The notes under the pieces were generated by a model, which saw nothing but the letters and a program-made list of their open reading frames with translations, searched no databases and was not told the DNA's origin. Positions 1 through 64,000 of a DNA stretch of 64,000 nt are shown in pieces. This DNA is from Phyllobacterium chamaecytisi (GTDB lineage Bacteria; Pseudomonadota; Alphaproteobacteria; Rhizobiales; Rhizobiaceae), in assembly GCF_020164455.1 (NCBI RefSeq), contig NZ_JAIQWW010000015.1, positions 110,996-174,995 of the forward strand, in the 5' to 3' direction. Made by a program: the position numbers and the translations under genes. Position 1 is the stretch's first letter. Each line of letters begins with the position of its first letter.

Positions 1-1170
1 CAAGGAGGCCCGCAGAGTGGCTGTGTGCGATTGGCAGCTGCCCAGTCTGCACTGGGCCACGACGTTCACATCATTAGCTATGGCGGCACGGAAGTTGAAA
101 AGCGAGCATTCAAATCTGCTCAAGACGTTCCATTCGTTGCGCTTGTTCATTGGCACTTGCTGGATGATCCGGACCGGATGGAACAGATATTGTGCGTCGA
201 AGGTTCCCGCCAGCTGCGCCAGGTGTTGAAGGGCGCGTCGTTCGTCCACATTCATGGCGTGTGGGAGCCTATTCTCAGAAGTGCTGCAAATACGGCAAGA
301 TCGAGCCGCATCCCGTACTGCGTCCAGCCACACGGTATGCTCGATGCCTGGAGCATGAAGCAAAAACAATTGAAGAAGCGGATCGCGTTGCTTCTTGGGT
401 ATCGCAAGATGCTTGATCAGGCGCAATTTTTGGTGACGCTCAACAACGACGAATCCCGGCTGCTTGAGCCACTCCGCCTTAAAGCACCGACTCTCACGAT
501 ACCGAACGGCATATTCTTGGAAGAGTTTGCTGATCTGCCCGACAGAGGATTTTTTTGCAACCGGCTTTCTCTCGCACGTGAGAAACGTGTCATTCTCTTT
601 CTGTCACGGCTGCATACCAAGAAGGGGTTAGACATCCTCGCGGACGCTTTCAAAATCATCGCCACATCGCATCCAGACGTCGACCTTGTTGTGGCAGGTC
701 CTGATGGCGGAGCCCGGGAAGGTTTCGTATCCCAGATCGATCGACTGCATATCGCGGATCGGGTTCATTTGATCGGCCCCATCTATGGCGGAGACAAACT
801 GCGCGCATTGGTCGATGCCAGCTGCTTTTGTCTTCCGAGCCGCCAAGAAGGTTTCAGCGTCGCTATTACCGAGGCTCTGGCTTGCGGCCTGCCAGTAGTA
901 ATTAGCGATGCGTGTCACTTTCCAGAGGTTGGAATGGCAAATGCCGGCTTGGTGGTTCCACTTGATCCGGCCGATGTTGCTTCCGCGCTCGCAGGTGTCT
1001 TGGACAATCCGGCAATGGCGTCGACCATGGGGCAGAATGGTCAACGGCTTGTGCGCGAGAATTACACATGGCCGCGCATCGCCGAATTGACGATCCAGGG
1101 ATATACTCCCAATCACAATCCAAAGACTCTATCTAGCACAGGTAGACTTGTGGCTGCTACGGATCACTGA
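1..1170 (+). CDS. GT4-family glycosyltransferase, 5' end cut by window
   Basis: Retaining glycosyltransferase of the GT4 (GT-B fold) type that adds a sugar during cell-surface polysaccharide synthesis; donor and acceptor cannot be read from sequence. The frame is open to base 1 and the first residues (QGGPQSGCVRLAAAQSAL) are the Gly-rich loop that normally follows about ten residues of beta strand, so the true start lies just outside. Of 389 visible residues, the C-terminal half carries FLSRLHTKKGLDIL, a GPDGG turn and the nucleotide-sugar EX7E motif in RQEGFSVAITEALACG (Glu about 283 and 291). It runs convergently into the acetyltransferase gene on the other strand, with a 7-bp overlap at the 3' ends. 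Family assignment is firm; the precise role is not. Confidence 0.9.
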   Translation, partial: QGGPQSGCVRLAAAQSALGHDVHIISYGGTEVEKRAFKSAQDVPFVALVHWHLLDDPDRMEQILCVEGSRQLRQVLKGASFVHIHGVWEPILRSAANTARSSRIPYCVQPHGMLDAWSMKQKQLKKRIALLLGYRKMLDQAQFLVTLNNDESRLLEPLRLKAPTLTIPNGIFLEEFADLPDRGFFCNRLSLAREKRVILFLSRLHTKKGLDILADAFKIIATSHPDVDLVVAGPDGGAREGFVSQIDRLHIADRVHLIGPIYGGDKLRALVDASCFCLPSRQEGFSVAITEALACGLPVVISDACHFPEVGMANAGLVVPLDPADVASALAGVLDNPAMASTMGQNGQRLVRENYTWPRIAELTIQGYTPNHNPKTLSSTGRLVAATDH

Positions 1171-1757
1171 GCTGCAGCATCCCGGTTGCGCCCTTTGACA
1201 GCTTTTGCCGGATTTCCAACGTAAATTGTCCATGGATCGAGCTTGCTGAAGGCAACTCCCCTGGCACCGAGCACCGCTCCCTCGCCAACGATGACCCCGG
1301 GTCCCACAAACGCTTCGGCTGCGATCCAGGCATTGGATCCAATTGAGATGGGCCTGCTCTTCAACGGAAATCCTGGATCATTGACGTCGTGGGTGCCCGT
1401 GCACAGATGAGAACGCTGTGACACGATGGCAAAGTCCTCAAGCGTGATTTCCGCGACGTTGTAACAGATAACACCCGGTCCCATGGAAGCGTGCTGTCCC
1501 ATGGTTAGGTTTCCAGGCCACCATATCTTCACGCTGCTGCGCACGATTGCGGTCGAATGAATGCGCGCGCCAAACCGCCGGAGGAGCCAGCTTCTCCAGG
1601 GATATAAAAATGATGGCGTCCAGGCTGCAAGCAATATCCAGCAGATCGTCCAGAATAGTCTCATCAGCCGGAAGCGAAATGCAAACGTGGCACCGCCCAA
1701 GCGCGGCAGGGGCTGCGCCGTGCTGTCGAATGTTGGATCGCTGTAGCGTGATCGCAT
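1164..1757 (-). CDS. WcaF-like hexapeptide-repeat O-acetyltransferase
   Basis: Left-handed beta-helix acyltransferase, probably O-acetylating a sugar of the polysaccharide made by this cluster. The 197-residue protein has an N-terminal amphipathic or membrane-associated stretch (MRLFWTICWILLAAWTPSFL) and then hexapeptide-repeat turns from about residue 75 to 185. CTGTHDVND contains the His expected at the active site of this family, and the end has the usual YVGNPAKAVKGR signature. I chose the ATG at 1757 because it follows an AAGGAAAG ribosome-binding site and lies 13 bp after the stop of the upstream polymerase gene; a longer frame to 1793 would overlap that gene. Last gene of a minus-strand operon. 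Confidence 0.88.
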   Translation of the reverse strand: MRSRYSDPTFDSTAQPLPRLGGATFAFRFRLMRLFWTICWILLAAWTPSFLYPWRSWLLRRFGARIHSTAIVRSSVKIWWPGNLTMGQHASMGPGVICYNVAEITLEDFAIVSQRSHLCTGTHDVNDPGFPLKSRPISIGSNAWIAAEAFVGPGVIVGEGAVLGARGVAFSKLDPWTIYVGNPAKAVKGRNRDAAAQ

Positions 1758-1770
1758 GATATGACTTTCC

Positions 1771-3063
1771 TTATCGAGCTGTTGCCACGCCAAAATTGGC
1801 AGGAAGCGACATTTCGCTCGAATAATACGGATGGAGATCTGGCGAACGACTCCGGCACCACACCAATGTCGGCAGCAAGAATATCAGCATGTGAACCCAG
1901 ACAGTCAGAACCCAGTCAGTCTGGTGTGATATGGCATGAATGGCGGGCACGATCGAAAATATGTATACGAGTTGAGCCGACATCTCTCCGCTCTTTGCCG
2001 AGGCCCACAAGCGGCTCATCAGATAGGCGAGGAGAAGAAATTTCAGGGCGCCAAAATACCAGAAGGACTGGAACGCATCGGCCATGCCCGTTTCCGTCGT
2101 GCCGGTCAGCGGATCGTAATCACGTGCTGCGACAGGCATTTTCATCATGAGTGATTCTTTGAACTTCGCTCCGACCAACTGGGCTGGTACATAATTGAAG
2201 ACCAGCCTGTTCCAGTGGAACTTGCCGTAGTCGAAGTCCATCGTCTCTTCTGTGTGATGGAGGCGCCAAATGGCGTTTCGCATTTCCGGACCACCATTTT
2301 TCAGCAAATCATCGAAATTGGCGGCGACATTGATTTGGGCGATGTCCTGCCACACGGGCGCGGAATTGGCCCTGGTAATCGTGCGATAATCACCCATGCT
2401 ATTTAGCAGGACCGTACCGATAAGAACGCCCGCCAGCATGACGGTTCGCGGTATGACCCAACCTTTATAATACCAGAATGCCAGCGCAAAAATGATGATT
2501 AGCTCGACTGCTTCTGCGCGCTTTCCGGTAACGACAATCCGGTCGAAATAAAATATCAGGTCGACGCCTATGATGAACGCAGCGGTCCACGAATAACGGC
2601 GAGCAAAACACAGAACGGCGATGGCCATGCCATAACTCATGAATCGTGCAAAAAAGAGCCACGCGACCGGCGCGCCGCTGATCTGCACTCCAACCATCAT
2701 CTCACCTGGCAACCGGCTGAGCTTGAAGTAAAAATACGCGCCTGTGAGAGAAAGAAAAAAAGCCGCGATCAGCAGGCGTTTTTCATCGAAATCCCAGCGA
2801 AAAAAGGCAAAGGGCCTGGCGTTTGAGGACCATCCCAACCAGCACATCGAAAGACAAAGGATCGTGAAAGCGATCGTCTTCGCATACCCGCCTTCCGGAA
2901 GAAAACGATCATCCGCCAGTGCCGGAATCTGCGGCAAAATAAAAGCGAAGGTGATAACGCCCACCAGAAAAGGAAACTGATAGATGCGTTCGGGCTTCAG
3001 CATGCCCCACAGGAGTAGCATGAGCACCGTTCCCAGCATTAGCCATGTCAGAAGCCAGTTCAT
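1771..3063 (-). CDS. Wzy-like polysaccharide polymerase, multi-pass membrane protein
   Basis: Integral membrane protein of 430 residues with about ten to twelve hydrophobic segments starting at the N-terminus (MNWLLTWLMLGTVLMLLLWG). It resembles O-antigen/exopolysaccharide repeat-unit polymerases, which join lipid-linked oligosaccharides in the periplasm. The long hydrophilic stretch in the second half (about residues 205-310, with GDYRTITRAN and RLHHTEETMDFDYGK) fits the periplasmic loop that carries the conserved Arg residues in such enzymes. Its ATG overlaps the TGA of the YdcF-like gene (ATGA), implying translational coupling. These proteins diverge strongly, so the call rests on topology and context more than on motifs. 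Confidence 0.72.
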   Translation of the reverse strand: MNWLLTWLMLGTVLMLLLWGMLKPERIYQFPFLVGVITFAFILPQIPALADDRFLPEGGYAKTIAFTILCLSMCWLGWSSNARPFAFFRWDFDEKRLLIAAFFLSLTGAYFYFKLSRLPGEMMVGVQISGAPVAWLFFARFMSYGMAIAVLCFARRYSWTAAFIIGVDLIFYFDRIVVTGKRAEAVELIIIFALAFWYYKGWVIPRTVMLAGVLIGTVLLNSMGDYRTITRANSAPVWQDIAQINVAANFDDLLKNGGPEMRNAIWRLHHTEETMDFDYGKFHWNRLVFNYVPAQLVGAKFKESLMMKMPVAARDYDPLTGTTETGMADAFQSFWYFGALKFLLLAYLMSRLWASAKSGEMSAQLVYIFSIVPAIHAISHQTDWVLTVWVHMLIFLLPTLVWCRSRSPDLHPYYSSEMSLPANFGVATAR

Positions 3064-3734
3064 ATTCTCGCCTCCCGCGACGGGAATGGCGCCGGAATGC
3101 GGGTGGATTCCAGGCCGAGAAATTGGCGAACGGCGTACCAGACCGTCTTTGGATACTCTTTTATGATCTGCATTCCATCGGGACCAAATGCGATCTTCTC
3201 GAGTGGCTGACGTGGTTCCACTGGAATCGACATCCAGCGGATATCTTCGGACGCAGCCTCAAAACTCGCTATGGCTCGGCGCGAGTGATACCAGCTCGTC
3301 ACGAGAACGGCGCTGCGTACATTCATTTGCTTGAGGATCGGTGATGTAAAAAGCGCATTCTCCCAAGTCGTTCCCGACTGGCACTCGACGGAAATGGCAC
3401 TTCTGTCGACCCCTTGGTCGACCATTGCTTCGCGTATCCAGTAACAATCGCCGTCGCCGCTGACCAAGACCCTTGGCGCGACACCCGTCTGCCACAAGCC
3501 TGCGGCTCTGGTGGCCCGTGAGGGACCATCTCCGCCAAGAACGACGATCACGTCGGCTTTGCCGATTGGATCCCGAATTGTCAGGAGCGGGTCGGCCAGG
3601 AAAAGCGCCAAGGGGGCGGCGGATAACGCCAGTACCGCGGCGAGACCAAGGCCAGCGAAGAACCACTTGCGCGATCGCTTGCGAGCGCGCCGTTGCCGAA
3701 TGCTCAATCCAGGGTGGGTTTGGGTGCGTGTCAT
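3060..3734 (-). CDS. YdcF/SanA-like DUF218 protein
   Basis: Membrane-anchored protein of 224 residues. A positively charged N-terminus (RQRRARKRSRK) precedes one transmembrane helix at about residues 25-48. The DUF218 domain follows, with VIVVLGGDGPSRATRAAG, VLVSGDGDCYWIREAM, GTTWENALF and TSWYHSRRA. The family occurs in envelope and polysaccharide loci; its biochemical activity is poorly defined. Both ends overlap neighbouring genes by 4 bp (ATGA), so it is translated as part of the 5760-to-1164 operon and may act with the polymerase. The family call is secure. Confidence 0.88.
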   Translation of the reverse strand: MTRTQTHPGLSIRQRRARKRSRKWFFAGLGLAAVLALSAAPLALFLADPLLTIRDPIGKADVIVVLGGDGPSRATRAAGLWQTGVAPRVLVSGDGDCYWIREAMVDQGVDRSAISVECQSGTTWENALFTSPILKQMNVRSAVLVTSWYHSRRAIASFEAASEDIRWMSIPVEPRQPLEKIAFGPDGMQIIKEYPKTVWYAVRQFLGLESTRIPAPFPSREARI

Positions 3735-4564
3735 ACGGAAAGGCCGAGCTCTCGCCGCTGCAATTCTCTCATCTTGATAACGATCATGTATTCATATGAC
3801 GCGATGAGCCGGCAATAGTGATAGCCCTGCCAGCCGTCGAGGAAACCGCCGCGGAGAAAGTACATATAGGCAAATCTGGCAGCGGGACGAAATGGCAGGC
3901 GGTACGAGAACTCCTTGAGCGCCCGCCGTCTGGCTTCTGGCGTGGCACTCAAGAAAGAGGTCCAGGGAATTTTCTTGCTGCGCAGGATCTGCAGGGACTC
4001 GCGTGCCTCGAAACCCGAATAGCGGTTATGCTTGTCGAACCAGGCGGTCATTCCCTTGTTGAAGCTGTAGTGAACGAAATGCGATTGCAGACGCCCGGTC
4101 GGACCATCGCCAACGGGACGCGAATGACATTCGCGCTCATACTGGATACGTTCCGGTCGGGCGAGGCGCGTAATCCACGTGGGATAAAGGCTGCTATGCT
4201 TGATCCAGCGACCCATGAACATGTTTTTGTAGCGAGCGCTGAACATTGCTTCGGGCCTGTCCGGATCGGCAGCGATTGCCAGCATTTCGTCGCGTAGGTC
4301 CTCGGGAGTGATCTCGTCAGCGTCGGGCATGTAGACCCATTTGTGCTTGAATTCGATTTCCTTCAGTCCATACATGCGCTGTTTTGTTTCAGTCTCATAC
4401 TTGTGTTGATAGACGCGCGCGCCGGCGGCCTTGGCAATCTCGAGGGTTTTGTCGGTACTATAGGAATCCAGCACGACGATATCGTCGCACCATGTCAGCG
4501 ATGCCAAACAGGCCGGCAAGCTCTCTTCTTCATTCAAGGTCATGATCAGGACGGATATTGACAA
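3731..4564 (-). CDS. GT2 glycosyltransferase, WaaE/KdtX-like
   Basis: Inverting GT-A transferase that adds a sugar to a lipid-linked or LPS-core acceptor at the cytoplasmic face. About 277 residues with the nucleotide-binding LIMTLNEEESLPACL, IVVLDSYSTDKTLEIA and the metal-binding PDADE (DXD-like) motif near residue 90. FVHYSFNKGMTAWFDKHNRYS in the second half is typical of the WaaE subgroup. Start: a TTG at 4564 has GGAGT seven bases upstream and is preferred; a GTG at 4579 is in frame but has a weak ribosome site. It sits 26 bp after the WecA-like gene and overlaps the YdcF-like gene by 4 bp. Confidence 0.88.
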   Translation of the reverse strand: MSISVLIMTLNEEESLPACLASLTWCDDIVVLDSYSTDKTLEIAKAAGARVYQHKYETETKQRMYGLKEIEFKHKWVYMPDADEITPEDLRDEMLAIAADPDRPEAMFSARYKNMFMGRWIKHSSLYPTWITRLARPERIQYERECHSRPVGDGPTGRLQSHFVHYSFNKGMTAWFDKHNRYSGFEARESLQILRSKKIPWTSFLSATPEARRRALKEFSYRLPFRPAARFAYMYFLRGGFLDGWQGYHYCRLIASYEYMIVIKMRELQRRELGLSV

Positions 4565-4590
4565 GGGATTACTCCACACTTTTGGCTAGC

Positions 4591-5760
4591 TTAGACGGCG
4601 TCTGAAAACATGCCGGCGTTGTTGTTGGCATTAGGGGGCGGAGGCGTATGAACGATTTCTGCACGTATTGGAGCAGGCGGCATCGGGTTCAACTGGGCGA
4701 CCGCCACTGAATGCGACTGCTGAACCCAATCTGTACCCGCCTCGCTCGAGAAAAACACGAAGGCGGAATGCGCAGCTAACGGTATCAGCAAGGCCACCGT
4801 CATCAGATAGTTCGAAGCTTCGATAATGATGCCGAAGCACCCGATGCCGCCGCAGAACGCCGAAGCTGCAAGAATGATGTTGGTCGTCGTCCGTGGGGAC
4901 ATCGACCTGTCGAGCAAGAGATGATGAAGGTGCGAGCGATCGGCCGCCAACGGACTGCGGCCTGCATAAAGCCGCCGGACGATCAGGCTGAGCGTATCGA
5001 TCACGGGAATTGCGACGATCCAAAGGAGTACGGAAAACGCAATATGGGTATTGGTCGACAAGCGGATTATCAGATAGGCGATTGCAGCGCCTAGCGTCGT
5101 GCTGCCGGCATCTCCCAGGAATATCTTGGCGCGCGCGATCCAGGGGCTGCGCATGTTGAATGCAAGGAAACCACTGACTGCAGCCAACAGCACGACGATC
5201 GGCAGCACCAGTTCGCCCGCGCCTTTCCATCCGGCGACCACAGCGAGCCAGAAAAGAGCCACGGCCGCACTCCCGCCCGCCAAACCATCTATGCCATCGA
5301 TCATGTTCCAGGAATTGATCAGGCCAACTACGAACAAAATAGCCACGACCGTAAGGAGCAGGAAGGATATGTCGAGAAGGACAGGCGGAAGTGCGATACC
5401 GGTCACAATGGTCGATCCTGACAGAGGATTGACCAGTATAATTGCTGCAACAAATTGCGCGGCAAGACGCTTCGTTGCCGAGAGTTCATTGCGATCGTCG
5501 ATCACGCCAACAATGATTGTGATGAGGAGGCCGACCCAGAAGTTCAGGGCGAGTAGCGGCTCATTCCCCTGAACGAGCATGACCATTGCGAAGGCGGCGA
5601 ATATAGCGATACCGCCGCATAGGGGCACGACGCCATCATGCAATTTTCTCCTGTCAGGATAATCGACAAGAGAACAGGCGTGCGACACCTTCTTCAAAAC
5701 AACGATCAGCAAGGCACTGACTGCCATAGCTGCGAGACAATTGGTGATCCAAACAAACAA
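4591..5760 (-). CDS. WecA/MraY-family undecaprenyl-phosphate sugar-1-P transferase
   Basis: Polytopic membrane enzyme that starts a repeat unit by transferring a sugar-1-phosphate (often GlcNAc-1-P) to undecaprenyl phosphate. The 389-residue protein has about eleven hydrophobic segments. It shows VDYPDRRKLHDGVVPLCGG, the Asp-rich VGVIDDRNELS, NSWNMIDGIDGLAGG, FLGDAGSTTLG and the His-rich SHLHHLLLDR loop of the WecA group. I chose a TTG start at 5760: it has GGAGG with six bases of spacing, whereas the other TTG at 5796 has no ribosome site. First gene of the minus-strand operon, so it probably sets the sugar that begins this polymer. Confidence 0.9.
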   Translation of the reverse strand: MFVWITNCLAAMAVSALLIVVLKKVSHACSLVDYPDRRKLHDGVVPLCGGIAIFAAFAMVMLVQGNEPLLALNFWVGLLITIIVGVIDDRNELSATKRLAAQFVAAIILVNPLSGSTIVTGIALPPVLLDISFLLLTVVAILFVVGLINSWNMIDGIDGLAGGSAAVALFWLAVVAGWKGAGELVLPIVVLLAAVSGFLAFNMRSPWIARAKIFLGDAGSTTLGAAIAYLIIRLSTNTHIAFSVLLWIVAIPVIDTLSLIVRRLYAGRSPLAADRSHLHHLLLDRSMSPRTTTNIILAASAFCGGIGCFGIIIEASNYLMTVALLIPLAAHSAFVFFSSEAGTDWVQQSHSVAVAQLNPMPPAPIRAEIVHTPPPPNANNNAGMFSDAV

Positions 5761-6152
5761 GACACACCTCCAGCTGATTGTGCATCCCTCGTGCAAGATG
5801 TTTTCACCTCGTCACGGCCGTACGGAATGCTTTTCATGGAGAATACCGCTGCCATTCACGCGGCACCATTTAGGAGAAGTGAGAAGCAGTTCCTCCTGAA
5901 GGATGAGCCCCGCTGTGTCCCTTTGGACTAATAGAATCGCGCGTATAAAGGGCTATTCTGGGTAAATTGGGTACTGATAGGCCACCATCGTTACTCCGTG
6001 TCACGGTCGCGTCACGTTTGGTTACATAGCCTTGCTGATCCGCAAGTATTAGCAGCATAAAACAGAATTGAAGTGGCCTTTCAGAAACTCCTTTCGAAAT
6101 AAGATAAGTACAAGGGGAATACTTCTTTCACCAGGTGGCGTAGGGTATGAAC
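5761..6152. promoter_or_regulatory. Divergent intergenic region with GTCACG direct repeat
   Basis: 392 bp between the WecA-like gene (minus) and the first LuxR gene (plus), with no credible gene. It should hold both promoters. Positions 6000-6016 read GTCACG-GTCGC-GTCACG, two identical hexamers 11 bp apart, about 136 bp upstream of luxR1. The same arrangement lies upstream of the second LuxR gene. The tract 6040-6120 is AT-rich. GGCGTAGGG at 6138-6145, just before the start codon, is also shared with the paralogue. The regulatory role is inferred from this conservation. Confidence 0.5.
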
Positions 6153-6935
6153 ATGAGTGTAACAGTTGCGCGTATGGGAACTGACCTTATTCAGCAAGGA
6201 TCCCCGGTTGATGGCGGATCGAAATTCCGTGGCGGCATATTTATTCATGCCGAAGCGGGAGTTGTTTTCCAGGGGTTGATGCAATCTCTCGAAAGAACCT
6301 TTCCTGATATTCAGGTCAGCCTCTCGAATAACGTTGGGGACACGGGCACACCCGATCCCAATGTAGGCCTCGTGCTGCTTCACGCCGACTTTGCTTCCGA
6401 CGTGGTCGACTGCATTGCCCGTTGCAAAATGCGTTTCCCGAATGCATCCGTTACGCTGATGATCGATGAGAACAGTCCTTCCACACAGGAACTCACCGGT
6501 CTTTTTGACAGCAAGACAATCCAGGGGCTTCTGCCCTTCAGCTTGAAACTTGATGTTTGGCTTGCGGTCGTCTGGCTACTGCTTAATGGGGGCGATTACT
6601 ATCCCTCCACCATCATCCGTTCGATGGAAAAGTCACCCAGCGCGTCTGGTAAGGTACCGCAGCTCTACAATCAGCCAGATAATGCTTCCAACCGGGCATG
6701 GCCCGTCAAAACGCTGACATTGCGTGAACACGAGATCCTGCAGCTTTTATCGGAAGGCCTGCAGAACAAGATCATTGCAGACCGCCTGACGCTCTCCATC
6801 CACACGGTCAAGGTTCATGTGCATAATCTGATCCGCAAGTTGCGCGCGCACAACCGCACGCAAGCGACGGCGATCTATCGCAACAGCATGAACCATCATG
6901 GAATGAAACCCTTCGACACGACAGTTGTGCACTAG
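6153..6935 (+). CDS. LuxR-type regulator with pseudo-receiver domain (paralogue 1)
   Basis: DNA-binding regulator of 260 residues. The N-terminal 135 residues look like a response-regulator receiver fold (GGIFIHAEAGVVFQGLMQSL, DPNVGLVLLHADF, SVTLMIDENS, IQGLLPFSLKLDVWLAV). The position expected for the phospho-accepting Asp after beta-3 appears to be His (VLLH), and the beta-5 Lys appears to be replaced, so classic phosphorelay is unlikely. The LuxR/FixJ helix-turn-helix is at about residues 185-245 (TLREHEILQLLSEGLQNKII, IHTVKVHVHNLIRKL). Start 6153 is preferred over 6147 because it gives proper spacing from AGGG and matches the paralogue's MSG/MSV start. The stop codon TAG overlaps the first two bases of a MITE-like element. 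Confidence 0.9.
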   Translation: MSVTVARMGTDLIQQGSPVDGGSKFRGGIFIHAEAGVVFQGLMQSLERTFPDIQVSLSNNVGDTGTPDPNVGLVLLHADFASDVVDCIARCKMRFPNASVTLMIDENSPSTQELTGLFDSKTIQGLLPFSLKLDVWLAVVWLLLNGGDYYPSTIIRSMEKSPSASGKVPQLYNQPDNASNRAWPVKTLTLREHEILQLLSEGLQNKIIADRLTLSIHTVKVHVHNLIRKLRAHNRTQATAIYRNSMNHHGMKPFDTTVVH

Positions 6936-7202
6936 GTCGTGTGGACAGTTATCGATTGGAGCGTGGTATGAGCAAAAATCGCCCAGTTCCAGGAGCGAGC
7001 CCGAAGGCGGAGTTGTTCTCCGTCGAGGGCTTGCGACGCCGAAATGGGTGATTTTGGCCATATCCCTTTGGGACGCGGCGGATTTCCGCCCTGGCTTTGT
7101 TGAAAAGCCCTTGTGGTGGGAGACACCACAGCGGTCTTTTCGCCTTGCCAACTCAGAAATCCGGCTCGCGCCACGCCCAATCGCTATCTGTCCACACGAC
7201 CT
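6934..7202. mobile_element. 269-bp MITE-like element with terminal inverted repeats
   Basis: The ends are inverted copies: aggtcgtgtggacag at 6934-6948 matches the complement of 7188-7202 perfectly, and the match extends to 26 bp with two mismatches (to about 33 bp with one indel). No credible transposase frame exists inside; the open frames in both directions have no recognisable motif. A weaker internal inverted repeat pairs 6970-6990 with 7050-7066. No convincing target-site duplication was found. The element starts inside the stop codon of luxR1, so its insertion probably set the present end of that protein. I do not assign it to an IS family. Confidence 0.75.
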
Positions 7203-7293
7203 GACCCAACGGTCAGTCCAACTACCTCTAATGCAGGCCTTCTACCTCAAATTGGCGGCTTGTACGGTCTCATACCAGATGTAAGATCATAGC

Positions 7294-7542
7294 ATGACGC
7301 TATTCCAGCCACATAGATTCGATGATCAATCGAACAGAACCAACGAATGCAAGAGCGCCCTCCGGGCAGCATTTGAGGAATTGGTGGATGACGCGTTGAC
7401 CGCCGGTTGGGACAGGTATGAGGTTTCCCTCGCTTTGTCCGAACTTGGCGAACAACTGGTCCAGGCGACAGCTGAGAGCGCCGGTTCGGAAGCCGACATC
7501 GCCATCGCCAAAGCCATATTCGAAATCAAGCGCGCGTTCTAA
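7294..7542 (+). CDS. Small hypothetical protein, 82 aa
   Basis: Acidic, probably helical protein with no cysteine, signal peptide or membrane segment. It reads as a real protein (ELVDDALTAGWDRYEVSLAL, LGEQLVQATAESAGSEADIA) with normal codon use, but I do not recognise a domain. It lies between the MITE-like element and the SARP-type gene, on the same strand as both regulators. Function unknown. Confidence 0.6.
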   Translation: MTLFQPHRFDDQSNRTNECKSALRAAFEELVDDALTAGWDRYEVSLALSELGEQLVQATAESAGSEADIAIAKAIFEIKRAF

Positions 7543-7958
7543 AGCCCCATTGGAAATGGATCAGCAGCCATCATGACTATTGCATGACAGTGCTTCCATT
7601 CTCTTATATTTCTCCACGTGAATTTCTCTTGTGTATAGCTTTTTGAATATTGTGATCTGTAGTATTTTAGTGACTCAATCGAATTTATTATTTACTAATC
7701 AATTCTCTTTGGAATGACCGCAGCCATGGCCGCGTGAGGAAGGAAATTGACGGCAAAGTCTCGAGTTTCAGCGCTTTATCGGGTCATTGCGCTTGCCATG
7801 AGGAATGCCTTAATCCATAGTTATTAGACTTTATGCTAATACTCCCTCTAGTGAACTATTTGAAGCTATAGTAGAGTTAATGGCAAGACAGAACGGCATT
7901 AATCGATTGACAGGGCTACGTATACAGAAAATCAAATAAAATCCGGGGTTTAGGCGGA
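7543..7958. promoter_or_regulatory. AT-rich region upstream of the SARP-type gene
   Basis: 416 bp without a credible gene, clearly more AT-rich than its surroundings (especially 7590-7700 and 7800-7945). It should contain the promoter for the SARP-type gene and possibly for the downstream peptide genes. I found no long inverted repeat. The low GC fits recently acquired DNA or a silencer-bound promoter, but that is inference. Confidence 0.4.
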
Positions 7959-9983
7959 ATGAAGCTGGCGGTTTTTGGAGAGGCAACTGTTAGTCTGGGC
8001 GGGCAACTCGTCCCGCGCGTACCTGCGAATTTTCTTCGCATAATCGTCTATTTGCTTCTCGAGAGTCCCAATCATTCTGTTTCCCGCGGAAAGCTTTCTC
8101 AAGTTTTCTGGTCCGATACGGATCAGGCCCATGCTTCCATGAATTTGCGCCAGAGCCTGGCGCGCATCCGCAAATTTCAGGAACAGTACGGCCTCAACCT
8201 TGTTCAGGGCGACGCCACATATGTCTATCTTAACCTGTCGCAGGTGAGGGCTGACCTGCTCAGCATCGATCTCCTTGAATATCTGGAGTTTGCGCAGTTG
8301 GGTGACATAGAATCTGTCCTTAGCCTTGCCGGTCTTTATTCAGGCGACCTGCTCGCACACAACGAACCGCAGAACTCCGATTTCGATGAATGGCTGGATG
8401 TCCAGCGCGTCAAGCTGCGTGATGATCTGATCACGACACTCTTGAGGATGGTCAACCAGCCGGTTGGGGTCAGCATCGATGAAAAACGCCAATGCGCCCG
8501 CAAGCTGATCGAGATCGATCCCTATCAGGAGGTCGGCTATCGCACTTTGATGCAAACGGCATCGCAACTAGGTCTGATAGCCAAGGTCGAACGCACATTC
8601 CGCGAATGCGCCAAGAAGCTCCGTGACGACCTCGATGTCGATCCGGAAGAAGAAACGATCGAGCTCTACCAGAAACTGCTACCCAAGCTTTCACCAGCGA
8701 CAACGCGAACCCTTATCCTGCCGCAGCCGACTGCTCCGCTCGTCGGTAATGGTGTGGAAATCCAGACCCCGCAATCGATCCTGGCGACGACCCAGATCGA
8801 GCAGAACAAAAGGGCTGGCCTGCCGCGAGTCATGGTCCTTTATATGCCGCACAATGCAGCGGATCCGATGGAGCAGCTTGCAGCCTCGCTGGTAGACGAT
8901 ATCACCATCGGGCTTTGCCGCCTGCGTACACTCTCGGTTGTCGCGCCCTATACCTCGAAGAGGGTCGTCTCCGAATCTCCTATTGACAGTTTCGAAGGGC
9001 TGAATGCGCAATTCGGAGTCAACTATGCCGTCGACAGCAAGATCGTGCGGCGCGACGGTTTCTGTTTCCTGTCGGTGAAATTGGTGGATGTTGCTACGCA
9101 GGAAATCGTCTGGGCCGAAAAGCAGAAGTTCGATTATGTCCTCCCCGAGCAGCAATATCGCCAGCTGTCGATCCGCATCATACTCTCCGTCGTTTCGGTC
9201 ATCGAGAAATCTGAACTCGACCGCTACAACAAGCTTTACCAGGATCCGAATGCTTACTACTGGTATCTCATCGGCAAGAGGGAAATAGACAAGTTCGACC
9301 TTCCAAAATTGCATCAATCGCGCCAGGCGTTCAAGAATGCCCTGACGGCTTCGCCAGATTTCGTGCCCGCCCTGAGTGGTATCGCGCGCACGATGCAAAA
9401 GGAATGGTTGATGCGTGCTCGAAGCGAGAAGGATATCCTGCTTGAGGGTGAGCAGATCGCCAAGCGTGCCGCACCAGCCGACCCGGATGATGAACGGCCT
9501 CTGCGCGAACTTGGCACCATCAGCATGTATCTTGGTAAATTCGATGACAGTCTCGAATATTTCGACCAAGGCGAGTCCATTAATCCGCAGCATGCCGATC
9601 TCCTTGCCGACTATGCTGATGCACTTAACCACTACGGCTATCTCGAGCTTTCATTTGAGAAGATTGAGCAGGCCATCGCTTTGAATCCGTTAGCCCCTGA
9701 CTACTATTATTGGGTAGGCGCGGGCACACTTCACGACCTCGATCGGTATTCTGAGGCAATCGACTTTATACAGCGCATGCAGAACCCGCGCGTTGCTGCG
9801 CGTCCTATGGCAGCCTGCTGGGCCATGCTTGGCGAAAAAGAGAAAGCGTTTGAATGCAGAGATCAAGCACTAGAGGACAATCCAAACTTTAGAATTGATG
9901 ACTGGATTAAGGGCATGTGCCTGAGGGTCCCGGAACAGCGTCAGAAATACGAAGACTCGCTCCGGGAAGCAGGTTTTCAATAA
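7959..9983 (+). CDS. SARP/BTAD-type transcriptional regulator with TPR C-terminus
   Basis: 674-residue one-component regulator. Residues 1-95 form an OmpR-like winged helix (SRGKLSQVFWSDTDQAHASM, NLRQSLARIRKF) and about 100-245 a bacterial transcriptional activator domain (DLLSIDLLEYLEF, RKLIEIDPYQEVGYRTLM, LDVDPEEETIELYQKLLPKL). About 285-400 resembles the TolB-like segment of adenylate-cyclase/CadC-type regulators (RVMVLYMPHNAADPMEQLA). About 415-660 holds TPR-like repeats (FKNALTASPDFVPALSGIAR, FDQGESINPQHADLLADYAD). Start ATG follows GGCGGA. It lies 37 bp upstream of the first peptide gene on the same strand, so it may be co-transcribed with, or activate, the putative RiPP locus. The ligand is unknown. 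Confidence 0.85.
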   Translation: MKLAVFGEATVSLGGQLVPRVPANFLRIIVYLLLESPNHSVSRGKLSQVFWSDTDQAHASMNLRQSLARIRKFQEQYGLNLVQGDATYVYLNLSQVRADLLSIDLLEYLEFAQLGDIESVLSLAGLYSGDLLAHNEPQNSDFDEWLDVQRVKLRDDLITTLLRMVNQPVGVSIDEKRQCARKLIEIDPYQEVGYRTLMQTASQLGLIAKVERTFRECAKKLRDDLDVDPEEETIELYQKLLPKLSPATTRTLILPQPTAPLVGNGVEIQTPQSILATTQIEQNKRAGLPRVMVLYMPHNAADPMEQLAASLVDDITIGLCRLRTLSVVAPYTSKRVVSESPIDSFEGLNAQFGVNYAVDSKIVRRDGFCFLSVKLVDVATQEIVWAEKQKFDYVLPEQQYRQLSIRIILSVVSVIEKSELDRYNKLYQDPNAYYWYLIGKREIDKFDLPKLHQSRQAFKNALTASPDFVPALSGIARTMQKEWLMRARSEKDILLEGEQIAKRAAPADPDDERPLRELGTISMYLGKFDDSLEYFDQGESINPQHADLLADYADALNHYGYLELSFEKIEQAIALNPLAPDYYYWVGAGTLHDLDRYSEAIDFIQRMQNPRVAARPMAACWAMLGEKEKAFECRDQALEDNPNFRIDDWIKGMCLRVPEQRQKYEDSLREAGFQ

Positions 9984-10020
9984 TCAGCAACATTCGAACT
10001 TCAAGTAAAGGGACCATACT

Positions 10021-10263
10021 ATGGCGAAATATTTTATCCTCGGCGAAGCCGGGCAGGCTGAGCTTTGGCTGGTTGACGTGGAAAATGGAACAGTTGCGCC
10101 GGCGGCCGGGGCGGGCGACGCTGGTTTGATCAAGGTCATTGAGACCGCAAGACAGCAAGGATTAACGACCATAAAAGGTGTGGATGTTGCGATTGCAACC
10201 AATAACAGATCCGATAGCGCAACGAAATCGCATATTGTTGATCCAACCCCAGTTAACAAGTAA
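10021..10263 (+). CDS. Putative RiPP precursor, short form (80 aa)
   Basis: Small protein with a good ribosome site (AAAGGGA). Its first 28 residues align without gaps with those of the next gene: MA-[YF]-[FY]-I, then LWLVD-x-E-x-x-T-[VI]-x-P. The C-terminus holds one segment, RSDSATKSHIVDPTPVNK (residues 63-80), that resembles a single degenerate copy of the repeat in the next gene (RSDATGRAHSSG) at almost the same distance from the N-terminus (residue 63 against 61). It has no cysteine and no signal peptide. I read it as a leader plus one core, but no database family was recognised and the function is inferred from the YcaO-TfuA genes downstream. Confidence 0.75.
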   Translation: MAKYFILGEAGQAELWLVDVENGTVAPAAGAGDAGLIKVIETARQQGLTTIKGVDVAIATNNRSDSATKSHIVDPTPVNK

Positions 10264-10368
10264 GTTAAATTTGCAGAAAAAGGGGTCGTTTTCATACTTC
10301 TTCTTGATCTAAAATAGAATCGTCATACGTTCGCCATGTGGGCTCTCCTTCATAGAAAGGTTATTCGC

Positions 10369-11022
10369 ATGGCAACGTTTTACATCATGAATGATCCAGA
10401 AACGAACACGCTTTGGCTCGTTGACTCTGAAACTCAAACGATCGAGCCTCTCGATCGTGATTTAATCGCCTCTTCCGGACTGGCTGGCAGTGAATTCATT
10501 GATTCGATTGCCAATCGACCCGGAAATATCTTTGCTGCCGATGCAAGCCGGAGTGACGCTACTGGTCGCGCTCATTCTAGCGGTATGGTAATGACGGCGG
10601 GCAGGCGGAATGATCCGTCGGACCGTGCGCATTTCTTTGGCCCTGCGTCGAAAGAAGCAGATATCGTCGTAACAGTGAACGCACGGGATGAAACATCTGA
10701 TCGTGCTCACTCGAGCAGTCCGGTTGTGGCCACTGGGTATCGCAGCAATCCATCGGAGCGCGCGCATTCTGCCGGTCCGGTTGTGGCCACTGGGTATCGC
10801 AGCGATCCATCGGAGCGTGCGCATTCTGCCGGTCCGGTTGTGGACAGCGTGTACCGCAGCAATCCGTCGGAGCGTGCGCATTCCGCCGGTCCGGTTGTGG
10901 ACAGCGCGTATCGTAGCAATCCATCGGAGCGTGCGCATTCCGCTGGTCCGGTTGTGGCCAGTGGGTACCGCAGCAATCCGTCGGAACGGGCGCATTCCGC
11001 TGGGCCCGCGGCAATAAACTAA
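10369..11022 (+). CDS. Putative multi-core RiPP precursor with eight 19-residue repeats (217 aa)
   Basis: Residues 1-60 form a leader-like region homologous to the upstream 80-residue protein (TLWLVDSETQTIEPL). From residue 61 eight repeats follow, starting at residues 61, 80, 106, 125, 144, 163, 182 and 201. Spacing is 19 residues except for a 7-residue insertion after repeat 2. Consensus RSNPSERAHSAGPVV plus four variable residues ending in Tyr. All eight units contain R-A-H, and seven contain RAHS. The protein has no Cys, is rich in Ser, Arg, His, Gly and Pro, and lacks a signal peptide or membrane helix. The ATG at 10369 has AGAAAGG eight bases upstream; a frame opening at 10336 lacks a site. 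YcaO and TfuA genes follow directly. Alternative: a repetitive structural protein unrelated to RiPPs. Confidence 0.82.
   Translation: MATFYIMNDPETNTLWLVDSETQTIEPLDRDLIASSGLAGSEFIDSIANRPGNIFAADASRSDATGRAHSSGMVMTAGRRNDPSDRAHFFGPASKEADIVVTVNARDETSDRAHSSSPVVATGYRSNPSERAHSAGPVVATGYRSDPSERAHSAGPVVDSVYRSNPSERAHSAGPVVDSAYRSNPSERAHSAGPVVASGYRSNPSERAHSAGPAAIN
10549..11019 (+). repeat. 57-bp coding tandem repeats in the precursor gene
   Basis: Eight in-frame units starting at 10549, 10606, 10684, 10741, 10798, 10855, 10912 and 10969; the last is a partial 51 bp. Units 4-8 (10741-11019) differ from one another at only a few bases. Units 1-3 are degenerate and unit 2 carries a 21-bp insertion. This gradient suggests recent amplification at the 3' end by unequal recombination or slippage. 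The repeats are translated, contiguous and lack spacers, so this is not a CRISPR array. Confidence 0.92.
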
Positions 11023-11098
11023 ACACAGTTGCAAGCGCGTTATCCAGCATTTGGATAGTTTGCAATAAATGCGTGCTTTGCGGCCTGATGGAGTGGCA

Positions 11099-12355
11099 AT
11101 GAAACCATTGGCCGAGATTCCGGTTCTCGACCGGCTGGCGGCAGACGAAGCGAACCTTCGTTCTGCTTTCCGCCCGGGAGAATTGTCATCGACAAGACTG
11201 ATCGATGCGGACGAAACCGTTGGCCGGTTGCGGCCGCACTTTCCTCGTTTGGGCATCGTCCGGATGGCCGAGGTGACCGGCCTCGACCGGATCGGCATTC
11301 CCGTGTGGATGGCCGTGCGCCCCAACAGCCGGACATTGGCTGTCAGCCAGGGCAAAGGCATCAGCGCCGCCCATGCCCGCGCTTCCGCTGTGATGGAGGC
11401 CGCCGAAATCGCCATTGCCGAAGATATTCCACTCGCTTCTTTTGCCGCCAGTCGCCGCGAGCTGCGCGACGCCGGCCACGATGTATTTGACGGGCGCATG
11501 CTGCTGATGCGTGGCGCGGACGAGGCCGGAGCCGATGAGAACGATTATTGGCTCGAAGGCTTCGACCTTTTGAAACAAAAGCCGGTTTTTGTGCCGCGCG
11601 AACTCGTTTCGCTCGATTTCACCTCGGCACGGCAGTCCTGGCATTATTGCCAGTCAACCGATGGCCTTGCCTCGGGCAATTGCCTGTTGGAAGCGGTTAT
11701 TCATGGATTGTGCGAGCGTGTCGAACGCGATGCGACTGAGTTATGGCGCTTTCAACGCGACGCCGGTGTGCAGGCGCATTGCGTCGATCCGGCGGTTTTC
11801 GGCGATAGCGGCATTGACTGGCTGGCCGAGCGGATCGCTGCGGCAAACTTCGTCTTGCGGCTGTTCAACGTGACGTCGGATATCGGACTGCCCGTTTTCA
11901 TGGCGACGATCAGCCCGGCGACACAGCATGGCACTTATCTGCATTTCGATCTCGCCGCTGGTTACGGTTGCCATTTGTCGCCGTGCGTTGCAGCTATGCG
12001 GGCTATAACCGAGGCAGCCCAGACACGAATCACCAATATTTCCGGTGCACGCGATGATTTCGACCCCTCCGAATATGCGCAGCGCCTTGCGCCGGATCTC
12101 GGCGTCTACATCCACGCCGAACCGGCCGACCATTGGCGGTTTGACGAGCCGGAACCTGCGGATCGAGCCAGCCTCGAAACTTATCTCGAACCCTTGCGCC
12201 GGCGCGGTATCGGCAGCGTCGTTGTCGTTCCAATGGGCGGCGAGGATTACGGGATGTCAGTCTGCCGTGTTTTGGTCAACGAGCTGGAAAGCCCGGCCGG
12301 TATCCGCAAGCATCGCTTTGGCGGGCGTGCGCTCAACGCCATGCTTCGGCAATAG
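11099..12355 (+). CDS. YcaO-domain protein (ATP-dependent backbone-modifying enzyme)
   Basis: 418-residue YcaO enzyme. The family activates a peptide-backbone amide with ATP to give azolines, thioamides or amidines. Expected motifs are GKGISAAHARASAVMEAAE near residues 90-110, STDGLASGNCLLEAVIHGLC with ERVERDA near 190-220, and RAITEAAQTRITNISGARDD near 300-320, which together supply the ATP/Mg2+ carboxylates. No E1-like or ocin-ThiF-like partner domain is fused and the C-terminus is not Pro-rich. The ATG at 11099 has GGAG five bases upstream; an ATG at 11069 lacks a site. It starts 76 bp after the repeat-precursor gene and 9 bp before tfuA, so the three are probably one operon. Confidence 0.93.
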   Translation: MKPLAEIPVLDRLAADEANLRSAFRPGELSSTRLIDADETVGRLRPHFPRLGIVRMAEVTGLDRIGIPVWMAVRPNSRTLAVSQGKGISAAHARASAVMEAAEIAIAEDIPLASFAASRRELRDAGHDVFDGRMLLMRGADEAGADENDYWLEGFDLLKQKPVFVPRELVSLDFTSARQSWHYCQSTDGLASGNCLLEAVIHGLCERVERDATELWRFQRDAGVQAHCVDPAVFGDSGIDWLAERIAAANFVLRLFNVTSDIGLPVFMATISPATQHGTYLHFDLAAGYGCHLSPCVAAMRAITEAAQTRITNISGARDDFDPSEYAQRLAPDLGVYIHAEPADHWRFDEPEPADRASLETYLEPLRRRGIGSVVVVPMGGEDYGMSVCRVLVNELESPAGIRKHRFGGRALNAMLRQ

Positions 12356-12364
12356 GAGAGGGCG

Positions 12365-13105
12365 ATGAAGATCCTGTTTGCGGGCCCAAGCCTTTCTGGA
12401 ACTGAATTTGTACCTGTGCGAGGCGGTGAAGACCGCGTGCTGCCGGAATATGGGTTGACCTGCCGCGGCCCCGCCAAATGTGGTGATATCACCCATGCGG
12501 TAGATCAGGGCTTCCGCGTCATCGCACTGGTCGACGGGCGGTTCGAAGATGTTGCCGCGGTCTGGCACAAGGAAATTCTCTACGCGCTGTCACGCGGAGC
12601 CACTGTTTACGGCGCGGCCAGCATGGGCGCCCTACGCGCCGCCGAGTGCCATCCGTTTGGCATGATCGGCATCGGCGAAGTGTTCGAGCGCTATGCCTTT
12701 GGCGGCCTGGAAGATGATGCCGCCGTCGCGCAGGTTCATGCGCCCGCCGACTTCGGCTATGTCGCCTTCAGCGAAGCCATGGTGACCATCGACGCAACGC
12801 TCGATGCGGCGCTCGCCGCCGGAACAATCACCGCCGGGGAATACACTCTCGTTCGCGCGCGCGCCGATGCCGTATTTTTCAAAGAACGGACCTGGCGGCG
12901 TGTATTCGAGGTTGTCTCGTCCGAGATTGACCGCGCGGCTGAACGATTGAAACCACATATCCGCAATATCAAGCGTGAAGACGCCTCGATGCTGCTCGAC
13001 GTTCTTCTGGAGCGTAAAAGCGCTACCCCGGTCAGAGAGCTGCGGCCTGATTTCGTCGGATGGCAATTCAACGAAACCACGCAATGGAGCAAGCTTCGGG
13101 TTTGA
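12365..13105 (+). CDS. tfuA: TfuA-like protein, YcaO partner
   Basis: 246-residue TfuA-like protein. TfuA was first found as a factor needed for production of trifolitoxin in Rhizobium, and TfuA proteins partner YcaO in thioamidation (McrA thioglycine, thiovarsolins). Family signatures are present: MKILFAGPSLSG at the start, ALVDGRFEDVAAVWHKEILY near residues 55-75, GATVYGAASMGALRAAEC near 80-97 and GEVFERYAFGGLEDDAAVA near 105-125. The ATG follows GGAGAG and lies 9 bp after ycaO. The role in sulfur transfer or substrate presentation here is inferred from the family. Confidence 0.92.
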   Translation: MKILFAGPSLSGTEFVPVRGGEDRVLPEYGLTCRGPAKCGDITHAVDQGFRVIALVDGRFEDVAAVWHKEILYALSRGATVYGAASMGALRAAECHPFGMIGIGEVFERYAFGGLEDDAAVAQVHAPADFGYVAFSEAMVTIDATLDAALAAGTITAGEYTLVRARADAVFFKERTWRRVFEVVSSEIDRAAERLKPHIRNIKREDASMLLDVLLERKSATPVRELRPDFVGWQFNETTQWSKLRV

Positions 13106-13308
13106 ACCTATTGATTATTTCGTCCTGATTGCGCCTAACCCCAATTAATTACCGGACTTCTTGAAAAAACACCCAAAAAAGGCATTTGAGTCACGCTTGC
13201 GTAACGCTGTGAAACATAATCTCATCCCATGGTCGCAAGTTTAACGCATGAAAACAAAACAAAAAAGCATTCAAGCGTGTGGGAGCAAGCGGGCAGTCAG
13301 TGGGGGAC

Positions 13309-13362
13309 CTACGCCGGAATTCTAAATATTATATAAACAGTAAACTCAGAATTTCGGCGTAG
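13309..13362. repeat. Inverted repeat, 15-bp arms
   Basis: Arms ctacgccggaattct (13309-13323) and its complement at 13348-13362, with one mismatch, enclose a 24-base AT-rich loop that includes tattatata. It could be an RNA hairpin or a regulator-binding site. It lies about 70 bp before a plus-strand terminator. Confidence 0.6.
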
Positions 13363-13430
13363 CACTGGTCAAGTTGGGGGTTTAGTTACAAAATAAAGTT
13401 CAGAAAACGACAGGTGAAAGCCACGCATTG

Positions 13431-13455
13431 CGCGCCCCCTCCAGGGCGCGTTTTT
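13431..13455 (+). terminator. Rho-independent terminator (plus strand)
   Basis: A 7-bp GC stem (cgcgccc at 13431-13437 with gggcgcg at 13444-13450) and a 6-base loop are followed by TTTTTCTTT. No plus-strand gene ends nearby except tfuA 325 bp upstream. It therefore ends either a long tfuA transcript or an unrecognised RNA. Confidence 0.75.
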
Positions 13456-13492
13456 CTTTGTTGGTACCTTGCTCAAAATTTCTAGCAGAGTG

Positions 13493-13756
13493 TTATTCTG
13501 CGCCCCCCGACCGTTCGGTGTCATCGTCGCTTTCGTCATCATCATCGTCGGCGGCAAGCCATTGATCGAGAATTGCGACGGACATCGGGCCGAGATTGGG
13601 AATCAGCGTCAGGTCAAGCTGTCGCGCCCACGCACGCTCGGGCTCCCAATCTGGCGGCATGTTCCATGGGGTTCCGCCAAACTCGATCCACAGCGCATTC
13701 ACGATGCGTGAATGCACTGTCTTTGAGGGGCAGAATGTCTGCAGGCGATTTCGCAT
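13493..13756 (-). CDS. Small acidic-tailed protein with HhH-like segment (87 aa)
   Basis: The segment TLIPNLGPMSVAILDQWLA resembles a helix-hairpin-helix of the RNA-polymerase-alpha C-terminal type. A tail very rich in Asp/Glu (AADDDDDESDDDTE) follows. The ATG at 13756 is preceded by AAGGG at proper spacing; the frame continues to 13966 but that part looks non-coding. It runs toward tfuA from the opposite strand. Function unknown; binding of nucleic acid or polymerase is a guess from the HhH-like pattern. Confidence 0.6.
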   Translation of the reverse strand: MRNRLQTFCPSKTVHSRIVNALWIEFGGTPWNMPPDWEPERAWARQLDLTLIPNLGPMSVAILDQWLAADDDDDESDDDTERSGGAE

Positions 13757-14432
13757 GAATACCCTTGGCAAATGTTGCGTGAGATTGCTTTTCCTGTTCG
13801 TTTGGCCTGGGGCAGGGCCGGCGCTACGCTCGGCAACTGCCTTCTGCCTTGGATCTGGATGCGCAACGGAGAAACTCTTTGCCACGCGTGGCCAGGAAAG
13901 TTCTGGCCGATGCCGGGAACTGGACGGTGAGCCCGGCAATCGCAGGGATAAAGGACGCCATCTCATGGAGAAGGCGGCCCGTTCCCATTGTGTTTTTTCT
14001 CCGCTGTTCGTTCAGCGGTTTTCTTCTATACGGCATAACTCGGGCCCCCCAACGACCCCATTCAATTCTCTATCTGCCTCGGTAGTCCAGGAAAACTCAA
14101 GGCATTACTTCCAAGATCGTGGTTATATGCCATATAACCTGCGTTCCCCTTTTCTCACCAAGAAGTACCGATAGTTATAACGCAGTACAAATGCGGACAC
14201 TAGGCAAAAATACCTTATTTGTATTTATAGTTCTTCTTTGTTTTCTAGTTTTTTCGATTCGCTTTTGACAAATAAGTTATAGTATATTGACTTTTCGTCA
14301 ATAATTAAAATTGATTAACAGTACTAGCAAAACCATAGTAATAATTATTATAGCTCCAGAAACGGAGCCTTCACGTTTGAAGCGTGCGATTAGTTTCACG
14401 ATATTACTTGTGGCGCTTGTGCGCCTGGCGCG
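13757..14432. other. 676-bp region without a credible gene
   Basis: The first half (13757-14170) has moderate GC with overlapping open frames but none with recognisable protein features. The second half (14170-14400) is strongly AT-rich. I see no tRNA, long repeat or transposase remnant. It separates the HhH-like gene from a degraded gene and looks like decayed accessory DNA. Confidence 0.4.
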
Positions 14433-14777
14433 TCAGACCTGGATATTTTTGAGCTTTATGAATGCCCAGATCGATTTATTCACGTCGATAACGGTGTCGA
14501 TTGTCGCTTGAATTCGCTTCATCTCGGCATCGTCCAGAGCTTCGACTTTTCCGTATTTCAGATTGTCGTCCATGTCGACGATTCGCATCAGTTGGGTCGA
14601 TGCAATGCTGCCTGTCTCGTCAAAAGAATAAATAACAATGGTTGTATTCGTTGCGCAGGCGCTGCTCGCGCGTCATACGGTTGCAGCTCCCTTGTTGGTG
14701 TTGAGCAGGTGGGCAATAAGGTAGATGAACAAGCTTTCGGTGTTCGTCCACGTATAGTTAAGTTTGCCCACCAGCAT
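14433..14777 (-). pseudogene. Degraded gene, internally deleted and frameshifted
   Basis: Reading from an ATG at 14777, the frame gives MLVGKLNYTWTNTESLFIYL and continues (LLNTNKGAATV) to a stop at 14673. The same frame then reads TREQRLRNEYNHC before another stop. A second frame continues with YSFDETGSIASTQLMRIVDM, KYGKVEALDDAEMKRIQATI and VNKSIWAFIKLKNIQV to a stop at 14433. The pieces read like one protein of roughly 150 residues that lost a middle segment and suffered at least one frameshift. I cannot name the family with certainty. It lies 31 bp downstream of luxR2 on the same strand. Confidence 0.6.
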
Positions 14778-14808
14778 CAAACGTCATTAATGCGAGACGT
14801 TTTCTGAC

Positions 14809-15621
14809 TTATACGGCCCGGGCCATCTCAAGCGAGCCGTCCACGCGACCCATCCCCGTACCGTACGCTTTAAAAGGGGGCTGGTACGCCTCCTGGTCCA
14901 TGCTGTTCCGGTATACCGCTGCAGCTTGGGTGCGATTGTGAACCCGCAGCTTGCGGATAAGATTATGCACATGAACCTTGACGGTGTGTTCGGAGAGCGA
15001 CAGCCGATCCGCAATGATCTTGTTCTGCAGACCTTCCGAGAGAAGCTCCAGGATCTGAGTTTCGCGGAGTGTCAGCGTCTTGATCTGCTTGACGACACCG
15101 GAACTATTTTTTCCTTGGTTGCCGAAAGCATTCGCGTGACCGCCGGCCGAGTTCTTCTCGATTGAACGTATGATAGCCGAAGGATAGTACTCACCGCCAT
15201 TCAGCAGCAGCCAGATTACGGCCAGCCAGATATCGAGTTTGAGACTGAAAGGGAGAAGTCCCTGGACCTGTCGGTTGTCGAACAAGCTGTTCAACTCTTG
15301 TAGGCCGGCGCTGTTTTCATCGATCATCATTGTGATCGAGGCGCTGGGAAAGCGCTTTTTGAAACGTGTAATGCACTCGGCTACATCGGCGACGAAGCCG
15401 CTGTGAATAAGCACGAGACCAACATCTTCATCAAACTTTTCGAATTCGACGAATTTGCTGGAAAGGTTAACATCGATATCGGGAAATGTTCTTTCCAGGG
15501 ATTGAACCAGGCCCTGAAATACCACTCCCGATTCGGCATAGATGAATATGCCACTTTTGAATTTTGAGTCGCCCTCAATCTTCGATGCATAATGAATATG
15601 GTCAGGTGTTGTTCCACTCAT
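14809..15621 (-). CDS. LuxR-type regulator with pseudo-receiver domain (paralogue 2)
   Basis: 270-residue paralogue of the regulator at 6153-6935. It shares KFKSGIFIYAESGVVFQGL, SLERTFPDI, LLPFSLKLDIWLAVIWLLL and a nearly identical helix-turn-helix (TLRETQILELLSEGLQNKII, EHTVKVHVHNLIRKL). As in the paralogue, the expected phospho-Asp site reads VLIH, so phosphorylation is doubtful. Its C-terminal tail (MDQEAYQPPFKAYGTGMGR and about 11 more residues) is longer than in paralogue 1, whose end is cut by a MITE-like element. GGCGTAGGG precedes the start in both genes. The two regulators flank the putative RiPP operon in inverted orientation. Confidence 0.9.
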   Translation of the reverse strand: MSGTTPDHIHYASKIEGDSKFKSGIFIYAESGVVFQGLVQSLERTFPDIDVNLSSKFVEFEKFDEDVGLVLIHSGFVADVAECITRFKKRFPSASITMMIDENSAGLQELNSLFDNRQVQGLLPFSLKLDIWLAVIWLLLNGGEYYPSAIIRSIEKNSAGGHANAFGNQGKNSSGVVKQIKTLTLRETQILELLSEGLQNKIIADRLSLSEHTVKVHVHNLIRKLRVHNRTQAAAVYRNSMDQEAYQPPFKAYGTGMGRVDGSLEMARAV

Positions 15622-16331
15622 AATAGTTCCCTACGCCCTTTGATGAGAAGAGTATTTCTCTTCAGGATTTATTTGCGTTTTCGCTTAGTCCAATAAGTTC
15701 TTTTATTCATTTGCCTCAACCTGACAGTAAGCCCCCGCTACCCGTGTTGATTAATAGAGGATTAATAAATGCCGCGTGACGCGGTCGTGACATAAGCAGA
15801 GGATGAATTATGGGCTGATTCGAACTCTTGAAACCGATTTCGCGTGCAAAGACAGTGGTTGTCCGGATCTTGGCCTCCCCAATATTAATTATGTAGAACT
15901 CGTAGTTGCCGCTCCCTTGCCCCCATTTTGGGCACCGTGCTTAGAAAAAACGACCGTAGACGCTCATAACTTAAGGACTAGGCAGAGGGGCAACTCGCGC
16001 AGTGGGACGCAGCCAGGGGGTCTAAGCAAAATTGGTAGCTTTCGATTGGAGCCTTCGCGGCATAACGTCCGCTGGCTTGGATTTTATAGTATCTGTTCGG
16101 GATAATACGAGTATCAATCAGTAAACATAAGTACCGTATCTCGATATGAAGTATTTTTTCTATCGCAAAATCCTGCATCGACGGCTTTTGTTTGCTTGAA
16201 CCTGAAAGCATATGGAGCAGGCATCGTAACCTCGTCTGAAATGCATAGAGGTTTTGCTCGCTCCGATCAAAAATCGGAAAAATAATCATGAGTGGAAACA
16301 AAAACAATCAATATAACTGGCACCCAGGTAA
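15622..16331. promoter_or_regulatory. Region upstream of luxR2 with GTCACG direct repeat
   Basis: About 700 bp with no credible gene. On the minus strand, 15791-15775 reads GTCACG-ACCGC-GTCACG, the same spaced hexamers found upstream of luxR1, about 154 bp before the luxR2 start. The remainder (15800-16280) has scattered short frames without protein features. A 28-codon frame at 16288-16374 overlaps the start of the HlyD remnant and is probably fortuitous. Confidence 0.45.
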
Positions 16332-17196
16332 CAATGGCGATCCATCGGCATCGGCGCCAACGAACTGGAAATGATGGAGAGAAACATTTCGGCGCTTGAG
16401 TTTCGCCGAATTGGGCGCAACGCCCAGATTGATGCCACCAAGACTCAGGTCGACCTCCTGAAAAATGAGTGCAAGGCAAAATATTCGCTGTTCAAAAAGG
16501 GTCTGATGGCCCGCTCGGAGGTGAGCGTGCTCGAGCGTGCCGTCGCGGATGGAATAGGCACCATGGCGCGGCTTGATGCCGAGATCATGGAAGTCAACGC
16601 CCAGATCGAGAAATTTCAAAAGGAAATGATCCAGACCAAGGAAGCAGGCGGCGCTCGATGAAATTCAAAGCGCAGAAGCCGAGCTCGACACGATACGCGA
16701 ACAGACGCGGCAAGCCGCCAGCGTTTTGGACCGCACGGTAGTCAAGGCGCCCGTATCCGGAACGGTGATCCGACTATATTACCACACGTCTGGCGGCGTT
16801 ATCGAAACCGGCAAACCGATCGTCGAGATCCTGCCCACAGGTGTCCCGTTAATCATCGAAGCGCAGATTCCTCGCATGCAGATCGATGAGGTAAAGGAAG
16901 GGCAGGAAGCTCACGTGCGATTAAGTGGGCTAAACCAGCGCACGACCCCGATCATCAATGGGCGTGTCGACTACGTGTCGGCCGATTCCATGGCAGATAC
17001 GACGAGCGCGCAGAAACAGGACATCTATCTTGCGCGCATCAGCATCCCAGCCAACGAACTCGCCCGCATTCGTGGCTTTACCCCGACACCGGGCATGCCC
17101 GCGGATATTCTTATTCAAACGCATGAGCGCACATTCTTCGAATACCTGGCCAAGCCGGTTATCGACAGCATGTCACGGGCGTTCCGGGAGTACTGA
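16332..17196 (+). pseudogene. HlyD/PrsE-type membrane-fusion protein, truncated and frameshifted
   Basis: Remnant of a type I secretion periplasmic adaptor. The coiled-coil hairpin is readable at 16332-16661 (NELEMMERNISALEFRRIG, KNECKAKYSLFKKGLMARS). Around 16640-16650 the frame shifts. The second frame then gives QAALDEIQSAEAELDTIREQ, the lipoyl/beta-barrel core VVKAPVSGTVIRLYYHTSGG, and the PrsE-like C-terminus (PGMPADILIQTHERTFFEYL) to a stop at 17196. The N-terminal membrane segment and the first half of the family's usual 430 residues are missing. No ABC-transporter partner is present. It is the only export component near the putative RiPP operon. Confidence 0.85.
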
Positions 17197-17211
17197 GTCT
17201 ATGAATCTAAT

Positions 17212-17247
17212 GAAAACAGCGCCGGCAGCTAAGGGCTGCGGCGCTGT
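17212..17247 (-). terminator. Terminator for the DUF1127 gene (minus strand)
   Basis: Stem acagcgcc (17216-17223) pairs with ggcgctgt (17240-17247), extended by an inner gcagc/gctgc pairing. Read on the minus strand, it is followed by TTTTC. It lies 25 bp after the stop of the DUF1127 gene. Confidence 0.75.
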
Positions 17248-17271
17248 CAATTCAACGGCACGAATGTCTGA

Positions 17272-17415
17272 CTAGATGCAGGCCATCCAGGCAATACGGC
17301 GAATGTCGGTGCGTGCGATCCCAAGATCAGCAAGGTTGCGATCGGTGCACGAACGCAGTTCGTGAAGGTTCTGCCGGTACTGACGATATTTGTGAATACG
17401 GTTGCGAAGGCTCAT
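17272..17415 (-). CDS. DUF1127 mini-protein, 47 aa
   Basis: Arg-rich small protein beginning MSLRNRIHKYRQYRQNLHEL, with the DUF1127 core LRSCTDRDLADLGIARTDI and ending RRIAWMACI. Such proteins are common in alphaproteobacteria; short members have been linked to RNA turnover and to phosphate, carbon and stress responses. The start ATG at 17415 follows an AAAGGGG-type site and its own terminator follows. It is apparently a single-gene transcript. Confidence 0.85.
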   Translation of the reverse strand: MSLRNRIHKYRQYRQNLHELRSCTDRNLADLGIARTDIRRIAWMACI

Positions 17416-17635
17416 TGGTCTTACCCCTTTTATTGCCCTCCCTGGAAATAACTATGCTTCGATTTGTATCGATTTAAAACTGCAAATGTTGCAGAGCAGC
17501 ATTGCTTATGGTGCATAGCGGTATAGGGCCGATATGAGCGCTCGCTGTCAGCTGTCGATGCGGGGCTTTTCATTGACAGATACTTGCGGCTATACAAGGA
17601 AGAGCACGATCCTTCTGTCTGTTCAGGATAAACCA

Positions 17636-18934
17636 TTGTCACAGCCGGTAACTACCACTCGAGACGGGCTTGAGGAAAGACTGGCGCGTCTGACGGCACG
17701 CGACAAAGATGAGCGCGTCTTCGTCAAGCTCTATCCCGAAACCGCCCGCCGCGAGGCTGATGCTGCCGATCGGCGTCGGCGCGAGGGCGCGCGTCTTGGA
17801 CCGCTCGACGGGCGGATTGTGTCGATCAAGGATCTCTTCGACGTCGCCGGTGAACCGACCCTGGCCGGTTCAATCATCCGGCGTACCGCCAATCCGGCAA
17901 TTGCCGACGCTCTCATTGTTGAAAGACTACGTGCTGCCGGGGCGGTGATCATCGGCAAGACGATCATGACCGAATTTGCCTTCACTGCTGTCGGTCTGAA
18001 CCCGCACTATCCGATAGCGCCGAATGCCGTCGATCCGGATCGCGTCGCAGGCGGATCGTCCACTGGTGCAGGCATATCGGTGGTGGAGGATACCAGCGAA
18101 ATCTCCATAGGCTCGGATACGGGAGGGTCGGTTCGTATTCCCGCAGCGCTGAATGGAGTCGTTGGATTCAAACCGACAGCCAAGCGTGTGCCGCTGCAAG
18201 GTGCTTTTCCGCTGTCGCCAAGTCTCGATTCCATCGGGCCATTGGCGCGGTCGGCTACCGATTGCGCGATCGCCGATGCTGTTATGGCCGGGGAGACGAT
18301 CCCGGTCCCTGAGGCGATTTTCCTGAATGGACTGCGGATAGGTGTGCCGCGAGGGCAACTGCTCGCGGAGGTGGAAAAGCCGATTGCCGATGCTTTCGAA
18401 CAATGCCTGCAGGTTTGCGCAAAAGCAGGAGCGATCATCGCCGATTGTTCGGTTGATGATCTGATCGATGCGTTGGCTCAGGCGACGTCGATCGGTTCTA
18501 TCGCTGGTATTGAAGCCAGCCGGATTCATGCTGAGTGGCTGCATGATGAGACGCTCGACGTTGACCAGCGTGTCCAGCGTCCGCTGTTGCGTCGTCTTGG
18601 TGTTTCCGAATCCGACTATATCCAGCTGATGCAGAAGCGGCAGGCGCTGGTGCGGCAGATGGATCAACGAATTTCCGCCTTTGATCTGTTCGCCCTGCCG
18701 ACGACACCTATTGCCGCACCAACGATCGTCTCGGTGAGGGACGACGCCGTTTACAAGCAGGTTGAGACGCTGCTCCTGCGCAATACGCAGGTCGCCAATC
18801 AGTTCGATCTGACGGCGATCAGTCTGCCAATGCCGGGCCTGACTTTGCCGGGCGGACTGATGCTTGTCGCTCAACATGGTGCGGACAGGCGGCTGCTGGC
18901 CATGGCTCTGTCCGTGGAACAGCTTCTATCCTGA
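17636..18934 (+). CDS. Amidase-signature family hydrolase
   Basis: Ser-cisSer-Lys hydrolase of amides, related to AtzF/GatA-type amidases; substrate unknown. About 432 residues. The catalytic Lys lies in RIVSIKDLFDVAGEPT, the Gly/Ser loop in AGGSSTGAGISV and the nucleophile region in SIGSDTGGSVRIPAALNG. The start is uncertain: a TTG at 17636 has AGGAT six bases upstream and fits the family N-terminus (LEERLARLTARDKDERV). An in-frame ATG at 17534 would add 34 residues with no protein-like character. The next genes (Dabb protein, glycerate kinase) follow on the same strand after 115 bp. Confidence 0.87.
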   Translation: MSQPVTTTRDGLEERLARLTARDKDERVFVKLYPETARREADAADRRRREGARLGPLDGRIVSIKDLFDVAGEPTLAGSIIRRTANPAIADALIVERLRAAGAVIIGKTIMTEFAFTAVGLNPHYPIAPNAVDPDRVAGGSSTGAGISVVEDTSEISIGSDTGGSVRIPAALNGVVGFKPTAKRVPLQGAFPLSPSLDSIGPLARSATDCAIADAVMAGETIPVPEAIFLNGLRIGVPRGQLLAEVEKPIADAFEQCLQVCAKAGAIIADCSVDDLIDALAQATSIGSIAGIEASRIHAEWLHDETLDVDQRVQRPLLRRLGVSESDYIQLMQKRQALVRQMDQRISAFDLFALPTTPIAAPTIVSVRDDAVYKQVETLLLRNTQVANQFDLTAISLPMPGLTLPGGLMLVAQHGADRRLLAMALSVEQLLS

Positions 18935-19049
18935 GCTATATAGTCGCCGGCCCATTTGAAATGATAATTATGAAACAACTCGAAATAGCCCTCGCAATTT
19001 CCGGGAATCTCGTCAGGATGCGCCACGCCTCACAAGGAAAGTTACTTTT

Positions 19050-19361
19050 ATGATCCGTCATTGTGTGTTTATGCGTTTTCGTGGCGACGTGCCGTCGTTG
19101 GACCGCCAATCCATTTACCGCGATCTTCAAACTTTGTGCGCAAAGCTGCCGGGCGCGCTAACCATCACGTCCGGGGCGAATGTCAGTCCTGAGGAGGGCA
19201 TGGACAAGCGATTTTCTGAAGGCTTTATCCTCGATTTTGCCGATGCGGCAGCGCGTGACGCCTATCTTGTTCATCCGGAACACCAGGAAATTGCAGGGCG
19301 GATCGTTGCTTCGACCGCAGGTGGCACTGACGGTGTTTTTGTTTTTGATATGGAAGTTTGA
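19050..19361 (+). CDS. Dabb (stress-responsive A/B barrel) domain protein
   Basis: 103-residue ferredoxin-like alpha/beta-barrel protein. It starts MIRHCVFMRFRGDVP, has EGFILDFADAAARDAYLVHP in the middle and ends with the beta strand GVFVFDMEV, as in the Dabb family. Members are usually small dimers with stress-related or unknown roles. The stop lies five bases before the likely start of the glycerate kinase gene, so the two are co-translated. Confidence 0.85.
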   Translation: MIRHCVFMRFRGDVPSLDRQSIYRDLQTLCAKLPGALTITSGANVSPEEGMDKRFSEGFILDFADAAARDAYLVHPEHQEIAGRIVASTAGGTDGVFVFDMEV

Positions 19362-19366
19362 GACCG

Positions 19367-20638
19367 ATGCAGGATAAGGAATTTTTCACGAAGCTGTTTC
19401 AGGCTGCAGTCGAAGCGGCGGATCCGGAGCGGACCATTGCAGCGCATCTTCCACCGAAGCCAAAAGGACGGACCATCGTCATTGGCGCAGGCAAAGGCTC
19501 GGCGCAAATGACCAGCGCTTTCGAGAAAGCGTGGGCCGCGAAACATGGAGATACTCCGCTCGAAGGACTTGTCGTCACACGCTATGGATTCGGTGCGCCT
19601 TGCAAACATATCGAGATCATCGAAGCGTCGCACCCGGTTCCGGACGCTGCAGGATTGGTGGCTTCCAAGCGCCTGCTTGAAATAGTGTCGGGGCTGACAG
19701 AAGACGATCTTGTCGTCGCGTTGATCTCCGGTGGCGGTTCTGCGCTGTTGCCGTCTCCGCCGCAAGGCATGACGCTTGAGGATGAAATCACCGTCAACAA
19801 GATGCTCCTTGCATCCGGTGCGCCAATCGCGGCGATGAATGCTGTGCGTAAGCATCTGTCAACCATAAAGGGTGGGCGTCTGGCTGCGGCGGCTCACCCG
19901 GCGCGTGTCTATTCGCTGATCGTCTCGGACATTCCCGGCGACAATCCCGCCTTCGTGGCTTCCGGCCCCACTGTGACCGATGAAACGACGCGGGAGGATG
20001 CCTTGAAGATCGTCGAGCGCTACAGTCTTGACCTGCCAGCAGCAGCGCTCGCGCACCTTCACTCAGCAAACGCCGATGCGCCCAAACCCTCCGATGCGGT
20101 TTTTGCCGGCCACGAGTATCATGTGATTGCCTCAGCCGGTGTGTCGCTTGAGGCAGCGGCGAAGGCCGCGCGCAATTTAGGCGTCGAGGCAGTCATACTC
20201 TCCGATGCAATCGAGGGCGAAGCACGTGAAGTCGCACACGTCCATGCGGCAATGGCGAAACAGGTCCTTGCCAAGGATCAACCATTCAAAAAACCCGTCG
20301 TCATACTGTCCGGCGGAGAGACGACTGTGACAGTGCGGGGCAAGGGCAAGGGCGGTCGCAACAGCGAATTCCTTCTGTCGCTTGCGATCGATATCGATGG
20401 AGCAGACGGGATCACCGCCTTTGCGGCAGACACCGACGGCATCGACGGTTCCGAAGACAATGCCGGCGCATTTGCCGATAGCACCAGCATTCCGCGGTTA
20501 TTTGCCAAAGGGCAAGACGCATCGGCCCTACTCAACAAAAATGATGCCTGGACAGCATTTGTTGCGATCGACGATTTGTTCGTCCCCGGTCCTACCGGCA
20601 CCAATGTCAACGATCTGCGAGCCATTCTCATTCGTTGA
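19367..20638 (+). CDS. Glycerate 2-kinase (GckA/TtuD type, DUF4147/MOFRL)
   Basis: Cytoplasmic class II glycerate kinase, about 423 residues; it phosphorylates D-glycerate to 2-phosphoglycerate in the serine cycle, or in tartrate and glyoxylate use. The N-terminal DUF4147 domain has TIVIGAGKGSAQMTSAFEKA, EASHPVPDAAGL, ALISGGGSALL and NAVRKHLSTIKGGRLA. The C-terminal MOFRL domain has VILSGGETTVTV, GKGGRNSEFLLSLA, FAADTDGIDGSEDNAGAF and PTGTNVNDLRAI. ATG 19367 (GGAAG ten bases upstream) is preferred to an in-frame TTG at 19358 that overlaps the upstream stop. Confidence 0.93.
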   Translation: MQDKEFFTKLFQAAVEAADPERTIAAHLPPKPKGRTIVIGAGKGSAQMTSAFEKAWAAKHGDTPLEGLVVTRYGFGAPCKHIEIIEASHPVPDAAGLVASKRLLEIVSGLTEDDLVVALISGGGSALLPSPPQGMTLEDEITVNKMLLASGAPIAAMNAVRKHLSTIKGGRLAAAAHPARVYSLIVSDIPGDNPAFVASGPTVTDETTREDALKIVERYSLDLPAAALAHLHSANADAPKPSDAVFAGHEYHVIASAGVSLEAAAKAARNLGVEAVILSDAIEGEAREVAHVHAAMAKQVLAKDQPFKKPVVILSGGETTVTVRGKGKGGRNSEFLLSLAIDIDGADGITAFAADTDGIDGSEDNAGAFADSTSIPRLFAKGQDASALLNKNDAWTAFVAIDDLFVPGPTGTNVNDLRAILIR

Positions 20639-20767
20639 TTGTCGGCTGACGGACGCTTAATCGCCATCTTTGGGTGGTCAACAGTGGCCGATTCATGCCA
20701 GCGTGAACTTGGCATGCAACACAACGATCCGCGCCATCGTCCGGCGCAATATCCAAAGGAAAGTCGA

Positions 20768-20983
20768 ATGCGGATAGCACTGTCCCTGATCGCTCTGTCT
20801 CTCATGGTCGTCACGGGTTGCACCACCACACCAAAGACGACCACTCCCGCGGGACCTTCACCTGCCAAGGATACGCATTTTGTCCCGCCACCCAAATCCC
20901 TTACACAGCGCGCAACTCCCTCCAAGGAGCCCAGCCTGAGTGAGTCGGCTGCCGCGGCTGCAGCGAAGCCTGCCGCACAGTAA
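20768..20983 (+). CDS. Small lipoprotein, 71 aa
   Basis: Signal peptide MRIALSLIALSLMVVTGC with a lipobox ending at Cys18, then a low-complexity Thr/Pro/Ala/Ser region (TTPKTTTPAGPSPAKD) and an Ala-rich tail. A good AAAGGAAAG ribosome site precedes ATG 20768. Probably a small outer-membrane lipoprotein of unknown function. A bidirectional terminator follows 107 bp downstream. Confidence 0.72.
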   Translation: MRIALSLIALSLMVVTGCTTTPKTTTPAGPSPAKDTHFVPPPKSLTQRATPSKEPSLSESAAAAAAKPAAQ

Positions 20984-21431
20984 CCCCATTTTTGCTATGC
21001 GACGCCGTCTCCGACTACATACGTTGGGGCGGCGTTTTGTATTTATACGGCAGGTCAATTTCTGGAGAGGCACGGGGCCCAAAACAACAAAACCCACCGC
21101 GGGAGGAGGTGCGGTGGGTTTCGTTGGTTATGGAGGGCCTTCTGGGAGGAGAAGAGGCCATCCGTTTCGACAGGGCCGGGAGGAGGTGACGCTGTCGAAA
21201 ATTCCTGATTCGAGAATAACTCAACTGTCCTGATTTAATACAGACAATATTGCATAGCAGTAATGCATTTTGTGCAATGCAGCAATCTCATCGCCGAAGC
21301 GTCACGCTCCGATCACGGCCAATTGACTATCTATTAGGAACGGAACCAGTCCCCATCCGTTAATAATCCATGAACGAGGCTTATATGGCGATAAACGCTG
21401 GCCTCCAGGTGTGGTTGGAAGGGGCAGGAAA
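20984..21431. other. Intergenic region with terminator, no gene seen
   Basis: 448 bp between the lipoprotein gene and the secreted-protein gene. It contains the strong hairpin at 21090-21121. The remainder (21200-21400) is AT-rich and should hold the promoter of the next gene. Short open frames here show no protein features. Confidence 0.4.
21090..21121 (+). terminator. Rho-independent terminator, 11-bp perfect stem
   Basis: aaacccaccgc (21090-21100) pairs perfectly with gcggtgggttt (21111-21121) around a 10-base loop. The T-rich right arm runs into tcgtt; the A-rich left flank gives a T-tract on the other strand, so it may work both ways. It serves the lipoprotein gene. Confidence 0.82.
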
Positions 21432-21788
21432 ATGCGCTTCTACAAATCATCGATACCCATTCTCGCAGCGGCGCTCTTTACGTCGGCTGCTGTATTGCCG
21501 GCCAATGCGTTCAATATCAAAAATCAGACAGAAGTGCCGGAGGACGTTAGCGAGGTCAGCAACAGACAATTCGAACGGGCTGCCTTGCTTGAAGCCAGAG
21601 CCTATATTTGCGGAACCGATGAAGCCAGCGAAGCGGCGATGAAAGCGGGGATGCGGGAAACTGGACTGCCGGAAGATATAGCGGTCGAAATTGTTTCTGA
21701 TCTCGCTTCTGGCCACATCGACAAGGCAGAAGAGTCCGGATCGAAAGAAATATGCGGCAAGGCCAAAGTGCAACTTTCTGGTTTTTAG
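21432..21788 (+). CDS. Secreted protein with two cysteines, 118 aa
   Basis: Signal peptide MRFYKSSIPILAAALFTSAA with likely cleavage after PANA (about residue 26). The mature part is an acidic, helical domain with one Cys in AYICGTDEAS and another in KEICGKAKVQ, which could form a disulfide in the periplasm. ATG 21432 directly follows GGCAGG. Monocistronic by spacing. No named family recognised. Confidence 0.7.
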   Translation: MRFYKSSIPILAAALFTSAAVLPANAFNIKNQTEVPEDVSEVSNRQFERAALLEARAYICGTDEASEAAMKAGMRETGLPEDIAVEIVSDLASGHIDKAEESGSKEICGKAKVQLSGF

Positions 21789-22132
21789 CCGAGATTATTC
21801 GGTGGTCGAATAAAATATCTCAATGCATTCATTCACTTGTAAATCGATCAGTAAAATTTTAGAATAAATTTATAGATTAACGCCATTTATTCACGAATAT
21901 TTGTAGTAATTAAAGGGCTTTTCAATTCGCGTATTTTGAGATTAATGTCATTAGCGCAGTCTTGGTGGAATCAACAAAACATAATTAACCATCGCTAGAA
22001 ATTCCGTCGAAAGTATCGGGGAATTTGTTGATAAGCACATTGGTCGCATGGCTTTTGTCCTTGCACTAATGCGAGAAGATTTTAGTGGGATACAACTCAC
22101 TATTGCGGTTCACGGGATATGGAGAGAACAGC
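21789..22132. other. AT-rich intergenic region, no gene seen
   Basis: 344 bp, with 21800-21980 very AT-rich. No hairpin or repeat stands out. It presumably holds the promoter of the 67-residue gene that follows. Confidence 0.35.
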
Positions 22133-22336
22133 ATGAACAAGAGAGCACAAACACTCGAAGTATTAAAAACAGAACTCTCAAAATTGTGCACCCTGGCGGA
22201 CAATGCAGGTTTCGAGATGATTGCCTATTTCATCGAAACTGCGATCCGTGAATCCGATGAGCAGTTGTCGCAGGAAACCCGCGCCGTGGTCGGCATGGAA
22301 CTGCGCCTGGAATCGTCCCGCTCCCGCCACCTCTGA
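22133..22336 (+). CDS. Small helical protein, 67 aa
   Basis: MNKRAQTLEVLKTELSKLCT, then LADNAGFEMIAYFIETAIRE and an Arg/Ser tail; probably an all-helical cytoplasmic protein. GGAGAGA seven bases before ATG 22133 supports the start. It resembles the many short conserved hypothetical proteins of rhizobia; no domain name can be given. Confidence 0.68.
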   Translation: MNKRAQTLEVLKTELSKLCTLADNAGFEMIAYFIETAIRESDEQLSQETRAVVGMELRLESSRSRHL

Positions 22337-22423
22337 ATCTCATCCGTCCTATTCAATCAAGCTTCAATTTTTGTGAATCATGAAATCGCACCCAGTTATT
22401 GTGCGCTTTCGCCGATCGCCTAT

Positions 22424-23452
22424 ATGAAGGCAATGACCCCGCTATCTGTCCTTGACCTTTCACCGATTGTCGCCGGCAGCGATGCCGCACAATCCCTCCG
22501 TAATTCGCTGGATCTTGCGCAAAACGCGGAGCGACTCGGCTATAACCGCCTTTGGCTTGCCGAGCATCATAGCATGCGCGGTATCGCCAGCGCGGCGACA
22601 GCCGTTGTCATCGCGCATGTTGCGGCTGGTACGTCGAAAATCCGGCTTGGTGCCGGTGGTATCATGCTGCCGAACCATTCACCGTTGATGGTGGCGGAAG
22701 CATTCGGCACTTTGGCTTCCCTGCATCCGGGCCGTATCGATCTCGGCGTCGGCCGCGCACCGGGCACGGATCAGATCACCGCCCAGGCGCTGCGTCGAAA
22801 TCTCGATCAGGACATCAACGGCTTCCCGCAGGATGTGGTCGAGTTGATGGGATATTTCCGCGATCCCGAGCCGGGCCAGCGCGTCATAGCTGTTCCCGGC
22901 GCCGGAACGAAAGTGCCTGTCTGGATATTGGGCTCCAGCCTCTTCGGCGCACAGCTCGCGGCGGCACTCGGCCTGCCTTATGCCTTCGCATCGCATTTTG
23001 CACCGGCTGAAATGGAGCGGGCGGTCGAGATTTACCGAACACGGTTCGAACCCTCGGAATATCTCGACAAGCCGTATGTGATGCTGGGACTTAACGTCTT
23101 CGCCGCAGAAACCGATGACGAGGCAAAGCTTCTGCAAACATCGCAGCAGCAGGCTTTCGTCAATCTGCGAACAGGCAATCCCGGACCATTACCAGCGCCA
23201 GTGCGAGGCTATGAAGAAACGCTCGACCTCCACGCGAAGGCGATTTTGCGTCAGGCGCTATCCTGCTCAGTCGTCGGGTCGCCGGAGACCGTCAAAGCCG
23301 GCGTTCAGGATTTCATTGTGCGCACGGGCGCAGACGAGATTATGGTGACAGGCCAGATTTTCGATCATCCAGCAAGAATCCGCTCTTACGAGATTCTCGC
23401 TGAAACCATGATCAAGCGGCCTGAAGCTGCGCCGCTAAGCCGCCTCGCGTAG
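22424..23452 (+). CDS. LLM-class flavin-dependent oxidoreductase
   Basis: Bacterial-luciferase-like monooxygenase of about 342 residues (LLM group 1). It begins [20 protein letters not shown] and continues with [56 protein letters not shown] and [20 protein letters not shown], all standard for the family. Substrate unknown. The start is uncertain: ATG 22424 and ATG 22433 are both possible and neither has a well-spaced ribosome site. Its last 18 bp overlap the 3' end of ureG on the opposite strand. Confidence 0.88.
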
Positions 23453-24058
23453 ACCGCCTGCCGCTTCGATAAAGGCGATCACGTCGTCTAGGCCGTTTCT
23501 GCGCAGCATGTCGGTGAACACATAGGGCTTCGCTCCACGCTGGACCTTGGTATCCGCGTCCATCACATCGAGATCAGCGCCGACATAGGGCGCAAGGTCC
23601 TTTTTGTTGATGATCAGCAAATCCGAGCGCGTAATACCGGGCCCGCCCTTGCGCGGTATTTTTTCGCCTTGGCAAACCGAAATCACATAGATGGTCAAGT
23701 CGGCGAGATCAGGTGAGAAAGTCGCGGCCAGATTGTCCCCGCCGGACTCGATGAAGACGATGTCGAGGTCGGGATGGCGCTTGTTCATCTCGGCGATGGC
23801 TTGCAGGTTTATCGTCGCGTCTTCCCGGATGGCCGTGTGCGGGCAACCGCCGGTCTCGACACCCATGATCCGGTCTTCGGGCAGGGCTTGCAGCCGGTTG
23901 AGGATCAGCGCGTCTTCCTTCGTGTAGATATCATTGGTGACCACAGCGATGGAATAGCGGTGGCGCAGCGCTTTACACAGCATTTCGGTGACGGTGGTCT
24001 TGCCGGAGCCAACCGGTCCGCCGATCCCGATGCGAAGCGGTCCGTTTTGCGAAATCAT
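23435..24058 (-). CDS. ureG: Urease accessory GTPase UreG
   Basis: 207-residue SIMIBI GTPase that drives GTP-dependent nickel insertion into urease. The P-loop is [13 protein letters not shown] at residues 10-22, with [25 protein letters not shown] (the Cys-Pro-His nickel site), [14 protein letters not shown] and the NKKD base-recognition motif. It overlaps ureF by 4 bp and is the last gene of the minus-strand urease operon. Its 3' end overlaps the convergent LLM gene. Confidence 0.97.
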
Positions 24059-24729
24059 GAGCGAAATACCCTCGAATATTGTGTTTCATGTTGCATGGCC
24101 ATGATGTCGGACATGATGGCCGCCGAGCCCAGATCATCAAGGCTGGAACGCGCGGCACGCTCAGTGACCGCCACGATTTGCGTTTCCATTGCCGCCATCA
24201 ATGATACGCCATGGCTTTGTCCGAGCGGCACCAACCGCACGGCGCCTTGAATTAGGTTGGAAACGACGGCGTGAAGATAGGCGGCAAGCGCTGGTTCACA
24301 TGCAACCTTGTTCCGGGCTGCAACCATGGCGACGGCGACGGGATAGGGCATTTCTTTTGCCGCGCCGGATTCCGCGTTGCTCCAGTGTCCAATAGCCTGC
24401 ACGAAAGCATTGCCTTGCAGCATGGTCTCCATGTGCCGCTCTTTCGAACCTGCCATCGCCTCCCCGAGCTCTGATTGTTCGAGGCAGCTGCCACCCGTAT
24501 CCGCTTCCCCCCAGCTTGCCGCAAATAAAACCGCATCGTTCCAGACCGAGCCGTGGTTCATGAGGTCAGCAAGCCAGCCCTGCAATGATGCCTTGTCGTG
24601 GATCAAACCATCATGCACTGCCCGCTCGATGCCATGACTGTAGGAAAACGCCCCGACAGGAAAAGCTGGGGAAAGCCATGTCATTAGGCGCAGAAGCGCG
24701 GTGTTTGGGGCAAGGTCAGCCATGGGCAT
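24055..24729 (-). CDS. ureF: Urease accessory protein UreF
   Basis: About 224 residues; binds the UreD-apourease complex and acts as the checkpoint for UreG. Family features are [47 protein letters not shown] and a C-terminus rich in Ala and Leu ([17 protein letters not shown]). The start ATG 24729, or ATG 24723, lies within the last codons of ureE. A longer open frame upstream is just the ureE His-rich tail read in another frame. Confidence 0.95.
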
Positions 24730-25216
24730 GATCGTGGTGTTGATGATCATGGTCATGATCATGCGCGTGCGAATGCCCATGCCCGCTATGATATGCCCCG
24801 TGCAGTGGATGGAATGGCGCAGTGATCTCGGTAACCTTCGCCCCAAGACCTAGCAGCATCGCCTTGATCACGTGATCGCGCAGGATGACGATGCGGCTTT
24901 CTTCCAGTTGCGCCGGCAGATGACGATTGCCGAGATGCCAGGCGAGTTCCGACAGATGCCGGCGATCCCGTGGCGTGATCGCGTAGAGCGCTTCGTCCGC
25001 CGCAATGATCTCGGCCATTGTCCCATCTTCAAGAATGAGCACGTCGCCATGCTCGAACGCGATAGCCTCGGGCAAATCGACAAGGATTTGTTCACCCTGC
25101 TCTAGTGTCAGCACCTTGCGCCGCAAATGCCGCTCGTCATGGGCCAGTACAACGCGATCGAACGGCGTGCCGTGATAATGCCCGGCATGGCTATGGCTGG
25201 TGACGCGCTTCATCAC
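24716..25216 (-). CDS. ureE: Urease nickel metallochaperone UreE, His-rich tail
   Basis: 166 residues. The N-terminal peptide-binding domain ([19 protein letters not shown]) is followed by the metal-binding domain ([20 protein letters not shown], with the conserved HLGNRH). The last 26 residues form a His/Asp-rich nickel-storage tail ([20 protein letters not shown]). The N-terminus also has several His ([10 protein letters not shown]). It overlaps the DinB-like gene by 4 bp and ureF by 14 bp. Confidence 0.96.
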
Positions 25217-25725
25217 GCTTGGCCTTTCTCATGAAAATCATCGTTCATGCACAGGAAAAAGTCGATCGGCGGTGCGTCACCGGTCAGTTGCGAAAGCAGC
25301 GTATGTACCTGACCGCGGTGGTGCGTCTGGTGGTTGAAGATTTGCGTCAACGCACGATCCAAGGTCGACGTATATGGCTGGCCTTCGGTGGTGATCCAGT
25401 GAAGGACGCCATGGATCGATGCCTCATCCAGATTGTTGACCACGTCGATAATGTGATCGTCCAGGGCGATGCGCGCCGCGTGCAAGTCATTGAAATTATC
25501 GTGCAGAATGACATCCATGGAAGGGATTGCATAGAGGTCGCCCGTGAAGCGACCGAACCATAGCTTGTCGATAGCCAGAATATGGTTGAGTGTCCCATGC
25601 ACCGACTTGAAGAACGCGCGTCTGTCGGCGAAATAATCTTCGTGGTCAAGTGTGCCTGCTGCCGCGTAAATCCGCTCATTGGCCCATTTGTTATAATACG
25701 CAAGCCGCCTGAATTGATCCTTCAC
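25213..25725 (-). CDS. DinB-family four-helix protein inside the urease operon
   Basis: 170-residue DinB/YfiT-like metal-binding four-helix bundle. [19 protein letters not shown] is at the N-terminus; the His ligands are expected in [19 protein letters not shown] and [19 protein letters not shown]. The start is a GTG at 25725 with GGGAGGA upstream; it lies 14 bp after the ureC stop. It overlaps ureE by 4 bp, so it is fully integrated in the operon. The family includes metal-dependent thiol transferases; a role with nickel or thiols is inference. Confidence 0.88.
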
Positions 25726-25739
25726 TTTGTTCCTCCCCG

Positions 25740-27452
25740 TCAGAACAGAAAGTAGCGCTGTGCCATCGGCAGCACCGTTGCCGGCTCGCACGTCAACAAC
25801 TCCCCGTCCGCCCGAACCTCATAGGTCTCCGGATCCACCTCCACATGCGGCGTAGCATCATTGTGGATCATCGATGCCTTGGAAATGCCGCTCCGTGTGT
25901 TTTCGACGCCGACCAGTTGTTTGTCGATACCGAGCGACTGGCGCAAGCCTGCCTCGACCGAAGCCTTGCTGGCAAACACGACCGACGAGTTGCTGACATT
26001 CTTGCCATAGCCGCCGAACATATAACGATAATGGACCGGCTGCGGTGTCGGGATCGAGGCATTGGGATCGCCCATCGGTGCGGCAACAATCGAGCCCCCA
26101 AGCAGGACCATGTCAGGCTTGACGCCGAAGAAGGCTGGGTTCCACAGAACGAGATCCGCGCGCTTTCCGACCTCGATTGAACCCACGTGCCGGGAAACAC
26201 CCTGTGCGATCGCCGGGTTGATCGTGTATTTCGCGATGTAGCGCTTGACGCGAAAATTGTCATTGTCGCCGGTTTCCTGCGCGAGGCTCCCGCGCTGGCG
26301 CTTCATTTTATCAGCGGTCTGCCACGTGCGTATCAGCACTTCGCCCACCCGGCCCATGGCCTGGCTGTCAGAGGAGATGATCGAAAATGCGCCGATATCA
26401 TGCAGGATATCTTCCGCCGCGATCGTCTCCTTGCGGATACGGCTTTCGGCAAACGCCACATCTTCCGGGATAGACGAAGAGAGATGATGGCACACCATCA
26501 GCATATCGAGATGTTCGGCTATGGTATTTTTCGTATAGGGCCGCGTCGGATTGGTCGAAGATGGAATAACGTTGGGAAGCCCGCAAATCTTGATGATGTC
26601 CGGGGCGTGTCCACCGCCAGCGCCTTCCGTATGAAAAGCGTGAACTGTGCGACCCTTGAAGGCGGCCACCGTGTCCTCGACAAAGCCGCTCTCGTTCAGC
26701 GTATCGGTGTGGATCATCACCTGCACATCGTACTGGTCGGCAACCGAGAGGCAATTGTCGATCGCCGCCGGTGTCGTACCCCAATCCTCATGCAGTTTCA
26801 GCGAGCACGCCCCGCCAAGGATCATCTCCTCCAGCGCTTTCGGCAGCGATGTATTGCCCTTGCCTGAAAGGCCGATGTTCATGGGTATGGCGTCGAAAGA
26901 CTGAATCATCCGGCCCAAGTGCCAGGGCCCTGGCGTACAGGTGGTCGCCAGTGTCCCATGGGCTGGTCCTGTGCCGCCGCCAAACATTGTCGTAACGCCG
27001 GACATCAGGGCTTCTTCGATCTGCTGCGGGCAGATGAAATGGATATGGGCATCCATACCGCCAGCCGTGAGGATTTTGCCTTCGCCCGCGATGATTTCCG
27101 TCCCAGGACCAATGATGATCGTCACGCCGGGTTGCGTATCGGGGTTGCCGGCCTTGCCGATTTCAGCAATCAGCCCATCCTTCAAACCCACATCGGCTTT
27201 ATAAATACCACTGTGATCGACGACCAGTGCATTGGTAATCACCGTGTCGACGGCACCGTCTGCACGGGCAATCTGGCTCTGGCCCATGCCGTCACGAATG
27301 ACCTTGCCTCCGCCGAACTTCACCTCTTCGCCATAGATGGTGAAGTCCTTCTCCACCTCGATGAAGAGTTCGGTGTCGGCAAGGCGCACCTTGTCGCCCG
27401 TCGTTGGCCCAAACATGCGGGCATAGGCCGCGCGGGTGATTTTAGCGGGCAT
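25740..27452 (-). CDS. ureC: Urease alpha subunit UreC
   Basis: Catalytic subunit, 570 residues (normal length), hydrolysing urea to ammonia and carbamate. Nickel ligands and catalytic residues are visible: [14 protein letters not shown] (His-x-His), [11 protein letters not shown] (carbamylated Lys), [33 protein letters not shown] and the mobile flap [20 protein letters not shown]. The start ATG 27452 has GGGAAG upstream. Unusually, 654 bp separate it from ureB, and a plus-strand gene lies in that gap. Confidence 0.98.
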
Positions 27453-27630
27453 GGAACTTCCCTCTTGTATGAAAAATGGAATGGGCAGTCACGGGCGCCT
27501 GCTGCCACATTTCTGCCGCGATATTGCCTTGGAAAAACCCGATCAGCGACCGCTTGAGATCGAATTCCGCATGTGAAGTGCGCGCGTCATCAGTAGATGA
27601 TCGTTCGCCAATCTCGTGAAAGGAAAAACG

Positions 27631-28014
27631 ATGCGAAAGATGATAGCCCTCGCGCTCTGTGCGGCATTCCCGCTTGCGACTTCGGCTGCCTATGCGCAGT
27701 CCGCGGCGCCGCAGACTCCGAGCGCCGAGCAGCCCGCTCCAAAGAGTGAAACTCCAGCAAAGCCAGGTGCCACGGCCATTACCACCATCAATATCGTGGA
27801 CATTAATGAATTGCCGGATGCGACCAAGACTCAAGTCAACGACGCCCTTGCCAAGCGCAGCGACGCCGACATGCAGAAACTCCGCACGTCGATCGACAAG
27901 TCGCCACAAGTCTCCGCCGCCCTGAAGGAAAAGGGGCTGACATCCGCAGCGGTGGTCATTGCCAGCCTCGATTCCAAAGGCCTGCTGACCCTCGTGACCA
28001 AAAAGCCAAGCTGA
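27631..28014 (+). CDS. Small exported protein encoded against the urease operon
   Basis: 127 residues with signal peptide MRKMIALALCAAFPLATSAA and likely cleavage after AYA. The mature protein has a Pro/Ala-rich linker (SAEQPAPKSETPAKPGA) and a C-terminal domain with NIVDINELPDATKTQVNDAL and AAVVIASLDSKGLLTLVTKK. Start ATG 27631 has AAGGA at good spacing. A minus-strand frame covering the same bases (27442-28110) lacks protein character and is rejected. Probably periplasmic; function unknown. It splits ureB from ureC in opposite orientation. Confidence 0.78.
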   Translation: MRKMIALALCAAFPLATSAAYAQSAAPQTPSAEQPAPKSETPAKPGATAITTINIVDINELPDATKTQVNDALAKRSDADMQKLRTSIDKSPQVSAALKEKGLTSAAVVIASLDSKGLLTLVTKKPS

Positions 28015-28106
28015 CAGGCACCTACCTGACCCATATCTGGAATATGCCCAGCGATCGGTGTTTCTCCGGTCGCTTGTTGTCGTGGAAATGAGGTCAAGCG
28101 GAGGGG

Positions 28107-28412
28107 TCACAGCTTTCCCATGATCTTCTGCTGAAACCCGTAAACGGTCCGGTTCCCGCTGAGCGGCACGAGCGTGATATCACGCTCCTGCCCTGGCTCG
28201 AACCGGACCGCCGTTCCGGCAGCAATATCAAGACGCATGCCGCGCGCTTGATCGCGGTCGAATACCAGCGCCGAGTTGGCTTCGAAGAAATGATAGTGCG
28301 ACCCTACCTGCACCGGACGGTCGCCGGTATTTGCCACCTTTAGCATGATGTTGCTGGCACCGGCATTCAGTTCGATTTCGCCTTTGGCCGTAGTGATTTC
28401 GCCGGGGATCAT
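28107..28412 (-). CDS. ureB: Urease beta subunit UreB
   Basis: 101-residue structural subunit. It begins [18 protein letters not shown] and has the family signatures [38 protein letters not shown] and GNRTVYGFQ. It lies 10 bp after ureA. Beta subunits shape the trimeric (alpha-beta-gamma)3 enzyme. Identification is secure. Confidence 0.97.
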
Positions 28413-28422
28413 CTGCGGTTTC

Positions 28423-28725
28423 CTACCTTATCGGTTCGTGCACGGTGACGAGCTTCGTTCCGTCCGGAAATGTCGCCTCGACTTGTATGTCGTGGATCAT
28501 CTCTGGAATACCTTCCATCACCTGTTCCCGGGTGATGACATGTGCCCCTGCCTGCATCAGATCGGCGACTGATCGGCCATCGCGGGCGCCCTCGACGACG
28601 AAATCACTAATCAATGCAATGGCTTCCGGATGATTGAGCTTGACGCCGCGTTCTAGTCGGCGGCGGGCGACCATCGCCGCCATAGAGATGAGAAGTTTGT
28701 CCTTCTCGCGTGGTGTCAGGTTCAT
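28423..28725 (-). CDS. ureA: Urease gamma subunit UreA
   Basis: 100-residue subunit starting [20 protein letters not shown] and containing [40 protein letters not shown] and [19 protein letters not shown], all diagnostic. GGAAAAG precedes the start. It lies 31 bp after ureD. Confidence 0.97.
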
Positions 28726-28756
28726 GCTTTTCCTTTAGTCATACTCAGTTTTGCGT

Positions 28757-29587
28757 CTAGATTGACCAGACTTTAGGCACGCCTGCCTTTTCATTGAGCA
28801 GTTCTATCAATGGCACCAGCCGTTTCCTCAATGAATAGGCGTCACCATCGACAAGCCTCGCAAGAAGCTTGCCAGACCAGAAGGAAACACCGCCTTTTGT
28901 GCCAACTATTTTTCGGCTCGGCTCAAGATGACGTTCGGCGTCGGCATCGAGAAGCAGGACAGTGGCCATGGTGCGCATTCCCCCGAACAGGGCAGGACGG
29001 GCAAGCATCGATGCCGCGTCGGGTCCGATTGTGAAATCTTCCGCATGGATCAGTCTGCCTTCGCGGCGAACGCGCCAGCGATCCCGGAACAGACAGTTCT
29101 GCACGTCCTCACCCATCGCTTTGCGACCGAACACAACGGGCTCCACGATCAACGCGCGGCTCGTCTCGGCAAGATCGACGGTAAGAGTCCGCTTCAGTGC
29201 CGAGCCCTCGAACAGAATCGTCTCCTGCGGCAACCATGCGAGCGAGGCCCGCTCCCGCACCTTCAAGATGCTTGCCACGTCAGCGCTACCGGCGGATGCC
29301 TTGTAGATGCGCTCGCATGCCTGAGTGGTGACCTGCGCCCGGCAGTTGTCCGCGATGTCGAACCTCCAACGCATCTCGTCGCCCCCCGTCAGTCCGCCGG
29401 ATGTGTTGATCATCACTGCCTCAAGCGACCGATCATCAATTTCAGGCAACCGAATCTTGGCGCAGCCTTCCTGATAGAGTGTGTCGATACGCGTACGACC
29501 ATTGACGGGTTTTACGGCGAGATGCGCCGAGCCAAAGGCACGTTGCGGTCTTGCTTCGATGGCTGGATCAGATGGATGCACGCTCAT
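28757..29587 (-). CDS. ureD: Urease accessory protein UreD (UreH)
   Basis: 276-residue chaperone that docks on apourease and forms the nickel channel with UreF. Family motifs are EGCAKIRLPE, VMINTSGGLTGGDEMRW, TTQACERIYKASAG, WLPQETILFEGSALKR and LIVEPVVFGRKAMGED. First gene of the urease operon; the proC gene ends 37 bp upstream on the same strand, so a shared transcript is possible. Confidence 0.95.
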   Translation of the reverse strand: MSVHPSDPAIEARPQRAFGSAHLAVKPVNGRTRIDTLYQEGCAKIRLPEIDDRSLEAVMINTSGGLTGGDEMRWRFDIADNCRAQVTTQACERIYKASAGSADVASILKVRERASLAWLPQETILFEGSALKRTLTVDLAETSRALIVEPVVFGRKAMGEDVQNCLFRDRWRVRREGRLIHAEDFTIGPDAASMLARPALFGGMRTMATVLLLDADAERHLEPSRKIVGTKGGVSFWSGKLLARLVDGDAYSLRKRLVPLIELLNEKAGVPKVWSI

Positions 29588-29624
29588 TTCGGCACGCTAT
29601 CGCAATGATCCAGCTTGCGGAAGC

Positions 29625-30437
29625 TCAATAGGTGCCAAGTTCTATGGCGCGCTGGTGTGCCTTGAAAACGGCCCGGATCATAAGCCGCTTGAGTTTGTCA
29701 TGACCCATCAACACGTCGAGCGCGGCGGCAGTGGTACCCTTCGGGCTCGTCACCTGTTCGCGCAGCGTCGTTGGCGTGTCTTCGCTCGAAGCGGCGAGGA
29801 CGCCAGCGCCGTAGACGGTCTGCATCGCCAGCAGCTCCGCGGTCTTTCGTTCGAGGCCAGCCACGACGGCCGCCTCGGTCAGGCATTCGATGAAGTGAAA
29901 AACGTAGGCGGGGCCCGAACCCGAAACCGCAGTTGCCACGTCGATCAGTTTTTCATCGTCTACGGCTGCAACTTTTCCGCTGGTTTTCAACAAGGTATCG
30001 ACAAACTCGGCATCCTCGTCGCTCACGTTCGAATTGCGGAACGTGACGATCATGCCTTTGCCAATCGCTGCAGGCGTATTCGGGATGGTGCGGATAATCG
30101 CGGTCTTTTCGCCTAAGAATTCCTCGAACAACGCGACCTTGACGCCGGCGGCAACACTCACGAACGTTGACCCGGCGGCGAAACGCTCATAGGCGGGCAG
30201 CACATCGCGCATCACCTGCGGTTTGACCGCGATGAGGATAATGCGCGGCGACAGATCGTCCTCCAGCCGGCTTGCATTGGCATGCGCATGAACACCGAGC
30301 GTTGCCGCCCGTTCACGCAGCGCATCGGTTGGCTCGATCACTGTGACCTGATCTGGCTGCAATATTCCTGCGTCCAGCCAGCCCTTGAGCATGGCAAAGC
30401 CCATATTGCCGCAACCGACCAGAACCACATTATCCAT
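29625..30437 (-). CDS. proC: Pyrroline-5-carboxylate reductase ProC
   Basis: 270-residue NAD(P)H enzyme for the last step of proline synthesis. Rossmann loop VVLVGCGNMGFAMLKGWLDA at the N-terminus, then PQVMRDVLP, IIRTIPNTPAAIGKGM, VSGSGPAYVFHFIECLTEAA and the dimer signature LREQVTSPKGTTAAALDVL. ATG 30437 has GGGAGA upstream; an earlier in-frame start at 30464 would add nine non-conserved residues. Confidence 0.95.
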   Translation of the reverse strand: MDNVVLVGCGNMGFAMLKGWLDAGILQPDQVTVIEPTDALRERAATLGVHAHANASRLEDDLSPRIILIAVKPQVMRDVLPAYERFAAGSTFVSVAAGVKVALFEEFLGEKTAIIRTIPNTPAAIGKGMIVTFRNSNVSDEDAEFVDTLLKTSGKVAAVDDEKLIDVATAVSGSGPAYVFHFIECLTEAAVVAGLERKTAELLAMQTVYGAGVLAASSEDTPTTLREQVTSPKGTTAAALDVLMGHDKLKRLMIRAVFKAHQRAIELGTY

Positions 30438-30488
30438 TTCATTCTCCCGCTGATGTCGCGGCACTTTGATCCGGCCCGGTGCGCCCGG

Positions 30489-31814
30489 TCAACTGGTCTT
30501 GTGGGAATTTATGCGAGTGAGGATGGGAACGCGGGCGGTCATGCGCAGACCAAAACATGCCATGACCACGAGCAGCCATACGGGATCTGCACGCCGGAAA
30601 AAGAAGCTCTCAAGAAAAGCGTTCATCAGCGAAAATGTCAGGCACATCATGAAAAAGTCGGCCATGAATACGTTCTCGCGCTTTTTCAGGCAGCGCGCAT
30701 AATCAAAAAGCGGCAGCACGATCAAGACGATGAGCGCGCATATCAAGGCCGGATAACCCATCGCGATGGCAATATCGAGATAGCCATTATGCGCGTGCAC
30801 GATGCCGCGCACGTCCCAATCGAGGTAGTAGCTCGGATTTTCCGCTTGCCGCACGACTGGTGCTTCCCAGAAACTTTCAAAACCATAGCCGCGCCACGGT
30901 GTTGCGGCGAGCTTTTCCAGTCCGAACTGCCAGATGGATGTGCGGCCGGTAAACGTGGTGTCCGCACCGAGCTGAACGAGGAGATCGTGCGTAGCCGGGA
31001 AGAAGAGTGTTCCTATGGTGAAGAAGAAGAATCCGACTAAAGCTGCGGCGATCAACACGGCAGAGACCATACGAAAGCCGAACATTCCGGGGAACATGAC
31101 GAGGAAAATCACGATTGGCACCAGCGCCGTCGCAGTCTTCGAACCGGTATGCGCAACAAACCAGAGCGCGAGCATCAGCAGGACAATGCCAGTCCCGCGC
31201 CAGCCGCGACGCAGCAGATATATGCCAGCAAAGGAGAACGCCGCCATGACCGGTCCGGCAATATTCTTATGCGCGAAGATACCGCGCCAAAGCCCCGCAT
31301 GTTCGGCTTCGATCTCATTGGCGGTATGCTTCGCGAGGTCCGGAACGAGAACCAGACCGGCATAGGAGAGCGTCAGCACGGCAAAGGCTGCGATCACCAG
31401 CGCCAGCGAAAATCCATCGGCATCGCGTGGCAGCGCCAGCACCGCGATCATGCAAAGCGCGGCGATCACAGTGAAGAGCACAGCGCGTTGAGCGGCTCCA
31501 GGATCGACGGCAACAAATGTCGACAGGAAAAGAAAGCCGAACATCACGATCCACATCGGGCTGACAAGGGCAATTAGCGTACGCGGGTTCGCAAGCACCA
31601 TCATCGCAAGCACGGAGATGCCGCCCAAGGCTCCGAAACCGAGCTGATTGACGAGATCTCCACCGCTCCCCGCGATTGCCGTGCTCGCCGGTTGGAATGG
31701 GCGGAACGAAATCAACAGCACACAAAGGATGATCGCCGCAACAAGACTGGCGACCAGTCGCATTGGAATCGCGGATACCGCGTCAGTTCTTTTCAGGTTG
31801 TCGATACTGCTCAT
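30489..31814 (-). CDS. O-antigen ligase/polymerase-like membrane protein
   Basis: About 441 residues with ten or more membrane segments and the Wzy_C/WaaL signature: a periplasmic loop containing GRTSIWQFGLEKLAATPWRG and HAHNGYLDIAIAMGYPALI (H-x-HN motif). GIFAHKNIAGP is also typical of the ExoQ-type subgroup. It polymerises or transfers the polysaccharide made by the 31783-39518 genes. ATG 31814 overlaps the end of the GT2 gene by 32 bp. Ligase and polymerase cannot be separated by eye. Confidence 0.87.
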   Translation of the reverse strand: MSSIDNLKRTDAVSAIPMRLVASLVAAIILCVLLISFRPFQPASTAIAGSGGDLVNQLGFGALGGISVLAMMVLANPRTLIALVSPMWIVMFGFLFLSTFVAVDPGAAQRAVLFTVIAALCMIAVLALPRDADGFSLALVIAAFAVLTLSYAGLVLVPDLAKHTANEIEAEHAGLWRGIFAHKNIAGPVMAAFSFAGIYLLRRGWRGTGIVLLMLALWFVAHTGSKTATALVPIVIFLVMFPGMFGFRMVSAVLIAAALVGFFFFTIGTLFFPATHDLLVQLGADTTFTGRTSIWQFGLEKLAATPWRGYGFESFWEAPVVRQAENPSYYLDWDVRGIVHAHNGYLDIAIAMGYPALICALIVLIVLPLFDYARCLKKRENVFMADFFMMCLTFSLMNAFLESFFFRRADPVWLLVVMACFGLRMTARVPILTRINSHKTS

Positions 31815-32778
31815 TCGAATATCCGAATTCCGCCAGAACGCGGCCAACACCAACATAGATCTGATAAGCCCCGATGGACAGAGAGCCTGTCTGCACTACC
31901 TTGACGACGGCCCGCAGCGGCGAGACGGCGAGAAGTGCCAGACTCTTCAGGACAGTCTTCGCTCCGCCAAAAGGTTCGCCGCCACGCTTGCGCTTTTCGA
32001 TCAAGGTGGAGATCACGCCATTGCGCAGTGCCCGTGCGCGGATCCAGTCCGCCTCGACGCGCCTGGCCGGGATGGTTTCGTAAACGGGTGCTTCCGCGCA
32101 CCAGGCAATGGTGAAGCCTTTGACCACGCTGCGGCTGATGAAATCCGAATCCCCGCCGCCCATGAAGTTGAAAGCGAGATCGAGAAACGGAAACGGCATG
32201 GTCTCGAGCACATTGCGCCCGACCAGCAGATTTCCAGATGAATAAACGATCGGCACGCGACCAGTGCGGGTATGATGGGGGCTGAAAACGGGGTGTGTCG
32301 ACCATTTCGTATGTTCCGGCTTGGCAAAGACCGGAAGTTGCGGCCCACCGACAAAATCGACACCATAGGTCTCGCGCGTCTTGCACATGTTTTCCAGCCA
32401 ATTCGGATCGGCGACTTCATCATCGTCGATAACCAGCAGTGACGTGAAATTTGGAAAGGCCTTCAGCGCGGTCAGCCATCCTGCGTTGTAGGCATTACAA
32501 TTGCCGCGATCATGCGCGATGATCAGCAGGCCTTCGTGTTCGCCACTCTCGAACAGCGGCTTGGCTGCTTCCGCTCCCTCACGTTTTTCGGTCTCGTTTT
32601 CCATGACGATGACGGCAAAGCGCCGTGTGGTCACTTGGCCTTTGAGCGACGCCAAGGTTTTCAACAGGTGTTCCGGACGTTTGAACGTCGGCAGCGTCAC
32701 GACGATGTCAATCGTTTCCGGCTTGAGGCCGGGTGACTGTGCCACGACGCCGATATTTTCTGGGAGATCGAGATTCAT
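31783..32778 (-). CDS. GT2 family glycosyltransferase, ExoM-like
   Basis: 331-residue GT-A transferase: IDIVVTLPTFKRPEHLLKTL, RGNCNAYNAGWLTAL, LLVIDDDEVADPNWLENM (the DDD metal site) and FMGGGDSDFISRSVVKGF. The arrangement resembles ExoM-type transferases that build rhizobial exopolysaccharide repeat units. It starts divergently from the GT4 gene, with about 105 bp between them. Donor sugar unknown. Confidence 0.9.
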   Translation of the reverse strand: MNLDLPENIGVVAQSPGLKPETIDIVVTLPTFKRPEHLLKTLASLKGQVTTRRFAVIVMENETEKREGAEAAKPLFESGEHEGLLIIAHDRGNCNAYNAGWLTALKAFPNFTSLLVIDDDEVADPNWLENMCKTRETYGVDFVGGPQLPVFAKPEHTKWSTHPVFSPHHTRTGRVPIVYSSGNLLVGRNVLETMPFPFLDLAFNFMGGGDSDFISRSVVKGFTIAWCAEAPVYETIPARRVEADWIRARALRNGVISTLIEKRKRGGEPFGGAKTVLKSLALLAVSPLRAVVKVVQTGSLSIGAYQIYVGVGRVLAEFGYSNEQYRQPEKN

Positions 32779-32883
32779 CGCCGGAGTATTTATCCGTTAT
32801 CCATGGTTACAACTTATAAGAGTTGGTTATTCAACATTTCATTACATTCTGCGATCAAATCAAATATTGAGAAAGAAATCGTC

Positions 32884-34092
32884 GTGGAGGGCCGCAAGCC
32901 TTTGCATTTGCTGTTCGTAACATCGCTGGTACCGGATGGTAAGCCGACGACCGGCTATGAGATTGCTAACAAAGCGATCATCGATGGCCTTGTGCGTGCC
33001 GGCGCTCGCGTCACCGTGATCGGATTTGTCTGGCCCGGTAGCAAGCCGCTCGATCCCGACAGCACGATCGTCCTCGGTGAAGTGGATGTGCGCAACGACA
33101 CAGCGAACTTTGCGCAAAAGTTGCGTTGGTTCGGCAAGGCAATGATGTCGGGCCTCACGGTTTCATCAGTAAAGCTGCGCGTCGTCACGAAGGAAACGTT
33201 CCGTACCGCAATCGCCTCGGTGGAGCCCTTCGACGCTTACGTGCTGAACGGCGTGCCACTGCCCGGGGCATTCGAGGACTGTTTCGATGACAAGCCGCAA
33301 ATCTTCATCGCGCACAATGTCGAACATCGCTCGGCGCGCGAGAATGCCGAAGCGGCAACCAGCCCTCTGCAAAAATATCTGTTCAGCCGGGAGTCCCGGC
33401 TTCTGATGGGCCTTGAGACGCGGTTGTGCGGCAGGGCGTCGTTCGTCTTCACGCTGGCCGATGACGATATCGATGCGCTGGGCCTATCCGGCACCGGACG
33501 TGCCGCGGCACTGCCTCTCGTGACTGGCGCCGATACGGCGAAAAGCCAAGGACGCAAAATAGTTCGCAACCTTGGCTTGATAGGAACCTGGACATGGCAG
33601 CCGAACCGCATCGGTCTTGAATGGTTCCTGCGCGAGGTTGTACCGCATCTCGACAAGGACATCGGCGTGACCGTCGCCGGAAGTACCCCAGCCGATCTCA
33701 AAGTTGCATGGCCTGACGTTACCTTCGCCGGTCGTGTTGCCGACGCGACGGATTTTGTCTGCGGCTGTGCAGTGATACCGCTGATCAGCCGCGCGGGGAG
33801 CGGCGTGCAGCTCAAGACGATCGAAACATTCGAACTGGGCTTGCCTAGCGTCGCCACCGCGCTTTCCGTGCGGGGCATTGCAGATATTCCGGATAATTGC
33901 GTTGTCGCCGATGATCCCGTCGACTTTGCCAAGGCGGTAAATGCCATGGTGGCCCGCGTGCGCGCAGGTGAGGACTTGACGTGCGAGGGAGACGCCTTTC
34001 GCGCCGCGCAGCTGGTACGCTTCGACCAGCAGATAAGATTGGGACTGGACCGGCTCGAAACCCGGATTGCAAATGGGCGTGAAGCCGCATGA
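32884..34092 (+). CDS. GT4/GT1-like glycosyltransferase
   Basis: GT-B fold transferase, about 402 residues. N-terminal LLFVTSLVPDGKPTTGYEIA, then FIAHNVEHRSARENAEAATS, IGTWTWQPNRIGLEWFLREV and a C-terminal domain with VIPLISRAGSGVQLKTIETF (the nucleotide-sugar region, where E-x-x-E is less canonical). I prefer the GTG at 32884: the 105 bp before it are AT-rich and promoter-like. An ATG at 32803 lacks a ribosome site and would add 27 unlikely residues. It overlaps the next gene by 4 bp. Confidence 0.85.
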   Translation: MEGRKPLHLLFVTSLVPDGKPTTGYEIANKAIIDGLVRAGARVTVIGFVWPGSKPLDPDSTIVLGEVDVRNDTANFAQKLRWFGKAMMSGLTVSSVKLRVVTKETFRTAIASVEPFDAYVLNGVPLPGAFEDCFDDKPQIFIAHNVEHRSARENAEAATSPLQKYLFSRESRLLMGLETRLCGRASFVFTLADDDIDALGLSGTGRAAALPLVTGADTAKSQGRKIVRNLGLIGTWTWQPNRIGLEWFLREVVPHLDKDIGVTVAGSTPADLKVAWPDVTFAGRVADATDFVCGCAVIPLISRAGSGVQLKTIETFELGLPSVATALSVRGIADIPDNCVVADDPVDFAKAVNAMVARVRAGEDLTCEGDAFRAAQLVRFDQQIRLGLDRLETRIANGREAA

Positions 34093-34853
34093 GTTTGGGC
34101 GAAACGGGTATTCCACATCGTTCGATTCTCGGCGTACAAGTTGTGGCGTTGCCTTGGGTGGACGCCATCGAACTCATGCAGGAGCGTATCGCCCAGCAGC
34201 GTTTCACTCTAGTCACCTGGCTCAATGCCCACAATGCCAATCTCGCGCAGGAGAATGTTGATTTCCGTCAGGCTTTGAACCAATTCCTCGTTCTTCCCGA
34301 TGGGTTCGGGGTCGATATCGCCTCGAAACTCCTGCATGGCGCACCTTTTCCGGCGAATCTTAACGGTACGGATTTCACGCCCGCCCTACTTGAGGCAGAA
34401 ACCAGCCCTCTGCGCGTTGGCCTCATTGGCGCCCGCCGTGAAGTGGTCGAAAAGGCAGCGGAGAGCCTCAGGCAACTTGCGCCTCATCATGAAATCCGCG
34501 TGATCAGTGACGGCTTCTTCAAGAGCGAGCATCAGCCATACATTCTGCGTGTCCTGAAAGAATATCACCCGCATATCCTGCTCGTCGCCATGGGTGTACC
34601 GCGACAGGAGATGTTCATGGCGAACAACTTGACGGCCGAACATTGCACCTTGGCCTTTGGCGTTGGCGCGCTGTTTGATTTCATGGCGGGCGCTGTACCG
34701 CGCGCCCCGCTGATTGTCCAGAAACTGCGCTTTGAATGGCTTTATCGCCTTGCGCAAGAACCCGGCCGGTTGTGGTATCGATACATTGTCGGAAATCCAC
34801 TTTTTCTGCTACGCGTCATGCAGGCGAAATTCAAAGTCGGCGGGGGCGCATGA
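34089..34853 (+). CDS. WecG/TagA/CpsF (GT26) glycosyltransferase
   Basis: 254 residues. GT26 enzymes add the second sugar (for example ManNAc(A)) to undecaprenyl-linked GlcNAc. Motifs: WLNAHNANLAQENVDFRQAL, LVLPDGFGVDIASKLL, LLVAMGVPRQEMFMANN, LAFGVGALFDFMAG and the C-terminal RAPLIVQKLRFEWLYRLAQE then PGRLWYRY, which helps bind the membrane. It overlaps both neighbours by 4 bp, indicating a translationally coupled operon. Confidence 0.94.
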   Translation: MSLGETGIPHRSILGVQVVALPWVDAIELMQERIAQQRFTLVTWLNAHNANLAQENVDFRQALNQFLVLPDGFGVDIASKLLHGAPFPANLNGTDFTPALLEAETSPLRVGLIGARREVVEKAAESLRQLAPHHEIRVISDGFFKSEHQPYILRVLKEYHPHILLVAMGVPRQEMFMANNLTAEHCTLAFGVGALFDFMAGAVPRAPLIVQKLRFEWLYRLAQEPGRLWYRYIVGNPLFLLRVMQAKFKVGGGA

Positions 34854-35713
34854 CGAAAACGGCACTTGTTACCGCGAGTTATGCGCCCGATTTTGAGCGC
34901 TGCAGATTGCTCTGCGAAACAATTGATCGTTTCGTCACCGGCTACACCAGGCACTATATTTTGGTCGAGCACCGCGACGTTGCACTGTTCAAGCAGCTGG
35001 AAAACCCGCGTCGTGTTGTGATCGACGAGAACGATCTGTTGCCCGGCTGGATCAGGCCGTTCCCCGATCCGAGCAATTTCGGTCGCCGCCGCATTTGGCT
35101 GTCGCCAAGGACGATGCCATTGCGCGGCTGGCACGTGCAGCAGTTTCGCCGTATCGCCATTGCATCACATGCCGATGAAGACGCCTTCTTCTACATCGAT
35201 TCCGATGTCGCTTTCCTGAAACCTTTCGATTGCGCCTCGGTCTGGCGTGGCAGCGATTTGCGGCTGTTTCGCCGCGATGGCGATTTGTTGCGTCCTGTGC
35301 CCGGCGATCAACTCATCTGGTCCGAACAGGCGGGGCAGGTACTTGGGCTCGTCCCGGTGAGCGCCGCAGGACACGACTATATCGGCACCTTGATAGCCTG
35401 GCGGCGAGACGCCTTGCTGACCATGTGCAATCATATCGAGAGGATCACCGGCCGCCATTGGATCGCGGCGATCGGGCGTTCCCGCCGGTTTTCCGAATGC
35501 ATGATCTATGGCCGCTATGCCGATGAAGTGCTGATGGCCGAAGGGCACTATCATGACGCCGCTGAATTCTGCCGGGTCTACTGGTTTGCGCCTGCGCCAA
35601 CGGACGCGGAGTTCCTTGCCTTTGTCGAAGCGATGACACCGGAACAGGTCGCGATCGGCATGCAATCCTTCATAGGCGACGATACGGCGCGCATCCGGAA
35701 ATTGTTAGCGTAG
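34850..35713 (+). CDS. DUF6492-like putative glycosyltransferase
   Basis: 287 residues. GT-A-like: TKTALVTASYAPDFERCRLL at the start, AFFYIDSDVAFLKPFD (the DSD metal site) and RRFSECMIYGRYADEVL. It resembles DUF6492-type proteins found in polysaccharide loci. ATG 34850 overlaps the upstream TGA by 4 bp. It faces the flippase gene, with 7 bp between the stops. Confidence 0.8.
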   Translation: MTKTALVTASYAPDFERCRLLCETIDRFVTGYTRHYILVEHRDVALFKQLENPRRVVIDENDLLPGWIRPFPDPSNFGRRRIWLSPRTMPLRGWHVQQFRRIAIASHADEDAFFYIDSDVAFLKPFDCASVWRGSDLRLFRRDGDLLRPVPGDQLIWSEQAGQVLGLVPVSAAGHDYIGTLIAWRRDALLTMCNHIERITGRHWIAAIGRSRRFSECMIYGRYADEVLMAEGHYHDAAEFCRVYWFAPAPTDAEFLAFVEAMTPEQVAIGMQSFIGDDTARIRKLLA

Positions 35714-35720
35714 CAAATTC

Positions 35721-36980
35721 TCACACGCGCCGCGCCGGCTTTTTTATAGCTCTATATGTGAGATATGCCGACAACAGATAAAGCACGGCGAACATGGCAT
35801 TCAGCCAGATCATCCAATCGTGGGTATCGAGAAACACGACAAGAATCCACGAAAGCAGTGCAGCCTTGGCGATGCCGAGCAAGGCCAGATTGAGCGCACG
35901 CCAGCCAGATTGGCCGCGCGCATAAAGGATTTCCGCTTGGTATTCGATGAGATTGCGCAGTCCCGGTACGAGCAGGACCAAGGGCAACAGCGAAACGACC
36001 GAAGCAACATTCGCTCCAAGCGCTCGCGGGAAAATGGTGAGGAAGATGGCAAGCGCCGCCAGTCCGAGTGTCGACACCAGAAATACGCCAAGCTCCAGCC
36101 CGCCTCGGATTTTGAGTGATTTCAGCATGTCCGGCGTTCGCATCAACTTCTGCACCAGCATCATGTTGAATGAGCGGACGGGAAGGGCGGTCAGATCGAC
36201 AAGCCGCATGATGATGGCATAGACACCCGCCGTCTGTGGTCCGCCGACTGCAAGCACCAGCAGCTTGTCCATTTCGGACTGGACGTAGAAGAGTACCTCG
36301 GCACCTGTGACGGCAAAAGAATCCGCCAGCCTGCGGCGGTAGAGTTTGGGAATAAGCCGCAGCCGCACACGCGGGTAGAAGAAGATGATTGCGACAAGAA
36401 GCGCAACGCCGTTCGCCCCCGCATACCACCAGCTCCATATTGCGAGGTTGGTCACGCTTGAGAACGCGAACAGCACTGCCGCTGCTGCCCGCAATGCCGT
36501 ACCGATAATAACCAGCAATGCTGCCCGGCCAAAGCGGTTCATACCGTTATTGACGATGACCACAACTTCCAGCGACCGCCAAAGCAATGCTTCTGCTGCG
36601 ACGATCACTGCAAAGGTGCCAAGCGCTAGGTCTGCACCGAAGAAGACCAGATGCATCAGATAGGCCGCAAGAATGAAGAACGGCAATGATACAACCACCG
36701 CCGCGAGAAAGCCGCCCGTATAGGCGCCAATCAGTTGCGGCTTCACGGTGGAAATCCGGTAAAGCGGTGAAACAAAGCCGAAGGAAACGAGGCGTGACAG
36801 CACGACACCGGTTGCTGATGCCGTGGCAAACAGACCGAACTCTGCGATCGAAAGTGTATTGGCAAGCGCAACGAAATAGGCGAGCGAAATGACAAGCCGT
36901 CCCGCCGAACCACTGATCACGGAGAAATAGTCGCGGATAAGCCCCGCATTGGCTTTCAGATGGCGTGCAACCAATTCCAT
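35721..36980 (-). CDS. Wzx-like polysaccharide flippase
   Basis: 419 residues with about twelve hydrophobic segments and the MOP-superfamily pattern (SLAYFVALANTLSIAEFGLF near the N-terminus, GLRNLIEYQAEILYARGQSG near the C-terminus). It would move undecaprenyl-linked repeat units across the inner membrane for the polymerase at 30489-31814. It starts divergently from the Wzc-like gene. Confidence 0.86.
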   Translation of the reverse strand: MELVARHLKANAGLIRDYFSVISGSAGRLVISLAYFVALANTLSIAEFGLFATASATGVVLSRLVSFGFVSPLYRISTVKPQLIGAYTGGFLAAVVVSLPFFILAAYLMHLVFFGADLALGTFAVIVAAEALLWRSLEVVVIVNNGMNRFGRAALLVIIGTALRAAAAVLFAFSSVTNLAIWSWWYAGANGVALLVAIIFFYPRVRLRLIPKLYRRRLADSFAVTGAEVLFYVQSEMDKLLVLAVGGPQTAGVYAIIMRLVDLTALPVRSFNMMLVQKLMRTPDMLKSLKIRGGLELGVFLVSTLGLAALAIFLTIFPRALGANVASVVSLLPLVLLVPGLRNLIEYQAEILYARGQSGWRALNLALLGIAKAALLSWILVVFLDTHDWMIWLNAMFAVLYLLSAYLTYRAIKKPARRV

Positions 36981-37229
36981 GTCCTGCCGGATATGCCTGA
37001 ATCAAGGCTGCGGGGAAAGCACTGCCTCAAGCGTGAATTCGCCGGATTTCTACATCAAAAGACTTAACGGCTTGTTTTAGCCGTTTTGAAACGTGGTATA
37101 GATGATGTCTAACCTAAGGGTGCTGATAATTAACGATTTATTTTCCATAGAACTTTAGGTTGAATTAACTGTGGTTGTGGTGCCGCAATTGAATCGCCTT
37201 GGTTGGGCGATCGTGGAGTTGAAGTGGGA
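36981..37229. promoter_or_regulatory. Divergent promoter region, flippase / Wzc-like gene
   Basis: 249 bp between two divergent starts. It includes an inverted repeat aacggct (37066-37072) with agccgtt (37079-37085) and an AT-rich tract at 37100-37170. No gene. Operator function of the repeat is inference. Confidence 0.4.
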
Positions 37230-39518
37230 ATGAGTAATCGCGAAAACGAGACGGCGAAGCGGCCGCGGCGCTCGCTTCTCTCGTTTGCCAGTCAGCCGGA
37301 ACCGGCGGGAGAGACTCATGTCGACCCCGAACCCTTAAGCACATCCATTCGCGGCGAGGATAATCTTGAGCACTATCACCGCATGCGCGCTTTGCGCTTG
37401 GCGGCCGGCAGCGAAATCTCGCAACCATCGTTGAGTGATATTCCCGAGGACCTCAGTTCCGAAGAAGCCGAGCAGGATGCGGTCAATCGCATGCGCGCCG
37501 ACATGGCCGCGATCAAGGCAGAGCTCAACCGCCGCGTCGATGCCGCCGAACAAATTACGCCACAGCGCGAAGAATCTTTGCCGTTGATTGAAAAACCAGT
37601 CCGTGCCGAGCCGGAAACTCCAATCGTCACTGCAAGATCCGAACCCGAGCCAACAGAACAGTTTCAGGAAAAGTGGGAACCGGGTTTCCGTCCGGAAAAC
37701 AAAGAGCTAGAGCCGGACCCTGAACCTGTTGTCACACCGGTTCCGGTGCGCCGGCCGGCTCCGCGCAAAGTGGACGTACAGCCGGTCGAATATCAAAGCG
37801 ATGAATGGCGGCCACTCGTTGACCCGCGTATCGTTATCAATCGCGTTGGCCGTTCCAAGGGATTGATTGTCGCAACAACAATCATCGGCACGCTCCTTGG
37901 CGTTGGCTATGCGATGACATTGCCGAAGCTTTACGCGTCGACCGTTGAAGTGCTTGTCGATCCGCGCGATCTCAAGATCGTCGACAAGGAGATTTCGTCG
38001 AGCCAGCTGCCCGTCGACGCTTCGCTAGCCATCGCCGAAAGCCAATTGCGCGTCATTCAGTCGAGCAGCGTGTTGACCAAGGTGATCGATCGCACAGGAC
38101 TTGCCAAGGATCCGGAATTCAATGGCGACCTTAAGGAGCGAGGTCTTTTAGCTTCAATCCAGGATCTGTTTTCTACCGATAGCACGCCGGATGAGACAAC
38201 GCGTGAAACCGTTCTCTTGCGCAATCTCTACGACCATCTTGAGGTGGAGCGGAGCACAAAGAATTTCATCTTCAATATCACTGTGAAATCAAGGGATCCG
38301 CAGAAGGCGGCCTTGATTGCCAATACCGTATCCGATGTTTTCCGCGAGGAGCAGGGCAATATCCAGTCCGATACTGCAAGGCAGGCCACTGAGTCGCTGA
38401 CAGCGCGTCTCAATGACCTGCGCGCAGGCGTTCAGGACGCCGAGAATGCCGTGCAGAAGTTCAAGGCAGAAAATGACCTTGTCGACGTACAGGGCAGGTT
38501 GATCAGCGATGATGAAATCACGCGCACGAATGATGAACTCACGCAGGCGCGCAACCAGACGATCCGGCTAAAGGCGCAGGCCGACTCTATCCGCAATACT
38601 TCCGTCGAAGGCGTGCTCGGCAACACGCTGCCGGAAGAATTCCGCTCGGGTGTCATCGTCGCCCTTCGCTCGCAATACGGGGCACTGAAGCAACAGGCGG
38701 ACGGCCTCGCTACCAAGCTTGGACCACGCCACCCGCAGCTTATTCAAGCCCAGTCCCAAGCGACCGGTGTCCGCAACGAAATCCGTAACGAGCTCGGCCG
38801 TATAGCGTCCTCGGTGCAGGTGGAACTACAGCGTGCCACCCAGCAGGAACAGGACCTGTCATCACGGCTGGCACAGCTGAAAGCGCGTACCGCCAACAAC
38901 AACGAGGACATGGTCAAGCTGCGCGAGCTCGAACGTGAAGTCACCGCCAAGCGCGAAGTCTACGAAGCCTTCCTGTTGCGCGCGAAAGAAACTGGCGAAC
39001 TCGAAGGCATGAACACAACGAATATCCGCGTCATTTCCCCGGCGCGTCCGGCGCTTGAAAGCACGGGCGGTTCGCGCAAGCTCGTTGCAATTGGCGGCCT
39101 GCTCGGCGGGCTTTCGACCGGTCTCGGCATTGCCGTGTTGCTCGGCATGATCGAAAGCTTCCGCGCTGGAAATCGCGCGCCTGTTTATGCCGAGGATGAA
39201 CCGCCCGCCGATCCGGTGCCGCCATCCGGAACGAGGCGTACCGTTTTGCCCGAAAGCACTAGCCCTGCGACCGCAGTACCTTCTGAATCTCGGCTTGGCG
39301 CAGCAATCCGTCGTGCGCAAACGCGGGCCATGGTGTCTGACACAGCTGAATTCGAGAACTCACCGCATTCCGCCGATGACGAGGCCGCGATTGCCGAGTT
39401 TCTCTACGAGCATGCTGACGCGCTGATCGAGCCACGCCATCATGACAATTCGAACATCGAGGAAATGTTGGCCGAGATCGCCGCGTTGCGCGAAGTCCTG
39501 CGTTTGCGCGCCGGCTGA
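37230..39518 (+). CDS. Wzc/ExoP-like polysaccharide co-polymerase lacking a kinase domain
   Basis: 762 residues. Residues 1-190 form a charged, Pro/Glu-rich cytoplasmic tail. A first membrane helix (LIVATTIIGTLLGVGYAMTL, about 213-235) is followed by a Wzz domain (YASTVEVLVDPRDLKIVDKE). Long periplasmic coiled coils (ARQATESLTARLNDLRAGVQ onward) come next, then a second helix (LVAIGGLLGGLSTGLGIAVL, about 610-632) and a cytoplasmic tail. No Walker A or Tyr-rich cluster of a BY-kinase is present. Residues 143-156 are encoded by a copy of a dispersed palindromic repeat. It should set chain length and export of the polymer made by the adjacent genes. ATG 37230 is chosen over an upstream non-ATG frame opening at 37203. 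Confidence 0.88.
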   Translation: MSNRENETAKRPRRSLLSFASQPEPAGETHVDPEPLSTSIRGEDNLEHYHRMRALRLAAGSEISQPSLSDIPEDLSSEEAEQDAVNRMRADMAAIKAELNRRVDAAEQITPQREESLPLIEKPVRAEPETPIVTARSEPEPTEQFQEKWEPGFRPENKELEPDPEPVVTPVPVRRPAPRKVDVQPVEYQSDEWRPLVDPRIVINRVGRSKGLIVATTIIGTLLGVGYAMTLPKLYASTVEVLVDPRDLKIVDKEISSSQLPVDASLAIAESQLRVIQSSSVLTKVIDRTGLAKDPEFNGDLKERGLLASIQDLFSTDSTPDETTRETVLLRNLYDHLEVERSTKNFIFNITVKSRDPQKAALIANTVSDVFREEQGNIQSDTARQATESLTARLNDLRAGVQDAENAVQKFKAENDLVDVQGRLISDDEITRTNDELTQARNQTIRLKAQADSIRNTSVEGVLGNTLPEEFRSGVIVALRSQYGALKQQADGLATKLGPRHPQLIQAQSQATGVRNEIRNELGRIASSVQVELQRATQQEQDLSSRLAQLKARTANNNEDMVKLRELEREVTAKREVYEAFLLRAKETGELEGMNTTNIRVISPARPALESTGGSRKLVAIGGLLGGLSTGLGIAVLLGMIESFRAGNRAPVYAEDEPPADPVPPSGTRRTVLPESTSPATAVPSESRLGAAIRRAQTRAMVSDTAEFENSPHSADDEAAIAEFLYEHADALIEPRHHDNSNIEEMLAEIAALREVLRLRAG
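37656..37697 (+). repeat. Intragenic copy of the 61-bp palindromic repeat
   Basis: About 42 bp inside the Wzc-like gene match the tandem repeat at 51389-51510. The 18 bases aggaaaagtgggaaccgg and the 13 bases tttccgtccggaa are identical, and only about four of 42 positions differ. The copy is translated in frame as EQFQEKWEPGFRPE (residues 143-156). Confidence 0.85.
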
Positions 39519-39522
39519 GTTC

Positions 39523-39700
39523 TTATCTCCCCCCTTGCGGGGGAGAACGCGATTTCAGCATCTTAGCCCTTGCTAAGTGCTAGAAATCGCAAGAGAGGGG
39601 ATTTGCTTCACTGAACTACCCCCTCACTTGGATTTTCTAAGAATTTAGCGAAGGGGCTAAACTCAAGAAAATCCTTTCTCTCCCACAAGGGGAGAGATAA
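39523..39700. repeat. 178-bp element with 25-bp inverted ends and nested hairpins
   Basis: The left end ttatctcccccc-ttgcggg (39523-39547) and right end (39676-39700) are inverted copies with three mismatches in 25. Inside are a hairpin at about 39550-39590 (cgatttcagca / tgct-agaaatcg) and another at about 39630-39675 (ggattttct / agaaaatcc). No gene. It resembles the small mosaic palindromic elements common between rhizobial genes. It separates the convergent Wzc-like and sarcosine-oxidase-like genes. Confidence 0.82.
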
Positions 39701-39723
39701 CGCGGCATGGGCTGGTGCGGCTT

Positions 39724-40977
39724 TTAATGCAATCTTGGTGTCGGGCCTTGCCCTTTGTCATCAATGACGTAGCCGCGATAAAACCGGTCCAGTGTAAAGG
39801 GTGCAGACAGCGGATGCGGCTCATCCTTGGCGATTGTCCAGGCGAAGCATTTTCCTGAGATCGGCGTCGCCTTGAAGCCGCCATAGCACCAGCCAGTGTT
39901 GAGATACATGCCCGGCAGCGGGCCCGTCGTGATGATCGGCGAGCCGTCCATGGTCATGTCCATGATCCCGCCCCACGAGCGCAGCAGCTTGACGCGCGCC
40001 AGCGCCGGGATGAGCGCAACGAATTCGCTCATCACATCCTCCACCACCGGCAGGTTGCCCCGCTGCGCGTAGGAATTATAGCCGTCGATATCGCCGCCAA
40101 AAACAAGGCCACCCTTGTCGGACTGGCTGAAATAGAGATGCCCGCCGCCGAACGTCGCCACTGTATCGACCACAGGCTTCAGCGCTTCCGAGACGAAGGC
40201 CTGCAGCACATGCGATTCAAGTGGCAGGCGATCGATACCGGCGCGCCGCATGAGCTCGCTGGTGTGTCCGGCGACGGCACAGCCCACTTTCTTGGCCTTG
40301 ATCGGCCCGCGTGTTGTCATGACGCCTGTGACGGTGTCGCCGTCCTTCAGGAAACTGGTGACCTCGCAATTCTCGATAATATCGACGCCGAGCTGGTCAG
40401 CGGCCCGTGCGTAACCCCATACGACCGCATCGTGCCGAGCCGTTCCGGCACTACGCTGCATCAAACCGCCAAGAATGGGAAAGCGCGTGTTACTGCTGAT
40501 GTCCAGCCCGGGGATGAGTTTCTTGATTTGCTGCGGATTCATCAATTCGCAGTCAATGCCGTTGAGCCGCATCTGGTTGCCGCGCCGCGCATAGACATCG
40601 AGCTGCGGTAGCGTGTGGGCAAGATTAACTACGCCGCGCTGCGAGAACATCACGTTGTAGTTGAGGTCGTGGGACATGGTTTCCCATAGTTTCATCGACG
40701 CTTCGTAGAAATGCTGGTTCTCTGAAAGAAGATAGTTGGAGCGGATGGCTGTGGTGTTACGGCCAATATTTCCGGATCCGAGCCAGCCCTTTTCAACGAC
40801 AGCGATATTGCGCATGCCGTGTTCCTTGGCCAGATAGTAGGCGGTAGCAAGCCCATGGCCGCCCCCGATGATCACCACGTCATAGGCTGGTTTCGGATCG
40901 GGCTTGCGCCAGGCGGGTTTCCAGTCCTTGTTGCCGTTGAGAGCATTTTTCAAAAGGCTGAAAGCTGAATAGCGCAT
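39724..40977 (-). CDS. Sarcosine oxidase beta subunit-like FAD oxidoreductase
   Basis: 417 residues, the length of SoxB. It begins MRYSAFSLLKNALNGNKDWK and has the FAD-binding YDVVIIGGGHGLATAYYLA, GSGNIGRNTTAIRSNYLLSE and HDAVVWGYARAADQLGVDII. The C-terminal LNTGWCYGGFKATPISGK matches heterotetrameric sarcosine oxidase beta, which demethylates sarcosine and passes C1 units to tetrahydrofolate. Start ATG 40977 is chosen because the frame upstream to 41178 runs through a dispersed repeat. No soxD, soxA or soxG is adjacent, which is unusual. Confidence 0.87.
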   Translation of the reverse strand: MRYSAFSLLKNALNGNKDWKPAWRKPDPKPAYDVVIIGGGHGLATAYYLAKEHGMRNIAVVEKGWLGSGNIGRNTTAIRSNYLLSENQHFYEASMKLWETMSHDLNYNVMFSQRGVVNLAHTLPQLDVYARRGNQMRLNGIDCELMNPQQIKKLIPGLDISSNTRFPILGGLMQRSAGTARHDAVVWGYARAADQLGVDIIENCEVTSFLKDGDTVTGVMTTRGPIKAKKVGCAVAGHTSELMRRAGIDRLPLESHVLQAFVSEALKPVVDTVATFGGGHLYFSQSDKGGLVFGGDIDGYNSYAQRGNLPVVEDVMSEFVALIPALARVKLLRSWGGIMDMTMDGSPIITTGPLPGMYLNTGWCYGGFKATPISGKCFAWTIAKDEPHPLSAPFTLDRFYRGYVIDDKGQGPTPRLH

Positions 40978-41043
40978 CATGAATTCCGGATTCGAATAAG
41001 ATTTCGCGATCATGCTTGGATTCATCGCGTTCGCCAAGCCCTG

Positions 41044-41187
41044 AGAGCCCGTTTGGAAAGTCGCTGCGGTGAGGCATATGGCGTGGTTTTCGAGAACCGG
41101 AGCGCAGCGTACATAAAGTACGTGAGCACCGGAAGCGCAGAAAATCGCGTCAGATGACCGCCGTAGTAGATTTTCCACATGGGCTCT
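41044..41187. repeat. 143-bp palindromic element, copy A
   Basis: Begins agagcccgtttggaaa and ends with a partly degraded complement (ttttccacatgggctct). It aligns nearly base for base with 53928-54070. The middle carries gagaaccggagcgcagcg and acgtgagcaccggaagcgc, which are partly complementary. It sits between the SoxB-like start and folD and generates false N-terminal extensions for both. Confidence 0.88.
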
Positions 41188-41319
41188 GAGCGTCGTATCA
41201 TCGCATTGCTCTATAGAGACGCTTTCGCTATTGCGTCAGTGAACGCCGTTATGGCGGTATTGTTGGCGCGTAAAATCAACAGAATGGCGCTCAAAACCGT
41301 GAACTTCCAGGAGCAGCAC

Positions 41320-42219
41320 ATGGCAGTGACGATCAATGGCAAGGAAATTGCCGAGGATGTGGTTTCGAAGGTCAAAGCTTCTGCCGCCGATCTGATCGAA
41401 ACCAGCGGGATCACACCCGGCATCGCCGTTGTTATCGTTGGCGAAGACCCGGCCAGTCAGGTCTATGTTGCGTCAAAGGGCAGGAAGGCGCGTGAATGCG
41501 GCTTTCACTCCGTCCAATATACTCTGTCGGAGGATACTTCAGAGGACGAGCTCGTCGCGCTGGTTGAAAAACTCAATGCCGATCAGCTGATCCATGGCAT
41601 CCTCGTCCAGCTTCCTTTGCCGAAGCACATCGATTCCGGCCGCATCATCCAGACCATCTCGCCGGACAAGGATGTTGACGGCTTCCATTTCGTCAATGTC
41701 GGCAAGCTGGGCACCGGCGAAATCGAGACGGCTTTCGTACCCTGCACCCCGGCCGGGTCGATGCTGTTGATCGAGCGTATCCTGGGACGTGATCTTTCCG
41801 GCCTCAACGCGGTGGTCATTGGCCGTTCAAACATCGTCGGCAAGCCGATGTTCAACCTTTTGCTCGCCCACAATGCCACAGTTACCATTGCGCATAGCAA
41901 GACCAAGGATCTCTCCGCCCTTTGCCGGACAGCCGATATTCTGGTTGCTGCCGTCGGCAGGCCGCAAATGGTCAAGGCCGATTGGGTCAAGCCCGGCGCA
42001 ACGGTTATCGATGTCGGTATCAACCGCATTCCAGCTCCCGAAAAGGGCGAGGGAAAGACCCGCCTCGTTGGTGACGTGGACTTCGCTGACGTGTCAACGG
42101 TCGCTGGTGCGGTTACGCCAGTTCCGGGGGGCGTTGGGCCCATGACCATCGCCATGTTGATGGCCAACACGCTTGTCGCCGCCTATCGCTCGATCGGCGA
42201 AGTGCCGCCGCGCTTCTGA
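41320..42219 (+). CDS. folD: FolD, methylene-THF dehydrogenase/cyclohydrolase
   Basis: 299-residue bifunctional enzyme interconverting 5,10-methylene- and 10-formyl-tetrahydrofolate. Catalytic Lys in [14 protein letters not shown], then [66 protein letters not shown] and [23 protein letters not shown] 41320 has AGGAGC upstream. It could process C1 units from the SoxB-like enzyme next door. Confidence 0.96.
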
Positions 42220-42257
42220 TCCATTTGCTCTTACAGGGAATCCGGTTAGAACAACGC

Positions 42258-43220
42258 ATGCCAGAAGCCCTCAAAGTCACCAGAACCTTTGCCTTTCTGC
42301 TCGTCGACAGATTCCCGATGTTCAGCCTCGCGGCGGCTATCGATACCATGCGCACGGCCAACCGCATGTCGGAGGAGGCGTTCTATTCATGGACTACCGT
42401 TTCCGCCAATGGTGCAGCGGTAACAGCTTCGAATGGACTGCAGATCAATGTGCAATATGCGCTGGCGGATTTGCCCAGCGCCGACATCACCTTCATTTGT
42501 GCCGGGATGACGACTGAGTTTGAGGACAAGGCCAAGGTCATCGCCACCTTGCGCACCCTGGGACGCCGCGGCGCCGTGCTCGGCGGACTGAATGTAGGCA
42601 GTTACATTCTGGCGGAGGCGGGGCAGCTGGAAGGTCATCGCTGCACCATACACTGGGAAAATCGCGCCGGCTTTCAGGAGCGGTTTCCACAGATCGAGTG
42701 CACCGGCAATGTCTTCGAAATCGACCGAAAGCGCTACACGTGCGCCGGAGGCACGACTTCGATAGATTTGATGCTGGAGATCATCAAGCAGGACTTCAGC
42801 CCGGCGCTTGCCAATGAAGTGGCGAACCAGTTCCATCACGAACGCATCCGCTCGCAGACCGACCGCCAGCGTGTCGGCCCCGAACGTGATCTCACCGGCA
42901 AATCGGAAAAGTTGCGCAAGATCGTCGAGCTCATGGCGGACAATCTCGAACAACCGAAATCCGCAGTGCGACTGGCCAAGGCCGTTGGCCTGTCGGTCCG
43001 GCAGGTGGAGCGGTTGTTCCTGCGCCATCTCAACATGACGCCGGGGCGTTATTATATGAGCCTGCGCCTCGAGCGGGCGCGTGAACTGTTGCGCCAGACC
43101 CATTCGCCTATCCTGGACGTGGCGCTGGCGACGGGTTTCACGTCGCATTCCTATTTCGCCCAGAGTTATCGTGCGCAGTTCGGCCGCTCACCCTCCGACG
43201 AGCGCCGCACAACCTATTGA
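42258..43220 (+). CDS. GlxA-family AraC regulator (GbdR-like)
   Basis: 320 residues: an N-terminal DJ-1/PfpI-like domain (RTFAFLLVDRFPMFSLAAAI to about residue 190, with ITFICAGMT and the elbow region GGLNVGSYILAEAGQL) and a C-terminal AraC helix-turn-helix pair (AVRLAKAVGLSVRQVERLFL, LDVALATGFTSHSYFAQSYR). This layout is that of GbdR, the glycine-betaine/dimethylglycine activator. The neighbours (SoxB-like, folD) fit regulation of betaine or sarcosine use. Its last 7 bp overlap the convergent vapC. Confidence 0.9.
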   Translation: MPEALKVTRTFAFLLVDRFPMFSLAAAIDTMRTANRMSEEAFYSWTTVSANGAAVTASNGLQINVQYALADLPSADITFICAGMTTEFEDKAKVIATLRTLGRRGAVLGGLNVGSYILAEAGQLEGHRCTIHWENRAGFQERFPQIECTGNVFEIDRKRYTCAGGTTSIDLMLEIIKQDFSPALANEVANQFHHERIRSQTDRQRVGPERDLTGKSEKLRKIVELMADNLEQPKSAVRLAKAVGLSVRQVERLFLRHLNMTPGRYYMSLRLERARELLRQTHSPILDVALATGFTSHSYFAQSYRAQFGRSPSDERRTTY

Positions 43221-43645
43221 TCCTTGGCGGGGCCGATGGCTTCGAGATCGGTGAGGGCAAAGCCGGCATCTTTGGTCAGGATCGGTGCTCGATGGGATTT
43301 TGCCGAGGCATAGTGGAAGCAATCCGCAAGGTTCAGCGCGCTATTGCGATTGTCGGCTGGGTACTGGTGTCTCCCATAACGCTCGAATGCTTGTAACGCG
43401 AATGACAGGTCGTCATTTGAGATGGCAACAACCTCGATACTCGTTTCATTGATAAATGCTGTTACCAGCGATTGAGCTTGCGACATGGCGATGCCCTTCT
43501 TGCCGAAGAGGGCAGCAGTGGTTTCCCATACCGCTATAACCGATGTGATGAGCTGGGAGTCTGTATCTTCAAGGTGCCCCGCATACGTTTCCGCCCCGGG
43601 CTCTTTCAGCAGGATAGCCACCATAACCGATGCATCAACAAACAT
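43214..43645 (-). CDS. VapC-type PIN-domain toxin
   Basis: 143-residue PIN-domain ribonuclease. Acidic residues expected at the Mg2+ site are visible in MFVDASVMVAILLKEPGAET (Asp4), SVIAVWETTAALFG, NLADCFHYASAKSH and ILTKDAGFALTDLE. Such toxins cleave tRNA or rRNA. The gene shares one base with the upstream antitoxin stop (vapB ends at 43645). Confidence 0.92.
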   Translation of the reverse strand: MFVDASVMVAILLKEPGAETYAGHLEDTDSQLITSVIAVWETTAALFGKKGIAMSQAQSLVTAFINETSIEVVAISNDDLSFALQAFERYGRHQYPADNRNSALNLADCFHYASAKSHRAPILTKDAGFALTDLEAIGPAKDQ

Positions 43646-43887
43646 TAATAATCGCCGCTGAGTTCGTCAAAAAATGCCTTGTCGATGACAACACCTTCCC
43701 TGTCAGGGTAGGCCGCTATCTTGTCCTGTATCACTTTTATACGCTCTAAAAGCGGGACTTCCTTGTCGGTTAGCCGCAATTCCTTTTCCAGCGCAAGTTT
43801 TACGGCTTCAGTTTTGGTAATATGTTTGCGAGCCGCCAGCTTTGCCGCGAGCTGGTTCACTTCCTCGTTGCGAATATTCAGTGGCAT
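43645..43887 (-). CDS. VapB-type antitoxin (Rv0623/PSK family)
   Basis: 80 residues. The N-terminal ribbon-helix-helix-like part MPLNIRNEEVNQLAAKLAAR, then KTEAVKLALEKEL, fits the PSK/Rv0623-like antitoxin family that pairs with PIN toxins. The C-terminal part (IDKAFFDELSGDY) would wrap the toxin. ATG 43887 lies just downstream of a perfect 15-bp inverted repeat that is the likely autoregulatory operator. Confidence 0.9.
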   Translation of the reverse strand: MPLNIRNEEVNQLAAKLAARKHITKTEAVKLALEKELRLTDKEVPLLERIKVIQDKIAAYPDREGVVIDKAFFDELSGDY

Positions 43888-43895
43888 GACAAACC

Positions 43896-43935
43896 CTCGT
43901 GTGTAGACACCAATATAGGAGTGTCTACACACGAG
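43896..43935. promoter_or_regulatory. VapBC operator: perfect 15-bp inverted repeat
   Basis: ctcgtgtgtagacac (43896-43910) and its exact complement (43921-43935) are separated by caatatagga. The site starts nine bases upstream of the vapB start codon and ends ten bases from the edd stop. Position and symmetry fit an antitoxin-bound operator. Confidence 0.8.
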
Positions 43936-43945
43936 CGCAATGCGA

Positions 43946-45772
43946 CTAAAGTCCGAAAACAGATGCCCCGTTTTCCGCCTTCCCAACAACATTGCGGAAG
44001 GCCGCGAAGAGTTCGCGTCCCATGCCGTAGCTGTTGTGGCTGATATCCACCTCGGGTGTCGGACGCGCTGCGAGAACCTCCGGGTCCTCCAGCACATCGA
44101 GCGTACCGATCTCCGCATCGAGCCGAACCACATCGCCATCCCGGATCTTGCCGATGATGCCGCCATCGAGCGCTTCCGGCGTCACATGAATAGCCGCCGG
44201 AACCTTGCCGGACGCGCCGGACATGCGCCCGTCCGTGACCAGGGCAACCATATGGCCGCGATCCTGCAGCACGCCAAGCGCTGGCGTGAGCTTGTGCAGT
44301 TCAGGCATGCCATTGGCGCGAGGCCCCTGGAACCGCACGATTGCAACGAAGTCGCGGTCGAGTTTCCCGGCCTTGAAGGCATCCTGCAGCGCTGCCTGGC
44401 TGTCAAAGACGATGGCTGGCGCTTCGATGATGTGCCGGTCGGCTTTCACGGCTGATGTCTTGATCACCGCCGTGCCGAGATTGCCCTTGAGCATCTTAAG
44501 ACCACCTGTCACCTGGAATGGCTGCTTGCAGGTCGACAGAACTTTCTTGTCGGCGCTTTCCGCAGCGACCGGCTCGCGCAACACAGTGCCGTTTTCACCA
44601 AGCTTCGGCTCGATCGTATAGGCGCGCAAACCTTCCGAACCGCCCCATACGGTCTTGACGTCTTCGTGCAAAAGACCGCCATCGAGCAACTCGCGGATAA
44701 TATAACCCATGCCGCCAGCTGCATGAAAATGGTTCACGTCGGCCAAACCATTGGGGTAAACGCGCGCCAGCAACGGCACGACGTCTGAGAGGTCAGAGAT
44801 ATCCTGCCAGGTCAGCTTGATGCCGGCAGCGGCGGCCATGGCGACGAGATGCATCGTATGATTGGTCGAGCCACCCGTGGCGTGCAGACCGACAACGCCA
44901 TTGACGATACTGCGTTCGTCGATCATTTCCCCGACCGGCGTGTATTCATTGCCAAGTGCCGTAATCGCAAGCGCCCGCTTCGCCGCTTCACGCGTCAGCG
45001 CGTCGCGCAAGGGCGTGCCCGGATTGATGAACGACGAACCCGGCATGTGCAGGCCCATTATCTCCATCAGCATCTGGTTGGAATTGGCCGTGCCGTAAAA
45101 CGTGCAGGTGCCAGGCCCATGATAGGACTTGGATTCGGATTCGAGCAGTTCTTCGCGCCCGACCTTGCCTTCCGCATAGAGCTGGCGCGTCTTGGCCTTC
45201 TCGTCATTGGGAAGGCCGGTGGTCATCGGGCCTGCGGGAATGAACACGGCCGGCAAATGGCCGAAGGTAAGCGCGCCGATCACGAGGCCCGGCACGATCT
45301 TGTCGCAGACGCCGAGATAGACTGCCGCGTCGAACATGTCGTGCGACAGGCCGATGGCGGTCGCCATGGCAATAACGTCGCGCGAAAACAGCGAGAGCTC
45401 CATGCCGGGCTGGCCTTGCGTCACGCCATCACACATGGCGGGAACGCCGCCCGCAACCTGCGCTACGCCGCCAGCTTCCTTCGCCGCGGCCTTGATCAGG
45501 TTCGGATAGGTCTCAAAGGGCTGGTGCGCCGAAAGCATGTCATTATAGGAGGTGATGATGCCGAGGTTCGGCACGACATCGCCAGCGAGCGCCGCCTTGT
45601 CGGAAGGGCTGCAGGCTGCAAACCCATGGGCGAGATTGGCGCAGGCGAGCGCCGAACGCTTTGGCTTGCGCGATGCCGCTTCGCGAAGATGATCGAGATA
45701 GACATCGCGTGTCGGCTTCGACTGTTCGCAGATGCGATGGGTAATGCTTTTCACCCGTTGCAGGACGGTCAT
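43946..45772 (-). CDS. edd: 6-phosphogluconate dehydratase Edd
   Basis: 608-residue Fe-S dehydratase of the Entner-Doudoroff pathway (6-phosphogluconate to KDPG). Signatures: [40 protein letters not shown] (cluster Cys), [20 protein letters not shown] (cluster Cys) and [23 protein letters not shown] 45772 is used; the frame upstream to 45823 runs into pgl-proximal sequence without conservation. Third gene of zwf-pgl-edd. Confidence 0.97.
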
Positions 45773-45839
45773 TTCATGTCTCCTTATGGCGTTTGCCCGG
45801 AAGTTTGGGAGCCTTCCCGGCAATCACACGCTCCGAGCC

Positions 45840-46544
45840 TCAGGGAGCCCAGAAAATCTCGAGCTCAATCGGCTCGTATCGCAATATCGCGCGTATCGGC
45901 ATGTCGGTTGTCGCGCCACGTCCAAGAGCCGCCTCAAGGGTCGTACGCTTGCCCGCGCCTTCAATATGCAGCGCCACGAAGCGTGCATTGACGATTGCCG
46001 GCAGTGTCAGCGTCAGCCTTGGCTCGCCTGCGCCTTCTGCATGCATCGGCAGCACCAGCTCTGGCTGATCTGGCGATATCGCATCGCTCAATCGGTCTCC
46101 GCCGGGAAAGAACGACGCGGTATGACCATCGCCGCCCATGCCGAGAATGACGACATCGAATGGCTGTCCAATCCCCGCAATGGCTTGCCCTGCCATTTTA
46201 GCACCTTCTTCGACGTTCGGCGCGTGATTGTAGAGGCCTACAAACCTGGCCTTGATCGCGTGATTCTGCAGAAGCATTTCTGTCACCAGCTTCTGGTTTG
46301 AACGGTCGCTGGTCGGCGGTACGAAACGCTCATCCACCAGCGTGATCGTGATCTTGTCCCACGGCAAATCCTTGAGTGACAGCGCCTTGAAAAACCGGGC
46401 AGGGGTTGTGCCGCCCGATACGGCCAGCACAGCCTTGCCGCGTGCCTCCACAGCGTCCGCCAGACGCGCCGCAACGGTCGAAGCGAGGGCTTCGGCAAGC
46501 GCATTGCCATCGGCAAAACTGGTCAATCTCGGATCTGCTGTCAT
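45840..46544 (-). CDS. pgl: 6-phosphogluconolactonase Pgl (DevB type)
   Basis: About 234 residues. Motifs: VLAVSGGTTPARFFKALSLK, ITITLVDERFVPPTSDRSNQ and FDVVILGMGGDGHTASFFPG, standard for the glucosamine-isomerase-like lactonase fold. ATG 46544 is preferred; an in-frame GTG at 46559 overlapping the zwf stop is possible. It sits between zwf and edd in one operon. Confidence 0.95.
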   Translation of the reverse strand: MTADPRLTSFADGNALAEALASTVAARLADAVEARGKAVLAVSGGTTPARFFKALSLKDLPWDKITITLVDERFVPPTSDRSNQKLVTEMLLQNHAIKARFVGLYNHAPNVEEGAKMAGQAIAGIGQPFDVVILGMGGDGHTASFFPGGDRLSDAISPDQPELVLPMHAEGAGEPRLTLTLPAIVNARFVALHIEGAGKRTTLEAALGRGATTDMPIRAILRYEPIELEIFWAP

Positions 46545-46555
46545 GGGATCAAATT

Positions 46556-48028
46556 TCACTCAGGTTCATGCCATGTGCGGTTGTCGCGTTCGATAAGCGC
46601 GATGGCCGCCGATGGACCCCACGTGCCGGCAGTATAGCCTGCCGGTGGCTGTTCGGTTTCGGCCCATGCCCTCAGGATCGGGTCCACCCATTGCCACGCT
46701 GCGACCACTTCATCGCGCCGCATGAACAGCGTCTGGTTGCCGCGCACCACGTCCATGATCAACCGTTCATAGGCGTCGGGGCTACGCGCAGCGAAGGATT
46801 CGGCAAAGGTCATGTCCAGAGGAACGTGACGCAGGCGCATACCGCCCGGGCCCGGGTCCTTGATCATCATCCACTGCTTGACGCCCTCGTCCGGCTGCAG
46901 GCGGATGACGAGCTGGTTGGCGACAACGCGGCCAGCACTCTCACCGAAGATCGAATGCGGGATTGGCTTGAACGACACGACGATTTCGGAAGCACGTGAT
47001 GCCAGGCGCTTGCCCGTACGCAGATAAAACGGCACCCCGGCCCAGCGCCAGTTGGCGATCTCGGCCTTGATGGCGACGAATGTTTCGGTGTTGCTGGGGT
47101 GTTCTAGCTCCTGTATGTAGCCCTTCACTGCGCCGCCTGAAGAAGCGCCAGCCCGATATTGGCCGCGGACAGTAAGCCCGTCGGCGTTCTTCGACGTTAT
47201 CGGGCTCAGCGAACGCAGCACCTTCAACTTTTCGTCGCGCACCGCATCCGCATCCATCGATGCCGGCGGCTCCATCGCCACGAGGCAGAGCAGCTGCATG
47301 ATGTGATTTTGCACCATGTCGCGAAGTGCACCCGCCGTATCGTAGTAGCCAGCGCGATTTTCCAACCCGACAGATTCAGCAACGGTGATCTGCACGTGGT
47401 CGATATGGGCCGAATTCCAAAGAGGTTCATACAGCGCGTTGGCAAAGCGCAGCGCCATCAAGTTCTGCACAGTCTCCTTGCCGAGATAATGATCGATGCG
47501 GAAAATCTGCTGTTCGTGAAAAACGTGGCCGATCGTATCATTGAGTGCGATGGCTGACTGAAGGTCGCGGCCAATCGGCTTCTCGACGATAATGCGCGTG
47601 TGGTCATGGACCAGCTTGTAGCTTTTCAGGCGGCTTGAGATGTCGGCGAAGAGGGATGGACTGACGGCAAGATAAAAGGCGCGGACGTGTTTGGTATCAT
47701 TGCCAATCTCAGCCTTCAGCTCCTCCCAGCCATTGTCGGAGGTGGCATCGACCGCGACATAGGACACACGCGCCAGAAACTGATCGACCTGGTTCTGGTC
47801 GAATTCGGTCGGCTTCACGAATTCCTTGATCGCGTTTTCCGCGAACTTGCGGTAGTCGTCGTTTGACATGGGCGAACGGGAGGCGCCGATGATGCGGGTC
47901 GGTTCTGAAAGCTGGCCACCGCGCTGGCGTTGATAAAGCGCCGGGATCAGCTTGCGCTCGGCAAGGTCGCCGGTGCCTCCGAACACGATGCAATCAAAGG
48001 GATCAACCGGGATAATCTGACTTGTCAT
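46556..48028 (-). CDS. zwf: Glucose-6-phosphate dehydrogenase Zwf
   Basis: 490-residue enzyme oxidising glucose-6-phosphate to 6-phosphogluconolactone with NADP+. The coenzyme-binding CIVFGGTGDLAERKLIPALY and the active-site RIDHYLGKETVQNLMALRFA are present, with the substrate-binding VRAFYLAVSPSLF and EKPIGRDLQSA. First gene of the Entner-Doudoroff operon; its promoter should lie in the 141 bp that separate it from the divergent ALDH gene. Confidence 0.97.
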   Translation of the reverse strand: MTSQIIPVDPFDCIVFGGTGDLAERKLIPALYQRQRGGQLSEPTRIIGASRSPMSNDDYRKFAENAIKEFVKPTEFDQNQVDQFLARVSYVAVDATSDNGWEELKAEIGNDTKHVRAFYLAVSPSLFADISSRLKSYKLVHDHTRIIVEKPIGRDLQSAIALNDTIGHVFHEQQIFRIDHYLGKETVQNLMALRFANALYEPLWNSAHIDHVQITVAESVGLENRAGYYDTAGALRDMVQNHIMQLLCLVAMEPPASMDADAVRDEKLKVLRSLSPITSKNADGLTVRGQYRAGASSGGAVKGYIQELEHPSNTETFVAIKAEIANWRWAGVPFYLRTGKRLASRASEIVVSFKPIPHSIFGESAGRVVANQLVIRLQPDEGVKQWMMIKDPGPGGMRLRHVPLDMTFAESFAARSPDAYERLIMDVVRGNQTLFMRRDEVVAAWQWVDPILRAWAETEQPPAGYTAGTWGPSAAIALIERDNRTWHEPE

Positions 48029-48169
48029 GGGAGAGTCTCGCTATGCCTGACTTTGCGGGTTGTATAATCTAATCGATTTAAAATGGCCAGTCCTGAAGCA
48101 CGAACTGCGTCAAAATGCATTTCCAATTCGTATCCTTTCCAATAGGCTTGCAACGAATGGGATGTGATC

Positions 48170-49645
48170 ATGGTACATAATCTATCCAGAGTTGTCGCAC
48201 AGGATAAGAATTTCCTGAATATCATAAATGGCAGACCTGTTGCCGCATTAAGCCAGGAAACGATCACTGTTTTGTGTCCGTCCGATGGCTTGGCCTTTGC
48301 TACCATTCCGGGGTGCGATGCCGATGATGTGGATCGTGCCATACGCGCCGCGCGCGAGGCCTTCGATCATGGTCCCTGGTCAAGGATGCCAGCCTTCGAG
48401 CGCGGCAGGCTTTTGACCAAGCTCGGCCAGTTGATCGAGCAGCACGGTGATGAACTTGCAGCGCTCGAATCGCGCGATACCGGCAAGCCAATTCGCCAGG
48501 GCAGGGCGGACGTTGCCGCAGCCATGCGCTATTATGAGTTCTACGGCGGTGCGGCCGACAAGATCCATGGCGATACGATCCCGTTTCTCGATGGCTATAC
48601 GGCACTGACCCTGCGCGAACCGCATGGCGTCGTTGCCGGGATCATTCCGTGGAATTACCCGATGCAGATTATGGCGCGCGTGGTTGGCGCGGCGCTTGCC
48701 ATGGGCAACACACTGGTCATCAAGCCAGCCGAAGACGCATCGCTCTCGACGATCCGTATCGGCGAACTTGCCATCGAGGCGGGTTTCCCGGATGGCGTCC
48801 TCAATGTCATCACCGGCTATGGCCGCGAGGCAGGGGCAGCCTTGTCAGCGCATCCCGGTGTTGACTATGTGACATTCACCGGTTCTCCCGCAACCGGGAC
48901 ATCCATCCAACAGGCCGCTGCCGCGAACAATCGCGGCGTTACGATGGAGCTTGGCGGCAAGTCACCGCAGATTGTCTTTGCCGACGCGGATATCGAAAAG
49001 GCGCTCCCTGTTCTCGTCAATGCAATCATCCAGAACGGTGGGCAGACCTGCTCGGCCGGCAGCCGCATTCTCATCGAGCGTCCGATCTACGATGAGGTCG
49101 CTGCAGCGCTGGGCGAGCGTTTTGACAAGCTCGTTGCCGGCCCGCACGATGCCGATCTCGACCTTGGGGCGATGATCAATCCGGCACAGAAACGCAGGGT
49201 TGAAAACTATATCGCTTTGGCTGCCGAAGCAGGCATCGATGTCATTGCGCAAGGTTCTATCGACGTCCACGCCCCGGCCACCGGCTACTATGTAGCACCG
49301 GTGCTGTTCGGTGCCGTCGATCCGACGGCCATTATCGCCCAGGAGGAGGTTTTCGGCCCGGTGCTCACGCTGTTCGCGTTTGACGACGAGCAGGAGGCCA
49401 TAAGGCTCGCCAACCACACGGACTATGGCCTCGTAGCCGGTATCTGGACCAAAGATGGCGCGCGCCAGCATCGCGTTGCCAAGCGCGTGCGTGCGGGACA
49501 GGTCTTCGTCAATGCCTACGGCGCGGGCGGTGGCGTCGAACTGCCATTTGGCGGCTTCAAGAAATCCGGTCATGGTCGAGAAAAGGGTTTCGAGGCCCTT
49601 TACGACATGTCCGCGACCAAGACGATCATCTTCCGCCACGATTGA
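48170..49645 (+). CDS. NAD(P)+-dependent aldehyde dehydrogenase
   Basis: About 491 residues. Catalytic Cys in NGGQTCSAGSRILIERP, general base Glu in VTMELGGKSPQIVFADADIE, cofactor-binding GVVAGIIPWNYPMQIMARVV and VTFTGSPATG, and the C-terminal QEEVFGPVLTLFAF. Substrate unknown. ATG 48170 is preferred over GTG 48164. An SDR gene follows 30 bp downstream, suggesting a two-step alcohol/aldehyde oxidation operon. Confidence 0.93.
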   Translation: MVHNLSRVVAQDKNFLNIINGRPVAALSQETITVLCPSDGLAFATIPGCDADDVDRAIRAAREAFDHGPWSRMPAFERGRLLTKLGQLIEQHGDELAALESRDTGKPIRQGRADVAAAMRYYEFYGGAADKIHGDTIPFLDGYTALTLREPHGVVAGIIPWNYPMQIMARVVGAALAMGNTLVIKPAEDASLSTIRIGELAIEAGFPDGVLNVITGYGREAGAALSAHPGVDYVTFTGSPATGTSIQQAAAANNRGVTMELGGKSPQIVFADADIEKALPVLVNAIIQNGGQTCSAGSRILIERPIYDEVAAALGERFDKLVAGPHDADLDLGAMINPAQKRRVENYIALAAEAGIDVIAQGSIDVHAPATGYYVAPVLFGAVDPTAIIAQEEVFGPVLTLFAFDDEQEAIRLANHTDYGLVAGIWTKDGARQHRVAKRVRAGQVFVNAYGAGGGVELPFGGFKKSGHGREKGFEALYDMSATKTIIFRHD

Positions 49646-49675
49646 TCAAATCACCACCATGTATGAGGAGAAGAC

Positions 49676-50425
49676 ATGAAGCGTTTGGCAGGCAAGACAG
49701 CAATCATCACCGGAGGAGCATCGGGCTTTGGCGAGGCAATGGCCAAGCGCTTCGCCGGGGAAGGGGCCAATGTCGTCGTTGCTGATCTGAACCTTGTGGG
49801 CGCCGAGAAAGTCGCCGCGGACATTGGCAAGACCTCCGTTGCCGTTCATGCCGACGTTACGCGCAAGGAGGAGGTGGACGTCATGGTACAGGCCGCGATG
49901 GACGCGTTTGGCCGGATCGACATCATGGTGAACAATGCCGGCTTCACCCACCGCAATGGCTCGATGCTCGGCGTTGACGAGGCGACGTTCGATCTCATCA
50001 CCGGCGTCAATATGAAAGCGATTTACTATTCCGCGCTCGCCGTGGTGCCTATCATGGAAAGGCAGGGCGGTGGCTCGATCATCACAACCGCCTCGACGGC
50101 GGGCCTGCGCCCGCGGCCTGGTCTCACCTGGTACAATGCGTCGAAGGGCTGGGCGATCAGCGCCACCAAATCCATGGCGATCGAACTTGCACCGAAGAAT
50201 ATCCGGGTCAATTGCCTGTGCCCGGTCGCGGGCGAAACCCCGATGCTCGGCCTGTTCATGGGTGAAGACACGCCGGAAAAGCGTGCGCAGTTCAAGGCGA
50301 CGGTTCCGCTTGGCCGCCTGTCCACACCGCTCGACGTCGCCAATGCAGCGTTGTGGCTTGCCTCGAGCGAGGCCGACTTTATTACCGGCGTTGCACTGGA
50401 AGTTGATGGCGGGCGCTGCATCTGA
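49676..50425 (+). CDS. Classical SDR oxidoreductase
   Basis: 249 residues: cofactor loop AIITGGASGFGEAMAKRFAG, NNAG motif in IDIMVNNAGFTHRNGSM, Ser-Tyr-Lys triad in TTASTAGLRPRPGLTWYNAS followed by KGWAIS, and the C-terminal SEADFITGVALEVDGGRCI. AGGAG precedes the ATG. Co-directional with ALDH; probably oxidises a substrate whose aldehyde product feeds that enzyme. Confidence 0.93.
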   Translation: MKRLAGKTAIITGGASGFGEAMAKRFAGEGANVVVADLNLVGAEKVAADIGKTSVAVHADVTRKEEVDVMVQAAMDAFGRIDIMVNNAGFTHRNGSMLGVDEATFDLITGVNMKAIYYSALAVVPIMERQGGGSIITTASTAGLRPRPGLTWYNASKGWAISATKSMAIELAPKNIRVNCLCPVAGETPMLGLFMGEDTPEKRAQFKATVPLGRLSTPLDVANAALWLASSEADFITGVALEVDGGRCI

Positions 50426-50548
50426 TCGAACGATAAACCTTGAAACATGGGCTAGGTGAGCTACATTACCAGTGTAGCCAAATTTTCCCCTGTGCTGCCC
50501 TGGCCCGCTCGGACCCCCGTGGCGCTCCCATCTTTCAAGGACATAAAC

Positions 50549-51391
50549 ATGACATCGAAACCTGTCTGGTTCATCACTGGCTGTTCAACCGGCTTTGGCC
50601 GCGAACTTGCGCGCCATACGCTTGAGCTTGGTTATCCGACCGTTGTCACCGCTCGCAACGTTTCACAGATCGAAGACATTGCCAAAGGCCATGAGGACAA
50701 TGCGCTTTTGCTGAAGCTCGACGTGACCAAGCCTGAGGATATTGAAAACGCCGTCAAGGCCGCGACAGAACGCTTCGGAAGCATCGACGTACTCGTCAAC
50801 AATGCCGGCATCGGCTATTTCGCCTCCTTCGAGGAGAGCGAGATGGAAGAGGTGCGGCAGATGTTCGAGATCAACGTCTGGGGTCTTGCAAATATGACAC
50901 GTGCAGTCCTGCCGACCCTGCGCAAACAGCGCTCGGGCACCGTCGTGAATATCTCCTCGCAAGGCGGGTTGGTGGCCAACCCTGCTGTCAGTTTCTACAC
51001 TGCGACCAAATTCGCCGTCGAAGCGCTGTCGGAAGCCCTATCAAAGGAAATCGCGCCCCTCGGGCTCAAGGTGCTTATCGTCGAGCCAGGTCCATTCCGC
51101 ACCGATTGGGCCGGCCGCTCGGCGAATGAAGCCAAACATACGATCGAAGACTATCGCGCCACGTCTGGTCAGCGCGCCGAGATGATCCGCAACATCAGCG
51201 GCAATCAGCCGGGTGATCCGGTCCGTGCGGCCAAGGCGATCATCCAGGCGGTCGAAGCCAAGGATCCGCCGCTACGCCTGCTGCTCGGTAAACAGGCATT
51301 CCAGAACGCCCACGCCAAGATTGCCGACCTTCAGAAGGATTTCGGCGCGTGGGAAAAGGTGACCCTGGGTGCGGATTACCCCGACGCTTAG
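50549..51391 (+). CDS. SDR oxidoreductase, second copy type
   Basis: 280 residues of the extended-tail classical SDR type: VWFITGCSTGFGRELARHTL, IDVLVNNAGIGYFASFEESE, GTVVNISSQGGLVANPAVSF and YTATKFAVEALSEALSKE (Tyr-x-x-x-Lys), then IVEPGPFRTDWAGRS. ATG 50549 has AAGGA upstream. The TAG stop codon is the first three bases of a tandem palindromic repeat, so the present C-terminus (GADYPDA) may have been set by that insertion. Confidence 0.93.
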   Translation: MTSKPVWFITGCSTGFGRELARHTLELGYPTVVTARNVSQIEDIAKGHEDNALLLKLDVTKPEDIENAVKAATERFGSIDVLVNNAGIGYFASFEESEMEEVRQMFEINVWGLANMTRAVLPTLRKQRSGTVVNISSQGGLVANPAVSFYTATKFAVEALSEALSKEIAPLGLKVLIVEPGPFRTDWAGRSANEAKHTIEDYRATSGQRAEMIRNISGNQPGDPVRAAKAIIQAVEAKDPPLRLLLGKQAFQNAHAKIADLQKDFGAWEKVTLGADYPDA

Positions 51392-51510
51392 AGCAATTCC
51401 AGGAAAAGTGGGAACCGGTTTTCCGTCCGGAATTGCGTAGAAACAAACCTAGAGCAATTCCAGGAAAAGTGGGAACCGGTTTTCCGTCCGGAATTGCGTA
51501 GAAACAAACT
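51389..51510. repeat. Two tandem 61-bp palindromic repeat units
   Basis: Units 51389-51449 and 51450-51510 are almost identical. Each contains an outer inverted pair gcaattcc / ggaattgc and an inner pair ggaaaa / ttttcc around gtgggaaccgg. A third, shorter palindrome follows directly. The same core is found inside the Wzc-like gene at 37656-37697. It resembles widespread rhizobial intergenic palindromes. Confidence 0.92.
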
Positions 51511-51511
51511 T

Positions 51512-51550
51512 AGAGCCATTCCGTGATTTGAAGAGAAACGGAATGGCTCT
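51512..51550. repeat. Perfect 13-bp inverted repeat (hairpin)
   Basis: agagccattccgt (51512-51524) pairs exactly with acggaatggctct (51538-51550). It directly follows the tandem units and starts with the same agagc-attcc motif, so it may be a derived or partner unit. It could act as a terminator-like hairpin for the SDR transcript, but no T-tract follows. Confidence 0.8.
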
Positions 51551-51573
51551 AAGTCACGACGGGCTGCGTGAGC

Positions 51574-51622
51574 TTTCGATTGTAGAAATCGAAAATCGAT
51601 GGTATTAGCTAAGTTAGCTAAT
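51574..51622. promoter_or_regulatory. Operator-like palindromes before the second toxin-antitoxin pair
   Basis: Two inverted repeats lie just upstream of the antitoxin gene: tttcgatt / aatcgaaa (51574-51581, 51587-51594) and attagctaa-g-ttagctaat (51604-51622). The second ends 11 bp before the start codon. This is the expected position of a self-repressing antitoxin operator. Confidence 0.7.
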
Positions 51623-51633
51623 GGAGCACTTCA

Positions 51634-51864
51634 ATGCAGGTTACAGTTCACGCAGCCAAAACCAATTTGTCGAAACTGATCGACGCGGCCTTGGCTGGCG
51701 AAGAGGTTATCATTGCCAAGGGCAAGAATCCTGTCGTCAAAATAGTGCCGATTCCCAAGAGCCGTTTCAAAGTAGGGGTCTTGAAGGAACTCGCGGGGAC
51801 AGCGCCGGATTTCTTCGAACCTATGTCCGAAGAAGAGTTGGCGCTTTGGGAAGGACGTGAGTGA
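51634..51864 (+). CDS. Phd/YefM-type antitoxin
   Basis: 76 residues: MQVTVHAAKTNLSKLIDAAL with GEEVIIAKGKNPVVKIVPIP is the Phd/YefM DNA-binding fold; the acidic tail (FFEPMSEEELALWEGRE) should bind the toxin. GGAG precedes the ATG. The TGA overlaps the GTG start of the toxin gene by 4 bp. Confidence 0.92.
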   Translation: MQVTVHAAKTNLSKLIDAALAGEEVIIAKGKNPVVKIVPIPKSRFKVGVLKELAGTAPDFFEPMSEEELALWEGRE

Positions 51865-52262
51865 AATCAATCCTTCTTGACACCCACGCATGGGCTTGGT
51901 TTTTGCTTGAAGACAATTTGTTGCCAGCAAAACATTTATCGATGATCGAAGAGGCAGAGGCTGTATTTATTTCGCCAGTCAGCTTTTTCGAAATCGCCCA
52001 GAAAGTTCGCATCGGCAAATGGCCGGAGATGCAGCCTCATCTAAATAGCCTATCGCACATCCTTGATGAGCAATATGGTCGCCTTGCCACGCTCACTCCG
52101 GAGATCAGTTTGAATGCCGGTACCATGGACTGGGCTCACCGCGACCCGTTCGACCGGATGCTTGCTGCGACAGCAATAAATCATGAACTGCCATTGATCT
52201 CCGCCGACACGATATTCGACGAACTTGCCAACTACAAAGGTTGGGTTGGCCGAGTATGGTAA
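51861..52262 (+). CDS. PIN-domain toxin (second VapC-like)
   Basis: 133 residues starting with GTG: MKSILLDTHAWAWFLLEDNL (Asp7), VFISPVSFFEIAQKVRIGKW, MDWAHRDPFDRMLAATAINH and PLISADTIFDELANY, typical PIN-domain active-site acids. It forms a translationally coupled module with the Phd-type antitoxin. A hairpin follows directly after the stop. Confidence 0.92.
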   Translation: MKSILLDTHAWAWFLLEDNLLPAKHLSMIEEAEAVFISPVSFFEIAQKVRIGKWPEMQPHLNSLSHILDEQYGRLATLTPEISLNAGTMDWAHRDPFDRMLAATAINHELPLISADTIFDELANYKGWVGRVW

Positions 52263-52287
52263 AAAAAATGGCCGGCAAAGCCGGCCA
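52261..52287 (-). terminator. Terminator between vapC-like gene and pitA
   Basis: tggccggc (52269-52276) pairs with gccggcca (52280-52287) around aaa. On the minus strand it is followed by eight T, so it is a strong terminator for pitA; on the plus strand aatttgtt gives a weaker end for the toxin gene. Confidence 0.88.
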
Positions 52288-52307
52288 ATTTGTTCTAATG
52301 CCTGCTT

Positions 52308-53906
52308 CTAGATTAGATGCCGCAAGATCAGGAACAGCGTGAACGACAGCGCGATCGAGACCGGCAAGGTCAAGATCCACGCCATGGCAAGGTTTCGCAC
52401 GGTTGACATCTGCAGCCCTGAACCGTTGGCGACCATCGTACCGGCAACGCCCGACGACAGGATGTGTGTTGTACTCACCGGCAAGCCCAGGCTATCCGCA
52501 GTAAAGATCGTCCCCATCGCCACAAGTTCTGCCGATGCACCTTGTCCATAGGTCAGGTGCGTCTTGCCGATCTTCTCACCGACGGTGACGACGATACGCT
52601 TCCAGCCGACCATGGTGCCAAGGCCGAGAGCCAGTGCCACGGCGACCTTCACCCATGTCGGGATGAACTTCGTCGCGTTGTCGATAGCCTTGTGATAGGA
52701 CTTCACGGCTGTCATTTCCGCATCCTGCAGCGGCAGGGGCTTCTGTTTCTCGACCAGTTTCAGCGCCTCGCCGATCAAATACATGTCATTGCGCGTGTTG
52801 CTGACCATACCGTTTGGCACATTGGCAGCCGAACCGTAGGGCGAGATCGACGCGCTCGTCTCATCGATAAAGCGCGGCAATGCTGCGGACATCTCGTCGT
52901 TCCATGTCTTGGTGCGAACTGCATTGTTGACCACCTCGCGGGCATCGGTAACCGCAATTTCCGGCTTGGCGTACTTGTGCAACGCCGTGCTCGCCGCGGT
53001 CGAAGCGGCCTTATAGGCCTCAAGATAATTGACGTCCGGCGTGCGGTTCAGGGCAAAGGCGGTCGGAACGACGCCGATCAGGATCAGCATGATCAGCCCC
53101 ATGCCCTTCTGGCCGTCGTTCGAGCCATGGGCAAAGGAAACGCCTGTGCAGGTGAAGATGAGCAGGGCCCGGATCCACAAGGGCGGCGGCGTACTGCCCT
53201 TCGGTGCCTCATAAAGCGCTTTGCTTTTGACGAGAACTTTCATGACCAGCAGAAGCAACGCAGCGACGCCAAAACCAACGAGCGGCGATATTAAAAGGGA
53301 CATGCCGACTTCGGTCGCCTTGGACCAGTCGACGCCACTCGTCACGGTGCCCGCCGGAGCGAGAAACTGGTTGGCAAGGCCCACACCGACGATCGATCCG
53401 ACCAGCGTATGCGAACTTGAGGAAGGAATGCCCAGATACCAGGTGCCGAGGTTCCACAGGATCGCAGCGATCAGCAGCGAGAACACCATCGCGAGACCGG
53501 CGCTGGAGCCGACCTGCATGATCAGCTCCACCGGCAGCAGCGAAATGATACCGAAAGCAACAGCGCCGCTCGCCGTCATCACGCCGAGGAAATTGAAGAA
53601 CCCGGACCAGATCACGGCAAGTTCGGCGGGCAGCGAATTGGTATAAATCACCGTCGCCACGGCGTTTGCCGTGTCGTGGAAGCCATTGACGAATTCGAAG
53701 CCGAGCGCGATGAGCAGCGCCAGACCGAGAAGTATCCACGGCACCGCGACTGAGCTGGTCAACTCATTGGTGAGGGAATAACCGACATAGACAAGCCCGG
53801 CGAGGAGGATGGCAACGACAGCATAATTCGGCCATTGACCGAGACTGCTTGGTTTGTCGAGTGGATGCTCTGCGCGCAGACTGGCATCAGTTGCGTTTAC
53901 CGTCAT
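52308..53906 (-). CDS. pit: PitA-type inorganic phosphate transporter
   Basis: 532-residue inner-membrane symporter of the PHO4/Pit family with the duplicated signature GFEFVNGFHDTANAVATVIY (first half) and SLGLPVSTTHILSSGVAGT (second half), plus VSFAHGSNDGQKGMG. A long hydrophilic insert at about residues 290-430 (YLEAYKAASTAASTALHKYA and onward) lies between the two membrane halves, making it longer than E. coli PitA. Low-affinity metal-phosphate uptake is expected. The 143-bp element copy B lies in its upstream region. Confidence 0.93.
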   Translation of the reverse strand: MTVNATDASLRAEHPLDKPSSLGQWPNYAVVAILLAGLVYVGYSLTNELTSSVAVPWILLGLALLIALGFEFVNGFHDTANAVATVIYTNSLPAELAVIWSGFFNFLGVMTASGAVAFGIISLLPVELIMQVGSSAGLAMVFSLLIAAILWNLGTWYLGIPSSSSHTLVGSIVGVGLANQFLAPAGTVTSGVDWSKATEVGMSLLISPLVGFGVAALLLLVMKVLVKSKALYEAPKGSTPPPLWIRALLIFTCTGVSFAHGSNDGQKGMGLIMLILIGVVPTAFALNRTPDVNYLEAYKAASTAASTALHKYAKPEIAVTDAREVVNNAVRTKTWNDEMSAALPRFIDETSASISPYGSAANVPNGMVSNTRNDMYLIGEALKLVEKQKPLPLQDAEMTAVKSYHKAIDNATKFIPTWVKVAVALALGLGTMVGWKRIVVTVGEKIGKTHLTYGQGASAELVAMGTIFTADSLGLPVSTTHILSSGVAGTMVANGSGLQMSTVRNLAMAWILTLPVSIALSFTLFLILRHLI

Positions 53907-53927
53907 GACCAGATCCCCAAATGGTTA

Positions 53928-54070
53928 AGAGCCCGTTTGGAAACTCGCTGCGGCGAGGCATGTGGCGTGGTTTTCGAGAACCGGAGCGCAGCGTACTTAA
54001 GTACGTGAGCACCGGAAGCGCAGAAAATCGCGTTAGATGACCGCCGCAGCAGGGTTTCCAAACGGGCTCT
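53928..54070. repeat. 143-bp palindromic element, copy B
   Basis: Begins agagcccgtttggaaa and ends with its exact complement tttccaaacgggctct. It matches copy A (41044-41187) closely over its length; copy B keeps the better-preserved ends. No coding capacity. It lies 21 bp upstream of the pitA start codon. Confidence 0.9.
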
Positions 54071-54180
54071 AACGGGGAAAGGCTATGACCCTCACATGAA
54101 CCCTTGATGACAAGACGAGGCTCAATTCGGACTACCTTCGTCGTAGACCACCTACTCCTCCGCCATGACGGACCCCACCT

Positions 54181-54386
54181 CCGTCATCCTCGTCCTCGGG
54201 TTAAACCCGAGGATGACCCGAGGACCCACGGCAAAGGAGCACTACGGGTTCCACTGCTGTGGAGCGTTCCAGAGATCTAGAATTTTTAATGACGCGCTTC
54301 TTGCGTTGTGCCAATGGAAATCAGGAGCACCTTAGTCATGGGTCCTCGGGTCATCCTCGGGTTTAACCCGAGGACGAGGATGACGG
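54181..54386. repeat. Perfect 48-bp inverted repeat with 110-bp spacer
   Basis: Arms 54181-54228 (beginning ccgtcatcctcgtcctcggg) and 54339-54386 are exact inverse complements; each arm also has an internal small palindrome, cctcgggttaaacccgagg. The spacer (54229-54338) has no gene. The last bases of the window (63977-64000) carry a related sequence, so this is a dispersed family. Confidence 0.92.
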
Positions 54387-54533
54387 GGAGGGTAGTTCCT
54401 TATGAAGGACTGAGCGAGGGCTCTACTATGGGAGCCTCGTTGAAAATGCGGAGAGCTTCAAACCTAACGGCACAACTTGCGCGAAACGCGCGGAAACTCT
54501 ATCGCTTTTCAAACACAAAATTTTGGAAGCGCC

Positions 54534-55658
54534 ATGCATAAAGTCGTCATCAGCGGTACGGGCGTTTTCACGCCGGAACAGTCCATCAGCAATGCCGAGC
54601 TGGTGGAGGCGTTCAACACCTATGCCACACGGCAGAACGAGCTCTACGCCGACGAGATCGCCGCAGGAACACGCGCGCCGATAACCATGTCAGCGGAGGA
54701 TTTCATCGTCCGCGCGTCCGGTATTGAAAACCGCTATGTCCTCAATAAATCCGGCATCCTCGATCCGGAGATCATGCACCCGGTCCTGCCCGAGCGCGCA
54801 GACGAGGACCTGTCCGTCATGGCGCAGATGGCCGTACATGCCGCCAGCCTTGCCCTCGCCAAAGCCGGGCGGGATGTGTCGGATGTAGATGCCGTGATCT
54901 GCGCCGCTTCCAATCACGAGCGCCCCTATCCGGCCATCGCCATCGAGGTGCAGCAGGCGCTCGGCATCGAAGGCTTCGGCTTCGACATGAATGTTGCCTG
55001 CTCGTCGGCCACCTTCGGCATCCAGGCCGCTGCCGACATGATCCGCTCCGGCTCGGCCCGCGCGATCCTCATGGTCAATCCAGAGATTTGCTCCGCGCAT
55101 CTCGAATGGCGCGATCGCGATTGCCATTTCATCTTTGGCGATGTCTGCACCGCCGTGCTGCTCGAGCGCGATGATCTGGCCACCGCGAAGGACCGTTTCG
55201 AGATCGTATCGACCCGCTGCCTGACGCAATTCTCCAACAATATCCGCAACAATAACGGCTTTCTGCGCCGCACGCGCGAAGGCCACATGGCCGACCGCCG
55301 CGACATGCTGTTCAAGCAGGAGGGCCGCAAGGTATTCAAGCAGGTGGTGCCGATCGTCTCCGACCTTATTCTCACCCACCTCGCCGACGAGAATATCGCG
55401 CCCGCCCACCTGTCGCGGCTCTGGTTGCACCAGGCCAACAAGGGCATGAATGACCTGATCGGCGTCAAGGTGCTTGGCCGCGAGCCGGAACCCGGCGAAC
55501 AACCGAACATCCTGCAGGATTATGCCAATACGTCATCCGCCGGTTCGATCATCGCCTTCTCGAAATATTCCGATGATCTGGCTCCGGGCAGCCTCGGCGT
55601 CATCTGCTCGTTCGGCGCGGGGTATTCGGTGGGCAGTGTTATTGTGCGGAAGGTTTAG
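54534..55658 (+). CDS. FabH-like beta-ketoacyl-ACP synthase III family protein
   Basis: 374-residue thiolase-fold condensing enzyme. The catalytic Cys lies in FDMNVACSSATFGIQAAADM, His in LSRLWLHQANKGMNDLIGVK and Asn in QDYANTSSAGSIIAFSKYS, so the Cys-His-Asn triad is intact. It is longer than housekeeping FabH (about 320) because of extra residues near the N-terminus (ADEIAAGTRAPITMSAEDFI). Isolated from other lipid genes. ATG 54534 has GGAAG upstream; the open frame before it is not conserved-looking. Confidence 0.9.
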   Translation: MHKVVISGTGVFTPEQSISNAELVEAFNTYATRQNELYADEIAAGTRAPITMSAEDFIVRASGIENRYVLNKSGILDPEIMHPVLPERADEDLSVMAQMAVHAASLALAKAGRDVSDVDAVICAASNHERPYPAIAIEVQQALGIEGFGFDMNVACSSATFGIQAAADMIRSGSARAILMVNPEICSAHLEWRDRDCHFIFGDVCTAVLLERDDLATAKDRFEIVSTRCLTQFSNNIRNNNGFLRRTREGHMADRRDMLFKQEGRKVFKQVVPIVSDLILTHLADENIAPAHLSRLWLHQANKGMNDLIGVKVLGREPEPGEQPNILQDYANTSSAGSIIAFSKYSDDLAPGSLGVICSFGAGYSVGSVIVRKV

Positions 55659-55664
55659 GATGAT

Positions 55665-55695
55665 CGAAGGAGGGCAAATCCATTGCCCTCCTTCG
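55665..55695. terminator. 13-bp perfect hairpin between convergent genes
   Basis: cgaaggagggcaa (55665-55677) pairs exactly with 55683-55695 around a 5-base loop. It lies 7 bp after the FabH-like stop and 26 bp before the RTX stop. There is no clear T-tract on either side, so its efficiency as a terminator is uncertain. Confidence 0.65.
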
Positions 55696-55720
55696 CTAGA
55701 GGCAGGCTTTCGGCCGAAAA

Positions 55721-56863
55721 CTATAAGCCAAACACGGTATCCACGTCGGGAAAGCCCACCACCTGAGGTGTATAATAAACTCTGATGGTGCCTGACTGAC
55801 TACCAGCTTCAACCGTAAAGTCCGCATAGTGTCCTGGCACATTCCTGAGTTCAGTAATTTGGGGATCTCTTATACCCTCCAGTTTGATGACATCCCCCTC
55901 TTCGGTGTTCAAATCACGCACAACGTCACCATTGAGATTGGCAAGTTCCTCATAGCGGTATCTGTCTCGCCCGGCGCCTCCCCACATCGTATTGATCGAA
56001 CTGCCGCCCCAGATGTCATCGTTGCGCGCAGAACCAACAACGTTTTCGATACTCTCGTATCTGTCTCCGGCTGCATCGTAATAGCCTAAGCCATCTTCAC
56101 CTGGTTCTGAATCGAGCCTGACTTCTATGCCGTCGGGGCCAGTGCTGGCTGAGTAGTCCACCGTGTCAATGCCGCTCTGGCCGCGGAAATAATCTTTGCC
56201 GTCGGTATTGTTACCTGCCCCGACGATAAAGACGTCATCGCCGTCGCCGCCATGCATGGTGTCGTTGCCAAGGCCGCCATCGAATATGTCGTTGCCGGCA
56301 TTGCCAGATATGATGTCATTGCCATTTTCACCATAGAGTTGGTCATTGCCATCACCGCCATTCAGCTGATCAGAACCATCACCACCATACAGCCAGTCGT
56401 CGCCGCCATTGCCGCTGATGCTGTCGATACCACCCATGCCGAGAATTTTGTTTGAGAATGAATTGCCTCTCAGAAAATCGTCGCCCATGGATCCCACGAG
56501 ATTTTCGAAGCCAGCTGCAGTTATGTCGCCGACGGCATCGCCGCTCTGAGCATTGAGTGTGATGCCTCCGGCGGCAGTCAGTGTGACGTTGACAGCAAAC
56601 TGTGAGTTCAGATATCCAACCGTATCCTCGGTGAGAAGACCGCCGGTTAGGGTATCAGCGCCCTTGCCGCCTTCGATATAACTGTTTCCGGCCAGCGGGA
56701 GGAGGTTGGTGATAGTGTCGTTTCCATCCAGCCCGTTGTAATAGTGTTGGGCGCCTAGCGGCAGCGTCCATACTGGTAGTGGATCATTGACGTTTGTACC
56801 CTCTTGCAGCGTCGCGCTGCCTACATTCAGGATATTTCTGTAAAATTGCGATAATGTTGCCAT
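55721..56863 (-). CDS. RTX-type calcium-binding repeat protein
   Basis: 380 residues, acidic, no Cys and no N-terminal signal peptide. Nonapeptide GGxGxDxUx repeats cluster at about residues 133-210 (GMGGIDSISGNGGDDWLYGG, GNDQLYGENGNDIISGNAGN). Further copies occur near residues 50-80 and 280-305. The C-terminus (GFPDVDTVFGL) fits a type I secretion signal. Such proteins are exported by PrsDE-like systems and fold on binding Ca2+. No catalytic domain is evident, so a structural or biofilm role is more likely than a toxin. A gagagggca / tgccctctc hairpin (56885-56907) lies just upstream. Confidence 0.88.
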   Translation of the reverse strand: MATLSQFYRNILNVGSATLQEGTNVNDPLPVWTLPLGAQHYYNGLDGNDTITNLLPLAGNSYIEGGKGADTLTGGLLTEDTVGYLNSQFAVNVTLTAAGGITLNAQSGDAVGDITAAGFENLVGSMGDDFLRGNSFSNKILGMGGIDSISGNGGDDWLYGGDGSDQLNGGDGNDQLYGENGNDIISGNAGNDIFDGGLGNDTMHGGDGDDVFIVGAGNNTDGKDYFRGQSGIDTVDYSASTGPDGIEVRLDSEPGEDGLGYYDAAGDRYESIENVVGSARNDDIWGGSSINTMWGGAGRDRYRYEELANLNGDVVRDLNTEEGDVIKLEGIRDPQITELRNVPGHYADFTVEAGSQSGTIRVYYTPQVVGFPDVDTVFGL

Positions 56864-57085
56864 AATTAAATCCTCCCCGTTGGTGAGAGGGCAAGCGCTG
56901 CCCTCTCGGGCTGCGGGGCGGTCAACCGTTATGGGGCCTTGAACCCCACAGTCGCAGTATAACAGTCTATACCTATATTTAGTTACATCAAAGTATAATC
57001 CGTAATATCTAACGAATAATCCAGAATAATTACAGAAAACATATACTTAGACGTAAGAATTTTTGGATTTTTTATTTGTGGAAGT

Positions 57086-58372
57086 CTAGATTCTATCGAC
57101 CAGCGCGTACCAGCTAAGCGCCAGAAACAACAGCGGCGCCCGGAAGGTGCGCCCACCCGGGAAGGCAGGGACTTTCAGCTCCTCCAGCAGCTTCAGGCGG
57201 TCGCGGTTGCCGGCGATGGTCTCGGCATAGAGCTTGCCGACGAAGTTCGACAGCATCACCCCGTGGCCGGAATAGCCCCCGGCCGAAATCACGTTCGGCA
57301 TGACCTCGCGCACAAATGGCTGACGCGGCAGGGTAATGCCCACCGAACCGCCCCAGGCCTGGGTGATTTCGATATCGGCGAGCGCCGGGTAAATCTCGGC
57401 GATCTGGCGGCGGATATGTGTGCTGATGTCGAGCGGGTTGTCGGCCGTATAGGCCTCGCGCCCGCCAAACAGCAGCCGGCCATCCCTGGAGCGGCGAAAA
57501 TAGCGCACGACGAAACGCGAATCGTCGACGCTTTCGCCGCCCGGCAGCACCGGACTGTCTGGCCCGAGCGGCACCGTCGCGCCGATGAACGAGCGGATCG
57601 GCATCACATGCGAAGCGCTGATTGGTTCGAGATTTCCGCCATAGGCATTGACGGCGATCAGGCACTTCGCCGCCGTCACGTTGCCGAAAGGCGTCGTAAC
57701 GGTCACGCGGCCATTTTCGGATTTGATCCCCGTGACCTTGCTGTTCTCGTAGAGATGCGCACCGGCCTGCGCCGCCGCCTTTGCTGTGCCGACGACCAGC
57801 TTCATCGGCTGGATATGGCCGGTGCCCTTGTCATATGTTCCGCCGAGATAGCGCGTCGAACCAAGGCGTTCCGCGGTTTCCGCGGCGTCCATATAATGGA
57901 TATGCGGATAGCCGAAGCGTTCCGCCATCAGTTCCGCATGCGCCCGATAGTCCTTCAGGTAGCGCTTCTTGTGCACCACGGACATTTGTCCCGGCACATA
58001 TTCGATGTCGATCTTGTGCGTCTCGGCAAATTGCAAGAGATGGGTCTTCGCTTCCTCGGCAAGATCGAAGAGCGCCTTGGCGCGCGTGAAACCATATTGC
58101 GCCTCGAGTTCTTCCGCCCAGGCGCGCTGGCCGGTACCGAGCTGGCCGCCATTGCGCCCCGATGCGCCATCGCCGAAGCGCCAGGCCTCGAGCAAGACCA
58201 CGTCGACACCTGCCGACGCCAGGTGCACGGCAGCGGAGAGGCCGGTAAAGCCGCCTCCGATGATGACGACATCGGCGTTGCGCGATCCATCCAGCGCCGG
58301 ATATTCGGTTCGGTCATCGACCGCAGTCTCGTACCAGGAGATGCCGGGGGAAATTGGTGATTGGTAGGGCAT
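57086..58372 (-). CDS. PuuB-like FAD-dependent amine oxidase
   Basis: 428-residue DAO-fold flavoprotein like gamma-glutamylputrescine oxidase. FAD motif ADVVIIGGGFTGLSAAVHLA, FGDGASGRNGGQLGTGQRAW, LGGTYDKGTGHIQPMKLVVG, and C-terminal WGGSVGITLPRQPFVREVM and SAGGYSGHGVMLSNFVGKLY. The glutamine-synthetase-like gene upstream on the same strand supports a role in polyamine breakdown. A 42-bp inverted repeat lies between the two. Confidence 0.9.
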   Translation of the reverse strand: MPYQSPISPGISWYETAVDDRTEYPALDGSRNADVVIIGGGFTGLSAAVHLASAGVDVVLLEAWRFGDGASGRNGGQLGTGQRAWAEELEAQYGFTRAKALFDLAEEAKTHLLQFAETHKIDIEYVPGQMSVVHKKRYLKDYRAHAELMAERFGYPHIHYMDAAETAERLGSTRYLGGTYDKGTGHIQPMKLVVGTAKAAAQAGAHLYENSKVTGIKSENGRVTVTTPFGNVTAAKCLIAVNAYGGNLEPISASHVMPIRSFIGATVPLGPDSPVLPGGESVDDSRFVVRYFRRSRDGRLLFGGREAYTADNPLDISTHIRRQIAEIYPALADIEITQAWGGSVGITLPRQPFVREVMPNVISAGGYSGHGVMLSNFVGKLYAETIAGNRDRLKLLEELKVPAFPGGRTFRAPLLFLALSWYALVDRI

Positions 58373-58399
58373 ATTTGCAAACTTCTACATTGATCTACT

Positions 58400-58543
58400 G
58401 CGCAACTGCTGTGCGTGGTTCGACAAGCTCACCATGAGGGAGGTGGTGGACTGCAAGCAATCACCAACCTTGCAGAACTTGGCCGCTTGCAATCAACTAT
58501 CTCCCTCATGGTGAGCTTGTCGAACCACGCACAGCAGTTGTGC
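58400..58543. repeat. Inverted repeat with 42-bp arms between the puu-like genes
   Basis: The left arm (58400-58441, starting gcgcaactgctgtgcgtggt) and right arm (58502-58543) are inverse complements with one mismatch; the spacer is 60 bp. The core ggttcgacaagctcacc is of a type often found in alphaproteobacterial intergenic repeats. No coding capacity. It separates the puuA-like and puuB-like genes by a strong potential hairpin. Confidence 0.92.
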
Positions 58544-58566
58544 CGCAAAAAGTATCCTCTTCCGGA

Positions 58567-59997
58567 TCACACATTCAGCAGCAAGAACTCGCGTTCCCAC
58601 GGGCTGATGACCTCCATGAAGGTCTCGAACTCGGCGCGTTTGATTGCGGCGTAGGTGATTGCGAAGGATTCGCCGAGCATGGCCACCAGTTCCCTGTCCT
58701 GCTCGAACAGGATCGTCGCCTCGATCAACCCGCGCGGCAATTCGATCAGATTGTCGTTGACGGTCGTGGAGGCAGGCTCGTCCGGCTCGATCTTGTTGTT
58801 CATGCCGATCAATCCGCAGGCGAGCGATGCCGCCAGTGCCAGATAAGGGTTGGCATCGGAGGAGGGGATACGGTTTTCGACACGTCGCGCCGCAGGATCC
58901 GAGCGCGGTACGCGAAATGCCGTGGTACGGTTGTCGTAGCCCCATTTAACGTTGACGGGCGCAGAGGCCGCCGGTGTCAGCCGCCGGTACGAATTCACGT
59001 AGGGCGCAAACATCACCAGCGAGGCCGGGACATGCTTCTGCATGCCGCCGATAAAATGCCGGAACGCCGGGCTTTCCGTTCCATCCGGATTGGAGAAAAC
59101 ATTGCGCCCGGTTTTCTTGTCGATGATCGACTGGTGGATATGCATCGCGGAACCCGGCTGGCCTTGTATAGGCTTCGCCATGAACGTCGCATACATGTCA
59201 TGCTTCAATGCGGCTTCACGGATGGTGCGTTTGAACAGGAACACCTGATCGGCAAGCTCGATCGGATCGCCGTGCCGCAAATTGATTTCCAGCTGCGCTG
59301 CGCCTTCCTCATGGATCAGCGTGTCGATCTCGAGCCCCTGACTTTCGGAGAAATGATAGATATCGTCGATGAGTTCGTCGAACTCGTTGACGCCAGCGAT
59401 GGAATAGCCTTGTCCGCCGCCGATCGCCCGGCCAGAGCGTCCGACAGGCGGGGTCAGGGGATAATCCGGATCGGGGTTTTTCTTGACGAGGTAGAATTCG
59501 ATTTCCGGCGCGACGACCGCCTTCAGGCCCTTCTTGGCATAAGCGGCCATAACCCGTTTCAATACGTTGCGCGGGGTAAATTCCACCGCTTCCCCGTCCT
59601 TGTTGACGAGATCACAAATGACCTGCGCCGTCGGATCGCTTTCCCACGGTACTTCGGAGAGCGTGGAGAGATCCGGCATCAGCTTCAGATCGCCGTCATC
59701 CTCAGGATAGGAGAATCCATGCCCATCTTCCGGATAGGAACCCGAGATCGTCGCCATGAATACGGCGGAAGGCAGCGCCAGCGAGGTATTGGATGTGAAT
59801 TTCTTCGACGGCATCATTTTGCCGCGCGCCACACCGGCTTGATCCGGGGTAATGCATTCGATGTCCTCGATATCCCGCCAGGCCAGCCACTCGGAAGCTT
59901 CGCGCCAGTTCTTCACACCGCGCGTGGCTTTGACATAGGCGGGCGTACGCCGCCGGGTCCGCGCGGGCTTTTTTTCAGGGGTTTCGGAAGGCATCAA
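58567..59997 (-). CDS. Glutamine-synthetase-like gamma-glutamylpolyamine synthetase (PuuA type)
   Basis: 476 residues. ATP and metal sites typical of the GS fold: VVAPEIEFYLVKKNPDPDYP, IHEEGAAQLEINLRHGDPIE, GQPGSAMHIHQSIIDKKTGR, YVNSYRRLTPAASAPVNVKW and AARRVENRIPSSDANPYLAL. The adjacent PuuB-like oxidase argues for gamma-glutamylation of putrescine or another amine rather than ammonia assimilation. Start ATG 59997. Confidence 0.9.
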   Translation of the reverse strand: MMPSETPEKKPARTRRRTPAYVKATRGVKNWREASEWLAWRDIEDIECITPDQAGVARGKMMPSKKFTSNTSLALPSAVFMATISGSYPEDGHGFSYPEDDGDLKLMPDLSTLSEVPWESDPTAQVICDLVNKDGEAVEFTPRNVLKRVMAAYAKKGLKAVVAPEIEFYLVKKNPDPDYPLTPPVGRSGRAIGGGQGYSIAGVNEFDELIDDIYHFSESQGLEIDTLIHEEGAAQLEINLRHGDPIELADQVFLFKRTIREAALKHDMYATFMAKPIQGQPGSAMHIHQSIIDKKTGRNVFSNPDGTESPAFRHFIGGMQKHVPASLVMFAPYVNSYRRLTPAASAPVNVKWGYDNRTTAFRVPRSDPAARRVENRIPSSDANPYLALAASLACGLIGMNNKIEPDEPASTTVNDNLIELPRGLIEATILFEQDRELVAMLGESFAITYAAIKRAEFETFMEVISPWEREFLLLNV

Positions 59998-60107
59998 TCA
60001 CCAGAATTCGTTGCGATGGCAAAATGATAGAACAAAATATGACGCGATGGGAGGCGGGGACGAGAAAATTGTCACACTCCACTCGTTTCTATCAGGCATG
60101 AAAGGCT

Positions 60108-60827
60108 CTAGCGGGCGAGGCTTATCCCGAGAAGCCGTCTGTATTCTGCCTCGGCTACCCCGTAGAAACCATTGGCCTCGGCCATAAGCCCGGTACGATC
60201 GACAATGGTTATCTGTCCTCGCTTTGCCCGGATCAACCGTTTGTCTTCGAGGACATGCAAGGTTTCCGTCACCCATGGCCGCCGCACTCCAAGCATGACC
60301 GACAGGAATTCGTGCGTCAGCACAATGTCTGGACCGTGGGTGCGGTCATGCACCATCAGGAGCCAACGAGCCATTCTGGATGAGACGTCCGCCTGACTAT
60401 TCGCCAATGCGGTCGAGGCCGTCTGGATGATCATGGTTTGGACATAGAGGAGCAGGTAGTTGCGCAGCGGAGTGCTTGTTTCCATGGCGCGTTGAAGATC
60501 TACAGTAGCGATACTGTAGCCGACACCAGCTACTTGGATGTAGCTGTCGTGCGGCGATTGCATCCCGCCAAGAACAACCGAGGAACCCGTCATCCCCTCA
60601 CTGCCGGACACGCCCACTTCGATGTCGCGGCCACCGGGCATTCTTGAGACGATCGAGGCAAGGCCTGTTTCAAGAAAGTAGACGTCGGTGACGGGCGTTT
60701 GTGATTTCTCGATCACGTGCCTCAACGGCAACTTCCGTGCTTCGAGATGCGGAGCCAGCAGTTCAAAATCGTTCGCGCGCATATGCCTGAGAAGCTTGTT
60801 CTCAAACGCAAATTGTGAAGCTGACAT
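60108..60827 (-). CDS. Crp/Fnr-family transcriptional regulator
   Basis: 239 residues. The N-terminal cNMP-like beta-barrel (VIEKSQTPVTDVYFLETGLA, GRDIEVGVSGSEGMTGSSVV) is followed by the dimer helix and a C-terminal winged helix with LTHEFLSVMLGVRRPWVTET and LHVLEDKRLIRAKRGQITIV. There is no N-terminal Cys cluster, so it is not an FNR oxygen sensor. Ligand unknown. It ends 111 bp before the PuuA-like start on the same strand. Interleaved palindromes lie 70-110 bp upstream of its start. Confidence 0.9.
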   Translation of the reverse strand: MSASQFAFENKLLRHMRANDFELLAPHLEARKLPLRHVIEKSQTPVTDVYFLETGLASIVSRMPGGRDIEVGVSGSEGMTGSSVVLGGMQSPHDSYIQVAGVGYSIATVDLQRAMETSTPLRNYLLLYVQTMIIQTASTALANSQADVSSRMARWLLMVHDRTHGPDIVLTHEFLSVMLGVRRPWVTETLHVLEDKRLIRAKRGQITIVDRTGLMAEANGFYGVAEAEYRRLLGISLAR

Positions 60828-61417
60828 CCTCGTCCCTTCTCGCGGGAACAGAGAATCCTGCGTGATGAAATGCTATAAATATCGAAATAAAAAAATGACA
60901 CAATGCATTGTCCGCTAATGGACAATCGTAGAATTGTCTGTCATTATTTGACCGAATAATCGGTTATATTTTCTCTGGATTGTATTATGACACAAATTTC
61001 AAAATATATAAAGGATTGCTTTACATTGGAAGACTCTAATCGATACTTTGAATCATTTCCGGTGGGTGAAAGAGGGAAAGTTATGGCGCATATTTTTGGA
61101 TACGAAAACTAAAGGGATGACGTGGCCATGTTCATGCGCCCTCATGCCGTTCGCAGCACTGGAAAGTGGAAAAACGAGCAGCAGAGTACGAATTTTGATC
61201 GAAGCCGATTGTCGCAAGCAATGCCTAACTTCGCAGACGGTCAATAAAAATTGACGCGCACAAACGTTTATCAGTGTTGGTATATCCTTTAGGTAAAGTT
61301 TTATTTCAAAAAACGTTTGTCCATTGACAGACAAAATTTGCAGTATATATTTCCGTAATCTGAAATAACTATTGTATTGATAAATTTGTTTAGCTCTTTC
61401 TGGAGGGGAAGACTTGA
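60828..61417. promoter_or_regulatory. Upstream region of the crp-like gene, with interleaved palindromes
   Basis: 590 bp, AT-rich, no credible gene. Between 60900 and 60937 three overlapping inverted repeats occur: acaatgcattgt, attgtcc-gctaat-ggacaat and acaat-cgtaga-attgt. They look like a multi-site operator, perhaps for autoregulation. The rest (60960-61400) has no feature I can name. Confidence 0.5.
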
Positions 61418-61624
61418 ATGAATCACGTATACTATTTTGCGGGGGATAACATTCTACCTCTTTGCCAAAAGCGCTACGTCGGGCAATCAGGTTCGGATGT
61501 TGAGGAGCACAATCCGAAGTTTTTGGTTTCTGTGCTGACCGAGAGGACGCTGGTTGGGAAGTACGCTCTGCGTAAGGCAAATAGGCGCGAGCGCATGCAT
61601 TTGAGGCTTCTCAGGTGCCACTAG
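61418..61624 (+). CDS. Possible small protein, 68 aa (doubtful)
   Basis: An ATG with a strong-looking ribosome site (GGAGGGGAAG) opens a 68-codon frame: MNHVYYFAGDNILPLCQKRY to LRLLRCH. Composition is not clearly protein-like in the second half and no domain is recognised. It could be a remnant. It lies on the same strand as the 81-residue gene 57 bp downstream. Confidence 0.3.
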   Translation: MNHVYYFAGDNILPLCQKRYVGQSGSDVEEHNPKFLVSVLTERTLVGKYALRKANRRERMHLRLLRCH

Positions 61625-61681
61625 ACAATTTGGTGTCTGTCGCATTTCCCGAGAGTTCGTGCATGGCATAGGGAGGAGAAC

Positions 61682-61927
61682 ATGCGTATCCAGAGACCGA
61701 TGCGTCCGACCGACTATCCGAGCCGGAGCTTCGATTGTCAGATGGCCCTGGGAGCAGAGTTCCGGCGTGCGATCGATACGCTTGCGAGCGAGGCGGGAGT
61801 AGCAGGATGGTCAACGAATGAAACCACTCGAGCCATTGTTGGCCTTGCCCTTGCCTATGCGGCGGACCAGCACATGGATCGAACGCCTGCGTCAACCAAG
61901 AATATAAAACGCCTCTTCTTGAACTGA
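61682..61927 (+). CDS. Small conserved-looking hypothetical protein, 81 aa
   Basis: MRIQRPMRPTDYPSRSFDCQ, then a helical part (MALGAEFRRAIDTLASEAGV, TTRAIVGLALAYAADQHMDR) and a basic tail (KNIKRLFLN). GGGAGGA before ATG 61682 is a strong ribosome site. No domain recognised. A hairpin 70 bp downstream probably ends the transcript. Confidence 0.7.
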   Translation: MRIQRPMRPTDYPSRSFDCQMALGAEFRRAIDTLASEAGVAGWSTNETTRAIVGLALAYAADQHMDRTPASTKNIKRLFLN

Positions 61928-61996
61928 GCAGGTGATTGGATGGTTTGAAGCGAATTTCCTTCGTTCGCTGTGGGGTCAGACAGCTCCAGTCATCCG

Positions 61997-62029
61997 GTGC
62001 GTGGTTCGATGGCAAATCGAACCACGCAC
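61997..62029. terminator. 14-bp perfect hairpin between convergent genes
   Basis: gtgcgtggttcgat (61997-62010) pairs exactly with atcgaaccacgcac (62016-62029) around ggcaa; tttt follows on the plus strand. Its arm shares gtgcgtggttcga with the inverted repeat at 58400-58543. It may end the 81-residue gene's transcript. Confidence 0.7.
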
Positions 62030-62045
62030 TTTTGCGACTTAGCCC

Positions 62046-62075
62046 AAAAACCGCCCGCAATTGCTTGCGAGCGGT
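62046..62075 (-). terminator. Terminator for the aceA operon (minus strand)
   Basis: The stem formed by accgcccgcaa (62050-62060) and ttgcgagcggt (62065-62075), with one mismatch, is followed on the minus strand by TTTTT. It lies 53 bp after the stop of the 77-residue gene downstream of aceA. Confidence 0.8.
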
Positions 62076-62127
62076 CCTGCGCGCCGTGCTGGCCCCAGAC
62101 CGAAGCCAGAGAAGGCCACGGGCGAAA

Positions 62128-62361
62128 TTACTGCCTTGTCACAACAACCGGGATAAGAAGATCGCCCCAGTTGCCGTCGCCGCCATGGTGACGGGCGGAA
62201 CGGACCAGTTCCACGGACACACCGGCGTCCACCGCCTTCATGACGGATTGGTTGAGGCGATGCAGATCATTGGCGACCATACGAATGACAGCCTGCTGGT
62301 CTGTATTCATGGCCGATGATTGCTCCTCGGCCCGTTCCTTGACGCGTGTCTGCGGTGCCAT
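62128..62361 (-). CDS. Small protein downstream of isocitrate lyase, 77 aa
   Basis: MAPQTRVKERAEEQSSAMNT, then VANDLHRLNQSVMKAVDAGV and ARHHGGDGNWGDLLIPVVV. It starts 27 bp after aceA and is followed by a terminator, so it is the last gene of the aceA transcript. Its close coupling to aceA suggests a role tied to the glyoxylate shunt, but no domain is recognised. Confidence 0.75.
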   Translation of the reverse strand: MAPQTRVKERAEEQSSAMNTDQQAVIRMVANDLHRLNQSVMKAVDAGVSVELVRSARHHGGDGNWGDLLIPVVVTRQ

Positions 62362-62388
62362 GATTTTTCTCCTTGGCGTTTTGTTGTT

Positions 62389-63678
<1,290 letters not shown>

Positions 63679-64000
63679 TATTATCTCCACAAAGAGTTTT
63701 ATCCCGCCGCAGCCTGTCTGATAGTGAAGTTTGACGACCGCGTTGATATGACTAGATTTACATTGCAGCGCGATATGATCCAGAAATATCGGGTATTTCG
63801 ATGGATTTATCGAGTTATCCTGTTGTGTGTTTGACAAATCCGATTTGTAAATTTGTAAATTTTGTAATATTCTGATTAAACCAACGATGTGTAAATTCCT
63901 GTCAAGGTCGGGAGTCTGTATGCCTCATGCTTGTGTAGCTCCGCCGTTTAAGGGTTTTCATTCAGCACTCACCTCTCCGTCATCCTCGGGCTTGACCCGA
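63679..64000. promoter_or_regulatory. aceA upstream region with ATTTGTAA repeats; dispersed repeat at window end
   Basis: 322 bp with no gene. At 63834-63867 lie an inverted repeat acaaat-ccg-atttgt and tandem ATTTGTAA, ATTTGTAA, ATTTTGTAA units, a likely operator for aceA control. The last 24 bases (63977-64000) begin ccgtcatcctcgggcttgac, related to the 54181-54386 inverted repeat and cut by the window end. Confidence 0.6.

Follow-up and report, generated by a model that had tools for sequence, protein, structure and literature searches.

Two small genes lie directly upstream of a ycaO–tfuA gene pair in Phyllobacterium chamaecytisi, which raises the question of whether they encode precursors of a ribosomally synthesised and modified peptide (RiPP) and, if so, which modification the enzyme pair would introduce. 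YcaO–TfuA pairs are described as installing thioamides in thiovarsolin and in McrA (PMC6511847, PMC5589413). More than 500 YcaO–TfuA clusters were counted in Rhizobium with antiSMASH and RiPPER in 2021 and, as that account puts it, all products then known came from outside Rhizobium (PMC8120280). Here we analysed a stretch of 64,000 nucleotides (henceforth the window), which belongs to a 6.36-Mb genome. Its nearest named relatives by YcaO sequence, among the best 80 of 570 matches, are Phyllobacterium (P. trifolii, 98%). The features of the locus are as follows.

7821..7879, + strand: conserved promoter-like block 5' of the regulator gene (alignment of 18 loci; putative role)
7959..9983, + strand: SARP-type regulator with a BTAD domain (PF03704, E 2.6e-10) and C-terminal TPRs (TPR matches)
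10021..10263, + strand: gene A, 80 aa, leader and one core (RSDSATKSHIVDP), present in 18 of 20 genus genomes, its own included
10369..11022, + strand: gene B, 217 aa, leader and eight core units (repeats, shuffles, homologues)
10549..10722, + strand: three diverged core units of B, start-to-start 19 and 26 aa
10741..11019, + strand: the last five core units of B, near-identical, 57-nt period
11099..12355, + strand: YcaO, predicted ATP-dependent backbone-activating enzyme (PF02624, E 1.9e-60)
12365..13105, + strand: TfuA, predicted sulfide-delivering partner (PF07812, E 6.3e-40)

Organisation and conservation of the unit

The five genes (SARP regulator, A, B, ycaO and tfuA) all lie on the + strand in open frames and follow one another with intergenic gaps of 37, 105, 76 and 9 nt. 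The initial annotation had placed ycaO and tfuA on the same strand after the small genes, which the open frames and the PF02624 and PF07812 matches confirmed; its unit of two small genes, ycaO and tfuA is present in full, and the SARP/TPR regulator upstream has to be added to it. The ycaO and gene B frames are open from 11069 and 10336, respectively; homology begins only at the ATG at 11099 for ycaO and at 10369 for gene B. PADLOC returned no match for the five proteins.

The distribution of ycaO in the genus is that of gene A (18 of 20 genomes), and the two remaining genomes (G011 and G012) lack both alike. The order SARP-A-B-ycaO-tfuA is kept in all 18 genus loci, with the SARP gene directly 5' of gene A in each. 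The repeat protein, which might have been common without the enzymes, adjoins both ycaO and tfuA in every one of the 18 genus loci; an exception is a decayed second locus on a P. zundukense plasmid, where a B homologue sits beside a stop-containing ycaO remnant. In Phyllobacterium phragmitis (L108), the locus is instead of the Rhizobium type, with one core.

When 260 nt upstream of the regulator were aligned across the 18 loci, a block (TTAGAC and T[AC]TAGT separated by 17 nt, followed by a pair of CTATAG-like repeats at a distance of roughly 20 nt) was found to be retained in most of them between variable flanks; loci L048 and L050 deviate in it. A 14-nt part of the block occurs once genome-wide within one mismatch, and its reversed control twice. 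Since the block lies 5' of the regulator gene and this part of it was found once in the genome, the arrangement fits a single putative SARP-A-B-ycaO-tfuA operon, which the SARP/TPR protein presumably switches on. A scan of positions 9800-13600 revealed no excess of promoter-like (2 against 2.0 expected) or terminator-like (3 against 5.3) elements. We found no description of a BTAD regulator coupled to YcaO in the open-access literature.

Leader and core repeats of proteins A and B

The N-termini of the two small proteins, described initially as homologous, indeed align by BLASTP (E 1e-06, 76 columns). Protein B contains eight units of the form R...[ST][EDG]RAH, whereas none of 2000 shufflings of its residues held more than one, and a chance tandem repeat was rejected on this basis. 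The units start 19 aa apart six times and 26 aa apart once; the description of eight 19-residue repeats was thus correct in number and, with one spacing of seven differing, nearly right in period. The core consensus spans 13 residues (R-S-[DN]-P-S-[ED]-R-A-x-S-x-x-x), and the units are RSxPSERAHSAGP-like. The C-terminus of A is a single core in the same register as the B cores. The assignment of B as a putative multi-core precursor therefore stands, and gene A is itself a putative one-core precursor. A B match to a Potexvirus coat family (E 0.0045, under the family cut-off) was judged spurious, and an AlphaFold model of A residues 1-77 gave three strands and helices with an unstructured tail at low confidence (pLDDT 66.6, pTM 0.44).

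Across the genus, B proteins consist of one leader followed by 1 to 8 tandem cores (one in four genomes and up to eight elsewhere), range from 74 to 217 aa in length, hold 87 core units in all and repeat their cores with periods of 13, 19 or 24 aa. All 26 A and B rows have Arg as the first residue of the core. Three further residues, all outside the search rule, recur at fixed places: Ser at core position 10 (79/87 units), Ala at position 8 (73/87) and Pro at position 4 (65/87); Ser at position 5 (80/87) is partly fixed by that rule. Cys is absent from A and B of the window, as originally observed, and occurs in 3 of 18 related B proteins, beyond residue 60.

We compared codons among the five last repeats of B. 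Summed over repeat pairs, which are non-independent, the core codons differ by 41 synonymous and 4 nonsynonymous changes and the spacer codons by 6 and 32, respectively. Because the spacer of the last unit is the C-terminal tail of B, the changes were recounted with this unit excluded, which gave 16 synonymous and 3 nonsynonymous for the core against 6 and 12 for the spacer. The difference between core and spacer suggests that selection acts on the core peptide. The preponderance of synonymous core differences, the five open genes and the constant gene order across the genus argue against the locus being a decaying or unexpressed remnant, a view to which the decayed plasmid copy in P. zundukense and the two genus genomes devoid of the unit lend something, and which we regard as extremely improbable.

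A leader family within and beyond the genus

The N-terminal ~60 aa of A and B define a leader family. At a threshold of 0.01, none of 40 leader rows matched a Pfam or NCBIfam family, Nif11-type leader models included, and the names of relatives (120 of 183 listed) are hypothetical or uncharacterized save one stray. Of 394 Rhizobiaceae genomes, 36 matched a first leader profile, including 8 from the genus. A SARP homologue stood in front of the leader in all 22 outside loci inspected (of 29 places), and ycaO lay in the flank of 19 of these; the other three showed none within their 1.5 kb of flank.

A broader profile, built from 40 rows, gave 39 matches in 34 of 199 sampled Rhizobiaceae genomes, the genus included, and PF07812 (TfuA) gave 73 matches in 59 genomes of the same sample. 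Beyond the genus, co-localisation was assessed with the leader and not with the repeats; in this sample, 34 of the 39 leader matches lie no more than 5 kb from TfuA. TfuA was present in all 34 leader genomes as compared with 25 of the 165 others (Fisher p 1.2e-22, relatedness ignored). The five leader matches with no TfuA within 5 kb comprise two loci of SARP, leader and ycaO and three of SARP and leader only, and the genomes of all five hold TfuA elsewhere. Conversely, 42 of the 73 TfuA matches have no leader nearby, and other TfuA loci thus exist.

Similar results were obtained starting from YcaO: 64 of the 80 named relatives (best 80 of 570) carry the leader, as judged with a profile for which these loci themselves provided the seed. 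Leader ORFs start on the same strand no more than 1.3 kb upstream of ycaO in 75 of 77 cases, or 81 of 83 when domain matches are counted. Among the 64 named leader loci, tfuA lies right behind ycaO in 58 and the SARP gene is upstream on the same strand in 58, itself directly preceded by a helix-turn-helix gene (named by eye) in 16. Of the 16 relatives with no leader, 11 also show no same-strand tfuA in the stretch covered; two of the 16 (L099 and L147) end at a contig edge just before ycaO.

The family extends through the Rhizobiaceae into some other Alphaproteobacteria, and most of its members have one core. Single-core members are mostly ~70 aa long, and their C-termini are often SGHFDG-like or GGFMDG-like. 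Multi-core relatives include an Afifellaceae MAG (RSDAASHHYFPNRG, eight times), a Siculibacillus MAG (RSEPAAHILYG, eight times), Shinella (GGYMDAD-like, two to three times) and Rhizobium (AFSGxxY-like, up to five times), and there are others. In a quick tree of 81 YcaOs, in which support is weak for 23 of the 78 inner branches, the single- or multi-core state (assigned by eye) switches at least 8 times, and the Phyllobacterium YcaOs cluster with L096-L099, L112, L116, L142 and L160 (100% SH-aLRT). Overall, the precursor family for YcaO–TfuA is real, conserved and widespread, and its core has been amplified recurrently. We found no description of the A/B precursor family in the open-access literature surveyed on YcaO and TfuA.

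The enzyme pair and its predicted product

The nearest solved chains by sequence are MJ1094 (6pe3, E 2.5e-24) for YcaO and a TfuA-domain protein (6xp8, E 2.5e-24) for TfuA. The best NCBIfam models of the two enzymes are those of the McrA thioamidation pair (TIGR03266 and NF033432), with scores under the equivalog cut-offs (YcaO 190.6 of 365 bits, TfuA 157.6 of 235.2). The YcaO residues invariant in 14 rows include E100, E103, N194, E198, E206, E209, R210 and Q308, which we take to be the ATP/Mg site. The genome encodes two ThiS-family carriers, which are common anyway (11 of 14 controls). It has been described that the sulfide is delivered by a ThiS homologue in its thiocarboxylated form, TfuA acting as the hydrolase (PMC13063428).

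Leader proteins and the YcaO–TfuA pair are, by sequence, co-localised and co-absent, which supports the originally proposed putative YcaO–TfuA RiPP locus with a multi-core precursor. Given that relatives of A and B adjoin the same enzymes in many rhizobia, these proteins are likely precursors of a peptide product, and from the enzyme families and the ThiS carriers in the genome we predict one thioamide per core. Judging by its family, YcaO would phosphorylate the oxygen of a backbone amide at the expense of ATP, and TfuA would supply sulfide from a ThiS-type carrier; acting jointly, the two would replace one amide oxygen of the backbone by sulfur in every core, after which peptidases whose genes lie elsewhere would cut a single core out of A and as many as eight out of B. 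We consider it probable that A and B are precursors of a thioamidated RiPP made in this way, with one such exchange in each 13-residue core. As a guess, the modified bond may lie in the [ED]-R-A stretch.

The same precursors might alternatively lose water at a conserved Ser to form an oxazoline or methyloxazoline. The frequent Ser at core positions 10 and 5 (the latter partly owing to the search rule) and a sub-threshold YcaO match to SagD (109.6 bits against a model cut-off of 219.25) speak for this chemistry. However, the conserved partner is TfuA, and many single-core relatives carry the SGHxDG or GGFMDG ending, in which the Ser is not always kept. To survey the neighbourhood, we clustered neighbouring ORFs in the 18 genus loci (at least 90 aa) and the 64 named leader loci (at least 100 aa), and no E1-like or ocin-ThiF azoline partner was recognised by eye among the recurrent neighbours of either set, which favours a thioamide over an oxazoline. 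We therefore hold the oxazoline to be very unlikely.

The same clustering revealed neither a dedicated protease or exporter nor any additional tailoring enzyme with a constant position in the genus or named loci. In the genus, only SARP, A/B, YcaO and TfuA are present in 18 of 18 loci, while LuxR-type genes occur in 11 and genes of sugar-polymer type lie upstream of the unit in 8 loci and downstream of it in 6; ABC-transporter-like ORFs (named by eye) are scattered on both strands in 19 of the 64 named loci. With no protease or exporter fixed in the unit, A and B could remain uncleaved, the modified repeat protein being the working product, for instance an intracellular protein that binds a metal or a partner, much as YcaO enzymes are described as modifying the whole proteins McrA (PMC5589413) and uL16 (PMC13063428). 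This is unlikely in our view: the arrangement of one to eight cores behind a single leader, with periods of 13, 19 or 24 aa, is that expected of a released core, and the thiovarsolin cluster is likewise described as having no specific protease (PMC6511847).

The predicted product is best compared with thiovarsolin. The varA/varY/varT cluster of Streptomyces varsoviensis resembles the locus in its YcaO and TfuA, its leader-bearing precursor and its repeating core; varA, varY and varT are reported to suffice for thiovarsolin B, and the imperfect core repeats of VarA-type precursors vary from none to five (PMC6511847). This precedent of repeated cores with one YcaO and one TfuA makes it plausible that host peptidases do the rest. 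In contrast, the core described for thiovarsolin is APR or GPR, carrying its thioamide at Pro-Arg (PMC6511847), and B of the window contains neither; the locus also differs in its second precursor gene and in its SARP/TPR regulator, and, by description, its leader and core are other than those of VarA. The locus would work like thiovarsolin, yet by its core it is outside the thiovarsolin family. The McrA thioglycine pair of methanogens, which provides the best NCBIfam models and the best solved relatives by sequence, differs in acting on a large enzyme and in the equivalog cut-offs that the scores here fall short of. Trifolitoxin, which reportedly is rhizobial and involves tfuA alongside tfx in Rhizobium, has a Cys-containing precursor with no repeats. 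The TfuA–YcaO clusters of Rhizobium and Agrobacterium share the enzyme pair; the precursors named there for Rhizobium are berninamycin-like and Nif11-like, ABC transporters and glycosyltransferases are common and some Sinorhizobium clusters have a heme-oxygenase-like gene (PMC8120280). The main text of that paper contains no mention of Phyllobacter, repeat or SARP, and the clusters counted there may overlap with single-core members. Many rhizobial YcaO–TfuA clusters hereby gain a common precursor family whose leader can be recognised, whose core is defined and whose members form a natural series of one to eight cores, which opens the questions of what product these plant-associated bacteria make, which bond is modified where Cys is absent and why the core was amplified repeatedly.

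The regulator allows for a more speculative and rather unlikely role, namely a Gram-negative signalling circuit in which sulfur-modified, protease-resistant core oligopeptides would bind the TPR domain of the SARP protein and so activate their own operon; the RRNPP regulators of Firmicutes would be the counterpart. Under such a circuit, rhizobial lineages would repeatedly have come to encode more copies of the signal in each precursor. In three of the 39 leader matches, SARP stays with the leader even where ycaO and tfuA are not nearby.

Repeat number and the surroundings of the unit

Among the close relatives L036 to L041 (single loci of the comparison), gene B, which encodes the longer putative precursor, carries 8, 7, 7, 8, 7 and 6 repeat units, respectively; the number of repeats thus varies between close relatives and the array is therefore evolving fast. 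In P. chamaecytisi, the unit is bracketed by two LuxR-type regulators in inverted order, which are 65% identical to each other, and an HlyD-type membrane-fusion protein gene lies downstream.

6147-6935, +, LuxR-type regulator
14809-15621, -, LuxR-type regulator
16371-16661, +, HlyD-type membrane-fusion protein gene, first piece
16726-17196, +, HlyD-type membrane-fusion protein gene, second piece (PF13437)

Members of the LuxR-type family were present at 11 of the 18 genus loci, with 16 kb examined per locus. In this genome, the HlyD-type gene appears to be broken into two open pieces.

Decayed and orphan precursor loci

Phyllobacterium zundukense (L172, NZ_CP104972.1, 941700-952035; L033) has an intact unit and, on a plasmid, a further copy that has decayed, which comprises a shortened BTAD (SARP regulator) gene, a B homologue and a ycaO remnant with stops. 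Three further loci (L164, L165 and L166) hold orphan pairs of SARP and precursor genes with neither ycaO nor tfuA nearby. TfuA is present at another place in their genomes, and the enzymes may act in trans on the orphan precursors.

YcaO loci without the leader

Nine YcaO relatives (L104, L105, L109, L111, L119, L120, L133, L136 and L159) have neither the precursor leader nor a nearby tfuA, and a helix-turn-helix gene lies immediately upstream in each. A similar gene precedes SARP at 16 of the 64 leader loci, which is the pattern that a loss or gain of SARP and leader between the helix-turn-helix gene and ycaO would leave. At two SARP, ycaO and tfuA loci (L112 and L160), short ORFs directly upstream of ycaO gave no match to the leader profile; they resemble each other by eye and possibly represent an additional precursor type.
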